NCBI GenBank assembly: GCA_020440025.1
Contig: JAGROX010000058.1
Coordinates: forward strand, 7,122 to 59,645
DNA length: 52,524 nucleotides
DNA from: Verrucomicrobiia bacterium
GTDB taxonomy: Bacteria; Verrucomicrobiota; Verrucomicrobiia; Verrucomicrobiales; DEV007
Direction: 5' to 3'
This document shows, one piece after another, positions 1 through 52,524 of this stretch. The notes beneath the pieces are model-generated. The model saw only the letters and a program-made list of their open reading frames with translations. It ran no database searches and was not told where the DNA came from. Within the stretch, counting starts at the first letter, position 1, and each line of letters starts with the position of its first letter. The position numbers and the translations under genes were made by a program.

Positions 1-1884
1 GCTCTCGGCAAAGTAGCCGGCCAAGACCCCGCCGCCCCAGAGTTCCACCCGGAAAAAGGGTCCGGACGCATCCGGGGTGAGACCATCCGCCGCGGTCTGA
101 TTCACCAGCCGGCGAATTTCCTGTGGAGCCAATTCCACGGTTTCGCTGTGAGTCAGCACGTGAAGCGGCGAGCTTCCGACCTCGCCCACGATTCGCTGAT
201 TTCCGGCGGCGAGCACGTATGGCTGCAATGCTGGCGGGGGACCATCCGCATCGCTCCCAAAATCGTTGAAACCGGAACTCGCCTGCGGATTTTTCTTCGC
301 CTCTTCGGCGCGCTCCATCGCTGTCCGGGTCACGATGGTTCGGACCTGGGCGGACTCCAGATCGTAGTCGCCGAAGGATTCGGAACTCAGGCGCAGTGGA
401 TCGCCCGACAGGAAGAGATAGCAGCGGGTGCCGTTCTTGAATTCCACGTAGTGACCGACCGGTTCGGCTTCCATCGGTGCCAACCAGACGATGTCATCCA
501 TCGAAAAATCCAACACGCCCCACGGTGTCATGCCCTTGAGCATGGTATTCGAACCGGTCTTGGCCGCCAATCGATCACCTCCGTGAGTTTCCACCATCGC
601 TACCACGTCAGCGCTCCACTGGCCATCATTGTCTTCCTTCGCTTTCACCAGTCGATCCAAGCTTGGAATTTCCAACTTCATCTTTCCCCCACTCGACATC
701 GCGAAACGCAAATCCTCCGCCTCGATCTCGCCCGTCAGGACCTGGCCATCCCGCAAAAACAGACGGGACACATCGCGTCGACCACGGTTGCCACCGACCA
801 CGGCCGCAACCGATTCAAAGGGCACCGTGGCTTCGCCAAACTCGGTCACGATCTTTACCGGACCGCTGGCCGCCGTGCCGACCAGTCGAGTCCGATCACC
901 CAAAGCCAACACATCGCGGCGTCCCCGAACCACACCGAGGGCTTCCACCGATGTCCCGCTCAGAATGGCGGCCCCGGACAGGTCGCTGCCGCCGTCGGCA
1001 TTGATGATCAGTGGTCGAAACTCCCGCGGCACGGTGCTCATCAGTCGCTCCAACGCCACCGGACGAAACACCCGCGCCAGCGCCTGACGATCAAACTCGC
1101 GCGGCGTTGGCAATTGCGCCACCGCATGGGAAATGACGACCGTCTGACCGGCGGGAATCGTCAGGTTGTATTGAAAGGTCAGCCCGTATTTGTTCTGACT
1201 GGAGATCGTCGGCTTCACCGGACTCTTGGGACCGGCCAGGGTGAAAAGGAAGGCGCGGTTGGATTGATTCGATCCCGGCGTCACCAGAATCGCGCTCTCA
1301 CGCTGACCGAGATTGGTCACGCCGCTGTTTCCCTGATCGGTGAGATAGGTCTTGTAGTTGCCTGAGAAATTTGTCCGCAGCCCCACGCTCACGGTCACCG
1401 GATTGGCGTTTCCGTTGGTCATGACCTCTAGATATCGCAGGGCCCCTTCCCGTTCCATCACCCGGATGCGACGCAGCACCTGCAGCCCCATCAGGCTGGT
1501 ATTCGGTCGGTTCACGAGAACAAACTCGCTACCATCCGCCGTCATCATCGGCTGATAGGTGTAAAATTGCTGATTGTTGATCAGCAGGGTCAGCCCGCTG
1601 TTCACCATCGAGTTCCCGACGCGACCGAGGGTGCCGTTTTGCTCAATATTCCAGCTGTTCCCCTGCTTGTCGGTGACGATGTTCATCGCCGCCGGAACCA
1701 GTTTTTCGCCGCGCACGCTGGGAATGGAACCGGGAGCGCCACCGCCAACTCCGCCACCGGGCGTGATCTGAATCTGCCCCAAGGCCGATGGTTCGCACAG
1801 CACAGCAAGAATCACTAAGACCGCCGAGACAGAGGCCGCACGAAGCTGAGAGGGATTCGGAGATGGCACTCTCATGGCGTTCAT
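1..1884 (-). CDS. Secreted protein of unknown function, C-terminus cut by window edge
   Basis: An open frame of 628 codons runs from ATG at 1884 to the left edge without a stop. The N-terminus has a hydrophobic stretch ending near CEPSALGQ, which looks like a signal peptide (cleavage near residue 37), followed by a Gly/Pro linker. The middle and C-terminal parts contain short beta-rich segments of the form FLRDGQVLTGEI and TPWGVLDF, matched by equivalent segments in the upstream neighbour (FLRDGRVWSGAV, TPWGEDEV). The two proteins are therefore paralogues. The ATG overlaps the neighbour's stop (ATGA), so translation is probably coupled. By alignment to the neighbour only about 25 residues are missing. 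I recognise no enzymatic motif; an envelope or surface role is inference. Confidence 0.85.
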   Translation of the reverse strand, partial: MNAMRVPSPNPSQLRAASVSAVLVILAVLCEPSALGQIQITPGGGVGGGAPGSIPSVRGEKLVPAAMNIVTDKQGNSWNIEQNGTLGRVGNSMVNSGLTLLINNQQFYTYQPMMTADGSEFVLVNRPNTSLMGLQVLRRIRVMEREGALRYLEVMTNGNANPVTVSVGLRTNFSGNYKTYLTDQGNSGVTNLGQRESAILVTPGSNQSNRAFLFTLAGPKSPVKPTISSQNKYGLTFQYNLTIPAGQTVVISHAVAQLPTPREFDRQALARVFRPVALERLMSTVPREFRPLIINADGGSDLSGAAILSGTSVEALGVVRGRRDVLALGDRTRLVGTAASGPVKIVTEFGEATVPFESVAAVVGGNRGRRDVSRLFLRDGQVLTGEIEAEDLRFAMSSGGKMKLEIPSLDRLVKAKEDNDGQWSADVVAMVETHGGDRLAAKTGSNTMLKGMTPWGVLDFSMDDIVWLAPMEAEPVGHYVEFKNGTRCYLFLSGDPLRLSSESFGDYDLESAQVRTIVTRTAMERAEEAKKNPQASSGFNDFGSDADGPPPALQPYVLAAGNQRIVGEVGSSPLHVLTHSETVELAPQEIRRLVNQTAADGLTPDASGPFFRVELWGGGVLAGYFAES

Positions 1885-3854
1885 GCAGCGGGCGATTTTC
1901 CTTTCCGATAGGCGATGAAGTGATTCGCCGGCACCCGCCAGCGTTTCTCGCCGCTCACAATGATGAAAAGTCGTTCCCTCAATCTTCCCGTCAGCAATTC
2001 GCCGCCGTTGAGCTCGATTTCAAAACTCGGTGACGCCTCGGAATCCGAATCCAAGGCCCGTCGCATGGAAACGATCTCGGCGGGATCGATCGGCGTCACC
2101 GCCGCGCCCGATACCAGATTCAGCGATTCCATCGCCAACGTTCCGCTCAGCAGATTGTTTCCCGAAAGCAGCACCGCCGACTCGGGAAGTTCGCCACCTG
2201 ACGAAGAGGCGGCATCATCGAGATCAAACCACTCGTCCACCATGTCACCTCCCGCCTTCCCCATCCGATGACCCGGCTGCCAGGCACCCGACACCGTGAC
2301 CGGGGAGATCACCATGGCCTCGGCTCCACTTTCGGCGCCCACCTCGTGCCAGGTCAGATCACTGCTTCCCAGGAAAACCGTCAGCAAGGAACCATCGTCC
2401 CGCAACAGGCGAAACCGTGGTGCCACCGATCCCGTCGCATAGTGAAGTTCCCGCAACGATTTCAGCGGCACCTCATCTTCTCCCCATGGCGTCAGCACCT
2501 TGAGCGCGGCACTCTCACCACCGATCGCCAGCACGTCGCCGGTTCGCAATTCCACAAACAGCCCGGCCCTATCCGTGGGTCGCCCGTCATCGGCTCCGAC
2601 CCTCAGCATCAGCAGGTTCAATTCCTCGGGACGCAGTTCTTCTACCTCCCAGCCTTCGGCAATTTTCATCGTCAAATCCGTGGCCGTCACTGCGCCCGAC
2701 CAGACCCGGCCATCGCGCAAAAACACCCGAGGCGTCCGCCCGAGTCCACCGCCACCCTGAATCGCCGCCACTTTGGCAATGCTGGTCTCGTGTTCGCCCC
2801 AGGCCGTTTTCACCCGCAGTGTCGCCTTCTCATTCACCACGCCCGCCAGCTGATTTTCCGGGGAAATCCACAGCACATCGTCGCTTCGCCGCACCACGCC
2901 CAGCGGTTCCAGCACTGCGTTCAGGCTCACCATTCCCTCGAGATCGAAGGGCTGGGTCCCGGCCTTAGGAAAGGACTGAGCATCGAAATTTCGAATCGAG
3001 GCCACCAGATCATCGGCGACTCTCGGATCGATCAGTTGGCGACGTTGATAGAGCGGACGCAGCGCATCCTCGGCGTCGCCGGGCACCTGCAAATTTCGCT
3101 GCACCACCCAGTGAAGGAGCGCGGCCTTTTTCCCCGGCTCGATGTCGAGATCGTAGCTGAAGGTCAGCTCTCTCAGGTTGGAAGAATAGGAAATCATCGG
3201 TGCCTGCGCGTCGCGTTCGCTGGAGGTGACGAACAAGGTGTCGTGACGGCCTTCGGACGTGCCAAATTTCACCAGTACTCCGAAGTCGCGTGGCCCCAGT
3301 CCCGAACCCGGACTTGCTCCGAGGATACGCCCCTCGCTTCCATGCAGATCCTGCCACGGATTCTGATAGGCCGTTTTCAGATCAATCCGATACGTGATGC
3401 GCCGCGCCGTCTTGTTCTCAAAAGTATCCAGCACCCGCACCGCCGAGCGATCCCGGTCGAACCACACATCGCGCACCACCTTCAGATCGGCCAGATCCTG
3501 TCCGAGTTCGACATGAGCCCCCTCGTCGTTGGGTTCTCCCCCGTCGAAACGCTGACCCGAATCTGCGGCAAAGGCCTGGCCCTTGATGAATAGGGCCAGC
3601 GCCGCCTGGAAATAGGACGTGTCTCCCGAGCCCAGACCGCCGGACTTCGTCAGTTGCCAGAGAAAGCCCTCGCCATCCTGCCAGAGTTCGAAATTCTGGG
3701 GAATCTCCTGAAGCTTGACCGCCTCCTCCTGGGCCGAAACTACCGGCAGGGTCAACACCGCCAAAAGCCCCGCCACCGCCCCGCGCGACCACGACGTCAG
3801 ACGTCGTCCGGGTCGAGATCGGTTTCTTTGAGGTTTCGGGAGTGTCGGGGCCAC
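1881..3854 (-). CDS. Secreted protein of unknown function, paralogue of the downstream gene
   Basis: 657 residues from a GTG start at 3854; no in-frame ATG lies close by. The N-terminus is long, Arg-rich (PGRR) and followed by a hydrophobic run ending VVSAQE, typical of an exported protein (cleavage near residue 41). Residues about 80-260 form a beta-rich domain mentioning no known active site. Residues about 310-640 carry repeated short modules (FLRDGRVWSGAV, TPWGEDEV, LLSGNNLLSGTL) that recur in the same order in the next gene. The C-terminus is basic (YRKGKSPAA). Its stop overlaps the next start by 4 nt, so the two are an operon. Function unknown; the duplicated layout suggests two related envelope or extracellular proteins working together. 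Confidence 0.85.
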   Translation of the reverse strand: MAPTLPKPQRNRSRPGRRLTSWSRGAVAGLLAVLTLPVVSAQEEAVKLQEIPQNFELWQDGEGFLWQLTKSGGLGSGDTSYFQAALALFIKGQAFAADSGQRFDGGEPNDEGAHVELGQDLADLKVVRDVWFDRDRSAVRVLDTFENKTARRITYRIDLKTAYQNPWQDLHGSEGRILGASPGSGLGPRDFGVLVKFGTSEGRHDTLFVTSSERDAQAPMISYSSNLRELTFSYDLDIEPGKKAALLHWVVQRNLQVPGDAEDALRPLYQRRQLIDPRVADDLVASIRNFDAQSFPKAGTQPFDLEGMVSLNAVLEPLGVVRRSDDVLWISPENQLAGVVNEKATLRVKTAWGEHETSIAKVAAIQGGGGLGRTPRVFLRDGRVWSGAVTATDLTMKIAEGWEVEELRPEELNLLMLRVGADDGRPTDRAGLFVELRTGDVLAIGGESAALKVLTPWGEDEVPLKSLRELHYATGSVAPRFRLLRDDGSLLTVFLGSSDLTWHEVGAESGAEAMVISPVTVSGAWQPGHRMGKAGGDMVDEWFDLDDAASSSGGELPESAVLLSGNNLLSGTLAMESLNLVSGAAVTPIDPAEIVSMRRALDSDSEASPSFEIELNGGELLTGRLRERLFIIVSGEKRWRVPANHFIAYRKGKSPAA

Positions 3855-3944
3855 GATGATGACTACAGTAAACAGGATGGAGCCGCAAAGAAAACCCCAA
3901 TCCCACCCCTGGTGGCAATCCCTGATTCGCGCCGCGCGCGGTTT

Positions 3945-4721
3945 TCAGAGTTTCAACGCTTCAATCAACTCCTGGTTTAAATCCAAAAGGCGCTCGTGGA
4001 GGTTCTGACGCTCGATCCGGGTCAGGTGACCATCGCGCTTGTAATAGCTCTCAAAACGCTCCAGGCGTGCCGCTGAAAGTCGCAGAGCCCCGAGTTCGCC
4101 TCGACTCAGCGAGCGACAGTGACTTCCGAATTGCAGCATCTCCTCGACCCAGAGTTGATGCCCTTTCACCATTGGCGTTCGCACGCATTCAGGCACCATC
4201 GCCAGCGATTGCGAATTTTCGCCGAGCTCGGCCTGCAATTCTTCCAACGCCAGGATGATCACATCGCCATACTCCTGAGCCGGATTTGGCCGACGCTGCC
4301 AGTCATAGGCCTTGGCGAGCAGTTGTCGATGCACGTCCAACAACTCGCGTCCGTAGCACATCGTGATACGATCATCCACGATCGCCGTCACGATGGTGGA
4401 GTAATTCTGCGAAAACAGCGCCCGATGGCGTTCCGGCAACCCTTCGCCTCGCATCTTGCGTTCGTGCAGCAGCATCTGCTCCTGAATGGCACTCAGGCCC
4501 GCGATCGCATCCTTGTGACGCCAAGAGATGATGGGGATTTCCCGAACGATGTCGTTCAGGGTGGAGTCGTGCGTCATCGCCACTCCCACAAAGGGATCTG
4601 ACGACAGTGAAGTCGACGACCCAGCGGCAAAGCTGGTGCCGGAAGAGAGCAAAATGGCAGAACCGGCACAGAGCGCGGCGGTGAAGAAGCGAGCGATTGG
4701 AGGAGATGGAATCAGGTTCAT
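3945..4721 (-). CDS. Secreted protein of unknown function
   Basis: 258 residues from ATG at 4721. A clear signal peptide (basic start, hydrophobic core RFFTAALCAGSAILL, cleavage near SFAAG) is followed by a mostly alpha-helical, charged mature part rich in Leu, Glu and Arg. I see no catalytic motif, no heme motif and no membrane segment besides the signal. It precedes the two paralogous secreted proteins with a 90-nt gap and may be cotranscribed with them. The upstream region (4722-4947) is shared with the divergent membrane-protein gene and holds a long inverted repeat. I do not recognise the family. Confidence 0.8.
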   Translation of the reverse strand: MNLIPSPPIARFFTAALCAGSAILLSSGTSFAAGSSTSLSSDPFVGVAMTHDSTLNDIVREIPIISWRHKDAIAGLSAIQEQMLLHERKMRGEGLPERHRALFSQNYSTIVTAIVDDRITMCYGRELLDVHRQLLAKAYDWQRRPNPAQEYGDVIILALEELQAELGENSQSLAMVPECVRTPMVKGHQLWVEEMLQFGSHCRSLSRGELGALRLSAARLERFESYYKRDGHLTRIERQNLHERLLDLNQELIEALKL

Positions 4722-4768
4722 GGCAGGTAGAAGTGAGATTCAAGTTCGCCCTCATCCTGTCTCTTAAT

Positions 4769-4813
4769 TTTCATAATTGCAATGCTTTTTTGATAAGTTT
4801 CGCAATTATGAAA
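4769..4813. promoter_or_regulatory. Perfect 12-bp inverted repeat in divergent intergenic region
   Basis: The arms TTTCATAATTGC (4769-4780) and GCAATTATGAAA (4802-4813) are exact reverse complements separated by 21 nt. The element lies in an AT-rich stretch between the divergently transcribed genes starting at 4721 and 4948, 48 nt from the first and 135 nt from the second. Half-sites about 33 nt centre to centre, or three helical turns, would suit a dimeric regulator. No T-tract follows, so a terminator is less likely. The regulator is unknown. Confidence 0.5.
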
Positions 4814-4889
4814 CTTCACGGTTTCCTCCTGTTTTTGAGTTGGCCTCCTTTTGGATTCCTCATATTTCGCCCTTTCCATCTCCCGTCAG

Positions 4890-4918
4890 TTGACTACCCT
4901 TGGAGACGCTCGCATTTT
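4890..4918 (+). promoter_or_regulatory. Weak sigma-70-like promoter candidate
   Basis: TTGACT at 4890-4895 is a good -35 box. With a 17-nt spacer the -10 position reads CATTTT, which is poor. It would place transcription start about 25 nt before the ATG at 4948. This is position and similarity only. Confidence 0.25.
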
Positions 4919-4947
4919 CATTCATCGTTCGTCACACCCCATCAGCC

Positions 4948-5325
4948 ATGTCTCCCGAATTTTATAAGATCATCCACGTCATCGGTCTCATCTGCCTGTT
5001 CACCGGCATCGGCGGATTTCTCACCTACGGAAACGACCAGCAACCCCGAATGAAAATGGTCGCCATCCTGCATGGTGCCGGCTTGCTGCTTCTCCTCATC
5101 TCCGGTTTCGGCATGCAGGCGAAACTCGGGATCGGCTTCCCCATCTGGATCGTCATCAAAGTCATGCTCTGGGTCAGTCTCGGCTCCCTCCTCATGCTCG
5201 CCAAACGCGGCGTGCTCGCTCCCCGCAATGCCATCCTCGTCGGTCTGCTCATCGGCTTCGTCTCCGCCTACATCGGCCTGACCTGGAAATACGGCTTCAG
5301 CATTCCCGCCGCCATCGCGGGCTGA
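4948..5325 (+). CDS. Small integral membrane protein, four predicted helices
   Basis: 125 residues. The frame is open upstream to 4900, but ATG 4948 (MSPEFYKII) fits best because the first helix begins immediately after it. Four hydrophobic segments cover about residues 5-25, 36-55, 64-86 and 93-115, with short polar loops (YGNDQQPRMK, AKRG). The general look resembles small four-helix proteins of the SirB-like type, but I cannot assign a family with confidence. It stands alone: the upstream gene is divergent, and a block of hairpin repeats follows before the next gene on the same strand. Confidence 0.8.
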   Translation: MSPEFYKIIHVIGLICLFTGIGGFLTYGNDQQPRMKMVAILHGAGLLLLLISGFGMQAKLGIGFPIWIVIKVMLWVSLGSLLMLAKRGVLAPRNAILVGLLIGFVSAYIGLTWKYGFSIPAAIAG

Positions 5326-5343
5326 TCATCTCCTCCTCCGTAG

Positions 5344-5391
5344 CATGGCTTTCCCAAGCCATGCCCCTCCTCGTGGGATTCCCATCCCGCG
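5344..5391. repeat. Twin hairpin repeats with identical TCCC loops
   Basis: The first hairpin has arms CATGGCTT (5344-5351) and AAGCCATG (5356-5363), perfectly complementary, with loop TCCC. The second has CGTGGGAT (5372-5379) and ATCCCGCG (5384-5391), one mismatch, also with loop TCCC. They lie just after the membrane-protein gene and directly before a copy of the dispersed repeat at 5399. They may end transcription or be members of a mobile palindromic repeat family. Confidence 0.6.
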
Positions 5392-5398
5392 AGAGTCC

Positions 5399-5445
5399 AC
5401 CCGGCCACCGGCACTCAAGGGACTGAGCGCCCTAAGCGCCCTACC
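5399..5445 (+). repeat. Dispersed intergenic repeat, copy 1
   Basis: The core CCACCGGC(A)CTCAAGGGACTGAG followed by GCCCTA is shared with copies at 45044-45084 and 49436-49477 (minus) and, more weakly, 17086-17135. This copy has a small internal duplication (GCGCCCTAA then GCGCCCTAC). All copies are intergenic. Confidence 0.65.
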
Positions 5446-5593
5446 TTCCTGAAAAAGGTGAGGTCAGGTAAGTCTCTCCCTGAATCCCAGTTCCCGATTC
5501 CCAATTCCTGCTTCCCCTCCCTCACGCCAAGACGTGCCCTCTTCACGACCGATTGCGTTTTGCAGGCCCTGCTTTTTCTGCTTCGCTTTCAAC

Positions 5594-6940
5594 GTGAAAT
5601 CCCCGTCTCTCTTCAGCCTCGCTCTTCTCGGCCTTTGCCTGCCCTTCGCCGCATCCGCCGACATCCATCCTTGGCCACAGTTCCGGGGTCCCGATGGCAA
5701 TGGCATCGCCTCCGCCGATGACGTGCCTTTGCGCTTCAGCGAAAGCGAAAACATCGCCTGGAAAACGTCCGTTCCCGGCAAAGGCTGGTCTTCACCCGTC
5801 GTCACCGACAAGGGCAAGATCTGGCTGACGACCGCCATCGAGGTCATGCCGACCGAGGAGGAACGAGAGAAGATGCTCACCGCCACCGGCGAAGATCCCA
5901 AGACCTTCAAGGCCCGTCAGATCGCCAAGAACATCAAGCTCCAGGTGCTGGAACTCGATCTTAAGACCGGCAAAATCGAACGCACCATCGACCTCATCAC
6001 CGTCGATGCGCCGGACGCCATTCATGCCCTGAACAGCTACGCCTCGCCGACTCCGGTCCTCGATGGCGACCGACTCTTCTGTCACTTCGGCACCTACGGC
6101 ACGCTTTGTCTGGACACCACGACCGGCGCGACGGTCTGGAGTCAAAAATTCCCCCTGGAACACAGCGTCGGCCCCGGCAGCTCGCCCTTCATCGATGGCG
6201 ATCGACTCATCCTCATCAACGATGGCGTTGATCAGCAATATGTCATCGCTCTCGACAAGAACACCGGCGAAACCCTTTGGAAAACCGATCGCCCCGAGAT
6301 GCGTGCCGAGAAGGGCGATCAGAAAAAGGCCTACTGCACCCCCATCGCCATCACCGACAAAACCGGACGTCACCAACTCGTCTGCATGGGTTCCCAGTGG
6401 CTCGTCAGTTATGATCCCGCCACCGGCAAGGAACTCTGGCGTCTCGATCACGGCAGCGGATTCTCGGTCGTTCCCCGTCCCATCTACGATGAGAAAAATG
6501 GGCTCGTGTTCATTTCCACCGGCTTCGGTAAACCCGAACTCTGGGCTGTGAGACCCGACGGCACTGGCGACATCACCGACCAGCCCGATCAGGTCGCGTG
6601 GAAGGAATCCAAGCGCATTCCCGCCAAGCCCAGCCCCCTGCTCATCGGCGATGAACTCTTCGTCATTCAGGACGGAGGCATCGGCACCTCTTTCGACGCC
6701 GCCACCGGGGCCATTCACTGGACCGAGCGCATCCCCGGCAACTACTCCGCATCGCCCCTGCTCGCCAACGGTCGTATCTACCTCGCCAACCAGGAGGGCA
6801 TGGTCACCGTCATCGCTCCCGGCAAGACCTTCCAAGTTCTCGCCGAGAACCAACTCGACGGCCAGCTCATGGCGTCCCCTGTCGCACTGGATGGAACCTT
6901 GCTGATTCGTTCCGATTCGGCGATCTATCGAATTCAATAG
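5594..6940 (+). CDS. Secreted PQQ-like beta-propeller protein
   Basis: 448 residues from GTG 5594, chosen because MKSPSLFSLALLGLCLPF starts a standard signal peptide ending AASA; GTG 5534 in the same frame is an alternative. The mature protein opens with WPQFRGPDGNGIA, the usual entry to PQQ-like quinoprotein-alcohol-dehydrogenase-fold proteins in this phylum, and has recurring propeller blade motifs such as LDLKTGKIERT, LDKNTGETLWKT, YDPATGKELWR, FDAATGAIHW. This fold is shared with BamB and with quinoprotein dehydrogenases. There is no cytochrome domain. I see no clear set of PQQ-binding catalytic residues, so a structural or binding role is as likely as redox activity. Periplasmic or extracellular. 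Confidence 0.85.
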   Translation: MKSPSLFSLALLGLCLPFAASADIHPWPQFRGPDGNGIASADDVPLRFSESENIAWKTSVPGKGWSSPVVTDKGKIWLTTAIEVMPTEEEREKMLTATGEDPKTFKARQIAKNIKLQVLELDLKTGKIERTIDLITVDAPDAIHALNSYASPTPVLDGDRLFCHFGTYGTLCLDTTTGATVWSQKFPLEHSVGPGSSPFIDGDRLILINDGVDQQYVIALDKNTGETLWKTDRPEMRAEKGDQKKAYCTPIAITDKTGRHQLVCMGSQWLVSYDPATGKELWRLDHGSGFSVVPRPIYDEKNGLVFISTGFGKPELWAVRPDGTGDITDQPDQVAWKESKRIPAKPSPLLIGDELFVIQDGGIGTSFDAATGAIHWTERIPGNYSASPLLANGRIYLANQEGMVTVIAPGKTFQVLAENQLDGQLMASPVALDGTLLIRSDSAIYRIQ

Positions 6941-7243
6941 TCAGGTTGACGGACTCGTCGAGGCCTTCTCGGCAAATTGGTCCAGTCACGTTTCGCCGTG
7001 GGCGCAGAGATTTCCTCCTTCCCAGTTGGCGCGCCGATCTCGATTTCATCGGCATCGAGATGCCCCGCCCGACCACCACGTTTCGCGGCCAACTTGCGAC
7101 GAGCCCTTTCGATGAGGATGCGCCGCATCATCCTTGCAGGTGGCGAGCAGACTTTCCTCGCGGGCTTCAGGCGGAAGATCCATAACCACGCCGAAAATTG
7201 TTTCAGCCCGATTCGGCGGCGTCGCAGGCATGGAAGTGTTCAT
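6934..7243 (-). pseudogene. Chimeric relic: kinase N-terminus joined to ECF sigma fragment
   Basis: Two short minus-strand frames in different phases carry recognisable fragments. From ATG 7243 the peptide includes AETIFGVVMDLPPEAREESL and CKDDAA, the standard opening of ECF-linked serine/threonine kinases. Near 7131 the other frame begins MRRILIERARRKLAAKRGG, the sigma region of Planctomycetes/Verrucomicrobia-type ECF factors, then skips to APTAKRDWT, equivalent to the end of the sigma-4 helix-turn-helix. Most of region 4 is missing and the order kinase-then-sigma is the reverse of the usual one. No intact product is possible. It occupies most of the 400-nt gap between the propeller gene and the potassium transporter, and its 3' end touches the propeller stop. 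Confidence 0.5.
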
Positions 7244-7340
7244 TCAATCGATTCATGCGAGATCCGGCAACGAAAAGGATCATCGAATTGCGAATAAGAT
7301 CAGGAAGACACGACCAACATCCCTCCCCGGCCCCTGACAG

Positions 7341-9170
7341 TTGAATTCAACTCTGTTGTCACCCAAAGTAGGTTTCATCGAACCGCCCTCCCTCCATCCC
7401 AACCAGAAATTGGCTCCTCTTGTGGTACGTCTGCTGATTCTGCAGGCCGTCATCGGGGTTGCGGCGACAGCGATGCTGGTCTGGGAGCTGGGATGGCCTT
7501 TCACCACCGGTCACGCCCGCTTCGCGGAATGGTTTACCTGGGGATTGGTGCTCCTTGCCCTCGTGGTCGAAGCCGGCCTCGCCTGGCGGGATCGCTCACA
7601 ATCCACGCTGAAACGTTTCTTCATTCTTGGCGCGCTCATTGTTCTCGCGTTGGGACGATCGGGCCTGGAACGCCCTCTGCGTGACTGGTTGGGCGAACAT
7701 CTCGCGACCCGGAGCGCGGCCCTGATCGCTCTCGTCGTGGTCCAGGTTTCCCTCGTCGTTCCCTTCGGCCTTCGCTTACTGGGAATGACCCGATCCAGAT
7801 TTCTCCAAAAGGCCAAGCCAGGCGTGCTTTTCGTGGGAAGCTTTGCCGCTGCCATCGTGGTGGGAACGCTGATGCTGAAAACACCACAGGCGACCACAGA
7901 AGGAATCACCTGGCTCGATGCGTTATTTACCAGCACCAGCGCGATCTGTGTGACGGGATTGATCGTCGTCGATACCGAGACGGCATTCACATCTCAGGGG
8001 CAGGTGGTCATTCTACTCATGATCCAGGCCGGCGGGCTCGGTATCATGACGCTAACCTATTTCATGTCGCTGATCGTAGGTCAGGGCATCACGCTCCGGG
8101 ACAGCGCCAAGTTGAGGGAACTGTTCAGCGAGGACAACGTCGGCGCGATGGGGCATTTCGTGGCCCGAATTGTCGTCGTGACCCTTCTGATCGAAGCGCT
8201 GGGTGCGTTTTTCATCCATTGGTCGTGGGCCTCGCAACCGGCTCGACCCGGGCGAGAGGTGTTCGACGCGATCTTCCATTCTGCCTCCGCCTTTTGCAAC
8301 GCAGGCTTCTCAACTTTCTCGGACGGTCTCGCCGACCCGATCATTGCGAAAAATCGATCGCTGCAGGTGACCATCATGATGCTCATCATCGTGGGCGGGA
8401 TTGGCTTCGCCGTGTTGCACGATCTGCCTCCGCTGCTGGCCCGGGGAATCGCGAAACTGCTTCGAATTCCCTTCCGCCGTTCCCGTCGACTTTCCCAGAT
8501 CTACCTCCAGCAAAGCGTTCGATTGCACACACCACTGGCATTGCGAACGACGGCAATCCTGCTGCTGGGTGGCGCCGTGGTCTTTTTTCTCGCAGCCGAC
8601 TGGAATCTGTCGGGAGATCATCTGTGGGAAGCGGTATTCAACAGCGTCACCGCTCGGACCGCAGGCTTCAACATTGCCGACTTCGGCAGCTATTCGTTTG
8701 CCGCCGTCGTGCTGATGTGTTTTCTCATGTTCATTGGCGGAAGCCCGGGCGGCACCGCAGGAGGCGTGAAAACCACCACCTTTGCCGTGGCGGTCGGTGA
8801 ACTTGGCCGACTGATTCGTGGCCACCAGTCGCTGCAGATTCGCAATCGACGCATTCCCAAACCCATCGTCGAACGCTGTACCGCGACCATCGTGCTTTCG
8901 CTGCTCTGGGTGGCGCTGTCCATTCTGTTGCTCAGTTGGTCAAATCCCGAGCTAGATCCATCAGACATCATTTTCGAGTGCTTCAGCGCGTTCGGAACCG
9001 CTGGCCTTTCCCGCGGCATCACCGCTGACCTTGATACCTTCAGCAAGCTGGTGATCATTCTCAGCATGTTCGCCGGTCGTGTCGGCCTCCTCACGCTCGT
9101 GCTGACCATCGCAGGTGCCTCCGTACCTCGGCGCTACGAACTACCCGACGGCAACTTGCCACTGAACTGA
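7341..9170 (+). CDS. ktrB: Ktr/Trk-type potassium transporter, membrane subunit
   Basis: 609 residues from a TTG start at 7341; no better start is available before the first helices. It is polytopic, with the P-loop/filter regions of the TrkH/KtrB superfamily visible as TSTSAICVTGLIVVDT, FHSASAFCNAGFSTFSDG, SVTARTAGFNIADFG and CFSAFGTAGLSRGIT, each containing the selectivity-filter Gly, plus the GGSPGGTAGGVKTTTF signature. The N-terminus has four extra hydrophobic segments (about residues 28-150) beyond the KtrB core, as in longer KtrB-like proteins. The cytoplasmic regulator follows 54 nt downstream, giving a complete uptake system. Confidence 0.93.
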   Translation: MNSTLLSPKVGFIEPPSLHPNQKLAPLVVRLLILQAVIGVAATAMLVWELGWPFTTGHARFAEWFTWGLVLLALVVEAGLAWRDRSQSTLKRFFILGALIVLALGRSGLERPLRDWLGEHLATRSAALIALVVVQVSLVVPFGLRLLGMTRSRFLQKAKPGVLFVGSFAAAIVVGTLMLKTPQATTEGITWLDALFTSTSAICVTGLIVVDTETAFTSQGQVVILLMIQAGGLGIMTLTYFMSLIVGQGITLRDSAKLRELFSEDNVGAMGHFVARIVVVTLLIEALGAFFIHWSWASQPARPGREVFDAIFHSASAFCNAGFSTFSDGLADPIIAKNRSLQVTIMMLIIVGGIGFAVLHDLPPLLARGIAKLLRIPFRRSRRLSQIYLQQSVRLHTPLALRTTAILLLGGAVVFFLAADWNLSGDHLWEAVFNSVTARTAGFNIADFGSYSFAAVVLMCFLMFIGGSPGGTAGGVKTTTFAVAVGELGRLIRGHQSLQIRNRRIPKPIVERCTATIVLSLLWVALSILLLSWSNPELDPSDIIFECFSAFGTAGLSRGITADLDTFSKLVIILSMFAGRVGLLTLVLTIAGASVPRRYELPDGNLPLN

Positions 9171-9224
9171 AATGCCCCCACCCACTCGACCGTTTCTTGA
9201 TCTCCCCCAAAACCTAAAACGCTC

Positions 9225-9908
9225 ATGAAATTTGCCGTCATCGGACTCGGATACTTTGGATCAGCCCTGGTCCGCGAATTGGTTCACGATGGTCAGGAGG
9301 TGATCGCGATCGATTCCGATGTCGCCAATCTCCGGGACATCCAGGATCTCTCAGACCTTGCCGCCGAAGCGGACGGAACCGACATCGAAGCCCTGCGCCA
9401 ACTCGGCGTCGATGACGTCGACACCGCCATCGTCGCCATCGGGGAAGATTTCGAATCCAGCCTCATGATCACCGCCCATTGCCAGACTCTGGGAGTGAAA
9501 AAGATCTACACGCGGGTCATCAATGAGGTGCATGATCACATCCTCGGACTCATGCAGGTCACCGGAAAGATTCGGGCCGAGAAACTGGCCGCCACCTATT
9601 TCACCAGACAGCTCACCAACGAGGCCGTGATGCGTTACTTCGGTCTTGATGCCGATCACGGGATCGTCGAACTGGCACTACCCGAGAAGTTCGACGGCTC
9701 CTCCATCGCGGAGATGGAGATGAGAAAAAAATTCAAGCTCAACGTGGTCACCATCCGTCGCCCCAATCCGAAAGACTATTCATTCGATCGCGACGACGAG
9801 GGCTTCTCCGTCCTCGGGACTCCCGAACCGGAAACCAAGCTCAAGTCCGGAGACCGTCTCGTGGTGTTTGGACGGCTCAAGGACATCGATCGCTTCTGTG
9901 CCGGTTGA
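9225..9908 (+). CDS. ktrA: Potassium uptake regulator, RCK domain protein
   Basis: 227 residues from ATG 9225. The N-terminal RCK_N Rossmann domain shows the dinucleotide loop GLGYFGSAL (residues 7-15) and the acidic residue ending strand two (AIDSD), as expected for NAD(H)/ATP binding. A TrkA_C domain covers about residues 140-225. The size matches KtrA. It forms the gating ring beneath the membrane subunit encoded directly upstream and controls potassium flux in response to nucleotide. The gene ends a two-gene operon; the next gene converges. Confidence 0.94.
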   Translation: MKFAVIGLGYFGSALVRELVHDGQEVIAIDSDVANLRDIQDLSDLAAEADGTDIEALRQLGVDDVDTAIVAIGEDFESSLMITAHCQTLGVKKIYTRVINEVHDHILGLMQVTGKIRAEKLAATYFTRQLTNEAVMRYFGLDADHGIVELALPEKFDGSSIAEMEMRKKFKLNVVTIRRPNPKDYSFDRDDEGFSVLGTPEPETKLKSGDRLVVFGRLKDIDRFCAG

Positions 9909-10027
9909 GTGGACACGGCAGGCATGTTCACCTTCGGCGCCTCCGGCAAGACTTTCCGGATCCGCACCGAAAACCAGCCCGACATTTGATCCGATTCGAC
10001 CGTTGGCGAGAATGAGGGGAACGCGGA

Positions 10028-11077
10028 CTAGTTGCCGGAAATACGATTGGCATTGTCCAGATTGAGCCCCATCGTCTCAAACGATCCCGGCACCGAGCCC
10101 AAAATGGGAATCTTGACGAGACCGACGCCGATCTGAAAACCAAAGCTCTGATCTTGGAGCAACACACCGCTGACTCGCGAATTCACCGCAGGGGCAGGCA
10201 GAGTCATCCGACCGGCCAATGTCCCCAAGCGCGGATTGGCGCGAACTACCCACGGTACGGCACTCGAAGGAGTGATACGAACCAGCGAGTAGCCGTTCCG
10301 TAGGCTGAGCATTTCGGGTAGCAATGCCATCACTGGCGGAGCCAGAAAGCTCGCCAACACCCGGCGTGAGTCCAACCCCAGTGACAATGCCACTCCGTGG
10401 GCCGATGGCATCGGCACCCATTTACTCACATTGCCCGTGACTCCCAGAGGGGAACTCAGTCCGATACCGAGCGGGTAACTGCGGTCCCTTTCCCGGGCGA
10501 TCTTGCGCCATTGCAGGCCTGCCGTCTCGCTCTCGACAGAGCCACCGCGCCCCGGCATCCCAATGTCGCCGATGGTGATGATCCCGCCAAAAAAGGATTC
10601 GGTCTTGTCCGGATACGGCTGCACAAAGACGACCGACTGATTGGTCTGCGACAGGCAGAGCGTGGTGGCAAAACGCTGGCAATCTCCGAGAAAAACCAGA
10701 AGCGGCAGCTTCCCGCGACCATTGGCTGAGCCTCTGGCAAAGCCCGTGCCCGCTGGATCACTGACACGGTCTCCGGCCACATCATTTTCCAACGCCACCG
10801 TCACCGGCTGCCTCGGCATCCGCCCCGGCTTGGCCAAACGAAATCCCCGGAGCGTCTCCGGCCCATGACTGCCGGTGACGAGATCGGAATCTCGGTCGAT
10901 GATCATCTCGACCATGGTGGCGGGGTAGAGGGTTCCCACGGCAGGAAAATCGATGGTGACACTCTGCGAGTTCCCCACCGGGGGATTGGTATAGGCGCCT
11001 CGCTTCGCGCGTCGACGCTCTCCCTGCAGTTCCATCACTGCCGTGAAAATACCTGGCCTCGTGATCAGGAGATTCAC
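10028..11077 (-). CDS. C-terminal surface-protein module, probably a broken-off gene part
   Basis: 349 residues from GTG 11077, but the frame is open further up to a stop at 11150-11152 and the extra part reads IPYAYQGQFEALVEDASLPV, which continues the same beta-rich module. There is no signal peptide. The module pattern (YxGxxEALV, LLITRPGIFTAVMELQG, and the ending GFGFQIGVGLVKIP ... SFETMGLNLDN type) is what Verrucomicrobia place at the very C-terminus of large secreted proteins. The upstream beta-helix gene ends just 5-8 nt from where this frame opens. A frameshift or deletion that split one gene into two is the best reading; an independent cytoplasmic protein is unlikely. Confidence 0.6.
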   Translation of the reverse strand: MNLLITRPGIFTAVMELQGERRRAKRGAYTNPPVGNSQSVTIDFPAVGTLYPATMVEMIIDRDSDLVTGSHGPETLRGFRLAKPGRMPRQPVTVALENDVAGDRVSDPAGTGFARGSANGRGKLPLLVFLGDCQRFATTLCLSQTNQSVVFVQPYPDKTESFFGGIITIGDIGMPGRGGSVESETAGLQWRKIARERDRSYPLGIGLSSPLGVTGNVSKWVPMPSAHGVALSLGLDSRRVLASFLAPPVMALLPEMLSLRNGYSLVRITPSSAVPWVVRANPRLGTLAGRMTLPAPAVNSRVSGVLLQDQSFGFQIGVGLVKIPILGSVPGSFETMGLNLDNANRISGN

Positions 11078-11154
11078 TTTTCCTACCGGCAGGCTCGCGT
11101 CTTCGACTAGCGCTTCAAACTGCCCCTGGTAGGCATAGGGGATCCACCATCAGA

Positions 11155-12600
11155 TCAAAGCCGATACTCCTGAAGGTCGGTGAACCCGTTGCCGTCAGAA
11201 TCCGTATCCGCCGGCAGTCGCGTGATCGTAAACGTGAAAGACCTCGATTGACTGCCATCCTCCGACGTCACGTCCATCGTGATCACCGTCTCACCCAAGG
11301 CGACCGGCTGAGCGGCACTCGGATTTCCCGAGATCACCGGATCGCCACCTACCAGGATGCTGGTCGCACTATCAACCGCCGTGGGCGTGAGCGTCAGTTC
11401 CGTCACATCCGCGACGACCACCGCGGTATAACTGGTGGTCCCATTGTCAAAGCTCGGGGACAGCGTCCCGTCGCTCAGCGTCACACTGGTGAGATCCGCA
11501 TTGCTCGATTGCTGATACTCGAAAGCCCCGAGATCGGCGGTTCCACTGAGAGGAAATCCCCGCTGATCACTCGTGATCCCCGATCCCGTGCCGGCATTGA
11601 TGGCCGGACTTCCTCTCTGGAGAGCCATGGTCTGCGAGTAGCCGCCATTGTCTGCCAGCGCCACCAACAGAGGGTCTTCCGTGCTGAGGCTGCCCGATCC
11701 CGTGATGCTTCCGGAATTATTCAAGATGATCACATGATTGATCCCGATGAGAGTGAGATTGCCGCTATTTCTCACGTCTTTCGAGCCCGCAAACGGTGTC
11801 AAAGTACCCGCTACCAGGCAGCGATCCAGCGTCAGGATGCCAGACGACACCCCCGAAATGCCTCCCGCCGCGTTCTCGGCAAAATTGTCCGAGACCGTGC
11901 AATGGACCAGCGTGGTCGTGGCCTGATTGTAGATCGCTCCTCCATTGGTGGAATTCAGCGCCGAGTTGCCGGTGAAGGTGCACTGAGTCAGGACGGCCAC
12001 CCCGTCGGAACTGTTGAAACCATTCGCGAAAGCACCTCCGTTGTCTGATGCCGAATTGCCGGTGAAGGTACAACGATCAATGGTAACGCCATGGCCATTT
12101 GCACAGATTGCCCCGCCTCTACCCGATGCCGTGTTTCCTGAGAACACGCAGTCGGTCATCTCCAGGGAACCATTATTGACCAAGATCGCGCCGCCATTCC
12201 CGCTGAACAGCGCCCCAGTTCCACTGCCTCCAGTCAGCGTGAGATGTTTCAAGACCGCCGCCGTGCCATAAGCGCTACTCGTGACCACTGCAAAGATCCG
12301 GTTGGTGCCCGTCCCGCCATCCAGGGTGATCCCGTCTGCGAGTCCGCTGGCATCGATGATCACCCCATCCTGATCATCGATCACGATCTCGGAATTCACC
12401 AGGATCGTTCCGGCATTCAGACCTCCATCGAAAACGATCGTGTCCTCACCCGCCAGCGCCGCCGCATCGATCACCGCCTGACGCAGCGAGCCCGCTCCGG
12501 TGTCGGCGACCGTTTCCACCGTGAAAGTAATCGCCTGCGTGGCGGTGATCCCCGCGCCGAAGCTCAGGAAAAGGGCGAGTAAAATGCCGTTGGTTTTCAT
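11155..12600 (-). CDS. Secreted right-handed beta-helix protein with cadherin-like domain
   Basis: 481 residues from ATG 12600. The frame stays open to 12945 but only ATG 12600 gives a signal peptide (MKTNGILLALFLSFGAG ... ATQA). The mature part starts with FTVETVADTGAGSLRQAV, the GSLRQAI-type entry to polymorphic-membrane-protein-like beta-helices, followed by repeated GNGGAI, GNTASGRGGAI and GNSASDNGGAF rungs (about residues 110-270). Residues about 370-460 form a cadherin-like beta-sandwich (LSPSFDNGTTSYTAVV). The tail DTDSDGNGFTDLQEYRL is a calcium-binding, dockerin-like motif at which the frame stops abruptly. It is probably attached to the cell surface or secreted. The next gene downstream looks like its lost C-terminus. 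Confidence 0.85.
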   Translation of the reverse strand: MKTNGILLALFLSFGAGITATQAITFTVETVADTGAGSLRQAVIDAAALAGEDTIVFDGGLNAGTILVNSEIVIDDQDGVIIDASGLADGITLDGGTGTNRIFAVVTSSAYGTAAVLKHLTLTGGSGTGALFSGNGGAILVNNGSLEMTDCVFSGNTASGRGGAICANGHGVTIDRCTFTGNSASDNGGAFANGFNSSDGVAVLTQCTFTGNSALNSTNGGAIYNQATTTLVHCTVSDNFAENAAGGISGVSSGILTLDRCLVAGTLTPFAGSKDVRNSGNLTLIGINHVIILNNSGSITGSGSLSTEDPLLVALADNGGYSQTMALQRGSPAINAGTGSGITSDQRGFPLSGTADLGAFEYQQSSNADLTSVTLSDGTLSPSFDNGTTSYTAVVVADVTELTLTPTAVDSATSILVGGDPVISGNPSAAQPVALGETVITMDVTSEDGSQSRSFTFTITRLPADTDSDGNGFTDLQEYRL

Positions 12601-13007
12601 GGATGTCAGTATTCTTGGGAGACCTTGTGCAGACCGAGTGAGAGACACGCCCCGATCGCGTGGACGCCTCGAAAGACCAAAGCCACACCCGCCGGATTGA
12701 TCACGCCGCCGAAATGGCGAGGCATGAAAAAGCTCCAGAATGAACCAGGGATCGATCGGTGAGATAGGATGGTCGAGAAGTCCCGAAGCACCCCAACAAG
12801 GGTAAAATCGTAAGTTCGCGACCGCCTCACCGAGATCCCGATACTGGCAAGCCCTAACAGCAGACCATCCCCTCGGAGAGAAAGCGAATCTTATCTTCAG
12901 AATCGACGTCAGGACCTTCTGGCAATTCCCCAATCCCGCAGCCACTCACCTTTGATCCAACATTTCTCGATACTTTACCAAAGTGACTCGCCCCACAAGA
13001 AACCACC
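12601..13007. other. Non-coding gap
   Basis: 407 nt between the end of the DUF1501 gene and the beta-helix start. The beta-helix frame stays open through most of it but the translation is Arg/Cys-rich and lacks a signal peptide, so it is leader DNA. I see no convincing promoter, hairpin or repeat. Confidence 0.5.
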
Positions 13008-14435
13008 TCAGGCGAGAATCGCAGTCGCCACTTCTCCGGAGGTCTCGGTGAGACGGAAATTGCGGCCGCCATATTGGTAGGTCAGTCGCTTGTGATCGAG
13101 TCCGAGCAAATGCATCACGGTGGCGTGCCAGTCGTGGATGTGCATGGGATTTTCCATCGCCTCGTAGCCGATCTCGTCGGTGGCCCCGTAGTTGATTCCT
13201 CCTTTGACACCGCCCCCGGCCATCCATAGGGAGAAGCCCTTGTGATTGTGATCCCGCCCGTCGATTCCAGGGGCGTAGGGAGTGCGCCCAAACTCCCCGC
13301 CCCAGATGACCAAAGTGTCTTTCAGCAGGCCCCGTCGTTTCAGGTCGGCCAACAAGGCACCGACCGCGCGATCAACCGATTCGCAGGACTTTTTCAGATT
13401 CGCGGTAAGCAACGCGTGATGATCCCAACCTTCCGGCGAAGCGATTTCGACAAAGCGCACGCCTTCCTCGACCAAACGGCGACTGAGCAAGCACTGGCGG
13501 GCGAAAATGTCATTGCCCCCCCCGATGCCATAGAGTGCCAGCGTTTCCGGTGATTCGGTGCCGAGGTCCAAGACTCCGGGAACCTCGCTCTGCATGCGGA
13601 AGGCGAGTTCGAAAGACTCGATCATCCCTTCGACTTCCGGTTGATGCGGATCGCGCCGCAACCGGGCCTGATTCAAGCCGCGGATCAGATCCAATTGCCG
13701 CCGCTGCTCGGCTGCCGAAAGATGGGCATTGGCAATGTTCTTCATCGGCGGTCCCGGGGCTTCCTGCTGTTTCAAAAGCGCCGCGTAGAGAGCCGGCAAC
13801 TGACTTCCCCCCAGTCGGGTGCCTTGGCAGATACTGGGCAGAAAGGCACTGCCATAGTTCCGGGCACCGCCATCGCCCGCCGGTGGATTCAAGGTCACGA
13901 AGCCAGGAAGATTCTCGTTCTCACTTCCCAGACCGTAGACCGACCAGGCGCCCATGGATGGCCGGACGAACTGAAAGCTGCCGGTATGCATCTGCACGAA
14001 GGCTGGCGAATGGTTCGGCACATCGGTGTGCATGGAATTGATCACGCAGAGATCGTCGGCATGCTCGCCGATGTGGGGCAGCAGACTGGACAGGCGAAGC
14101 CCGGACTTTCCATAGCGAGCGAAAGGATGCGCGGGTCCGAGCAGTTTCGCACCGAAGGAATCGCGGCCCACACTCGCGGTTTTGCCGCTGTTTTTCTCCA
14201 ACTCCGGCTTGTAGTCCAACAGATCGACATGCGACGGACCACCCCGCATGGTCAGCATGATGACATGCTTGGCGCGCGCCGGGAAATGCGTCGACTTGGG
14301 AACCAATCCGCTCGATACCGATTCATTCGCGCGACCGCTTCGTGCCGCCAAAGCAGAAAACGCCAGCCAGCCCAGGCCCATCGATGAGCTGCGCAATGCC
14401 TCGCGGCGGGTGAAAGAGGAAAGTTCAGTTTTCAT
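13008..14435 (-). CDS. DUF1501 protein (alkaline-phosphatase-fold, exported)
   Basis: 475 residues from ATG 14435, two bases after the stop of the preceding gene; a TTG two codons earlier is a poorer start. The N-terminus FTRREALRSSSMGLGWLAF is a twin-arginine-type signal. DUF1501 hallmarks are present: [69 protein letters not shown] and GRDHNHKGFSLWMAGGG, the metal-site Asp/His residues of an alkaline-phosphatase/sulfatase fold. No phosphatase or sulfatase nucleophile is apparent. It is always paired with PSCyt1/DUF1549 proteins, here encoded immediately upstream. The biological substrate of these pairs is not established. Confidence 0.93.
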   Translation of the reverse strand: MKTELSSFTRREALRSSSMGLGWLAFSALAARSGRANESVSSGLVPKSTHFPARAKHVIMLTMRGGPSHVDLLDYKPELEKNSGKTASVGRDSFGAKLLGPAHPFARYGKSGLRLSSLLPHIGEHADDLCVINSMHTDVPNHSPAFVQMHTGSFQFVRPSMGAWSVYGLGSENENLPGFVTLNPPAGDGGARNYGSAFLPSICQGTRLGGSQLPALYAALLKQQEAPGPPMKNIANAHLSAAEQRRQLDLIRGLNQARLRRDPHQPEVEGMIESFELAFRMQSEVPGVLDLGTESPETLALYGIGGGNDIFARQCLLSRRLVEEGVRFVEIASPEGWDHHALLTANLKKSCESVDRAVGALLADLKRRGLLKDTLVIWGGEFGRTPYAPGIDGRDHNHKGFSLWMAGGGVKGGINYGATDEIGYEAMENPMHIHDWHATVMHLLGLDHKRLTYQYGGRNFRLTETSGEVATAILA

Positions 14436-14437
14436 GA

Positions 14438-16903
14438 TCAATCAGCAATGCGGAAATCAGCACTGGCCAGCAGGGCTTGGCAAAAGGCGATCAGGCGCGG
14501 CTCTCGAGAGGTGGCGTCGACTCCTTCAAAATAACCATTCACCAGCCGAGTTTCCTCGTCATCGGGCAGCCGGTTGAAACACAACTCATAGGCCCGCTTG
14601 ATCTGCGCACCCGGCGTATCGGCCTCGGTCGAGATTCGCCGGGCCAGCCCCTCGGCCCGAGCCCTAACAAAGTCGCTGTTCATCAGATAGAGCGCCTGAG
14701 GCGGCACATTGGTCGCGTCCCGACTTCCGGTGACCAGACTGGGCTCGGCAAAATCGAACAGCTTCAACACGTCGGGCAACTGATCGCGCAACACCGGCAG
14801 ATAGACGGCACGATGGAGCGAGCCATCGAGATCGTTGGGCAGGGCCTTGTTGAAACCGATCATGCCGACCGATTGACGATCCAATTCCGCCACCAACGAT
14901 CCCGGTCGCGGCGAACGATCTAGCTCACCAGACACAGCCAACATCGCGTCTCGGATGGCCTCGGCATCGAGACGTTGTTTTGGCATCCGCCACAGCAGCT
15001 CGTTGTCGGGATCTTTTTCGAAACAGTCACCCCTCCAGTCAGAGGCCTGTCGATAAGTCCGGGACAGCACCAACTCCCGCACCAGGGCTTTCACTGACCA
15101 TCCATTTTGCTGAAACTTCACCGCCAGAGAATCGAGCAGCGCCGGATGACTGGGCTTCGCTCCCGTATGCCCGAAATCGTCCACCGTCGCCACCAGACCG
15201 GCCCCAAACAAGTGGCTCCAGACGCGATTCACCATCACCCGGGCCGTCAGCGGATGGCGGGAATCGGTCACCCACTGGGCCAGCTGAAGCCGACCACTCG
15301 CCTCGGCGTCCGACACGCCCTCATGATCGATCCCAAAGATCGTGGGCACGCCGCGCGGCACCGTCTCAGCCGGGTGAGAAATCTCCCCGCGCTCATATCG
15401 GGGTGAATCGATCTTCTGCTCCGCCTCCTGCACCCCCATGCATAGAGGCAGCGCATTGCCGGCTTCATCGACCGTGTCCAGCTGTCCGACGATGGGCCCC
15501 CGAGACCAGATGATCCGCAGCGCATTGCCCAGCATCTCATTGAAACTCTTCTGGAGATCGACACCCTCAGCACGCGCCTTCTCCGCTTCGGCTCGGGCCG
15601 CCACTTCCTCCGCATTCAGCTTGGCCAGCCGTTCATGCAAGGTTTCCAGCTCTTTCTTGGTGATCGAACGATTCGGGATAAGCTGCCCCGGCAGCGACGG
15701 CAGTCGGACCAGTTTACTCCCCTGACTACTCTCGGAATCCACCCAAGTGCCGAATCGCGTCTCGGTGCTTTTGAAAATACCCGCCAGCGCATAGTAGTCC
15801 GTCATCGCAAACGGCTCGGACTTGTGATCATGACACCGGGCACAGGCTAGTGAACTCGCCAGCATGGCGCGGGAAAACGCGTCGATCTGTTCGTCGGCGA
15901 CATCGGCCGCAAACTGCACCTGATTGCCCTCGGTGAGCCCCTTGGGGCCAAAGGCCAGAAAGCCCGTCGCGATCAGTTGACGGGCGCGCTGAGCCTCCGA
16001 ATCAGCCGGAAGCAGATCACCCGCCAGTTGTTCCAGGAGAAAGCGGTCATAGGGCAGGTCGTCATTGAACGCATCAATCACATAGTCGCGATACCGCCAG
16101 GCGTGAGGATAGGTCACGTTGGCCTCCTTGCCGTTTGACTCGGCAAATCGGGCCACATCCAGCCAGTGACGGCCCCAGCGCACTCCGAAACCATCCGACG
16201 CCAGCATTTCATCGACCACCCCCTCAAGTCGATCCAGCGTGAACCCCGCCGCCATCTCCGGCGATGGCGGCAGCCCTGTCAGATCAAAACTGAGTCGGCG
16301 CAGGAGCGTCACTGCATCCGCATCCGGCGAAGGAGCGAGCCCTTGAGACTCCAGTTTGGCGAGCACGAAATGATCCATCTCCGAGATCGGCCAATCGTTG
16401 GCCTTCACCGTCGGCAGCGCGGAAGGCTCCGGTGCCCGATAGCTCCAGTGCTGCTTGCGGCTCTCCAGATCCCCCGCCGCGCTCGCCACACTGTCGGTTG
16501 GTTCGCGGGGATCGATGGCACCGCCCGCAATCCAGGTTTCGAAATCGGCGATGACCCGATCTGCCAGTTTCGGTTTCCGCGGCGGCATTTCCAGATCCGG
16601 ATCGTCCCGTCGCATCGCCGTGTAGAGCAAACTCTCACCCGGTTTCCCCGGTACCACTGCCGGACCCGAATCTCCACCCCGCAACAACGCCTCTCGATCG
16701 TCGACCCGCAAACCGCCTTTGGACTTTCCTTCTTTGATCGAGTGACAGCCATAGCAATGTTCCGCCAGCGCGGGACGGATGCGGCTTTCAAAAAACGCGA
16801 CAGCCTCCTTGTCTTCCGCTGCCGCAATATCCCCGCCCAACAGCCAGCCTGCGCCCAAGGTCAACAGGCAGCGGCAGGTCATGGAGAAAAAATGCGTGTT
16901 CAT
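14438..16903 (-). CDS. Planctomycete-type cytochrome c protein, PSCyt1/DUF1549/DUF1553
   Basis: 821 residues from ATG 16903 (a TTG at 16915 is less likely). Signal peptide, then a PSCyt1 c-type heme motif CYGCH at residues 50-54. DUF1549 follows with RRLSFDLTGLPPSPE and [16 protein letters not shown], a second CARCH motif with HDHKSEP (the family's conserved second heme-like site), then DUF1553 with VNRVWSHLFGAGLVATVDDFG and LVRELVLSRTYR and [12 protein letters not shown]. Periplasmic. Its stop abuts the DUF1501 start (2-nt gap), so the two are cotranscribed. It lacks the golvesin-like insert of the second copy at 24481. Confidence 0.95.
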   Translation of the reverse strand: MNTHFFSMTCRCLLTLGAGWLLGGDIAAAEDKEAVAFFESRIRPALAEHCYGCHSIKEGKSKGGLRVDDREALLRGGDSGPAVVPGKPGESLLYTAMRRDDPDLEMPPRKPKLADRVIADFETWIAGGAIDPREPTDSVASAAGDLESRKQHWSYRAPEPSALPTVKANDWPISEMDHFVLAKLESQGLAPSPDADAVTLLRRLSFDLTGLPPSPEMAAGFTLDRLEGVVDEMLASDGFGVRWGRHWLDVARFAESNGKEANVTYPHAWRYRDYVIDAFNDDLPYDRFLLEQLAGDLLPADSEAQRARQLIATGFLAFGPKGLTEGNQVQFAADVADEQIDAFSRAMLASSLACARCHDHKSEPFAMTDYYALAGIFKSTETRFGTWVDSESSQGSKLVRLPSLPGQLIPNRSITKKELETLHERLAKLNAEEVAARAEAEKARAEGVDLQKSFNEMLGNALRIIWSRGPIVGQLDTVDEAGNALPLCMGVQEAEQKIDSPRYERGEISHPAETVPRGVPTIFGIDHEGVSDAEASGRLQLAQWVTDSRHPLTARVMVNRVWSHLFGAGLVATVDDFGHTGAKPSHPALLDSLAVKFQQNGWSVKALVRELVLSRTYRQASDWRGDCFEKDPDNELLWRMPKQRLDAEAIRDAMLAVSGELDRSPRPGSLVAELDRQSVGMIGFNKALPNDLDGSLHRAVYLPVLRDQLPDVLKLFDFAEPSLVTGSRDATNVPPQALYLMNSDFVRARAEGLARRISTEADTPGAQIKRAYELCFNRLPDDEETRLVNGYFEGVDATSREPRLIAFCQALLASADFRIAD

Positions 16904-17085
16904 GACATGAGCCAAAAAAAATCCCTCAACCTCTCACGTTCCCGGCCATCATTTCCAGAGAAGCGCTGGAACCAGCTACATTCATCACAACGAAGCCGGT
17001 CGCCGTGCCCATCGGATGCTCCAAAGACTACCGTCTCTCGATCACGAAATCAATCTTACCGTTATAGAGGTAACCCCAAGAACCT

Positions 17086-17135
17086 AAACGCCAGATCATC
17101 CGTCCTCTGGAGTTCAAGGGCCTGGGCTTCCTACC
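17086..17135 (+). repeat. Dispersed intergenic repeat, diverged copy
   Basis: AAACGCCAGATCATCCG followed by a TTCAAGGGCCTGGG core and CCTACC aligns along its whole length with the copy at 45035-45084, which starts AAACGCCAGGTCATCCG. This copy differs in the central hairpin part. Confidence 0.5.
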
Positions 17136-17149
17136 GACCTCTGGTCCAG

Positions 17150-17180
17150 CCCCCCCTATTTCACCCTTTCCCCTTTCCCC
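17150..17180 (-). other. Potential G-quadruplex motif
   Basis: The minus strand reads GGGG-AAA-GGGG-AAA-GGG-TGAAATA-GGGGGGG, four G-runs with loops of 3, 3 and 7 nt. This meets the standard G3+N1-7 rule. It lies 36 nt before the start codon at 17217, on the template strand. Confidence 0.5.
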
Positions 17181-17216
17181 TCTATCCTCTACTCTCTATC
17201 CCCTTATCCAATCCCC

Positions 17217-18809
17217 ATGTTTCTGCAACTCACCCCACTGAACCGCCACCACGCGATCCACCTCTCGGTGCTTCTGCTGATGGCGATTCAGATGCTGGTC
17301 AGTTGCTCACCGCCCGAGCCTGATGATTCTGCTGAATACCGCGCTTTTGACAAAGCCGTCGAGAGCGGCGACTTCGCCGAGGCATTGGTTCAGGCCGAAG
17401 CCTTTCGGGAGAAATTTCCCGAACTGGCCACCGGATCGTTGCTGGTCGGGAGCATCCACTCGGAACTCGGTGAATCCGATAAGGCCATTGCCGCCTATCG
17501 TCACGCCACCGAGATGGACCCGAGTCTGGCCATCGGCCATGAGAGCCTGGGCCTCGCCTTGAGCAAAAAGGGCAAAACCTTGGACGCCATCACCTCACTT
17601 GAGCAAGCCATCGCCCTCGATCCCTCCCTCGCCACCGCCCATTCCCACCTCGGCAATGCTTGGGCCAAGCGAGGCGAAACAGAAAAGGCGCTCGCCGCTT
17701 TCCGGCGGGCCATCGAACTCGCTCCCGAACTTGCCGCCGCCCACTACCAACTCGCCGTGGCCCTGATCCAACAGGGAGAAATGGAAGACGCCATCGCGTC
17801 GCTCCTGCGAACCACCGAACTCAATCCCTCGCATGTCGCCGCCTTTGCCAACCTCGGCGTGGCCTACACCAGGACAGCAGATCTCGACAAAGCTGCCGAA
17901 GCCTGCCGTCGCGCCATCGAGCTCGATCCCGACTTTGCCGCCGCCCATGCCGTTCTCGGCGCTGCCCTATCCATGCAGGGAGATGCCGAAAAAGGCATCG
18001 CCTCGCTCAGGCGCGCGATCGAACTCGATCCCAAGTATCCCTCCGCCCATTCCAACCTCGGCCATGCCCTGATGCAGTTGGGAAAAACCGAGGACGCCAT
18101 CCCCCACTTCCTCCAGGCCATCGAACTCGAACCCGAGAATTCCTACCCCTATTCGAACCTCGCCCAGGCCTACAGCGACTTGGGCCAACCCGACCGCAGC
18201 GCCGTCTGGCTCGCCCGCTTCGCCATGGCTCAGGGAGAAAGGGATCAGGGAACCCTCATGCGACAGATCCTCGTCGGCTTTCGCCAGATGAAACGCGAAC
18301 TTCCCGCCCCCGAGGTCCCCTCCGACGAAGCGATCGAAGCCTACTATCAGGCCCACCCTCATCAGTTCAGCGATGGCCCCATCCACCTGCGCATGATCTC
18401 CGTCGACAAAGCCGCCGCGCCACCCGAGTTCGCCGAGACCCTGCGCCGACGTCTGAACAACGGCAGCAATTTCGCCCTCGCCGCCGAGGCCTATTCCAGC
18501 GATTCCTCCGCCGACGAAGGCGGCGTGCGCGGCTGGATCAAACGCGGCGACCTGCGTGAGGATCTCGAGGCCGCCGCCTTCGCCCTCGAAGCTGGGGAGT
18601 TCAGCGAAGTGATCGAAGACGACACCCACTATCGCATCCTCAATGTCACCGAGCGCAAAGACACCACCACCCCGCCACTGATCGAGGTCCGCGACCAGAT
18701 CATCGACATCCTCCAGGCCGAAGCCCGAATCGCCCTGCTCCAGGGTTGGGTCCAGCAGGCCCACAAAGAAACCGCTCAAGCCGCCCAGAAGAACGGCTCC
18801 TCCAGGTAG
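17217..18809 (+). CDS. TPR-parvulin lipoprotein (predicted peptidyl-prolyl isomerase)
   Basis: 530 residues from ATG 17217. A lipobox LVSC puts the modified cysteine at residue 30. About nine tetratricopeptide repeats follow (residues 37-345), each with the pattern A-x-x-x-L-G-x-x-x-x-x-x-G and a terminal I-x-L-D-P, for example AAYRHATEMDPSLA. A short linker then leads to a parvulin (PpiC) domain at about residues 365-490: HLRMISVDKAA, ALAAEAYSSDSSADEGGVRG and GEFSEVIEDDTHYRILNV. Both functions suggest a membrane-anchored chaperone for exported proteins. Monocistronic: the neighbour upstream is divergent and the one downstream converges. Confidence 0.88.
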   Translation: MFLQLTPLNRHHAIHLSVLLLMAIQMLVSCSPPEPDDSAEYRAFDKAVESGDFAEALVQAEAFREKFPELATGSLLVGSIHSELGESDKAIAAYRHATEMDPSLAIGHESLGLALSKKGKTLDAITSLEQAIALDPSLATAHSHLGNAWAKRGETEKALAAFRRAIELAPELAAAHYQLAVALIQQGEMEDAIASLLRTTELNPSHVAAFANLGVAYTRTADLDKAAEACRRAIELDPDFAAAHAVLGAALSMQGDAEKGIASLRRAIELDPKYPSAHSNLGHALMQLGKTEDAIPHFLQAIELEPENSYPYSNLAQAYSDLGQPDRSAVWLARFAMAQGERDQGTLMRQILVGFRQMKRELPAPEVPSDEAIEAYYQAHPHQFSDGPIHLRMISVDKAAAPPEFAETLRRRLNNGSNFALAAEAYSSDSSADEGGVRGWIKRGDLREDLEAAAFALEAGEFSEVIEDDTHYRILNVTERKDTTTPPLIEVRDQIIDILQAEARIALLQGWVQQAHKETAQAAQKNGSSR

Positions 18810-18814
18810 AACGC

Positions 18815-18830
18815 GGCGTCCCGACACGCC
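18815..18830. terminator. Small hairpin between convergent genes
   Basis: GGCGT and ACGCC flank the loop CCCGAC just after the TPR-parvulin gene. The stem is short and lacks a T-tract, so this is only a weak terminator candidate. Confidence 0.2.
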
Positions 18831-18947
18831 GGAGGCCGGGGCATTCGAGGCGATGCGAACGACAATTGCCCGTCCCGGACCACCTTTTCATCACCCCGGA
18901 GGAATATGGCGGCTTTCAGAACTTGCCTGATGGCGGGTTTGAATGCT

Positions 18948-19634
18948 TCACAGATGCTTGGATGCCTCGCGGCGACTGAGGGGAGAGAGTTCGATGCGGC
19001 CCAGTAAATCGATGACCCACGCGGGATCGGTCCGGGCCATTTCTCGGAGGGACCAGCCGATGGCTTTTCGGAGAAAAAACTCGGGCGACTTTCGGGTTCG
19101 TTCGATGGCATGCGCGAGGACTTCCCTGTCTGTCTCGGTTTTCCATTTCAACTGACAGAGCAAAGCGGTGCGTTGCAGCCAGAGGTTTCCTGATTCCAGC
19201 CACACCTCACAGGTGGGCGCCAAGCTCTCCCGGTGCCGACGAAGGATGGGACTGACGATCTTGGTCGCGAGGAAGTCAACGGTATCCCACCAAGCGTGGG
19301 TAGTGATGAGGTGCTCGACCAGGGGGAAATCATCGGGCGTCAGCACCTTGCTCCGAATTTCGAGAATTTCCTGACCGCAGTAGTGGAGTTCCCGCTCCGG
19401 CTCCTGCCAGCACCGACGGGCGATCTGGCGCGCCAGGTCGGCATCGGGTCTGCCACTCTTTTGGGCAAGGAATGCCTTCAGCAAACGGCGGCGGTCTTCG
19501 GTTCCGATACCAAAGAATGGAAACTGGTTTTTCAGATAGGCCGCCATGGGCGCGGCGCGTTCCGGATCGGCGTGGTCGGCGAGGTGATCTCGCAATGCCA
19601 CCACGAAGGCGTCGGCTTTTGTCGCGGGGGTCAT
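18948..19634 (-). CDS. AlkD-like DNA alkylation repair protein
   Basis: 228 residues from ATG 19634; the longer open frame up to 20012 translates into Arg/Pro-rich nonsense and overlaps tspO. Helical HEAT-like repeats of the DNA alkylation repair family are visible: MAAYLKNQFPFFGIGTEDRR, WQEPERELHYCGQEIL, ITTHAWWDTVDFLATKIV and FFLRKAIGWSLREMARTDP, the last holding the conserved Lys-Ala-x-Gly-Trp-x-Leu-Arg segment. AlkD removes positively charged alkylated bases from DNA. The start overlaps the tspO stop by 4 nt, making this the last gene of the molybdate-type operon. That company is unusual for a repair glycosylase. Confidence 0.9.
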   Translation of the reverse strand: MTPATKADAFVVALRDHLADHADPERAAPMAAYLKNQFPFFGIGTEDRRRLLKAFLAQKSGRPDADLARQIARRCWQEPERELHYCGQEILEIRSKVLTPDDFPLVEHLITTHAWWDTVDFLATKIVSPILRRHRESLAPTCEVWLESGNLWLQRTALLCQLKWKTETDREVLAHAIERTRKSPEFFLRKAIGWSLREMARTDPAWVIDLLGRIELSPLSRREASKHL

Positions 19635-20104
19635 CGATTCAGCCACCAGTTGCCGGCGTTCAGATAGGTGGCGTAACTGACCCAGATCAAATACGGGACC
19701 AGGAGCCATCCGGCCAAGGCGTCGACCCGGCGAAAGGCGCGGATGGTGATGAGGATCGCCACCCACAGGCTCACGATGATCACGAGGGCGGCGAGCATTT
19801 GATGAAAGCCGAAAAACACGGGTGTCCAGACGAGGTTCAGCACCATCTGGAAGACAAACCACTGCAGGGCGGTGCGCTTGGCTGGACCGGGTTCGGCGCG
19901 ATGCCAGACGAGAGCGACGGCCGCCCCCATCAGGCCATAGAGCAGGGTCCAGGCGGGACCAAACAACCAATTCGGCGGGGTACCGGGCGGCTTGTTGAGA
20001 GCGGGATACCATTCTTTCAAGGAATCCCCCATCGTCAAGGCCATGGCTCCTCCAACAAGTTCGATGAGGATGACACAGAGCAGAATCTTCAGGGGGAGTT
20101 TCAT
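19631..20104 (-). CDS. tspO: TspO/MBR family tryptophan-rich sensory protein
   Basis: 157 residues from ATG 20104. Five membrane helices and the family signature are clear: WYPALNKPPGTPPNWLFGPAW, LYGLMGAAVALVW, QMVLNLVWTPVFFG, PYLIWVSYATYLNAGNWWLN. The length is normal for TspO. These proteins bind porphyrins and related ligands in the membrane and modulate stress and tetrapyrrole responses. The gene lies 25 nt after the ABC ATPase gene and overlaps the AlkD-like gene by 4 nt (ATGA), so it is translated with the transport operon. Confidence 0.95.
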   Translation of the reverse strand: MKLPLKILLCVILIELVGGAMALTMGDSLKEWYPALNKPPGTPPNWLFGPAWTLLYGLMGAAVALVWHRAEPGPAKRTALQWFVFQMVLNLVWTPVFFGFHQMLAALVIIVSLWVAILITIRAFRRVDALAGWLLVPYLIWVSYATYLNAGNWWLNR

Positions 20105-20129
20105 AGAGGAAAACGATACGCTTGCCGAC

Positions 20130-20768
20130 TCACTCAGGTCTCAGTTTACCATTCTCCAGCAGAAAGATGCGATCAGCCACAGACTCGGCTTCGGCATGAC
20201 TGTGGGTGATGTGGAGAACGGTGATGCCATGATCGGTGACCAGGCGTTTGATGAGCGAGGTCATCTCGGCATGAGTGTTGTCATCGAGAGCGCTGAGAGG
20301 TTCGTCGAGGCAGATGACCTTCGGCCGTACGGCGAGGGCCCGACCAAGGGCGACCCTCTGACGTTCTCCGCCGCTGAGTCCGTAGGGTTTGCGCCCGAGG
20401 AGAGACTCGATGCCCAGTTCGCGAGCCAATTCCTGCACCCGTTCAGTGATCTTTTCTTTTTTCCATCGATGCACCTTGGGCCCAAAGGCCAGGTGCTGGC
20501 GCACGGTCATGGTCGAGAACAGGGTGCCATCCTGGGGAACGAATCCGATGCCCCGCCGACTCGGCGGCATGCGGGTCATGTCGATGCCATCGAGCCGGAT
20601 GGTGCCTCCGGTGACTTCTTTCAATCCACAGATCGCCTCGAGAATGGTGGTCTTGCCGCAACCGGTGCGTCCCATCAGCACGCCATAACCCCCGGCCGGA
20701 ATCTCGAACGAGATGCCTTCGAGCCGAAAGTCACCGGCTTTGATGCTGAGGTTTTCGACTTCGATCAT
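20130..20768 (-). CDS. modC: Molybdate-type ABC transporter ATP-binding protein
   Basis: 212 residues from ATG 20768. Walker A GRTGCGKTT (about residues 33-41), Q-loop VPQDGTLF, signature LSGGERQRVALGRALAV, Walker B VICLDEPLSALDD and switch His in LHITHSHAEAE are all intact. It lacks the C-terminal TOBE/MOP regulatory domain of E. coli ModC (352 residues), ending just after the nucleotide-binding domain. It therefore has no transporter-level oxyanion sensing. The permease gene ends 9 nt upstream. Substrate assignment (molybdate or tungstate) comes from the binding protein and the cofactor genes in the operon. Confidence 0.85.
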   Translation of the reverse strand: MIEVENLSIKAGDFRLEGISFEIPAGGYGVLMGRTGCGKTTILEAICGLKEVTGGTIRLDGIDMTRMPPSRRGIGFVPQDGTLFSTMTVRQHLAFGPKVHRWKKEKITERVQELARELGIESLLGRKPYGLSGGERQRVALGRALAVRPKVICLDEPLSALDDNTHAEMTSLIKRLVTDHGITVLHITHSHAEAESVADRIFLLENGKLRPE

Positions 20769-20777
20769 GATACGGTT

Positions 20778-21644
20778 TCAAATGAGCAATCGGTGCTGTT
20801 GGCCTTTGTCCCACGCCCGCACCGCCACCAGCACGATGATGGCGATGGTGACCATGAGCAGGGAGACCATCACGGCTCCTTCCAGATTTCCGATACTGAT
20901 CTCGAGAAACACGGTGCTCGACAGCACTTCGGTGCGTCCTCGGATAGTACTGGCGAAAACCAGAATGGGGCCAAACTCCCCCATCGCCCGGGTCCATGCC
21001 AGGGTCCCGGCGGTGGAAATGCCGCGCCATGATTCCGGGATGACCACGGAGAAAAAGGCGCGTCCCCGACTGCAACCGAGAGTGCGCGCCACCTGCTCAG
21101 TCCGCGGCGAGATCTGGTCGAAGGTATTCCTCATCGTGCGAACGGCGAAAGCACAGGAAACGGAAAACTGGGCAATGATGACGGCGGGAATCTTGTAGGT
21201 GACGCCTGCGTTGGGACCGAAAAATTTGCGGATGATGTCCTCCAAGGAACCGAGGCCGAGAAACTCGGGCGGCATTTTGTTGAACAGGATCAGGAGACTC
21301 AGTCCCACCACCAGCGGAGGAAGCACGATGGGAATGTCGAGAATGGCATCGATGAGCGTCTTTCCCCAGAAGCGGTATCGAGACAGGATGTAGCCCGCCG
21401 GCACCGCGACCAGCAGCGAGAGAAGCGCCGAGATGGTGCAGGTGATCAGGGTCAGCCAGATGGAATAGCGAATGTGCTCGTTCTTGAGAAGATCGATGAA
21501 CTCCTGCCCCGAGATATGAGTGCCCGCATACCAGATGTCCGCGAAAAGCATCGCGAGAATAAGGAGCAGATAGAGTCCCCCCAGGGACACCAATGCGGCG
21601 AAGAAAAGCAGGTCCGTCCCGCCACTGTGGAAGGCGCGTTTCAC
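20778..21644 (-). CDS. modB: Molybdate-type ABC transporter permease
   Basis: 288 residues from ATG 21644, overlapping the binding-protein stop by 4 nt. About six membrane helices and the cytoplasmic coupling (EAA-type) loop EQVARTLGCSRGRAFFSVVI followed by the conserved Gly (GISTAGTLAWTRAMGEFGPI) match ModB/CysT-type permeases; LDIPIVLPPLVVGLSLL is also characteristic of ModB. An N-terminal extension of about 60 residues contains one additional hydrophobic segment. It would form a homodimeric channel with the ATPase encoded downstream. Confidence 0.88.
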   Translation of the reverse strand: MKRAFHSGGTDLLFFAALVSLGGLYLLLILAMLFADIWYAGTHISGQEFIDLLKNEHIRYSIWLTLITCTISALLSLLVAVPAGYILSRYRFWGKTLIDAILDIPIVLPPLVVGLSLLILFNKMPPEFLGLGSLEDIIRKFFGPNAGVTYKIPAVIIAQFSVSCAFAVRTMRNTFDQISPRTEQVARTLGCSRGRAFFSVVIPESWRGISTAGTLAWTRAMGEFGPILVFASTIRGRTEVLSSTVFLEISIGNLEGAVMVSLLMVTIAIIVLVAVRAWDKGQQHRLLI

Positions 21645-23164
21645 GGAGCAGGCGGCGACGGACTGGCACCGGGGGAGGCTGTATCTTTCAACTCCCAGCG
21701 GAATCCGTATTTCAGAAACTGCTCCTTTCCGGTGGCGGAGACGCAGGCATCAAGGAATCGGTTGATCAGATGGGCATGCTTCGACTCCCGGGACACGGCA
21801 AAAGGCTGGGTGGCGATGGCATTGGGTCGATTGATGTGAATGAGATCGAAATCCTCACCGGTCGAAGAGACGGCCATGGCATTGCTGTAATAGACGATCA
21901 CAGCATCGAGGGAACCGGCCTTCAATTGATTCACAAGGAAGTCGCCGGTCGGTGAGTCGAGCTTGAGATTTCCGGAATCCACGATGCTCTGGTAGAGGTT
22001 TTCGCTCACCAACAGGTGCTTGGTCAAGAAACCCAGCGCTGACTTTTCCGGATGCGCCAATCCCAGACGCATGCCCGGCTTCGTCAGGTCAGCCAGACCG
22101 ACGATGCCTTTGGGGTTGCCTTTCTCCGCCAGAATGACCATCTCGTTGGCGGTGACGACGGTCGAAGCCTCGAATCGGTCCTGCACCATGTCCATGAACT
22201 TCACGTCACAGGAAAAATAGGCATCAGGCGTCTCGCCCGCTTTCATCTGGGCCACCAAAATGCCGCAACCGTTGAAGATTGGGGTGATGGTGACGCCCTC
22301 GCGTTCCTCGAATTGCTTGATGGTCTCCTCGATCGCCGGTCTCAACATCGCACCGCTGAAAAGCTGAATCTCCGGGTGTTCCGCCCAAACATCGCCCGAG
22401 GAGATCTCGTAGCCATCGGCCTGAAACACGGGCAAGCCCTTGTCTTTCGCCGTGAGATAGCGGCAGAACTTCAAGGCCTCGGTCGGTTGCTCTGATTTCG
22501 TCAGCACCCCGATGGTGATGTCTTTTCTTTTGGCATCGAACTCGGGGAGGTTCACGAAATCGATCTCAGGATACTGTTGCGCGACCGCATCCCAGAGAAT
22601 GGCGACATCGATGGTGCCCAGTTTCAGCGCATTGGCCAATTCGTTGACGGTGGGAAACTGAACCTCGGGTTTGAAGCCTTCCCACAGACCCGCCTCGGAG
22701 AGAACCTGTTGAGTAAACTTGCCGACCGACGCCGCGTCCGGGTTGCCGATGCCGAAGCGCAGGTCCTCGCGGTTCACGTCAGCGAGTTGGGACAGTCCCT
22801 TCGGATTTCCTTTGGGGACGGCAAATCCGCCTTTCATGTAGGCCACCAGCATGGTCTCGGCGAGGAGTCCCTTTTCCTTCGCCAACTCGGTATAGCTGGA
22901 GTCTGCCGCCAGGAAGATATCACCCGGTGCCACTTCCAGGCTGGAAAGCAGGGTGCCAGATCCTGCATACTGGATTTGAACTTCCACGCCATATTCAGCT
23001 TGATATTGCTCGGCAATTCTGGTGACCGGCGATTTCATCCCGGCCGCGCAATACATCACCAGCGGGGCTTTCCCACCATCGACAGATTTTTCACCACCAC
23101 AGGAAGTGAGAGAAGCGATCACAGCAGTGACCAGAAGGGAAAGGAAGAGATTGGGAATTTTCAT
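21641..23164 (-). CDS. Lipoprotein with two tandem molybdate-type binding domains
   Basis: 507 residues from ATG 23164. The signal peptide ends in lipobox LTSC (Cys 22). Domain 1 (about residues 34-262) opens PLVMYCAAGMKSPVTRIAEQ with YAGSGTLLSSLEV and GDIFLAADSSY, the ModA pattern. Domain 2 (about 274-485) repeats it: IQLFSGAMLRPAIEETIKQF, FNGCGILVAQMKAGETPDAY, MVILAEKGNPKG. Shared landmarks such as KGNPKGLSQLADV and KGNPKGIVGLADL show a tandem duplication and divergence. Single ModA proteins are about 250 residues. The C-terminus is a Pro/Ser/Ala tail. Its start overlaps the MoeB-like stop by 4 nt and its stop overlaps the permease start by 4 nt. Confidence 0.9.
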   Translation of the reverse strand: MKIPNLFLSLLVTAVIASLTSCGGEKSVDGGKAPLVMYCAAGMKSPVTRIAEQYQAEYGVEVQIQYAGSGTLLSSLEVAPGDIFLAADSSYTELAKEKGLLAETMLVAYMKGGFAVPKGNPKGLSQLADVNREDLRFGIGNPDAASVGKFTQQVLSEAGLWEGFKPEVQFPTVNELANALKLGTIDVAILWDAVAQQYPEIDFVNLPEFDAKRKDITIGVLTKSEQPTEALKFCRYLTAKDKGLPVFQADGYEISSGDVWAEHPEIQLFSGAMLRPAIEETIKQFEEREGVTITPIFNGCGILVAQMKAGETPDAYFSCDVKFMDMVQDRFEASTVVTANEMVILAEKGNPKGIVGLADLTKPGMRLGLAHPEKSALGFLTKHLLVSENLYQSIVDSGNLKLDSPTGDFLVNQLKAGSLDAVIVYYSNAMAVSSTGEDFDLIHINRPNAIATQPFAVSRESKHAHLINRFLDACVSATGKEQFLKYGFRWELKDTASPGASPSPPAP

Positions 23165-23907
23165 AAGGAGACGTGTTGGCAAACCGCGCAGTCTGGATTG
23201 CGCTGCACCTGAATCTGCTGGAACCGCATGGTAGCGGTATCAAAGTAGATCATTCGATTTAAGGACACTTCACCGAATCCTGCCAGCAGTTTGATGCCCT
23301 CCATCGCGCCAATGTTCGCCGCCAACGCGGAGACGGCACCGATCACAGGAAAACGACGTTTCCAATGCTCCGGAATCTCCGGATAGAGACAGGCGAGGCA
23401 CGGTGTCTGCCCGGGAACGATGGGAAGGATCTGGCCTTCGAGACTGAACATGGCGCAGTCGATCAGTGGCTTGCCCTGGCGGACGCATTCGCGATTCATG
23501 AGGAAACGCTCCTCAAAGAGCGGCGCCGCGCCAAAAACGATGTCGGCTTTGGCCACGAGTTCGGCGGCGTTGGCTTCGGTGATGTTTTCGGGAATGACTT
23601 CAACTTCGACCTGGGGATTGAACGCCCGCAGGGTCGCCGCCAGCGATTCGGCCCGGGGTTTGCCGACATCATCGTGACGCATCAAGATCTGGCGATTCAG
23701 GTCATCCAGTCGCAGGTCGCCGGCATGAGCGATGACGAGTTTTCCAATGCCCGCCGCCGCGAGGGAAAAGGCCAACGGTCCTCCGAGCCCACCCGCCCGA
23801 GAGATCAGCGCGGTCGATGATCGCAGTTTTTCCTGCCCCGACTCACCAAAGCCGGGCACATCGAGTTGCCATTCGTAGAGGGAACGATCGAGATCGGTGA
23901 GAGGCAT
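23161..23907 (-). CDS. MoeB/ThiF-like sulfur-carrier adenylyltransferase
   Basis: 248 residues from ATG 23907 (MPLTDLDRSLYEWQ). E1-like ATP-binding elements are present: RAGGLGGPLAFSLAAAGIG (glycine loop), DLRLDDLNRQILMRHDDVG with Arg/Gln/Lys contacts to ATP, and KPRAESLAATLRAFNP. Two Cys pairs (CLAC and CAVC) near residues 178 and 240 form the zinc site. Family members adenylate the C-terminal Gly-Gly of MoaD or ThiS. The MoaD-like partner is encoded directly upstream. The first Gly of the usual GxGGxG loop reads Arg-Ala-Gly-Gly, a minor deviation. Confidence 0.9.
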   Translation of the reverse strand: MPLTDLDRSLYEWQLDVPGFGESGQEKLRSSTALISRAGGLGGPLAFSLAAAGIGKLVIAHAGDLRLDDLNRQILMRHDDVGKPRAESLAATLRAFNPQVEVEVIPENITEANAAELVAKADIVFGAAPLFEERFLMNRECVRQGKPLIDCAMFSLEGQILPIVPGQTPCLACLYPEIPEHWKRRFPVIGAVSALAANIGAMEGIKLLAGFGEVSLNRMIYFDTATMRFQQIQVQRNPDCAVCQHVSL

Positions 23908-23945
23908 GGAGTTCAGGAGTGTGGTTGCGCGTTTTTGCCGCTCCC

Positions 23946-24233
23946 TCAACCTCCGGCGATCGGCGTCATCAACATCACCGATTTCACGCCGTCGAGGGTG
24001 AGATCTTCCTTGTCCCCGGAAACCTGGGCTCCATCAAAAATGACCAGCAGCGTGGATCGGACCTGACCGGCGTCGTCAAAGATCAGCTCGCCCCACTTCG
24101 AACCATGGCGGGAGGCGAGTTCATCCAGCACCCGACGTAGCGGCACGGCATCATCTGAAAAATCGAGCACGACTTCGGCGACGCCCGCAGCGGCGGCGAG
24201 TTGTCCGGTATAGGAAAAATTGACTTGGCCCAT
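23946..24233 (-). CDS. MoaD/ThiS-family sulfur carrier protein
   Basis: 95 residues from ATG 24233; ATG codons at 24245 and 24248 would add a few residues. The beta-grasp layout is recognisable: VNFSYTGQLAAAAG, PLRRVLDELASRHG, LLVIFDGAQV and the conserved end LTLDGVKSVMLMTPIAGG, ending in the Gly-Gly that is adenylated and thiocarboxylated. It is somewhat longer than E. coli MoaD (81). The MoeB-like activating enzyme follows 38 nt later and the oxyanion transporter after that, so the carrier probably serves molybdopterin synthesis. No MoaE-like partner is in the window. Confidence 0.85.
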   Translation of the reverse strand: MGQVNFSYTGQLAAAAGVAEVVLDFSDDAVPLRRVLDELASRHGSKWGELIFDDAGQVRSTLLVIFDGAQVSGDKEDLTLDGVKSVMLMTPIAGG

Positions 24234-24480
24234 CAGGGGCATCATCCGCAGGACCAACCCCACCGGCAAGCGAAACGTATGGCGCAATAAACGCCGAAAA
24301 GACGTCCTTTTTTCCATCCTCGCCCTTTTCCCTTTCTCCCATGCGCTCGTCAAGGATGGCGGAAAGCCTGGAAAAATACGCGCGCCGAGATCCCCTGTAT
24401 GCGGCCCTTCTTTGGTTTCGCTGGCATGATAGACTTCCAAGGGAGATTATTCGGCTTTCTCCCGCGTTTCGTCTCTCGCC

Positions 24481-27399
24481 ATGGCCTTTCTCTCCGACCA
24501 GTTTTGCTCTTCTCGTGTCACCGATCTCAGTCGCCGGGCACTCGTGTGGCTGGTAGTTTCGGCGGCCATCACTCTCCTGCCCACTTCTGGTTTAGCCGAA
24601 GACGGGATCGCCTTTTTCGAGAACAAGGTGCGTCCCATCCTGGTGACACAATGCTATGAGTGTCATTCGGAGGAAGCGGGAAAACAGAAGGGCGGTCTCC
24701 TGCTGGATCGACGCGAGGGCTGGCAAACTGGGGGTGATTCGGGGCCAGCCCTGATCCCTGGAGATGTGGATCAAAGCCTCTTTGCACATTCCATCCGCTA
24801 CCTCGACGAAGATCTGCAAATGCCGCCAAAGAACCGGCTCGCGACCGAGGAGATCGAGATTCTGGAGCGCTGGATTGCGATGGGAGCGCCGGACCCGCGT
24901 GACGAAGCCCTAACTGGGAATGTTCGCAAAGAACCGATCGATTTTGCCAAAGCTCGACAGAATTGGGCGTTTCGCCCTCACACTCGCCCGACAATTCCGA
25001 AGGTGGAAGACGCCGCCGATGCCAACTGGGGGCGTGATGAGATCGACGACTTTATTCTTGCCGAACTGAAGAGTCGAAACCTTTCCCCGGTTCCCGACGC
25101 CACACCGGGGCCGCTATTGCGTCGCCTTTTCTACGACCTGACCGGGCTGCCGCCGACGCCAGAAGAGGTGGCGGCCTTTGAAAAAGACCCTTCACCGAAG
25201 GCACTTGCGGCCGTGGTCGACGATCTGCTGAACCGTCCCGCCTTTGGCGAAAAATGGGGACGTCATTGGCTCGATGTCGCCCGCTACGCCGATTCCAACG
25301 GTGGCGATCGCAACTACACCTTTTTCCAGGCATGGAGGTATCGGAACTACGTCATCGATTCCTTCAATCGCGATCGTTCCTTTTATGATTTCGTGCAGCA
25401 ACAACTCGCTGGCGATCTGATGCTCGCCGAGTCGGACGAGCAACGTCACGATCAACTGGTGGCCTCGACCTTTCTGGCCATGGGGCCGAAAATGCTGACG
25501 GAACGGGACAAGGAAAAGCTGCGTCTCGACACTGCCGACGAACAGGTGGACACCGTAGGCCGCGCGTTTCTCGGGCTGACGATGGGTTGCGCCCGTTGTC
25601 ACGATCACAAGTTCGATCCGATCTCGCAGGAGGATTACTATGCGATGGCAGGCATCTTTCGATCCACTCAAGTGGTGATGGGCACCCGCAACGGCTGCGT
25701 CAATGTCGCCAGTTGGGTGGAGCAACCGCTGCCTATTGCCGAACCGAAACGCTCGGAACTGACGGCGAAGGTCGATCAACTCGAACTTGCCATGCGATTG
25801 ATCGTGGAGAAATCCTTCATGAAAAAAGCGGGCGGCAAAATGTCGCTCGACATGCTGCCACTAGCCGGGGTGATCATCGACGACAGCGACGCCGAACTCG
25901 TCGGAGAGTGGAAATCATCAAGCCTGTCCCCCAATCGCTTTGGTCCCGGTTACGTCCACGACGACCAGAAGAACAAAGGTGAGAGGCGAATCATCTTCCG
26001 CAGCAGCCTCCCCGAGAGTGGCATCTACGAAGTCCGGGTCGCCTACAGTTCAGATTCCAATCGCTCCCGCGCCGTGCCGATCACGGTTGAGGCGCGAGAC
26101 GGCATTCATCAGGTTACTCTCGATCAGACCCAGCGACCGAAGATCGGTGGATTGTTTCAGACGATCGGTCGCTTCTCTTTTGAAAAAGGCGGACGGGTCA
26201 ATGTCGTCATCGAGAACTCCGGAACCGAGGGCTTTGTGATCGCCGACGCGGTGCAGTTCATCGCCGTGGCCGACATCGAACGCGAAGCCAAGGCGCTGGC
26301 CAGCATGGAAGACGATGACGGGCAGATGCTTTTCCGCATGAGTGAGGGTGATCTAAAAAAGCGGCTGGACGTCATGCTCAAAGAGTTGCGAGAAGCCGAA
26401 CTCGCCATGGCCCCTCGGGACGCAGATGACGCGGGCGACATCAACCTGCGAGTCCGAGGCGAGGTCAACCAACTCGGCCCCATCGTTCCCCGGAATTTCC
26501 CCAAGGCGCTGCACGATGGTTCCCCGCCCGAACTTGCCGAGGGCACGAGTGGCCGACTGGAACTTGCTCAGTGGATCACGAACCCGGAAAACGCCCTACT
26601 CGATCGAGTCATGGTAAACCGCATCTGGCATCATCTTTTTGGTCGGGGCATTGTCGCCTCGGTGGACAACTTCGGGGTGCTCGGCGACAAACCGACACAT
26701 CCTCAGTTGTTGGAGTATCTGGCCAGTGACTTTCGTGACAGCGGGGGTTCCATCAAATCACTGGTTCGCCGTCTGGTGTTGAGCCGCTCCTATCAACTGA
26801 GCGCCGATGCCTCCCCCGCCCTCGCGGAAGCGGACCCGACGAACTCGCTCTTCGGTCACCAGAATCGTCGTCGACTCGAAGCCGAAGAAGTTCGCGACAG
26901 TGTGTTGTTTCTCTCGGGCAAACTCGATTCCGTTCCCGGCCAAGCCACCGCGATTCGCTACGGTAGCGATGACCTGGACGCCCCGATGAACTTTGAGAAA
27001 GATACTCTGCGCACCGTCTATCTCCCGGTGGCCCGCAACAATCTCGTCGCAGATCTGGAGATTTTTGACGCGGCCAATCCGGATCTGGTGAGCGGCAATC
27101 GCCCCACCACCACGGTTCCGACGCAAGCTCTCTACCTGATGAACAGTGACTTTTTCCTCACTCAAGCCAAGGAGATCGGCAGTCACGCCCTCGCCGCCGC
27201 CGAAACGCCGGAGGCGGAGATCGCCTGGCTTTACCGCAAGATTCTGAGCCGTCCTCCGACAGCGGAAGAGAGTGACAATGCCCTCGCCTTCATTCGCGAA
27301 ATCAGCAGCGGAGCCAAGACTGAAGCAGAGCGCTCGGAAGCTTTCGGTCACCTCGCCCATCTTCTTCTCGTCTCGACGGAGTTCCTTTTTCTCGATTAG
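24481..27399 (+). CDS. PSCyt1/DUF1549/DUF1553 protein with golvesin-like insert
   Basis: 972 residues from ATG 24481. Signal peptide ending GLAED, then PSCyt1 heme motif CYECH at residues 58-62, DUF1549 ([32 protein letters not shown]), the CARCHDHK site, then an insert at about residues 460-600 containing [16 protein letters not shown] and [11 protein letters not shown], a golvesin/xanthan-lyase-type beta domain. DUF1553 closes the protein ([34 protein letters not shown]). The insert makes it about 150 residues longer than the copy at 14438 and may bind carbohydrate. The paired DUF1501 gene follows 16 nt later. Confidence 0.95.
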
Positions 27400-27415
27400 T
27401 TCTTTTTTCGATCCC

Positions 27416-28837
27416 ATGAATCCGCTCTCCACTGCCTGCCAACAATACGACGCCCCGGCCTGGTCCCGTCGCCAGATGCTGCAGGGTGCCGCCTGTGGCT
27501 TCGGTTCGCTCGCGCTATCTGGAATGGCAGCAGATGCGGCGGCGAAAGAAACTTCGGGCGGTTCTCGGGCTCATCACGCGCCTCGCGCGAAGCGAGTGAT
27601 TTTCCTCTTCATGCACGGCGGGCCATCACACGTCGATACTTTCGACTACAAACCGGAACTTCAGGCCCGCGACGGTCAGGTGTTGCCGTTCGCCCCGGCA
27701 AAAAATCTCGACCCCTCCGCCACGAGTAAAGCCAAGCTGCTCGGCTCGCCGTGGAAGTTCTCCCAGCACGGCAACTCCGGTCTCTGGATCAGCGAGCTGT
27801 TTCCCCATGTCGCCAAACACGCCGATGACCTCTGCGTCATCCGATCAATGCAAAGCAAGGGACAGTCTCATGGTCAGGCCGTCTGCATGCTCCACACCGG
27901 AACCGACAATTTCGTCCGCCCGTCCATGGGGGCCTGGGTCAGCTACGGCCTCGGCGAGGAAAACAAGAACCTGCCCGCCTTTATCAGCATCAGTCCTTCG
28001 GCCTCGCACGGTGGCCCGCGCAACTACGGTTCGGCCTTTCTCCCGGCGGAGTTTCAAGGCACGACGATCGGTCGCAGCGGCAAGCTCGCCGAGGGATCCT
28101 CATTCCGCTTTCTCAAATCCACGGCCGATGATTCTCTCCAATCCAGCAAACTGGCGTTTCTCCAGTCGATGAATCGCCAGCATCTGGAGCGCACTCACAA
28201 TCCTGCGGTCGAGGGCATGATCCAATCCATGGAACTCGCCTTTCGGATGCAGAGCGCGGCACCGTCGGTGATCGATACCTCCGATGAACCCCAGCACATT
28301 CGCGATCTTTACGGGATCGATCAAAAGGAAACCGAGCACTATGGTCGGCAGTGTTTGCTCGCCCGACGGCTCGCCGAAGCCGGGGTTCGCTACATTCAGG
28401 TCAGCACGCCCAATGTGTGGGATCAGCACGGCAATCTGAAGGAGGGGCACACGAAAAACTCTCTCGCCGTCGACAAACCGATTGCCGGACTGCTCACCGA
28501 TCTCAAACAACGCGGCTTGCTCGAAGATACCCTGATCGTCTGGGGCGGAGAGTTTGGTCGCACCCCCATTGTCCAGGGAAGCAACGGTCGGGATCACAAT
28601 CCCCAGGGATTCAGCATGTGGATGGCTGGCGGAGGCGTCAAAGGCGGCTTCGCCTTTGGAGAAACCGACGAGTTCGGCTACTACGCGGTGCAGAACAAGG
28701 TTCACATGCACGATCTCCACGCCACCATGTTGCACCTGTTGGGCATCGATCACCTGAAACTCACCTACCGTTACGCCGGGCGCGACTTCCGCCTCACCGA
28801 CGTCTACGGAAATGTCGTGCACGAGCTGTTTGCGTGA
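27416..28837 (+). CDS. DUF1501 protein (alkaline-phosphatase-fold, exported)
   Basis: 473 residues from ATG 27416; earlier in-frame starts overlap the PSCyt1 gene and lack a signal. The N-terminus [21 protein letters not shown] is a twin-arginine signal. Motifs match the family: [83 protein letters not shown]. The protein is about the size of the other DUF1501 copy and clearly homologous, yet it stays paired with its own PSCyt1 partner. Exported folded, presumably with metals already bound. Confidence 0.94.
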
Positions 28838-28896
28838 CTTTCGGTTCAGGGGTTGGGGTTAGTCATCGGTTCTGGTGACTTTTGAGGCGAACGATT

Positions 28897-28916
28897 CTGA
28901 TTCGTCAGTGAATCAG
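28897..28916. terminator. Short inverted repeat after the second pair
   Basis: CTGATTC (28897-28903) and GAATCAG (28910-28916) are perfect complements around a 6-nt loop, 60 nt after the DUF1501 stop. There is no T-tract, so it may be a weak terminator or an operator for the transglutaminase gene. Confidence 0.3.
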
Positions 28917-28996
28917 GGACAACGTAGCCTTCTCTCCTCTCCTCTCGCGATTGGCACAGGACCGGCTACCGTTGCCAGTCGCTTCCGGTCCCTCCC

Positions 28997-29857
28997 ATGC
29001 AGTTCTTCGTAAACAGTCATCTCCACTACCAGATTTCCAGCCCTGCCACCATCTTGTGCTCCCTCAGTTGTGTCCGCACGCCCGGTCAGTTAGTCTTTGA
29101 CGAAAGTTTGACCACGAGTCGTCAAGGGTTTCGAACTGACCTTTCGGTGGGACCAGAGGAGAATCGCTTCACCAAACTGGAGATCTCCGAACCGGGTGAA
29201 CTCACGGTGCAATATCAGGCGACAGCCAGCACCCAAGTCTCCCTTCAGCCGATTTCCGATGTCAAGATCGAGGACTCTCCGACGCTTCATGCTTCAGTGA
29301 TTCCCTACCTATTTCCCAGCCGCTATGCCCCGGCGGATCGGATGCGAGCGGCGGCGAATGATCTTTTCGGACACATCAACGGGCAACTGAATCAAGCGCT
29401 CGCCGTGGAAGACTGGCTATACAGCCACCTCAATTACCAGGTCGGCGCTTCGAATGAACAGACCTGGGCACTCGATACCCTGGAGCATCGAGCGGGCGTC
29501 TGCCGGGACTTCGCCCATCTGGGGATCGCTTTTTGCCGCGCGCTGACGATTCCTGCGCGCTATGTCACTGCCTACGCCTTTCAACTTCAACCGCAGGACT
29601 TTCATGCGGTGTTCGAAGTGTTCGTGAATGGCACCTGGTATCTTATCGACGGCACCCGAATCGCACCTCTCAATGGCATGATCCGCATCGCCATGGGACG
29701 AGACGCCAGCGATGCCGCCGTCGCGACCCTGTTTGGAGGGGTCGAGGGAATGGGCATCTCGGTGGAGACCATGTTATCGGCCGATGAAAACGACGTGTTC
29801 ACTCCCATCACCCGGGAAGACCTGCGAAGTTGGGGAAAGGTGCTGGCGATGGGCTGA
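28997..29857 (+). CDS. Transglutaminase-like cysteine protease fold protein
   Basis: 286 residues from ATG 28997. The C-terminal transglutaminase-core domain shows a complete triad in context: Cys 169 in RAGVCRDFAHLGIAFCRAL, His 203 in DFHAVFEVFV and Asp 218 in YLIDGTRIAPL. The N-terminal half is a beta-sandwich like that of bacterial transglutaminase N-domains. No signal peptide is seen, so it is likely cytoplasmic. Such proteins act as peptidases or amide hydrolases rather than crosslinkers. No obvious operon partner: the next gene starts 75 nt downstream on the same strand. Confidence 0.88.
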   Translation: MQFFVNSHLHYQISSPATILCSLSCVRTPGQLVFDESLTTSRQGFRTDLSVGPEENRFTKLEISEPGELTVQYQATASTQVSLQPISDVKIEDSPTLHASVIPYLFPSRYAPADRMRAAANDLFGHINGQLNQALAVEDWLYSHLNYQVGASNEQTWALDTLEHRAGVCRDFAHLGIAFCRALTIPARYVTAYAFQLQPQDFHAVFEVFVNGTWYLIDGTRIAPLNGMIRIAMGRDASDAAVATLFGGVEGMGISVETMLSADENDVFTPITREDLRSWGKVLAMG

Positions 29858-29932
29858 TCGCATCGCACATGCGCCATCGTCTTTTGCCTCATTTCGTTGA
29901 GTCCCCGGCGACTTTGATGATAGCATCGCGTC

Positions 29933-30895
29933 ATGATACGACGATTGGCGGCCTGCATCCTCTGTCTGACTGGCGTGACATCGGCGGAGGAATCCGCCGA
30001 GCTTCGCGCGTCGATCGAACTCGCCCTTCCCTATCTCGAGACCGAGGGGCAATGGTGGATCAAGGAAAAGAAATGCGTCTCCTGCCATCACACGACCTTT
30101 TTTGTGTGGGCCAAGGATCTGGCGCTGGAAGCTGGCTACCCGGTGGACAAGACCACTCTCGCCGAACAGCGAAAGTGGGTTTGGGAATCGTTTTTGACGC
30201 CCATTCCCCCGGATCCTGAAGTGGTGGAAGCCACCGATCCCAACGAAAACAAGGAAACGCCTCAGCCTCCGGAGGAGATCAACGGCGATCGCAATGTCGA
30301 AGGCGTCAGCCAGTTGCTAGTTTCCGCCTCGGCGAAGTTCGTTCCCGAGACCCCGCAACGCCTGCTGCGGGAAACCATCGCCTCGAATCAGAAGAGCGAC
30401 GGCGATTGGAAACCAGGAGGGCAGTTGCCTCGGCAGAAACGTCCAGCAAAGGAGACACAGTGGATTTCGAATCAGTGGGCCACTTTGGCTTTGGGAAAGG
30501 ACGCCAAACTCAAGGCCAAGCCGATCATGAATTCCGACGCCATCGCCGCCAAGACGAACGAATGGTATGCGATGAATGCCTTGCTGAATCCTGGCAAGGC
30601 CTCCATCGATGATCTCTTGAAACGCCAGAACGAAGACGGCGGTTGGAGTTGGATGGACGGTGAGGCCAGCGACCCGACGGGAACCGGCCAGGCATTGATG
30701 GCGCTCGGCAGAACGGGTGCCGCGAAAGATGCCGAAGAAGCCGTAGCAAAAGCGCGCGCATTTTTGCTGCGCACTCAAACCGAAGACGGTCACTGGGAAA
30801 CCATGAGCACGAAGAATCGCAAGGAATCGACCCGTGTTTCCGACTTCTGGGGTTCGGCTTGGGCCGTGATCGGATTGCTGGAAGTGGAACGCTGA
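29933..30895 (+). CDS. Exported c-heme protein with squalene-cyclase-like repeats
   Basis: 320 residues from ATG 29933. Signal peptide MIRRLAACILCLTGVTSAEE, then one c-type heme motif CVSCHH near residue 48. The rest is helical with alpha/alpha-barrel repeats typical of the prenyltransferase/squalene-hopene-cyclase fold: NQKSDGDWKPGGQL, RQNEDGGWSWMDGEA and RTQTEDGHWETMS, i.e. Q-x-x-D-G-x-W motifs. The acid DxDD of true cyclases is absent and the protein is half their length, so cyclase activity is not expected. Related exported proteins are common in Planctomycetes and Verrucomicrobia; function unknown, possibly electron transfer or sensing. Confidence 0.82.
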   Translation: MIRRLAACILCLTGVTSAEESAELRASIELALPYLETEGQWWIKEKKCVSCHHTTFFVWAKDLALEAGYPVDKTTLAEQRKWVWESFLTPIPPDPEVVEATDPNENKETPQPPEEINGDRNVEGVSQLLVSASAKFVPETPQRLLRETIASNQKSDGDWKPGGQLPRQKRPAKETQWISNQWATLALGKDAKLKAKPIMNSDAIAAKTNEWYAMNALLNPGKASIDDLLKRQNEDGGWSWMDGEASDPTGTGQALMALGRTGAAKDAEEAVAKARAFLLRTQTEDGHWETMSTKNRKESTRVSDFWGSAWAVIGLLEVER

Positions 30896-30934
30896 CCCAA
30901 TCATTCTTCACCCATCCCTCGCGACATTCGACTC

Positions 30935-31903
30935 ATGCAGCTCTCGACCGTTCTCTCTCCCCTCTCACCCGAAAATCTGCGACTTTCCTCCCAATGCGGC
31001 GTGGAAGGCGTGGTGACCCGCTATCCCGGTGCCACTCTGGAGCATTTGCTGGCGGTGAAACGCCGAATCGAATCCGAGGGACTGCAGCTGGTGGCGATCG
31101 AGGGATTTCTCCCCATCGAAAAGATCAAGATGGGAGCCGATCACGATGGGAATGAACTCGCCGCAATGAAGCAGCTCATCCGGCACATGGGCGAAGCCGG
31201 AGTTCCCCTGCTCTGTTACAATTTCATGGCCGGCACCGATTGGGTCCGCACCCGACTTGATGCCCCGGAACGAGGCGGCGCGAGAGTCACGGCCTTCGAT
31301 CTGACAGAAGCGGAAAAGGCGGTCTCACTGAATCATTCGGAGGAAGCCATTTCACCGAATCAGATCACCGCCGACACCATCGATGCCGAGGCTCTCTGGC
31401 GAAATCTGGAGTCCTTCCTTCTCGAGGTCATTCCCATAGCCGAAGAGGCGGGCGTCACCCTAGCGATGCATCCGGATGACCCCCCGCTACCGAGTTTCCT
31501 CGGAAAGGATAGAATCATGAACCGGGTGGAAAATTTCGAGCGTCTCGTTGCGCTGGTTCCGAGTTCACGCAACGCGATCTGTTTCTGTTCGGGCACTTTC
31601 GCCACCATGGGCGTCGACATTCCCGCGACCATTCGGCGTCTCGGAGAGCATATCCGCTACGTTCATTTTCGCGATGTCCGAGGCACTGCCGAATCCTTTG
31701 CGGAAACCTTTCACGACAACGGCCCCACCGAAATGGCCGAGGCCATCCGCGCCCTCAAGGACATCGGCTTCACCGGCCCCATTCGCCCCGATCATGTGCC
31801 TCAACTGGAGGGCGAGGATGATGGCGAACCCGGCTACACCATCCTCGGCCGATTGTTTGCCTTTGGCTATATCCGCGGACTCCTCCACGGAACTCGGGAC
31901 TAA
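30935..31903 (+). CDS. uxuA: Mannonate dehydratase
   Basis: 322 residues from ATG 30935. TIM-barrel UxuA family signatures: TRYPGATLEHLL, LLCYNFMAG, MHPDDPPLPSFLG, CFCSGTFATMG, YVHFRDVRG and RPDHVP, which include the metal-binding Cys, His and Asp residues. It is shorter than E. coli UxuA (394), as are many UxuA proteins from this phylum. It converts D-mannonate to 2-keto-3-deoxygluconate, the dehydration step of glucuronate breakdown. The enolase-superfamily dehydratase follows after 14 nt and a hexuronate-type transporter after that, so the three form an operon for uronate use. Confidence 0.93.
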   Translation: MQLSTVLSPLSPENLRLSSQCGVEGVVTRYPGATLEHLLAVKRRIESEGLQLVAIEGFLPIEKIKMGADHDGNELAAMKQLIRHMGEAGVPLLCYNFMAGTDWVRTRLDAPERGGARVTAFDLTEAEKAVSLNHSEEAISPNQITADTIDAEALWRNLESFLLEVIPIAEEAGVTLAMHPDDPPLPSFLGKDRIMNRVENFERLVALVPSSRNAICFCSGTFATMGVDIPATIRRLGEHIRYVHFRDVRGTAESFAETFHDNGPTEMAEAIRALKDIGFTGPIRPDHVPQLEGEDDGEPGYTILGRLFAFGYIRGLLHGTRD

Positions 31904-31917
31904 ACCAACTTTCTCTC

Positions 31918-33144
31918 ATGCCGAAGATTACCGCCATCGAAACCGCGATTCCCTCGGGGATCATGCCCAACCTGATTCTGGTCCGCGTTCACACCGACGA
32001 CGGCTTGATCGGCTGCGGCGAAACCTACTACACGCCGCATGCGATCGAGGCCCTGATCCACGATTGGATGGCCGAGCGTCTTCTCGGAGCCGAGGCTACG
32101 GACATCGAATCGCACTGGCGATTTCTCTACGAACGTTGTTCCGCTTTCGGCGCGCCCGGTGCCGAAATGCGGGCATTGTCGGCCATCGATGTCGCTCTCT
32201 GGGATATTCTAGGACAGGTCTGCGGACAACCCATCTGGAAACTCCTCGGCGGCGCCGCACAGGAGCGTGTCCGCATCTACAACACCTGCGGCGGACCGGG
32301 ATACGGCGCGGTGAAGGGATCTGTCGCCGGCGCGCCAAAACATCCCGGCTGGCCGGGCTATGGGGACGAGGGAAGCCCGGGACCGCTTCAGGACAACTGG
32401 TCCTCCATTCATGCGGCGGGAGATCTCGCCGAGGAACTCATCAGCGAAGGGATCGTCGGCATGAAGGTCTGGCCCTTCGACCGCTATGTCCATCGGAGCG
32501 GGGCGCTCTACCTGTCACCAGCCGACATCGAGGAAGGCATGAAGCCGCTCCGCGAAATCCGCAAACGAGTGGGCAATCGCATCGAGATCATGATCGAAGG
32601 TCACGCCTTTTTCCAACTACCCACGGCCCTGCGATTGGCGGACGCCCTGAAGGAGATCCAACCGCTCTGGCTGGAGGATGTTCTTCCGGTCGACAATGTT
32701 AGCACGATGGCTGATTTCCGACGTCAGTCCGGCATGCCCATCGCCGCCTCCGAGATGCGGCTGGGCCGGAACGCCTATCTCGAACTCTTGAATGCCCAAG
32801 CCGCCGACTACGTCATGGTCGATCCCACCTGGGCGGGCGGCATCAGCGAGACCCGCCGCATCATTGATTTGGCGCAGGCCTTTCACCTGCCTGCGACCAT
32901 GCACGACTGCACCGGACCGCTGACGCTTCTCTCCGGTCTGCACTGCGCCGCAGCCTCCACCAATGTGGTGTTTCAGGAAACGGTGCGGGCCCACATTCGC
33001 ACCTTCTACGATCGCCTCATTGATCGCCAGCCCGAGATCGAAAACGGTCGGCTCTTGCTGCCAACCGATCCCGGCCTGGGAACGACACTTCTGCCCGAGT
33101 TGTTTGAGGTCGGAAAGAACCAATATCGTCGAAGTGATGTCTGA
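31918..33144 (+). CDS. Enolase-superfamily sugar-acid dehydratase (mandelate racemase group)
   Basis: 408 residues from ATG 31918. The capping domain contains VRVHTDDGLIGCGETYYTPH and the barrel shows LSAIDVALWDILGQ, GMKVWPFDRY, the first metal ligand in IMIEGHAFF, LEDVLPVDN, ASEMRLGRN and the acid/base His in MHDCTGPLT. The E-G-H at the first ligand and the KVWPFD segment resemble sugar-acid dehydratases such as D-galactonate or gluconate dehydratases; the exact substrate cannot be read. It sits between uxuA and an MFS transporter whose start lies inside this gene (8-nt overlap). Confidence 0.88.
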   Translation: MPKITAIETAIPSGIMPNLILVRVHTDDGLIGCGETYYTPHAIEALIHDWMAERLLGAEATDIESHWRFLYERCSAFGAPGAEMRALSAIDVALWDILGQVCGQPIWKLLGGAAQERVRIYNTCGGPGYGAVKGSVAGAPKHPGWPGYGDEGSPGPLQDNWSSIHAAGDLAEELISEGIVGMKVWPFDRYVHRSGALYLSPADIEEGMKPLREIRKRVGNRIEIMIEGHAFFQLPTALRLADALKEIQPLWLEDVLPVDNVSTMADFRRQSGMPIAASEMRLGRNAYLELLNAQAADYVMVDPTWAGGISETRRIIDLAQAFHLPATMHDCTGPLTLLSGLHCAAASTNVVFQETVRAHIRTFYDRLIDRQPEIENGRLLLPTDPGLGTTLLPELFEVGKNQYRRSDV

Positions 33145-34417
33145 AGCGACTCCTACTCACGTTCGCTATCAGGTCATCGGCACCACCACATTGGCGGCGG
33201 TCCTGCTTTATCTCGACCGCAACTGCATCGCCGAGATCGCGAAGCTCGATTCCTTTAAGAACGAGCTGGAACTCACGGCCACCCAAACGGGAGCGATCCT
33301 CTCGGCTTTCTTTTTCTCCTACGCCCTCGCGCAGGTGCCAGCGGGCTGGCTCTCGGATCGATTCGGCGCCCGGCGCATGTTACCCATCTACATCGTGCTC
33401 TGGTCGCTTTGCACCGCGATGACAGGGCTGGCCACCGGCTTCGCCATGCTGATCGTGGCCCGGCTCATCTTTGGTCTGGCTCAGGCGGGATGCTACCCGA
33501 CCGCCGGTAGTCTCATCAAACGCTGGACGCCGCTTCCGGTTCGTGGAACCGCCAGCAGCATCGTTTCCTTTGGCGGTCGACTCGGTGGCGCCATCGCTCC
33601 CATCCTGACCGCTTGGTTGCTCAAAGACTACCTCAGCTGGCGCTGGGTCCTGGTGCTCTATGGATCTTCGGGGCTGATCGTGGCCCTGCTTTTTTGGAAA
33701 ACCTTTCGCGAGACTCCGAGCGAGCATCCCGGGTGCAACGCCGCCGAACGCGACCTGATCGCTGTTGGTGATGTCGATGCCAACGCCACCGGAGCGCCGC
33801 CCTTTCCACCCATCGTTCCGCTGCTCAAGAGCGGCACCATGTGGTTGATGTGCGCCCTGCAATACGGGATCAACATTGGCTGGGTGTTCCTCATCACCTG
33901 GTTGCCTACCTACCTCAAAGAAGTCAAAGGAGTCGATCCCAAGGTCGGAGGGCAGTTGTCAACAGTCGTGCTCCTCGCCGGGATCGTCGGGATGTTGTGC
34001 GGCGGACGGCTCACCGATCTGGCAACCCGAAAACTGGGCGTTCGCTGGGGACGTTCCCTGCCACTCGTCGCCTGCTTCAGCGTTGCCCTGATCGCCTATC
34101 TTTCCTGCCTTCGACTCGAATCAGTCTGGGCCTTCATCGTCGCGGCCTCGGTGGTGGCATTCGTCACCGACATGAGCGTTCCCACGATCTGGGCCTACAT
34201 GCAGGATGTGGGGGGACGCAACACCGCCGCCGTCTTCGGTTGGGGAAACATGTGGGGAAATTTCGGTGCCGCCACCACTCCCATTCTGGTCCCCATCGTC
34301 CTGAAGCAATGGGACACCAACGGCGACTGGCACGAGGCCTTTCTCTTGTTCTCACTCGGCTACCTCATCGCCGGACTCGCCGCGCTGGGGATCAATGCCA
34401 ATCGAAAGATCGCCTGA
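33137..34417 (+). CDS. MFS transporter, hexuronate/aldonate (ACS) type
   Basis: 426 residues from ATG 33137, overlapping the preceding stop by 8 nt. Twelve hydrophobic helices and the cytoplasmic loop AGWLSDRFGARRMLPIYIV, the MFS signature after helix 2, place it in the anion:cation symporter group with ExuT and GudP. Genomic neighbours (two sugar-acid dehydratases) support uptake of a hexuronate or aldonate with protons or sodium. Last gene of the tight dehydratase operon; the sulfatase starts 66 nt later and may be read through. Confidence 0.9.
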   Translation: MSEATPTHVRYQVIGTTTLAAVLLYLDRNCIAEIAKLDSFKNELELTATQTGAILSAFFFSYALAQVPAGWLSDRFGARRMLPIYIVLWSLCTAMTGLATGFAMLIVARLIFGLAQAGCYPTAGSLIKRWTPLPVRGTASSIVSFGGRLGGAIAPILTAWLLKDYLSWRWVLVLYGSSGLIVALLFWKTFRETPSEHPGCNAAERDLIAVGDVDANATGAPPFPPIVPLLKSGTMWLMCALQYGINIGWVFLITWLPTYLKEVKGVDPKVGGQLSTVVLLAGIVGMLCGGRLTDLATRKLGVRWGRSLPLVACFSVALIAYLSCLRLESVWAFIVAASVVAFVTDMSVPTIWAYMQDVGGRNTAAVFGWGNMWGNFGAATTPILVPIVLKQWDTNGDWHEAFLLFSLGYLIAGLAALGINANRKIA

Positions 34418-34483
34418 TGCCATCTTGGTGTATCGGGATTGAACCCAATCCAGCAATCAATGAGAATTCCTCGATCTCCACTC

Positions 34484-36097
34484 ATGAAAATTCGCCTCTT
34501 GGCCCTTCTCCTAACCCTGGTCGTGCCTGCCTTTGGCGGGGAGAAACCGAACATCGTCATCATCATGGTCGATGACATGGGAATCTCCGACATCGCTCCC
34601 TACGGCGGCGAGATTCCCACGCCCAACCTCGATGCCCTGGCAAAAGGTGGCGTTCGCTTCTCCCAATTCTACAACACCGGCCGTTGTTGCCCTACCCGCG
34701 CGTCGCTGCTGACGGGCTTGTATTCGCATCAAACCGGCATCGGTTGGATGACCAATGATCAGGGAGTTCCCGGCTATCGCGGTCGACTCAACGAACAATG
34801 CGTCACCATCGCCGAAGTGCTGAATACCGCAGGCTACCTCACCGCCATGACGGGGAAATGGCACGTCGGCTTCGAGTCGGGAGTCACGCCAGCTTCGCGC
34901 GGTTTCCAGCGAAGCCTCAACCTGCCCGCCGGAGGTCTCCATTTTTCGAATCAAACCGGCTCGAAAGGCAATACCCAGCTCTATCTCAACGGTGAAAACG
35001 TGGCCAAGAACGACCCGAGATTCTCCCCTCCGTGGTATGGCGCCGACCTGTGGACCGAGCAGGGCATCCGATTCATCGATGAAGCCATCGCGGAGGAGAA
35101 GCCGTTCTTCCTCTATCTCGCCCACGTCGCCCCGCACTTTCCCTGCATGGCTCCCGAGGAAACCATCGCGAAATACCGGGGCAAATATCTCGCCGGTTGG
35201 GACAAGCTCCGAGAGGACCGCTATGCACGCCAGATCAAGCTGGGCTTGATCGATCCCAACTGGCCGCTGACGCCACGTCCCGACCAGATCCCGGCATGGG
35301 ATTCGTTGAGTGACGCCGAAAAAACTCGCTATGATGACATGATGGCCATCTATGCCGCCATGATCGATGAGGTGGACAGGAACCTCGGCAAATTCGTTTC
35401 AGCGCTGAAGCAACGCGATCAACTCGACAACACCCTCATCCTTTTTCTGTCGGACAACGGCGGCAATGCCGAGGCGGGCATCAAAGGAAGATACGAAGGC
35501 GAGCATCCCGGCGACCCGCATTCCAATGTGTTCATCGGACAATGCTGGGCGCACCTGAACGACACCCCGTTCCGAAAATACAAACACTACAATCATGAGG
35601 GCGGCATTGCCTCGCCCCTGATCGCCCATTGGCCAGCCTCCACCAAGCCCCGCACCGGTCCCGACGGCTGGATCGATACGCCGACGCATCTCATCGACCT
35701 CATGGCCACTTGCGTTGATCTGGGAGGCGCTGACTATCCGAGTTCCTTCAAAGGAGAAGCCATCACCCCGATGGAAGGACAAAGCCTGAGACCACTCCTA
35801 ACCGGCGAAGGCACCTTTTCCGAACGCCCGCTTTTTTGGGAGCACGAAGGCAATGCCGCCATCCGAGTCGGTGACCGCAAGCTCGTCCGAGAAGGAATCG
35901 GCGGCCTTTGGGAACTTTACGATCTCAAGGCGGACCGCACCGAGCAACACGACCTCGCCGCCGAGAGCCCGGAGGAAGTGGCTTCGCTAAAGGCTCAATG
36001 GCAGACCTGGGCCAGACGCGCCATGGTCCTGCCCAAGCCAGGAAAAGGTAAAGGCAAAGCCAAGGGAAAAGGAAAGAAGACGACCGCGCCCAACTGA
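34484..36097 (+). CDS. Exported sulfatase (type I, formylglycine)
   Basis: 537 residues from ATG 34484, chosen because MKIRLLALLLTLVVPAFG is a clean signal peptide; other in-frame starts lie at 34439 and 34460. Sulfatase motifs: IVIIMVDDMGISD (metal Asp pair), CCPTRASLLTG with Cys 68 as the residue expected to become formylglycine, GKWHVG, and LFLSDNGGNAE. The C-terminus is an unusual Gly/Lys tail (KGKGKAKGKGKK). It would remove sulfate esters from extracellular polysaccharide. The only FGE-like domain in the window (46208) is far away and lies in a damaged kinase fusion, so the activating enzyme is probably elsewhere. Confidence 0.93.
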   Translation: MKIRLLALLLTLVVPAFGGEKPNIVIIMVDDMGISDIAPYGGEIPTPNLDALAKGGVRFSQFYNTGRCCPTRASLLTGLYSHQTGIGWMTNDQGVPGYRGRLNEQCVTIAEVLNTAGYLTAMTGKWHVGFESGVTPASRGFQRSLNLPAGGLHFSNQTGSKGNTQLYLNGENVAKNDPRFSPPWYGADLWTEQGIRFIDEAIAEEKPFFLYLAHVAPHFPCMAPEETIAKYRGKYLAGWDKLREDRYARQIKLGLIDPNWPLTPRPDQIPAWDSLSDAEKTRYDDMMAIYAAMIDEVDRNLGKFVSALKQRDQLDNTLILFLSDNGGNAEAGIKGRYEGEHPGDPHSNVFIGQCWAHLNDTPFRKYKHYNHEGGIASPLIAHWPASTKPRTGPDGWIDTPTHLIDLMATCVDLGGADYPSSFKGEAITPMEGQSLRPLLTGEGTFSERPLFWEHEGNAAIRVGDRKLVREGIGGLWELYDLKADRTEQHDLAAESPEEVASLKAQWQTWARRAMVLPKPGKGKGKAKGKGKKTTAPN

Positions 36098-36194
36098 ACA
36101 TTGACGAATCTTGCTTTTTTCTCCCTCATTGAAGAGGGTCAAGTCCGCCATTCAACCCTGTTGAATCGCTTCCAAAACAATCCCCACTCCCGAA

Positions 36195-38546
36195 ATGAAA
36201 CAAGACATCACTCGACGCACCGCCCTGAAATGGACCGCCGCCGCTGCCGCGGGCATGGGAATTCGGCCCGGCAACGCATCCGCTGCGACCAAGACAACCG
36301 ACAGCTGGAGCCAAACGCACGATAGAGTCTGGATCGGCGGTGACTACTGGGCCAACCCGATGGAGGATTGGCGGGTCGCGGACGGGGCCGCAGAGTGTCT
36401 GAGTTTGGGCGGCAACCGAAGCATTCACTCCATCACCCACCAACTCACCAATCCCGCCGCCGGTTTTTCGATGTCGGTTGGCGTCCGGCAGTTGGAAACC
36501 AAAGGCAAGGATGGCGGAGCCGGATTTCGCATCGGCATTCGCAGCGAGCTCAATGAATACCGCAGCAACTGTTTTGTCGGCAAAGGCGTGAACGCCGGAA
36601 TTGCCAATGACCAGTTGGTATTGGGATCGAAAACCACACCACTCACCGCTCCGGGCGATCTCTCGAAAGGAGTCGATCTCCACCTGACGGCCACTTCTGA
36701 AGGAAATCAAATCGCTCTGACCCTGGTCGCCAAATCACCCGAGTCGGGAGCGCTCCTCGGCGAGGTCAGCCAGAAAATCCCTGCCGATAACGCCTTGGGA
36801 AATGTCGCACTGGTGAGCAACTTCGCCGGCGAAGGCAAAGCCGGCACCAATGGCAAGGGAAAAGGCAAAGGAAATCCCGCCGGAGGAGCGGCCCGCCACG
36901 CTTTCCGCAACTGGACGATCGAAGGGGAGGCTTTCACGGTGAATCCCGAACGCCGCTTTGGTCCGATTCTGTGGTCGATGTACTCTCTGAGCGATTCGCG
37001 CAGCGACGAGGGATTCGTCATGAAAATCAGCGCCCTCACGGGGCCGATGGGTAAGGACGACAGTCAGGTGGTGGAACTGCACATTCAAGAAGGTGGCGCT
37101 TGGAAGTCACTCGGCGAAGCCACCCTCGATCCTTATGCCTGGGTGGCCACGTTTCGCATTCCCCATTGGAACGAAAAGGAGACCACACCCTACAAGTTGG
37201 TCTATCGGGAAAAACATCGCGACGGCTCAGAGACGCCCGATGAATGGACCGGCACCATCCGGGCCAATCCCGTCGGCCGCCCGCTGAGGATGGCCGCGCT
37301 CACCTGTCAAAATGATTACGGATTCCCCTACGAGCCGGTGGCCAACAACGTGGTCAAGATGGACCCGGATATTGCCTACTTCTCCGGCGATCAGATCTAT
37401 GAAAACCACGGCGGCTTCGGTATCATTCGCGAGCCGGCGGAGCCAGCCATCCTGAATTTCCTGCGAAAACAGTATCAGTTTGGCTGGGCATTTCGCGAGT
37501 CCATGCGCCACTGTCCCACGCTCTGCCTGCCGGATGATCATGACGTGTTTCAGGGCAACATCTGGGGCGAAGGCGGTGCACCGATGCAGGGACTCGACCA
37601 GGGAGCGTCTTCCAAGGGTGGCTATCGCGAACCAGCCAAGATGGTGAACGTGGTTCACAAGGTCAACTGCGCCCATCACCCAGATCCCTTTGATCCCACG
37701 CCGTGCCTGCAGGACATCAGCGTCTACTACGGCGACATGGTTTATGGCGGCGTTAGCTTTGCCATCATTGCCGACCGCCAGTGGAAAAGCGGACCGGAGA
37801 AGGTCGAAACCGGCAGCGGTCGGGCCGATCACGTACAAGACAAGGATTTCGACACCTCGGTCCTCGACAAACCCGGGCTGGTGCTTCTGGGCGAACGACA
37901 GGAGACCTTTCTCAAACAATGGGCCAATGACTGGCGCGGTCATACCCTCAAATGCGTCTTGAGCCAGACCGTCTTCGCTGGAGTCGCCACCCATCACGGA
38001 GGTTATGATGGCTACCTCAAGGCCGATCTCGACGCCGGTGCCTGGCCACAGACTCCTCGCAACCGGGCCATCGAGCTGATGCGTCCCTCGATGGCGTTGC
38101 ACATCAATGGCGACCAACATATCACCACCCTTTCCCAATATGGCGTGGAAAAACAACGGGACAGCAACTGGTCCTTCTGCACTCCTGCGATTTCCGCCGG
38201 CTATCCGCGCTGGTGGCGTCCGGATGAAGTGGGCATGCCGCATGAGAATCGGCCTCAACACGGGGAGGATAACACCGGCGAGTATCTCGATGGTTTCGGC
38301 AACCGCGTCTATGTCTACGCGGTCGGCAATCCGTTGGTCGGCAAGGCTCCCAATCGCTATGACAAGGCGCACGAAAAAGGAAGCGGCTTCGGATTCGTCA
38401 CCTTTGACACCGAAGCAAAGACCTATCTCGTCGAGTCCTTCCGATTCCTCGTCGATCCCACCGATGGCAAACCCGAGAATCAGTTTCCCGGATGGCCGGT
38501 AACCATCCAACAGGCGGAAAACCGGGGCGAAAATGTGATCGCCTAA
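36195..38546 (+). CDS. PhoD-like metallophosphatase with jelly-roll N-domain
   Basis: 783 residues from ATG 36195. Twin-arginine signal [15 protein letters not shown]. Residues about 40-240 form a beta-rich domain, interrupted by a GKGKGKG segment at about 217. The PhoD-like part carries metal-binding motifs: [19 protein letters not shown], and NGDQHIT, plus VLSQTVFAG. PhoD proteins are calcium/iron phosphodiesterases or phosphatases. It lies 97 nt downstream of the sulfatase and shares the odd Lys/Gly-rich element with it, so the two may be coregulated. Substrate not evident. Confidence 0.87.
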
Positions 38547-38555
38547 CGCGAGGAT

Positions 38556-38912
38556 TCAATCATCACTGGCGAACGCATCCTCTGATACATCGGGCAACGC
38601 TCCGCAAGAGTCATCGGATACCGACTTTTCCCGTCGCGTCCGATGACCGGGCTTGGCGAGAATTTCAATGTAAATGGCGCTCCAACTCTTTTCCGGGGCA
38701 GAGTTGATGGCGCTCGTGATCTCGGCGACGTGAACCGTTTCGGCTTGATCTTGATCGGCGCCTACCCGGCAATCGAAATCCCAGAAATCCACGCCTTCCG
38801 GCAATGTTTTCCGTCGCTCCCGCTTCAGATATTTTCTGATATCATGGTGAATCTGCTCGAGCACTCGCGCAGGTTGGTGCCCGGCCACTTCCAGGGAAAA
38901 CGTTTTCTTCAT
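38556..38912 (-). CDS. DUF6172 family protein
   Basis: 118 residues from ATG 38912. The family pattern is unmistakable: MKKTFSLEVAGHQPARVLEQ, HDIRKYLKRERRKTLPEGVD, FWDFDCRVGAD and IEILAKPGHR. Usual members are about 95-105 residues; the last 20 here (SVSDDSCGALPDVSEDAFAS) form an acidic extension. Small cytoplasmic protein of unknown function. It starts 1 nt after the stop of the sialate O-acetylesterase gene, which suggests cotranscription. The 3' end converges on the PhoD-like gene with a 9-nt gap. Confidence 0.85.
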   Translation of the reverse strand: MKKTFSLEVAGHQPARVLEQIHHDIRKYLKRERRKTLPEGVDFWDFDCRVGADQDQAETVHVAEITSAINSAPEKSWSAIYIEILAKPGHRTRREKSVSDDSCGALPDVSEDAFASDD

Positions 38913-38913
38913 A

Positions 38914-40659
38914 TCATTTTTTCTTCGCGGCTGCAGGAGCGGTGGCCTTGTATTTCACCAGAAGAGCCTGCTGCTTTTTCGTGAGTTCCCGGTATTCGTC
39001 GCTGTTGCGATCGAGGCTCGCGCGCTTGGCAGCCAAGGCTTTGATCTCCAATCCGAGGGCGAGCCGCTCGGCGATGGCGGGATCGACTTTTTCCTCCACG
39101 TCATCCCAGTCATCGGTGCGGAAAACCGAGGCGGGAAGTCCATCGCTGTTGACGAGATTGGAGCCTTCAGGATTCGACGCCCATGCGTAGCGAACGGCCA
39201 CGGGAGGAGTCACCTTTGGGCTGCTGACAATCACACTGTCCTTACCGTCGATTTTTGCGTTGGCCCAGTGCCAGACCTTGTCGACCCCAGCGATCTCGAA
39301 GCGTTTCAGGTCACCTCCATCCCGAGATTTCAAACCTTCACCCGCTTGGGCAAAGGTCACGCGCATGGCATTTCCCTTCACCTCGCTCGTCTGGTAAAGC
39401 GGCCCCGAATAAATCAGGTCGCGACCGTAGTCTTTTGCCAGGGCCCAACGAGCCAGACGCTCACCGGGATCCTGCTTGTTCTTGGGATGAATGTCCTTGG
39501 CCTCCCCCACGTCGTTGATGATGGCCATACCGGTCTTGGGCGTGGTATCGAGCACGAGACGCATCCTGTCCTGCAACAAAGCCCAGGCATCCGGAGTGCC
39601 CGGCTCGGTGGACGGATCCCGAAAGTTTGCCAGTTGCACAAAATAGAAGGAAAAATCATCACCCCAACGCTCCCGCCAATCGCGAATCATCAGCGGCAGC
39701 GTCTGATCATAGGGCACGGCTCCGGGCTTGGCGTTGCCCTCTCCCTGATACCAGATGGCACCTCGCATGGTGTATCCGGCAAAAGGATTGATCATGGACG
39801 CAAACAACACGCCGGGCTGACCTTCGGTATCGAGTGGCCGTTTCGGGGGCGTGGGCTTTTTCGCGAGGCGTCCCCGCTCGGCAGCGGGTTTCGCTTTCCA
39901 GGCGGCCATCGCACCTTCCCATTGATCCAATTGGGTTTCGTATGCCGCTTGAGCCTTGGCCGGATCGAAGGCGGCGTCGGCCTGCAGGGTCCGATCCACC
40001 AGCGCCTTGGTTCCCGGCAAGGTGTTGAGAGCTTCGCGACTGGTGAAAGTCTCCACCGGTTTGCCGCCCCAGGCCGACTTGATCACTCCGACCGGAATGC
40101 CGAGCTCGAGATGCAATTTCCGCGCGAAGAAAAACGCCACCGCCGAGTAGCTTGGCACGGTTTCCGGACTGCAGAGCGACCACTCTCCCTCGATGTCATC
40201 CTGCGGCTCGACCGCTGTCACCAGCGGCGCATTGAACATCCTGAGCTGGGGATGGTTTGACTGCGCGATCAGCTCCGCGTAGTCCGGCACGCGATCCATG
40301 GTGAAATACATGTTCGACTGGCCCGAAGCGAACCAGACTTCGCCAACGAGCACATCCTCGATCTTCACCGTATCACTCCCCGAAGTCACCGTCAGGGTCG
40401 CTCCCACGACATCCGCTTCACCGGTCTCGATTTCGGCCCGCCAGCGGCCATCGGCATCGGCTTTTGCCGTGGCGCTCTTGCCTTTGAAAGAAACGGTAAC
40501 CTCGGCATTGGGGGACGTTTTTCCCCAGACCGCTGCCGGTCGCTCGCGCTGGAGGACCATGTGATCGCTGAAGAAATGCGGCAGCGAAATTTCGGCTCGG
40601 AGACTACCTGGATTGAGAAAACCAAGAACGAGAGAAAAAAGAATGAGTTGGCGTTTCAT
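38914..40659 (-). CDS. Exported sialate O-acetylesterase family protein
   Basis: 581 residues from ATG 40659. Signal peptide MKRQLILFSLVLGFLNPGSL, then the family's opening LPHFFSDHMVLQRERPAAVWG. Nucleophile motif FASGQSNMYF and the C-terminal Asp-x-x-His in AKDIHPKNK complete an SGNH-type active site; GAIWYQGEGNA is also typical. An insert rich in Lys/Pro/Ala (about residues 250-285, AAERGRLAKKPTPPKRP) is seen. These enzymes deacetylate plant or algal polysaccharides as well as sialic acids; with the neighbouring sulfatase and uronate genes, polysaccharide deacetylation is likelier. Confidence 0.9.
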   Translation of the reverse strand: MKRQLILFSLVLGFLNPGSLRAEISLPHFFSDHMVLQRERPAAVWGKTSPNAEVTVSFKGKSATAKADADGRWRAEIETGEADVVGATLTVTSGSDTVKIEDVLVGEVWFASGQSNMYFTMDRVPDYAELIAQSNHPQLRMFNAPLVTAVEPQDDIEGEWSLCSPETVPSYSAVAFFFARKLHLELGIPVGVIKSAWGGKPVETFTSREALNTLPGTKALVDRTLQADAAFDPAKAQAAYETQLDQWEGAMAAWKAKPAAERGRLAKKPTPPKRPLDTEGQPGVLFASMINPFAGYTMRGAIWYQGEGNAKPGAVPYDQTLPLMIRDWRERWGDDFSFYFVQLANFRDPSTEPGTPDAWALLQDRMRLVLDTTPKTGMAIINDVGEAKDIHPKNKQDPGERLARWALAKDYGRDLIYSGPLYQTSEVKGNAMRVTFAQAGEGLKSRDGGDLKRFEIAGVDKVWHWANAKIDGKDSVIVSSPKVTPPVAVRYAWASNPEGSNLVNSDGLPASVFRTDDWDDVEEKVDPAIAERLALGLEIKALAAKRASLDRNSDEYRELTKKQQALLVKYKATAPAAAKKK

Positions 40660-40789
40660 GTGAGTGTTTGCGGTGGGTTTGTCAGCACACTGGGGAATAG
40701 CTACCTTCTGGGGAAATCGGCTCGATGCAATGAATCAGTGCCCCACGATGAAGCGTGATGGATCGAGAGCTGGGAATAGCGGTTCGGAA

Positions 40790-41605
40790 TCAGGCATTTT
40801 CTTCGATCCTGCTGATGGCGTCCGCGAGCGCCTGGTCCTCCATTTCAATGAGGTGACTCTGATCCGGAAAACGTCCCTCTCTCACATCGGCGATATATTC
40901 ACTGAAAGCGGCCACCCTTTCCTGCTGAAGTCGCCGGTATTCCTCGACAAAGTTGCGATAGGCCTTGGCATGGCGCGGGAGGCGTTCGTCGTAGTCGCCT
41001 AGAATGTCGCATGAGAAGAGAAACTGGGTATCACACCCCGTTCCGGAACCCAATGACATCAGCAACATCGAGGTCTTCGAGCAGAGATAGGTCGCCAATT
41101 GATGAGGCACGACTTCCAGTTCCGCAGCGTAGGCGCCCGCGCTCTCCAGTTCTTTCATCCTGTCGTAGATCTGACGGGCTTCGTCGGCGGTTCTTCCCAT
41201 CGCCCGGTAGTTCGTCCAGGTAACGTGGCGCGGCACCAAGCCCAGATGCCCGACGACCGGGATGCCCTCGCGCGCCATCGCCTCGATGATGAAAGGACTG
41301 GCCGAGCAATAGACCGAGCTAGCCCCCAGTTCCAGCGCCTGAAAGCCGATCCGAATCGCTTCTTCCTGTGAAGCCATGCCGTGGGGAGTGGCCGCCGAAA
41401 GAAAGCTGCTGGGTGCCGCCTCAACCAGCTTCGGCAAACGGGCCTGGGCCTCCGGTGAATCAAAGCTGCAGCTCATCAAATCCACGCCCGCCTGTTCTGC
41501 CGCAGTGGCCTCCTCGGGCGATTTCACATGGATGTGGGTCAGACAGCGTTTGCCCTTCAGCTGCCGGAGATCGTAAACGGTATATTTTTTGCGGGGACGA
41601 AGCAT
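40790..41605 (-). CDS. PanB-like protein lacking the usual metal ligands
   Basis: 271 residues from ATG 41605. Resemblance to ketopantoate hydroxymethyltransferase is clear in overall length and in YTVYDLRQLKG, GIPVVGHLGLVPRHVTW, GAYAAELEVVP, LLMSLGSGTGCDTQFLFSCD and ILGDYDERLPRHAKAY. The region that in PanB is VGDSLG reads SCSFDSPE, the DLPF-type region reads LSAATPHG and the KxEG region reads VYCSASP, so three metal ligands appear replaced. The catalytic Glu (AAELEVVP) is kept. It may act on another substrate or have lost activity. A pantothenate role should not be assumed. Monocistronic or last gene before the esterase. Confidence 0.75.
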   Translation of the reverse strand: MLRPRKKYTVYDLRQLKGKRCLTHIHVKSPEEATAAEQAGVDLMSCSFDSPEAQARLPKLVEAAPSSFLSAATPHGMASQEEAIRIGFQALELGASSVYCSASPFIIEAMAREGIPVVGHLGLVPRHVTWTNYRAMGRTADEARQIYDRMKELESAGAYAAELEVVPHQLATYLCSKTSMLLMSLGSGTGCDTQFLFSCDILGDYDERLPRHAKAYRNFVEEYRRLQQERVAAFSEYIADVREGRFPDQSHLIEMEDQALADAISRIEENA

Positions 41606-41671
41606 GTCGAAAGATTAGGGAGGTTGCCCGGTGATTGCAATCGCGGACAAACGGCGTAGGTCTCGTAAGGA

Positions 41672-41707
41672 TCAATCTATTGCTTCATTCGGGTGAAGCA
41701 TGATTGA
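41672..41707. promoter_or_regulatory. Long imperfect stem in divergent intergenic region
   Basis: TCAATC-TAT-TGCTTCA (41672-41687) pairs with TGAAGCATGATTGA (41694-41707) around loop TTCGGG, with a 2-nt bulge. It lies between the PanB-like gene (minus, start 41605) and the esterase (plus, start 41807). It may be an operator for both or an mRNA structure in the esterase leader, about 100 nt before its ATG. Confidence 0.45.
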
Positions 41708-41806
41708 CCCAAGAAACTCAGGCGCTTAGAGCTGTATTCCAAACATTTCCTATCTCCTGTCCCGTAGAATGGACGAACCAAAAACCATCTATTGCCAATC
41801 GAGGCC

Positions 41807-43732
41807 ATGAAGCACTTCCTTGTCATCGCGCTCCTGGTCACCGGTTCGGCGATCGCATTCGCCGACGTGCCACAGACGGTGGAGCAAACCTGGGCATCAT
41901 TCGATCCTCATGCCGAACCACTGGAGGTGGAACTCATTCGCGAATCAACGGCCGACGGCATCGTCCTCCGCCAGATTCGCTATGTGGTCGGCACGTTCGG
42001 GGGAAAGAAAACCCGCGTCGCCGCCTTCTATGCCTTCCCCGAAAGTGGCAGGGACCTCCCCGGCATCGTGCAGATTCACGGCGGCGGACAGCGCGCGCGG
42101 GCGGAGGAGGCGCGCTTCTGGGCATCGCACGGCTATGCCGCCGTCACCGTCAACTGGGGAGAGCATGTCATCGGTGAAGAGAAAGACCTCAACACCGACT
42201 GGGCGGGCATTCCCGCAGGCTTCCTCGATCCCAAGCATCACAATGATGTCACGCCTGAGACAGGCACGGTGCATAGAAAGCCTCACCCCTGGAACAGCAG
42301 CTGGCTTCTCTATTCTGCCGCGGCACGGCGGGCAATCACGTTTCTCGAGGAGCAACCCGAAGCGGATGGGGCGAAGGTCGGCATCACCGGTCACAGCATG
42401 GGCGGCAGGCTGACTGTATTAACGGCGATCGATCCTCGCGTCAAGGCGGCCTCTCCATCGGTGGGTGGGAGCGGCTATCTCTACTCGGACATCACAGGAG
42501 TCCCCGGATCCGCCCGACGGATGCAGGCAGACCTGGAACTCTACAACGCCACCCTCGATTGCAGAAACTACTGGCCACTCATCCAGTGCCCGCTGATGTT
42601 TCTCGGTGCCACCAATGACTTCAACTCCCCGATGGAGTTCGTGGTGCGCAGCTTCCGCAATCTGCCGAAATCAAACGGCGCGATGTCGTTTACACCGCAC
42701 ATGAATCATCGCTTCACCGCAGACAATTACGCGGCCCGGGTTCGCTGGTTCGACACCAACTTGAAAGGCACGTTTTCATTTCCCAAACCGGCCAGGGCCC
42801 AATTGAACCTGAAGACTGGCGACGGGATCCCCCGCTTTGTCGTGCGACCTGATCTCACCGGTCCGCATGAGATGAAAAGCGTCCGGATCTTCTACGGCTA
42901 CGAACGCGATCCACGAGTCCGCTTCTGGCGAACTGCGGACGTGTCCCGCGACGGCGATACCTTCACCGCCCCCTGTCCCGTGATGGATTTGGACGAACCG
43001 CTCTTCGTCTTCGCCAATGTCACCTACGACACGGGCGCAGCGATCACGATGCCCGCCGGATTTGACGACACGGCCCTGCTCACGATCACCAGCGATTGTC
43101 GTCAGGCTTTTCCCCGGCAACTCGTCGAAGCCGGAGTCAAAGCGACCGGAGAACGCCAGCGCCTCATCGAAGATTTCGTCCACGGATGGCGCGACTGGTC
43201 CCTCGTGGGGACGGGACACACCGAGCATTGGAACTATCAGACCTTCAAGGTAAACGATCCCGCCCACTTCGGTCCGCGCGGCGCCTCGCTCGCGTTGGAA
43301 ATCGAAACCACCGCACCAGGCAACACCCTCGCCGTGGTGCTCGAAACCGACGGCTGGCGGGGATACACTGGTCGAAAGACGCGTCGCTTTGTCGCCATGA
43401 CAGAGCTGCCCGAATCCGGCCGCCACACCCTCAATCTACCGATCGGGAAATTCGTCACCGCCGATGGCGAGGCCCTTGAGAACTACGACTTTGTCACCAG
43501 CCTGACCCTGACACCAGGACAGAAAGAAAACCCGAAACAGGTGCCGACCGTCTGGCAGGGCAAAGTCCCCACGTTCCAGAATATCCGATGGGAGGGCGGA
43601 GAGTTCGCCCCGCGTCCCCGTCCCTATCTGAAACTGGGCGCCAGCGAAATCGACGCCGATGCCGCCTTCAGCGAGCAATTTGAGAACGCCGTCGATGAAT
43701 CGGTCCAACGGGAAGCACAGGATCGGAACTGA
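41807..43732 (+). CDS. Exported alpha/beta hydrolase, acetylxylan-esterase-like
   Basis: 641 residues from ATG 41807, with GAGG just before it. Signal peptide [19 protein letters not shown]. The alpha/beta-hydrolase part (about residues 50-335) contains [20 protein letters not shown], nucleophile motif [14 protein letters not shown] and [12 protein letters not shown] (acid) and the His in HMNHRF. Residues 335-640 are beta-rich with sugar-binding-like segments and no second catalytic site. The family includes dienelactone-hydrolase-like and acetyl-esterase proteins often found beside polysaccharide genes. The next esterase gene starts about 120 nt downstream on the same strand. Confidence 0.85.
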
Positions 43733-43853
43733 CTTTCCAACCTGCCCAACAGGATCGTTGGGGAGCCACCGACCGAACCGAGTTCCGACGACAGAGAAAC
43801 AGGTTTGCGCCCCACCCCTGATCGGTCGATCGTCCCTTCTCCTTTTGCTAACC

Positions 43854-44972
43854 ATGATCCGGAATACGGCCTCTCTTCTCATCACCTTTTTCGTGATTCT
43901 CTGCGGCTTTGCCTCGCGGGCCGAAGACATTTCTGACGGTGCCTACGCCATGGTCTACGCACAACGATTGCTCTCCCGAAGCGACGCAAATGGCGACGGC
44001 ACTATCGAAAAACCGGAGGCAGGCAGACTGTGGCGTGTCATGCAAGGTCTCGATGCGAATCACGATGACAAGTTGACCCTGGATGAGTTGACCAAATCCC
44101 CAATTCCCTACCTCCCGGGCGAAGGTGAGCAGAAGCTCAATCTACTCTACAAGAAAACGCCCGAAGAAGATCTCTACTTCGATCTCTACTACCCGAAGGG
44201 CAACCATTCGAAAAAACTCCCCGTCGTCATCTACACCCACGGCGGCGGCTGGGCGGCGGGCAGCAAGCACGGGATCACTTCGACACATGTTGCCAAAGTC
44301 TACCTGGCCCTTCTCGACAAAGGCTTCGCCGTCGCGGCGGTGAACTACCGGCTCTACAGGAAAGATGGAGCCGTGGCGATGCGAGACTGCGTCATCGACG
44401 CCAAGGACGCGGTTCGTTATCTCGCGAAGAACAGCGAAAGTCTCGGGCTCGACCCCATGCGATTCATGGTCCACGGCGATTCCGCCGGAGGACAGATCGC
44501 GCAGATGTTGCTGCTTTCTTCGCCCCGGAGCCTTCCCGGCGATCCGACGCTGGCGGACGCAGACTACCAAATGATCGGGGGCGTCTCCTGGTATGGTCCC
44601 TGCGATTTTGAAAAGACCGATCTCTTTAATCACGACGACCGCCCCGACTTTCGGGACCGCTTTGGTCCCCGCATCCTCAAGCCCGATACCGATCCCAAAG
44701 ACCGACTGGCACTTTACCGGGAAATGAGCCCGATCCAGTATCTCAAAAAGGACAGCTCTCCCCTGCTCATGATCCAAGGCGACCGGGACACCACCATCCC
44801 GGTGAAGCACGCCTACTACATGCAGGAAAAGGCGAAAGCAGCCAGCGCTCCCGTGGAAACCCTGATCATCAAGAATGCCGGACACAACTGGAGGGCAGTG
44901 GACGCCGCCATCGAGCCGACTGTCGACGAAATCATTGCCAGGACCGTCGCGTTTTTCGCCAAGCAGCGCTAG
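43854..44972 (+). CDS. EF-hand plus alpha/beta-hydrolase esterase, exported
   Basis: 372 residues from ATG 43854; earlier in-frame starts lie inside the previous gene. Signal peptide [20 protein letters not shown]. Two EF-hand loops appear at about residues 43-54 and 69-80 ([24 protein letters not shown]), both with calcium-type Asp/Asn ligands. The BD-FAE-like hydrolase follows: [10 protein letters not shown] oxyanion-hole motif, nucleophile [10 protein letters not shown], Asp in QGDRDTTIP and His in KNAGHNW. Calcium may couple to activity or location outside the cell. Likely removes acyl groups from polysaccharide. The closing hairpin at 44972-44999 may end transcription. Confidence 0.88.
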
Positions 44973-44999
44973 GCCCATCCGACCTCCCAATGATGGGTC
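44972..44999 (+). terminator. Possible terminator hairpin
   Basis: GGCCCATC (44972-44979) and GATGGGTC (44992-44999) form an 8-bp stem with one mismatch right after the esterase stop. No T-run follows. Confidence 0.3.
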
Positions 45000-45302
45000 C
45001 TGCTTCAAATTCAGATTTCTAAATCCCAGATCCGAAACGCCAGGTCATCCGCCCACCGGCGATCAAGGGACTGAGAGCCCTACCACAAAAAAAGGCGCGA
45101 CGGGACGGCAAAGGCCCAAAACCCGAAACTGAACCCTGTCAGTTCGCGGAATTAACCCTGTTAGGTGCCAGCCCCAATGGAGGGAACCCTGAAAAACCAA
45201 GGATGCCTTAAGCCCCCTGTTCGGTCATTTCTGAGCCCCTTTGGCCTCAGGTGTTTGTTCGGCGCGACGGTCTGCTATTTGAGGGCCTGGATGCCACGCA
45301 AC
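45000..45302. other. Non-coding stretch with repeat copy
   Basis: About 300 nt holding the dispersed repeat at 45044-45084 and two AACCCTGT motifs 17 nt apart near 45134 and 45151. A 102-codon plus-strand frame here has no recognisable content and opposes the gene at 45303, so I leave it uncalled. Confidence 0.5.
45044..45084 (+). repeat. Dispersed intergenic repeat, copy 2
   Basis: GTCATCCGCCCACCGGCGA followed by TCAAGGGACTGAGAGCCCTACC. The 14-nt core TCAAGGGACTGAG-GCCCTACC matches copies at 5399 and 49436 (minus). It is preceded by AAACGCCAG, shared with the diverged copy at 17086. Confidence 0.7.
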
Positions 45303-45671
45303 TCAAATCCCGATCATCTCAATGCTGGAATCAAAATTCATCTTCCGGAAAATTTTCCGCATATTCTTGATCTCAGCCTTGTCAATCTGGCGAATCGAAA
45401 GTTCATAGGTTTGTTTGTCGCATTGCAATTCAATCGTTTCGGCAGCTTCATCGAAGGAAACTTTTCGAAGTAACGATCGGCCGTCGTCAACGGGATCAAG
45501 GTCGAACGAAACGGTTGCTCCGCGCTCCCATTCATCAAGAAAGCGTTCAAATTTCGGAGTTCGCATGGCAATGAGGCTTTGCACCTGACTCGGACTATCC
45601 TGATCGGCTACCGCGAACGCCACAATCAGATCCGTTCCAGATTCACAGTCGATGAATGATATGCGATGCAT
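45303..45671 (-). CDS. Small protein of unknown function in AT-richer patch
   Basis: 122 residues from ATG 45671; an ATG 39 nt earlier (45710) or a TTG between them, after GGAGG, are possible alternatives. The peptide is well formed: charged and hydrophobic residues alternate (FIDCESGTDLIVAFAVADQD, FERFLDEWERGATVSFDLD) and it ends MNFDSSIEMIGI. The region is visibly richer in A/T than its surroundings, suggesting recent acquisition. No signal peptide. I recognise no family; compact cytosolic proteins of this look include immunity proteins, which is only a guess. A 17-bp palindrome lies 35 nt upstream. Confidence 0.6.
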   Translation of the reverse strand: MHRISFIDCESGTDLIVAFAVADQDSPSQVQSLIAMRTPKFERFLDEWERGATVSFDLDPVDDGRSLLRKVSFDEAAETIELQCDKQTYELSIRQIDKAEIKNMRKIFRKMNFDSSIEMIGI

Positions 45672-45705
45672 TTTTTCGCACAACAATATGACAATACCTC
45701 CGTGC

Positions 45706-45722
45706 GGCATATCTGATATGCC
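45706..45722. promoter_or_regulatory. Palindromic operator candidate
   Basis: GGCATATC-T-GATATGCC is an exact palindrome with a one-base centre, 35 nt upstream of the small gene starting at 45671. The related half-site CGATATCAGGGCATACC follows at about 45731. Size and place suit a dimeric repressor such as an autoregulator. Confidence 0.5.
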
Positions 45723-46207
45723 TCACAGAGCGATATCAGGGCATACCCCCTCTCCCAGTCAGGCGGGGTTTGAACAGCGGATCTTGGAGGGCCTTTTAGC
45801 CAATCGGCGGAAGTTGGAAAAGAAGAAAAGGGCCTTGTCTGCCTGAATAGGCGATATCGGGAGCCCCTGAGCTCTCTGCTGGCGCGTTCTTCAAAATCGT
45901 CTATCCACTTTTTGGAGGTTCGCCCCTGCTCCGCACGGGTAGATCAAGGGCGGACTGAAGATGTCCTGAACGTTTCCGGAAGTCGATGGTCCAAGAAAAG
46001 TAGTCTCGAAGGCATCGACTGGCGGAATCGCGGGGGACCGCCGAGTTGACGATCGAAGTGATGGGTAAGTTAATTCACCGTTTTTCTATCCAAGCGTCGG
46101 CAGTTCATTTTCCGGGTTGGAGGACCATGGAGCAACAGGGGGGCGATCTTTTCCCTGCAAAGATCGCCCCCTTACCTTCATGGGGTGCCTAGTGCCGGAG
46201 CCGGCGG
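45723..46207. other. Intergenic stretch with terminator-like hairpin
   Basis: 485 nt between the AT-rich gene and the kinase gene. Apart from the palindromic half-site at 45731 and the hairpin at 46139-46171 I see nothing convincing. A short plus-strand frame (45652-45846) ends in a Lys/Arg-rich stretch but has no further support. Confidence 0.45.
46139..46171 (-). terminator. Perfect 13-bp hairpin after the kinase-FGE gene
   Basis: GGGGGCGATCTTT (46139-46151) and AAAGATCGCCCCC (46159-46171) are exact complements around a 7-nt loop, 37 nt past the stop of the minus-strand kinase-FGE gene. No U-tract follows on that strand, so it may act as an mRNA-stabilising hairpin or a factor-dependent terminator. 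Confidence 0.55.
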
Positions 46208-47308
46208 TTAGGGCGTTTTCTCGGGGGGGATGACGACCCGGAAGCCGATACGGCTATTTTTTAACTGGGGATCGTTGCGACCGCGGGAGGCGGCGCGGAG
46301 GTAGTCGGTCTTGGCGAACCAGCAACCGCCGCGATAGCTGCGCTGTTCGCCCTGGGCGGGGCCCGAGGGATCGCGCCCGCCGGGGAGTTCGCTCTGAAAC
46401 CAATCGAGACACCATTCCCAGAGATTGCCGTGCATGTCGTAGAGGCCCCAGGGGTTGGCTTTTTTCTGGGCGACGACATGGGGTTTGCCATCGCTGTTGT
46501 CCTGGTGCCAAGAGATGTCGTCGGCTGACTGTCCCCCAAAAGGCTTGTCGCCGCCAGCGCGGCAGGCGTATTCCCACTGGGCTTCGGTGGGCAGGGTGTA
46601 GATCCAACCTTTCGGCAGGGTGCCGGCATCGCGTTCGCGCCGGGTGAGGGCGTGGCAATAGGCAATGGCATCGCCCCAGGTGACCTGCTCCACGGGTGCC
46701 TGGGGGCCGAGGCCTTTGAAGTAGGAGGGATTGGACCCGATGACGGCTTGGTATTGGCCTTGGGTGACTTCCGTGCTGCCGATCCAGAAGCCGCGGCTGA
46801 GCTCGACTGGCGCCTGGGCTTCCTCGGGACGTCGCCCTTTCTCTTTGGCGGGGCTGCCCATGACGACATCGCCCGAGGTGAATCCGGACCGCGGGTCGGC
46901 GGCAATGGAGATGGCGTGGGCGGGCAGGAGTTTTCCGCCGTGGTGATGGAGGTATTTCTCGATTTCCATTCCGTCGATGAACTCCATGACGAGATAAAGC
47001 TGCCCGCCGGAGGTCTCACCAAAGTCGTAGACGGAGAGGATCGCGGGGTGATCGAGGTTGGCCATGGACTGGGCCTCGAGATTGAAGCGTTCGACGAACT
47101 GGAAGTGGTCGTCGGCGTCGGAGAAGCTTTCCGGCAGGATTTTGATGGCGACATTTCGCATCAGTTTAATCTGACGCCCCTGATAGACGGCTCCCATCCC
47201 TCCGCGTCCGAGCATGGCGCTGATCTCATACTGTGGCAGCAGAGCGTGGAGTTCTTCGATGGTGGGCGGGATCCACGCGGTGAAGTCGTCTTTGTCAGTG
47301 GCACTCAT
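46208..47308 (-). CDS. Protein kinase N-lobe fused to formylglycine-generating-enzyme domain; kinase C-lobe missing
   Basis: 366 residues from ATG 47308. Residues 28-136 are a serine/threonine kinase N-lobe: glycine loop GRGGMG (34-39), VAIK lysine at 56, helix-C glutamate near 78, and hinge YLVMEFIDG. The sequence stops matching a kinase after HAISIA (about residue 136): the HRD loop, DFG motif and activation segment are absent. It passes in frame into a sulfatase-modifying-factor (FGE/SUMF1) domain at about residue 143: GSPAKEKGRRPEEAQAPVEL, STEVTQGQYQAV, LPTEAQWEYACRAGG, GLYDMHGNLWEWCLDWF and SYRGGCWF. Normal homologues keep a full kinase between the two parts. It cannot phosphorylate; the FGE-like part may still fold. 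Confidence 0.85.
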   Translation of the reverse strand: MSATDKDDFTAWIPPTIEELHALLPQYEISAMLGRGGMGAVYQGRQIKLMRNVAIKILPESFSDADDHFQFVERFNLEAQSMANLDHPAILSVYDFGETSGGQLYLVMEFIDGMEIEKYLHHHGGKLLPAHAISIAADPRSGFTSGDVVMGSPAKEKGRRPEEAQAPVELSRGFWIGSTEVTQGQYQAVIGSNPSYFKGLGPQAPVEQVTWGDAIAYCHALTRRERDAGTLPKGWIYTLPTEAQWEYACRAGGDKPFGGQSADDISWHQDNSDGKPHVVAQKKANPWGLYDMHGNLWEWCLDWFQSELPGGRDPSGPAQGEQRSYRGGCWFAKTDYLRAASRGRNDPQLKNSRIGFRVVIPPEKTP

Positions 47309-47449
47309 CGGATGAGTCAGGGAAAGGCATGATCCTCAGGACGAGAAACTAGACTGCCCCGAGCCGCCCAGTCAAGAAAGCCCGCTAGCTTCGGTGTCTC
47401 CGATCTACTTGCCGAGTGGGCAAATGACGCGGACGCTTCTCCCGTGAGC

Positions 47450-48187
47450 ATGAGCGACCGGTTCCCTTCCCCTGCCCTCCCTCTTTTTCCCCCGGACGAT
47501 GCCCGTATCCGGGTGGTGGGTAGTTTTGAGGGATTGGTGTCGACGCGGTTTGCGGACGGGGTGAATGCGCTGTGCTGGCGGCGGGAGTTGGCCGGAGATT
47601 TTGGCGAAGTGGTGCGGCTGCTGAATTGCGGTGATGGGATCACGCCACTGGATGAGGAGACGCTCGTGGCCCTGCCGGTAGGCGCAGCGGGCCGGATGGC
47701 AATCGACACGATGCTGGCCGATCTGGAGCGACTCGAGGACGCGGGACTGGAGCCTTCGCTGGACTGCATCCGGGGCTATCGTCGGGATGTCTCGACAAGC
47801 CCAGTATCGACGGATGTCTTTTCTTTTCATGTGGATAGCGCGACGGCGGAGGCAGACACCTACCTCTGCACCTACCACGGTCCCTCGAGCGAGGGATTGC
47901 GAAACGAGGACGCCCGGCGACGGGTGGACGTTCCCGAGACTCGCGCAGCACTACGGGAACTCTACGGTGATGCCAAACTGGATGCGGATTTCGTGGCCTA
48001 TTTGACGACGCATCACTATGACCTGCACTACGTGCCCGCAAGGCCCGAGGTGAAGCCCTACGTCTTCGGCGTGGGCAATCTGTGGCGCATCGCGACCCAG
48101 TATCCGGGCAGCCCGGTGCCGCCGTGCATTCACCGGGCTCCAGAGACGCGGCCGGGAGATGAGGCGAGATTGCTTCTCATCTCCTGA
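47450..48187 (+). CDS. DUF1826-like protein
   Basis: 245 residues from ATG 47450; GTG 47444 is possible. It matches the DUF1826 pattern in GVNALCWRRELAGDFGEVV, FSFHVDSATAEADTYLCTYHGPSSEG (a His-x-Asp that resembles an iron ligand pair), and the ending PPCIHRAPETRPGDEARLLL. A C-terminal His (IHRAP) may be a further ligand, as in 2-oxoglutarate dioxygenase-like folds, but the chemistry is not known. No signal peptide. It is divergent from the kinase-FGE gene and about 170 nt before lsrF. Confidence 0.65.
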   Translation: MSDRFPSPALPLFPPDDARIRVVGSFEGLVSTRFADGVNALCWRRELAGDFGEVVRLLNCGDGITPLDEETLVALPVGAAGRMAIDTMLADLERLEDAGLEPSLDCIRGYRRDVSTSPVSTDVFSFHVDSATAEADTYLCTYHGPSSEGLRNEDARRRVDVPETRAALRELYGDAKLDADFVAYLTTHHYDLHYVPARPEVKPYVFGVGNLWRIATQYPGSPVPPCIHRAPETRPGDEARLLLIS

Positions 48188-48190
48188 CGG

Positions 48191-48268
48191 AGATGGGAAT
48201 TGGGAAGCGGGATTCAGGATTCGGGGGCATGGAAGCTGACGGCTAAAAGCCAAAAGCTAAAGGCTAAT
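48191..48268. repeat. Low-complexity intergenic repeats
   Basis: GGGAATTGGGAAGCGGGATT-type sequence (48195-48225) followed by an imperfect GGCTAAAAGCCAAAAGCTAA run (48241-48268). The first part resembles 5482-5518 on the opposite strand and 49351-49367 (GGGATTCAGGAT). Confidence 0.45.
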
Positions 48269-48359
48269 CGCTCTCTCCCCCTTGACCTCCGGGGATTTCC
48301 CCGGCATCGTCGCGGACACTTTTCTTTTTTCTCCCAAAACCAAAACCACATATAGAAAG

Positions 48360-49238
48360 ATGGCAGACCTCGATGACATCCGCGACGGCGACAACTTCGG
48401 CCTCAATTCCCCGGCCGACACCAGCTCGTTTTACCTGAAGGGACTCAACAACTCCAGCTGGGGCATTAAGAACCGTGTGTCGCGGATCTTTAACCGCAAG
48501 TCGGGCCGCACGGTGATGCTGGCGTTTGACCACGGTTTCCTCATGGGACCAACCTCCGGCTTGGAGCGAATCGACCTCACGATCGCTCCGCTCGCCGAGC
48601 ACGCCGACTGTCTGATGGCGACTCGTGGCATGATCCGCAGCTGCATCCCGGCAGACAACACCAAGCCGATTTGCCTGCGCACGGACACCGGCACCACCAT
48701 TCTCACGGAGATGAATCACAACGTGCTCATCGACGAAGCCGAGGCCATCAGCATGAACGCTTCCGCCATGGCAGCGATGATTGCCGTCGGTGACCCGGCC
48801 ACCGAGGCCTCCACCATCGCCAATATTAGCCGTTTGGTCGATATCGGGCAGAAATACAGCATTCCGGTGATGGGTGTGACCGCCGTGGGTAAAGACATGG
48901 CCCGCGACGCGCGTTACTTCAGTCTCGCTGCCCGAGTGTGTGCGGAAAATGGAGCCAGCATCGTGAAGACCTATTACACCGAAGGTTTCGAAAACGTCGT
49001 CGCTTGCACCCCGGTCCCCGTGGTGATTGCCGGCGGCAAGAAGCTTCCGGAACTGGAAGCGCTCGAGCTCGCCTACAACGCCATCCAATGCGGCGCCGCC
49101 GGTGTCGACATGGGCCGGAACGTTTTCCAATCCGATGCGCCCCTCGCCATGATCAAAGCAGTCGCCGGGGTGGTTCACGATGATCTGAAGCCCGCCGAGG
49201 CATTCGATCTCTATGAGACGCTGAAGAACGAGGGCTGA
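48360..49238 (+). CDS. lsrF: LsrF-type class I aldolase/thiolase family protein
   Basis: 292 residues from ATG 48360, with AGAAAG just before it. Opening MADLDDIRDG and the motifs RIFNRKSGRTVMLAFDHGFL, MGPTSGLERIDLTIAPLAEH, GVTAVGKDMARDARYFSLAAR, VKTYYTEGF, VVIAGGKKLPELEALEL and GVDMGRNVFQSDAP match LsrF and related DhnA-type class I aldolases; the Schiff-base lysine is in IVKTYY. LsrF cleaves processed phospho-AI-2 in enteric bacteria. No lsrABCDKRG genes are near, so its substrate here is uncertain; the symbol reflects family only. Followed by a strong terminator. Confidence 0.85.
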   Translation: MADLDDIRDGDNFGLNSPADTSSFYLKGLNNSSWGIKNRVSRIFNRKSGRTVMLAFDHGFLMGPTSGLERIDLTIAPLAEHADCLMATRGMIRSCIPADNTKPICLRTDTGTTILTEMNHNVLIDEAEAISMNASAMAAMIAVGDPATEASTIANISRLVDIGQKYSIPVMGVTAVGKDMARDARYFSLAARVCAENGASIVKTYYTEGFENVVACTPVPVVIAGGKKLPELEALELAYNAIQCGAAGVDMGRNVFQSDAPLAMIKAVAGVVHDDLKPAEAFDLYETLKNEG

Positions 49239-49289
49239 GAGTTTTCTCTCCTCTTCGCTCGATTCGACTCGTTCGTTGAATCTACACTG

Positions 49290-49323
49290 CGCCGCTTCTG
49301 ACTTGGTCAGGAGCGGCGTTTTT
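49290..49323 (+). terminator. Rho-independent terminator of lsrF
   Basis: CGCCGCTTCTGAC (49290-49302) and GTCAGGAGCGGCG (49306-49318) form a 13-bp stem with one G-T-type mismatch and a 3-nt loop, followed by TTTTTG. It lies 51 nt after the lsrF stop. Confidence 0.85.
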
Positions 49324-49383
49324 GTTGGGGGGAAGGAAGGATCGAGGATTTGGGATTCAGGATCGAAGGTGAGAAGGCGGCGC

Positions 49384-49477
49384 GCGAGGGACCGCACGCC
49401 CTACCGAAATTGGTGGGCATCGAGTGGCTCGGGAAGGTAGGGCGATCAGTCCCTTGAGCGCCGGTGGCCGGATGATC
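49384..49477. repeat. Dispersed repeat as an inverted pair
   Basis: The minus-strand copy at 49436-49477 reads GATCATCCGGCCACCGGCG then CTCAAGGGACTGATCGCCC and TACC, nearly identical to copies 1 and 2. A partial plus-strand copy (AGGGACCGCACGCCCTACC, about 49386-49405) lies about 30 nt away in the opposite direction, so the two could pair into a large hairpin. Just downstream is the stop of the minus-strand secreted protein gene (49479). Confidence 0.65.
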
Positions 49478-49478
49478 C

Positions 49479-51779
49479 CTAAGGCAATGACGTAGAGAGC
49501 AGCTCGCACTCCCGAACGTCGGTGATCACTCCGTAGATCAGGTCTCCGTTGGAACTGATGACCTGGCGTTTACCGCGGGCACAGACGCCAGTGCGATCGG
49601 GAAAGGAATCGAGCTTGATCCCACGGATCAGTGACCCCGAAGTCTCAGTAGAAAACAAATGATCCCCTTTTTGAATCAAGGGATTGGGCAGTCGTTCGTC
49701 TTGGTTGGGACCGTCATCTCCCAGAGTGGTCTGTCCGTAGCAGAGGATCTGATTCTGGGACGGGGGAACATTTTTCAAGGCAGCCTGGACGACGTAGTAG
49801 CCGTTCACCGGATCCACATCCACGCGCTGGATGCTCCGAATGATGGCTCCGCCGGGGTTGGGTCCCGGTGCGGGATCTCCGGTTTGCATGAGCACCTGAA
49901 AATCGCCGTCGCTCTGTCCCAGGAAAAGGACGCTGGAATTGCTCTGGTTGATGCCGGGCCCCCGAAGGAAGCTCTGGCAAATGAACTGCTCATTGCCGAT
50001 GGGCCAGGTCTTCTGGATGCGTTTCACCTGCGGACCTCCAGGGCTGATCTCCTGGCCTTTCTGAATGAGCAAGCCTGCGCCTTCACGGAAAATGCCTTCA
50101 TTGTTCCGCGCATTGGCGTCGGGACCACTGAGGGTACATCGATACACTGCCTGATTGTCACTGCAGCCGACGCCAAGGAAGTTCCGATAATCGGCCTGGC
50201 CCACTCCCGGAGCCATCTGGGTGCTGAGTGCGACCAACTGTCCATCGCCCCCGTTGACGTTGTCGGCAAACACCGCCGGGAACGCACGACCACCAAAGCC
50301 AGGGCGGACGGGATTGCTAAAAGCAAAGCGATCACCGAAACAGATTGCCGGAGGGGCGCCGAATTGCCCATAGACATCGCCGCCGAAAAGTCCGGCGGGA
50401 GGACTTCCCTCGTGAGCGTCCGTGTTGAGGACGTTCCCGTTCTGATCCATGACGACGATTCCGGTGTCGTTGGTCCGATCAACGGGATTGGCGAGAGATG
50501 AATCCGCAGTAAAGACCACCGGAAAGCCAAAGGTGCCGACGTCGCCTACCCTTCCTCCCACCACATCCCGAATCGCTTTCGTTTCAGCGCCGGGGAATCT
50601 GGGATCGATGCTGTCACCGTGGCCGGTCAATTTCACTACCAGACTGCCATTGTCCACAAAGAGGGATTGCGGTCTCCCCCTGCCCGAGGTATTCGCCACC
50701 ACGAGACTACCAAAAGGAGCATTGTTGATGATGTCCGCGATCCTGATCGGCGTCTCTCCGGGAGGCAGGTTATGGAAGGCGTCTCCGACTCGGCTTTGGA
50801 TAATGACTTCGGGATCTGAATTGGCCAAGGTCGAGAAAACTGCCTGATTCCGCCCTCGAGTCGCGCCCAAGCCGGTGAGACGACTTTGGAACAGACATTC
50901 ACCGTTGGGATTGATGGCAGGCTGGCTTTGGTAGGCGAAAAACGTATCGAGTATCCCGGGCGCCCGGTATCGAGTGTGGGCAAGCGTCCTTGGAATGAGT
51001 GTGGGCTCGCCAAAGAGCACATCATCCATGGCCACCACATCACCTCCTCCACCATCCGAGATGTCATTGGCGCCCGGTGTGGCATCACCGCAAGTGATGC
51101 GGACAGAGTGAATGACGGGGTTCTCAAAGGTCGCCCCGACAAAACTGAAAGTCTCATCTCCCGAAGTCGCCAGCACACTGCGGGAAAAGATCCGCTCCCC
51201 CGTGTAGGCAAAGAACTCGATCATCGTAGAATCGCTGACGTCGACATCAGAGAACACCGCCCCGAAGCCACAGACGGCAGCGGGACGAGTGGTGCCGGGA
51301 TAATAGAAATTCATAATCACTTCATTGCTTGCCGATGGTTGAAAGACCCTCACCCCGGTGAAAGGGTCGATGTTGTCAGGATAGTTGGGATTGATGTCTC
51401 CAAACTCGGTTGGGGTCGAGGTGGGATTGCTGGAATCGGCGCTAACGAGGAGTCCCTGCCCACTACAGAGAACCAGTCCCTTGGGTAACACGGTGTTGAA
51501 GAACTTCTCCGGAAGTAGTCCGGGAGCCGCGTTGCTGTCGGGAACATCATCCCAGTTGATCTCTCGACGACCGGACGTCTGCCCAGCCGGGGCAATGCCA
51601 TTGTCGATACCTCCTATGTCGACTCTCAGCTGATCAACGGTACTCTGAATCGAAGCTCCGTTAAATCCGGTAGCTTCGCGAATGGTGGCGACTTCGTGGT
51701 GTTCGGAAGCCGTTCCAATTTCCACAGCCAGGGCGAAGATGCCTAGCGTGGCCATAACGAGTTGGTTCACGGTTCTCAT
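49479..51779 (-). CDS. Large secreted protein of unknown function
   Basis: 766 residues from ATG 51779 (a TTG two codons earlier is less likely). Signal peptide MRTVNQLVMATLGIFALAVE. Residues about 75-265 form a beta-rich domain with VFSDVDVSDSTMIEFFAYTG and VIHSVRITCGDA, like the C-terminal anchored domains seen on secreted proteins. The rest has repeated blocks around the pattern QTGDPAPG, QSRVGDAFHNLPPGETPIRI and QKGQEISPGG ... QVKRI, a propeller-like repeat family of exported proteins. No catalytic motif recognised. Monocistronic, flanked by the repeat pair and a divergent radical SAM gene. Confidence 0.78.
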   Translation of the reverse strand: MRTVNQLVMATLGIFALAVEIGTASEHHEVATIREATGFNGASIQSTVDQLRVDIGGIDNGIAPAGQTSGRREINWDDVPDSNAAPGLLPEKFFNTVLPKGLVLCSGQGLLVSADSSNPTSTPTEFGDINPNYPDNIDPFTGVRVFQPSASNEVIMNFYYPGTTRPAAVCGFGAVFSDVDVSDSTMIEFFAYTGERIFSRSVLATSGDETFSFVGATFENPVIHSVRITCGDATPGANDISDGGGGDVVAMDDVLFGEPTLIPRTLAHTRYRAPGILDTFFAYQSQPAINPNGECLFQSRLTGLGATRGRNQAVFSTLANSDPEVIIQSRVGDAFHNLPPGETPIRIADIINNAPFGSLVVANTSGRGRPQSLFVDNGSLVVKLTGHGDSIDPRFPGAETKAIRDVVGGRVGDVGTFGFPVVFTADSSLANPVDRTNDTGIVVMDQNGNVLNTDAHEGSPPAGLFGGDVYGQFGAPPAICFGDRFAFSNPVRPGFGGRAFPAVFADNVNGGDGQLVALSTQMAPGVGQADYRNFLGVGCSDNQAVYRCTLSGPDANARNNEGIFREGAGLLIQKGQEISPGGPQVKRIQKTWPIGNEQFICQSFLRGPGINQSNSSVLFLGQSDGDFQVLMQTGDPAPGPNPGGAIIRSIQRVDVDPVNGYYVVQAALKNVPPSQNQILCYGQTTLGDDGPNQDERLPNPLIQKGDHLFSTETSGSLIRGIKLDSFPDRTGVCARGKRQVISSNGDLIYGVITDVRECELLSTSLP

Positions 51780-51940
51780 CAGCAACCATCTTGCCTCGAA
51801 TGAAATCTGATAGGCAAGCCAAAACCCGGCTCACCAAAGAAGGAGATGCCCCGCCCTCTCTGCACTCGCCAACCTGGCCTGAGCCTCCGATCTCAAACAG
51901 CTGATTGCGAGCCGGGGACAACTCGGGCACTGTCATAAGA

Positions 51941-52524
51941 ATGCCCGATATCGTTCTCTCCACGCTCAATGCGAAATACATTCATTCCTCTTTCGGACTG
52001 CGCTATCTGATGGCGAATCTGGGGCCGCTGAAAGATCGGGCGACGATTGTGGAGTTTCAGATCAAGCAGGCTCCACTCGAAATCGTGGAAGCCGTGTTGG
52101 CACTGGAACCCCGCATCGTGGGATTCGGGATCTACATCTGGAATGTGGTGGAGACCACGGCGGTGCTGAGCCTGCTGCGCTCGCTACGACCGGACCTGAT
52201 CATCATCCTGGGCGGGCCGGAGGTTTCGCACGAGTGGGAAGGTCAGACGATCATCGAGTTCGCGGATCACGTGATCACCGGTGAGGCGGATCTAAAATTT
52301 GCCGAAGTCTGCACAGCGCTTTTGGGCGAGGCTGAAGTTCATTTGCCCAAGGTGATCCCGGCCGGACTGCCGCCGCTGAAGGAACTCGCCCTGCCCTACG
52401 ATCTCTACAATGCAGACGATCTGGCGAATCGGATTCTCTATGTGGAGGCGTCTCGGGGATGTCCGTTTACCTGCGAGTTCTGCCTGTCATCACTGGATGT
52501 CCCGGTCAGGGCATTTGAACTGGA
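51941..52524 (+). CDS. B12-binding radical SAM protein, N-terminal part
   Basis: 194 codons from ATG 51941 to the right edge, still open. Residues 1-140 form a cobalamin-binding Rossmann domain (DIVLSTLNAKYIHSSFGLR, IVGFGIYIWN, IIILGGPEVSHEWE, HVITGEADLKF); the usual DxHxxG base ligand is not present, as in other members of this subgroup. A radical SAM domain begins at about residue 168 with the 4Fe-4S motif CPFTCEFC in ASRGCPFTCEFCLSSLDVP. Most of the barrel and C-terminus lie beyond the window. Such DUF4080-type proteins modify unknown substrates. Confidence 0.88.
   Translation, partial: MPDIVLSTLNAKYIHSSFGLRYLMANLGPLKDRATIVEFQIKQAPLEIVEAVLALEPRIVGFGIYIWNVVETTAVLSLLRSLRPDLIIILGGPEVSHEWEGQTIIEFADHVITGEADLKFAEVCTALLGEAEVHLPKVIPAGLPPLKELALPYDLYNADDLANRILYVEASRGCPFTCEFCLSSLDVPVRAFEL

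Follow-up and report, generated by a model that had tools for sequence, protein, structure and literature searches.

A kinase N-lobe is joined in frame to an FGE-like domain

The window, the whole 52,524-nucleotide stretch of Verrucomicrobiia DNA that we analyzed, carries a 366-amino-acid ORF on its reverse strand that starts with ATG and has no internal stop codon (Table 1). Two Pfam profiles match this ORF. Pkinase aligns with residues 27-125 over profile positions 1-94 of 263 (E = 4e-13), and FGE-sulfatase, the formylglycine-generating enzyme family, aligns with residues 145-359 over profile positions 10-254 of 255 (E = 2e-42). Alignment with intact kinases also placed the hinge in the N-lobe, next to the motifs listed in Table 1. 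At the DNA level, the alignment with intact kinases breaks off abruptly at codon 138 (window position 46895), and the homology to FGE starts at around residue 145. In the protein alignment, the kinase homology is gone after '...AISIAA', where the intact kinases go on '...HVLDALDYAHSHGIVHRDIKPANIL'.

A sequence-only reading of this DNA had described a kinase N-lobe fused in frame to an FGE domain, with no HRD or DFG motif and a junction near 46895. The Pfam boundaries and the uninterrupted frame agree with that description, and the proposed junction coincides with codon 138, the exact end of the kinase DNA alignment. The same reading held that a protein is made, which is probable given the preserved open frame. 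The half-kinase/FGE architecture is a real feature, far beyond chance.

Table 1. Positions of the chimeric ORF and its parts in the window
Feature	Window position	Strand	Evidence
Chimeric ORF, kinase N-lobe plus FGE-like domain, 366 aa	46208..47308	(-)	ORF and Pfam
Hanks-type kinase N-lobe, residues 27-138, ending ahead of helix E	46895..47230	(-)	Pfam Pkinase/PK_Tyr_Ser-Thr; identity to kinase L004; PknB alignment
Glycine-rich loop GRGGMG, residues 34-39	47192..47209	(-)	Alignment of five intact kinases; invariant except residue 35
VAIK lysine K56	47141..47143	(-)	Alignment with five intact kinases
Helix-C glutamate E78	47075..47077	(-)	Alignment with five intact kinases; pairs with the corresponding PknB Glu
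Junction PRSGFT, residues 139-144, fitting neither parent	46877..46894	(-)	Kinase DNA match stops at codon 138; FGE match runs from residue 145
FGE-sulfatase-like (C-type lectin fold) domain, residues 145-359, without the first strand and the catalytic Cys pair	46232..46876	(-)	Pfam PF03781; PDB TvpA/SUMF1 alignments; Foldseek

The chimera lacks the kinase C-lobe, a transmembrane helix and the FGE cysteine pair

Neither the Pfam profile nor an alignment with five full kinases revealed HRD, DFG or a C-lobe in the chimeric ORF. The bilobal kinase fold is not kept, and Pfam, the alignment and an AlphaFold model all leave the N-lobe alone. Intact relatives have a transmembrane (TM) helix after the kinase domain; the chimera has none, with a maximum 19-residue hydropathy of 0.65 versus 2.3-2.8 in full kinases. 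Residues 145-359 retain the FGE-sulfatase fold according to Pfam, alignment with SUMF1 and TvpA, and Foldseek, for which 2y3c (TvpA, C-type lectin fold) was the top match. The first strand of the FGE fold ('MxLCWIPAG') is missing, homologues reading 'MKLCWIPAGTFTMGSP' and the chimera 'PRSGFTSGDVVMGSP', and the segment CWFAKTDYLRAASR has no Cys at the positions of Cys336 and Cys341 in SUMF1 YMCHRSYCYRYR. The AlphaFold model was mostly confident for the cores of the N-lobe and of the FGE part, and gave a pLDDT below 50 for the linker at residues 112-145, which comprises the helix D region and the junction.

Because the TM helix, the C-lobe and the catalytic cysteines are all absent, we infer from the sequence that the product would be a soluble, cytoplasmic and enzymatically dead protein, active neither as a kinase nor in generating formylglycine. 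An active Hanks-type kinase was rejected since the glycine loop, the VAIK lysine and the helix-C glutamate are present but the C-lobe with HRD and DFG is missing. The FGE fold is present without its catalytic Cys pair, and the domain is therefore not an FGE enzyme. A kinase-TM-FGE receptor kinase was ruled out by the lack of a TM helix between the kinase part and the FGE part. PADLOC kinase matches (PD-T4-6) reflected generic N-lobe similarity only.

The sequence-only reading had also offered a pseudokinase that uses nucleotide binding to control the FGE-like domain. Without its C-lobe, a kinase N-lobe has neither a floor to its ATP pocket nor the machinery for catalysis; with no closed nucleotide pocket, nucleotide control is unlikely. 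The single lobe, the linker predicted to be disordered and the missing FGE cysteines lend this proposal little support.

The chimera was found in one genome, on a segment that appears to vary within the genus

Across 387 genomes of the order, the chimera's own window was the only place where a match spanned both halves (residues 1-366) at E ≤ 1e-62; scoring covered the best five candidates per genome, and any protein carrying both halves would be expected at the top of these. When an 87-amino-acid junction peptide was searched against 384 genomes of the class, a set overlapping the former, all matches were on the kinase side and none extended beyond residue 60 of 87. No syntenic full-length copy was found in 34 relatives via the two flanking genes, and the right-hand neighbor, an aldolase gene (48282-49238), adjoins other DNA in same-genus genomes.

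Several features of the surrounding DNA were recorded alongside. Two genes of the window (at 5.7-6.9 kb and 48.4-49.2 kb) are separated by ~1.3 kb of different DNA in two genomes of the same genus (G001 and G003). Here, a ~41-kb segment (window about 6940-48360) that includes the half-kinase gene sits between them. This segment resembles a variable insertion site or the outcome of a large rearrangement. A REP-like dispersed palindromic repeat, GGTAGGGCNNNCNGTCCCTNG, occurs at window 5416-5436, 45045-45084, 49385-49405 and 49436-49475, and at 30 sites in the genome with at most one mismatch versus 2 for a reversed control. Two of its copies, in opposite orientation, flank a 4.4-kb region with the half-kinase gene. 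The ORF at 40790-41605 is panB-like, scores 105 bits versus the curated PanB cut-off of 272, aligns mostly with the C-terminal portion of the profile, and appears divergent or truncated. A 135-amino-acid ORF at 45303-45710 has no significant family match and a third-position GC content (GC3) of 0.51 versus 0.69-0.77 in its neighbors; it may be foreign or no gene.

Close relatives of the two halves lie in different proteins

Over residues 12-137, the N-lobe shares 67% identity with an intact kinase of the same genome (L004 on contig C21); this kinase is followed, past an assembly gap, by an ORF whose three FGE domains are distant from that of the chimera. A kinase of this type (65% identity), again with three distant FGE domains, was found in another genome of the bacterial family (G004, L162). 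Overall, the nearest N-lobes lie in kinases with three distant FGE repeats (~28% identical) or with none. The nearest FGE domains of the same genome, at 51-52% identity, belong to two non-kinase proteins on contigs C243 and C372 with signal-peptide-like N-termini, and the closest secreted non-kinase proteins overall reach 52-53%. On the opposite pattern, a further family member (G005) encodes kinase-TM-FGE proteins (L180) with a close FGE (52%) and a distant kinase (28%). Among relatives more broadly, G027 has single ORFs of 1695 and 2462 amino acids (L182 = G027:C128:1-6000; G027:C4), each with at least six tandem FGE-like domains.

Kinase-FGE fusions as such are ordinary in this bacterial family, and the intact kinase-TM-FGE proteins, including those of G005 and G004, have the same domain order as the chimera. 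These facts would suit an in-frame deletion inside a complete kinase-TM-FGE receptor kinase, the sequence-only reading having offered a fresh deletion as one option. Comparison with the full-length homologues fixed the endpoint at codon 138; however, no single intact protein combining a close N-lobe with a close FGE was found in the chimera's own genome (87% complete) or in the relatives searched. A 65% kinase pairs with ~28% FGE domains, and a 52% FGE pairs with a 28% kinase. We therefore regard deletion within one such gene as possible but rather unlikely as the specific route. A fusion of two genes would be at least as likely as a deletion within one, and both are possible.

Conserved positions are kept in both halves

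Of the positions invariant in six intact kinases, 4 are changed in the N-lobe, including one at the break, and the intact kinases themselves deviate at 0-5. In the FGE part, 1 of 48 conserved columns is changed, compared with 0-7 in other FGE domains. Judged by these positions, neither half shows signs of pseudogene decay. Because conserved positions are kept in both halves, either the event would be recent or both halves would still be used and selected, and the pattern fits either case. In a triad comparison, the N-lobe has 28 unique amino-acid changes versus 8 and 10 in two full kinases, so its branch is the faster one; the branch length is 0.36, versus 0.11 and 0.15 for the two nearest relatives, and two other full kinases have 0.38 and 0.39. 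With this faster branch, and an FGE parent no closer than 53%, the fusion event could also be old.

Retention of conserved positions is also what a functional one-lobe regulator or adaptor would show, in which the N-lobe dimerizes with the C21 sister kinase and the FGE-like domain serves as a cytoplasmic binding module. PknB L33 and D76, which we take to be back-to-back dimer contact positions, align with L49 and D95 of the chimera, and AlphaFold predicts a folded N-lobe core. However, these dimer residues are conserved across the whole kinase family and are nothing special to the chimera, which is known from a single genome, and an isolated N-lobe exposes a face that is normally packed on the C-lobe. 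We consider such a regulator improbable. Slightly less probable still is the specific form in which the bare N-lobe is a stable module, pairing with the sister receptor kinase while the FGE-like domain acts as a cytoplasmic regulator or decoy.

The junction is unlikely to stem from assembly

The evidence comes from a single MAG contig of 59,645 bp, part of a 500-contig, 87% complete bin, and this fragmentation with a single witness would suit two genes having been joined in silico at the junction. Against this, the window has no Ns, the two halves meet in frame, which chance alone would give one time in three, GC3 is alike in both (0.76 and 0.77), and the two parents are not homologous at the junction. 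A search of the genome at E ≤ 1e-3 turned up no other copy of the junction DNA; being single-copy, it offers no repeat to cause a collapse, so the collapse near the junction that the sequence-only reading had raised is not indicated. An assembly chimera is thus very improbable.

A variable protein of a diversity-generating retroelement (DGR; TvpA-like) was rejected, with no template repeat and no DGR-type reverse transcriptase (RT) in the 87% complete genome: the C-terminal 221 bases have no genome copy beyond 21-base matches and no local repeat either, and the sole full-length RVT_1 match, which carries a QGGPLSP motif, resembles the RTs of group II introns.

DISCUSSION

We favor, as the probable explanation, a recombination or deletion product of one lineage in which a gene for a PknB-like membrane receptor kinase contributed its 5' end, and the 3' part of an FGE-sulfatase-like domain was joined to this in frame. 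The FGE-like part may derive from another gene or from the kinase gene itself. The joined product would be soluble and cytoplasmic, and would have neither of the parental activities. If any activity is left, the likeliest would be pairing of the N-lobe with the intact sister kinase through a PknB-type back-to-back contact, or binding of a ligand or protein by the lectin-fold domain. Most likely, the chimera arose as a one-off from gene families that are both ordinary and abundant, and is not a new kind of enzyme.

If the protein were stable and used, it would show that a kinase N-lobe can persist as a module by itself, an unusual case given that pseudokinases normally retain both lobes. Otherwise, it is a clear case of reshuffling among the kinase and FGE-like genes that abound in Verrucomicrobiota. 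The chimera also gives cause for caution, in that a Pkinase match over one third of the profile does not make a kinase.

Our literature search found no paper joining protein kinase, FGE-sulfatase and Verrucomicrobia. A kinase-FGE fusion has been described in Chlamydia trachomatis, namely Pkn1 (PMC3581485). Like Pkn1 and the L180 and L162 proteins, the chimera has its kinase part N-terminal and PF03781 C-terminal, and its N-lobe is of the same subfamily as that of L162. It differs from the PknB-like kinase-FGE proteins in lacking the C-lobe with HRD and DFG, the TM helix and the long interdomain linker. Residues 145-359 find their best sequence and fold match in TvpA (2y3c) and PvdO (5hha), non-catalytic FGE-like proteins of the C-type lectin fold that likewise lack the catalytic cysteines of SUMF1. 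Unlike these proteins, the chimera is without the first strand, has a kinase N-lobe ahead of the domain, and was found with neither a template repeat nor a DGR-type RT in the 87% complete genome. With the bacterial Ser/Thr pseudokinases (reviewed in PMC12599244), it has in common a kinase homology without the catalytic Asp; however, those proteins retain both lobes, whereas the chimera consists on its kinase side of the N-lobe only, with the ATP-site lysine and glutamate intact.
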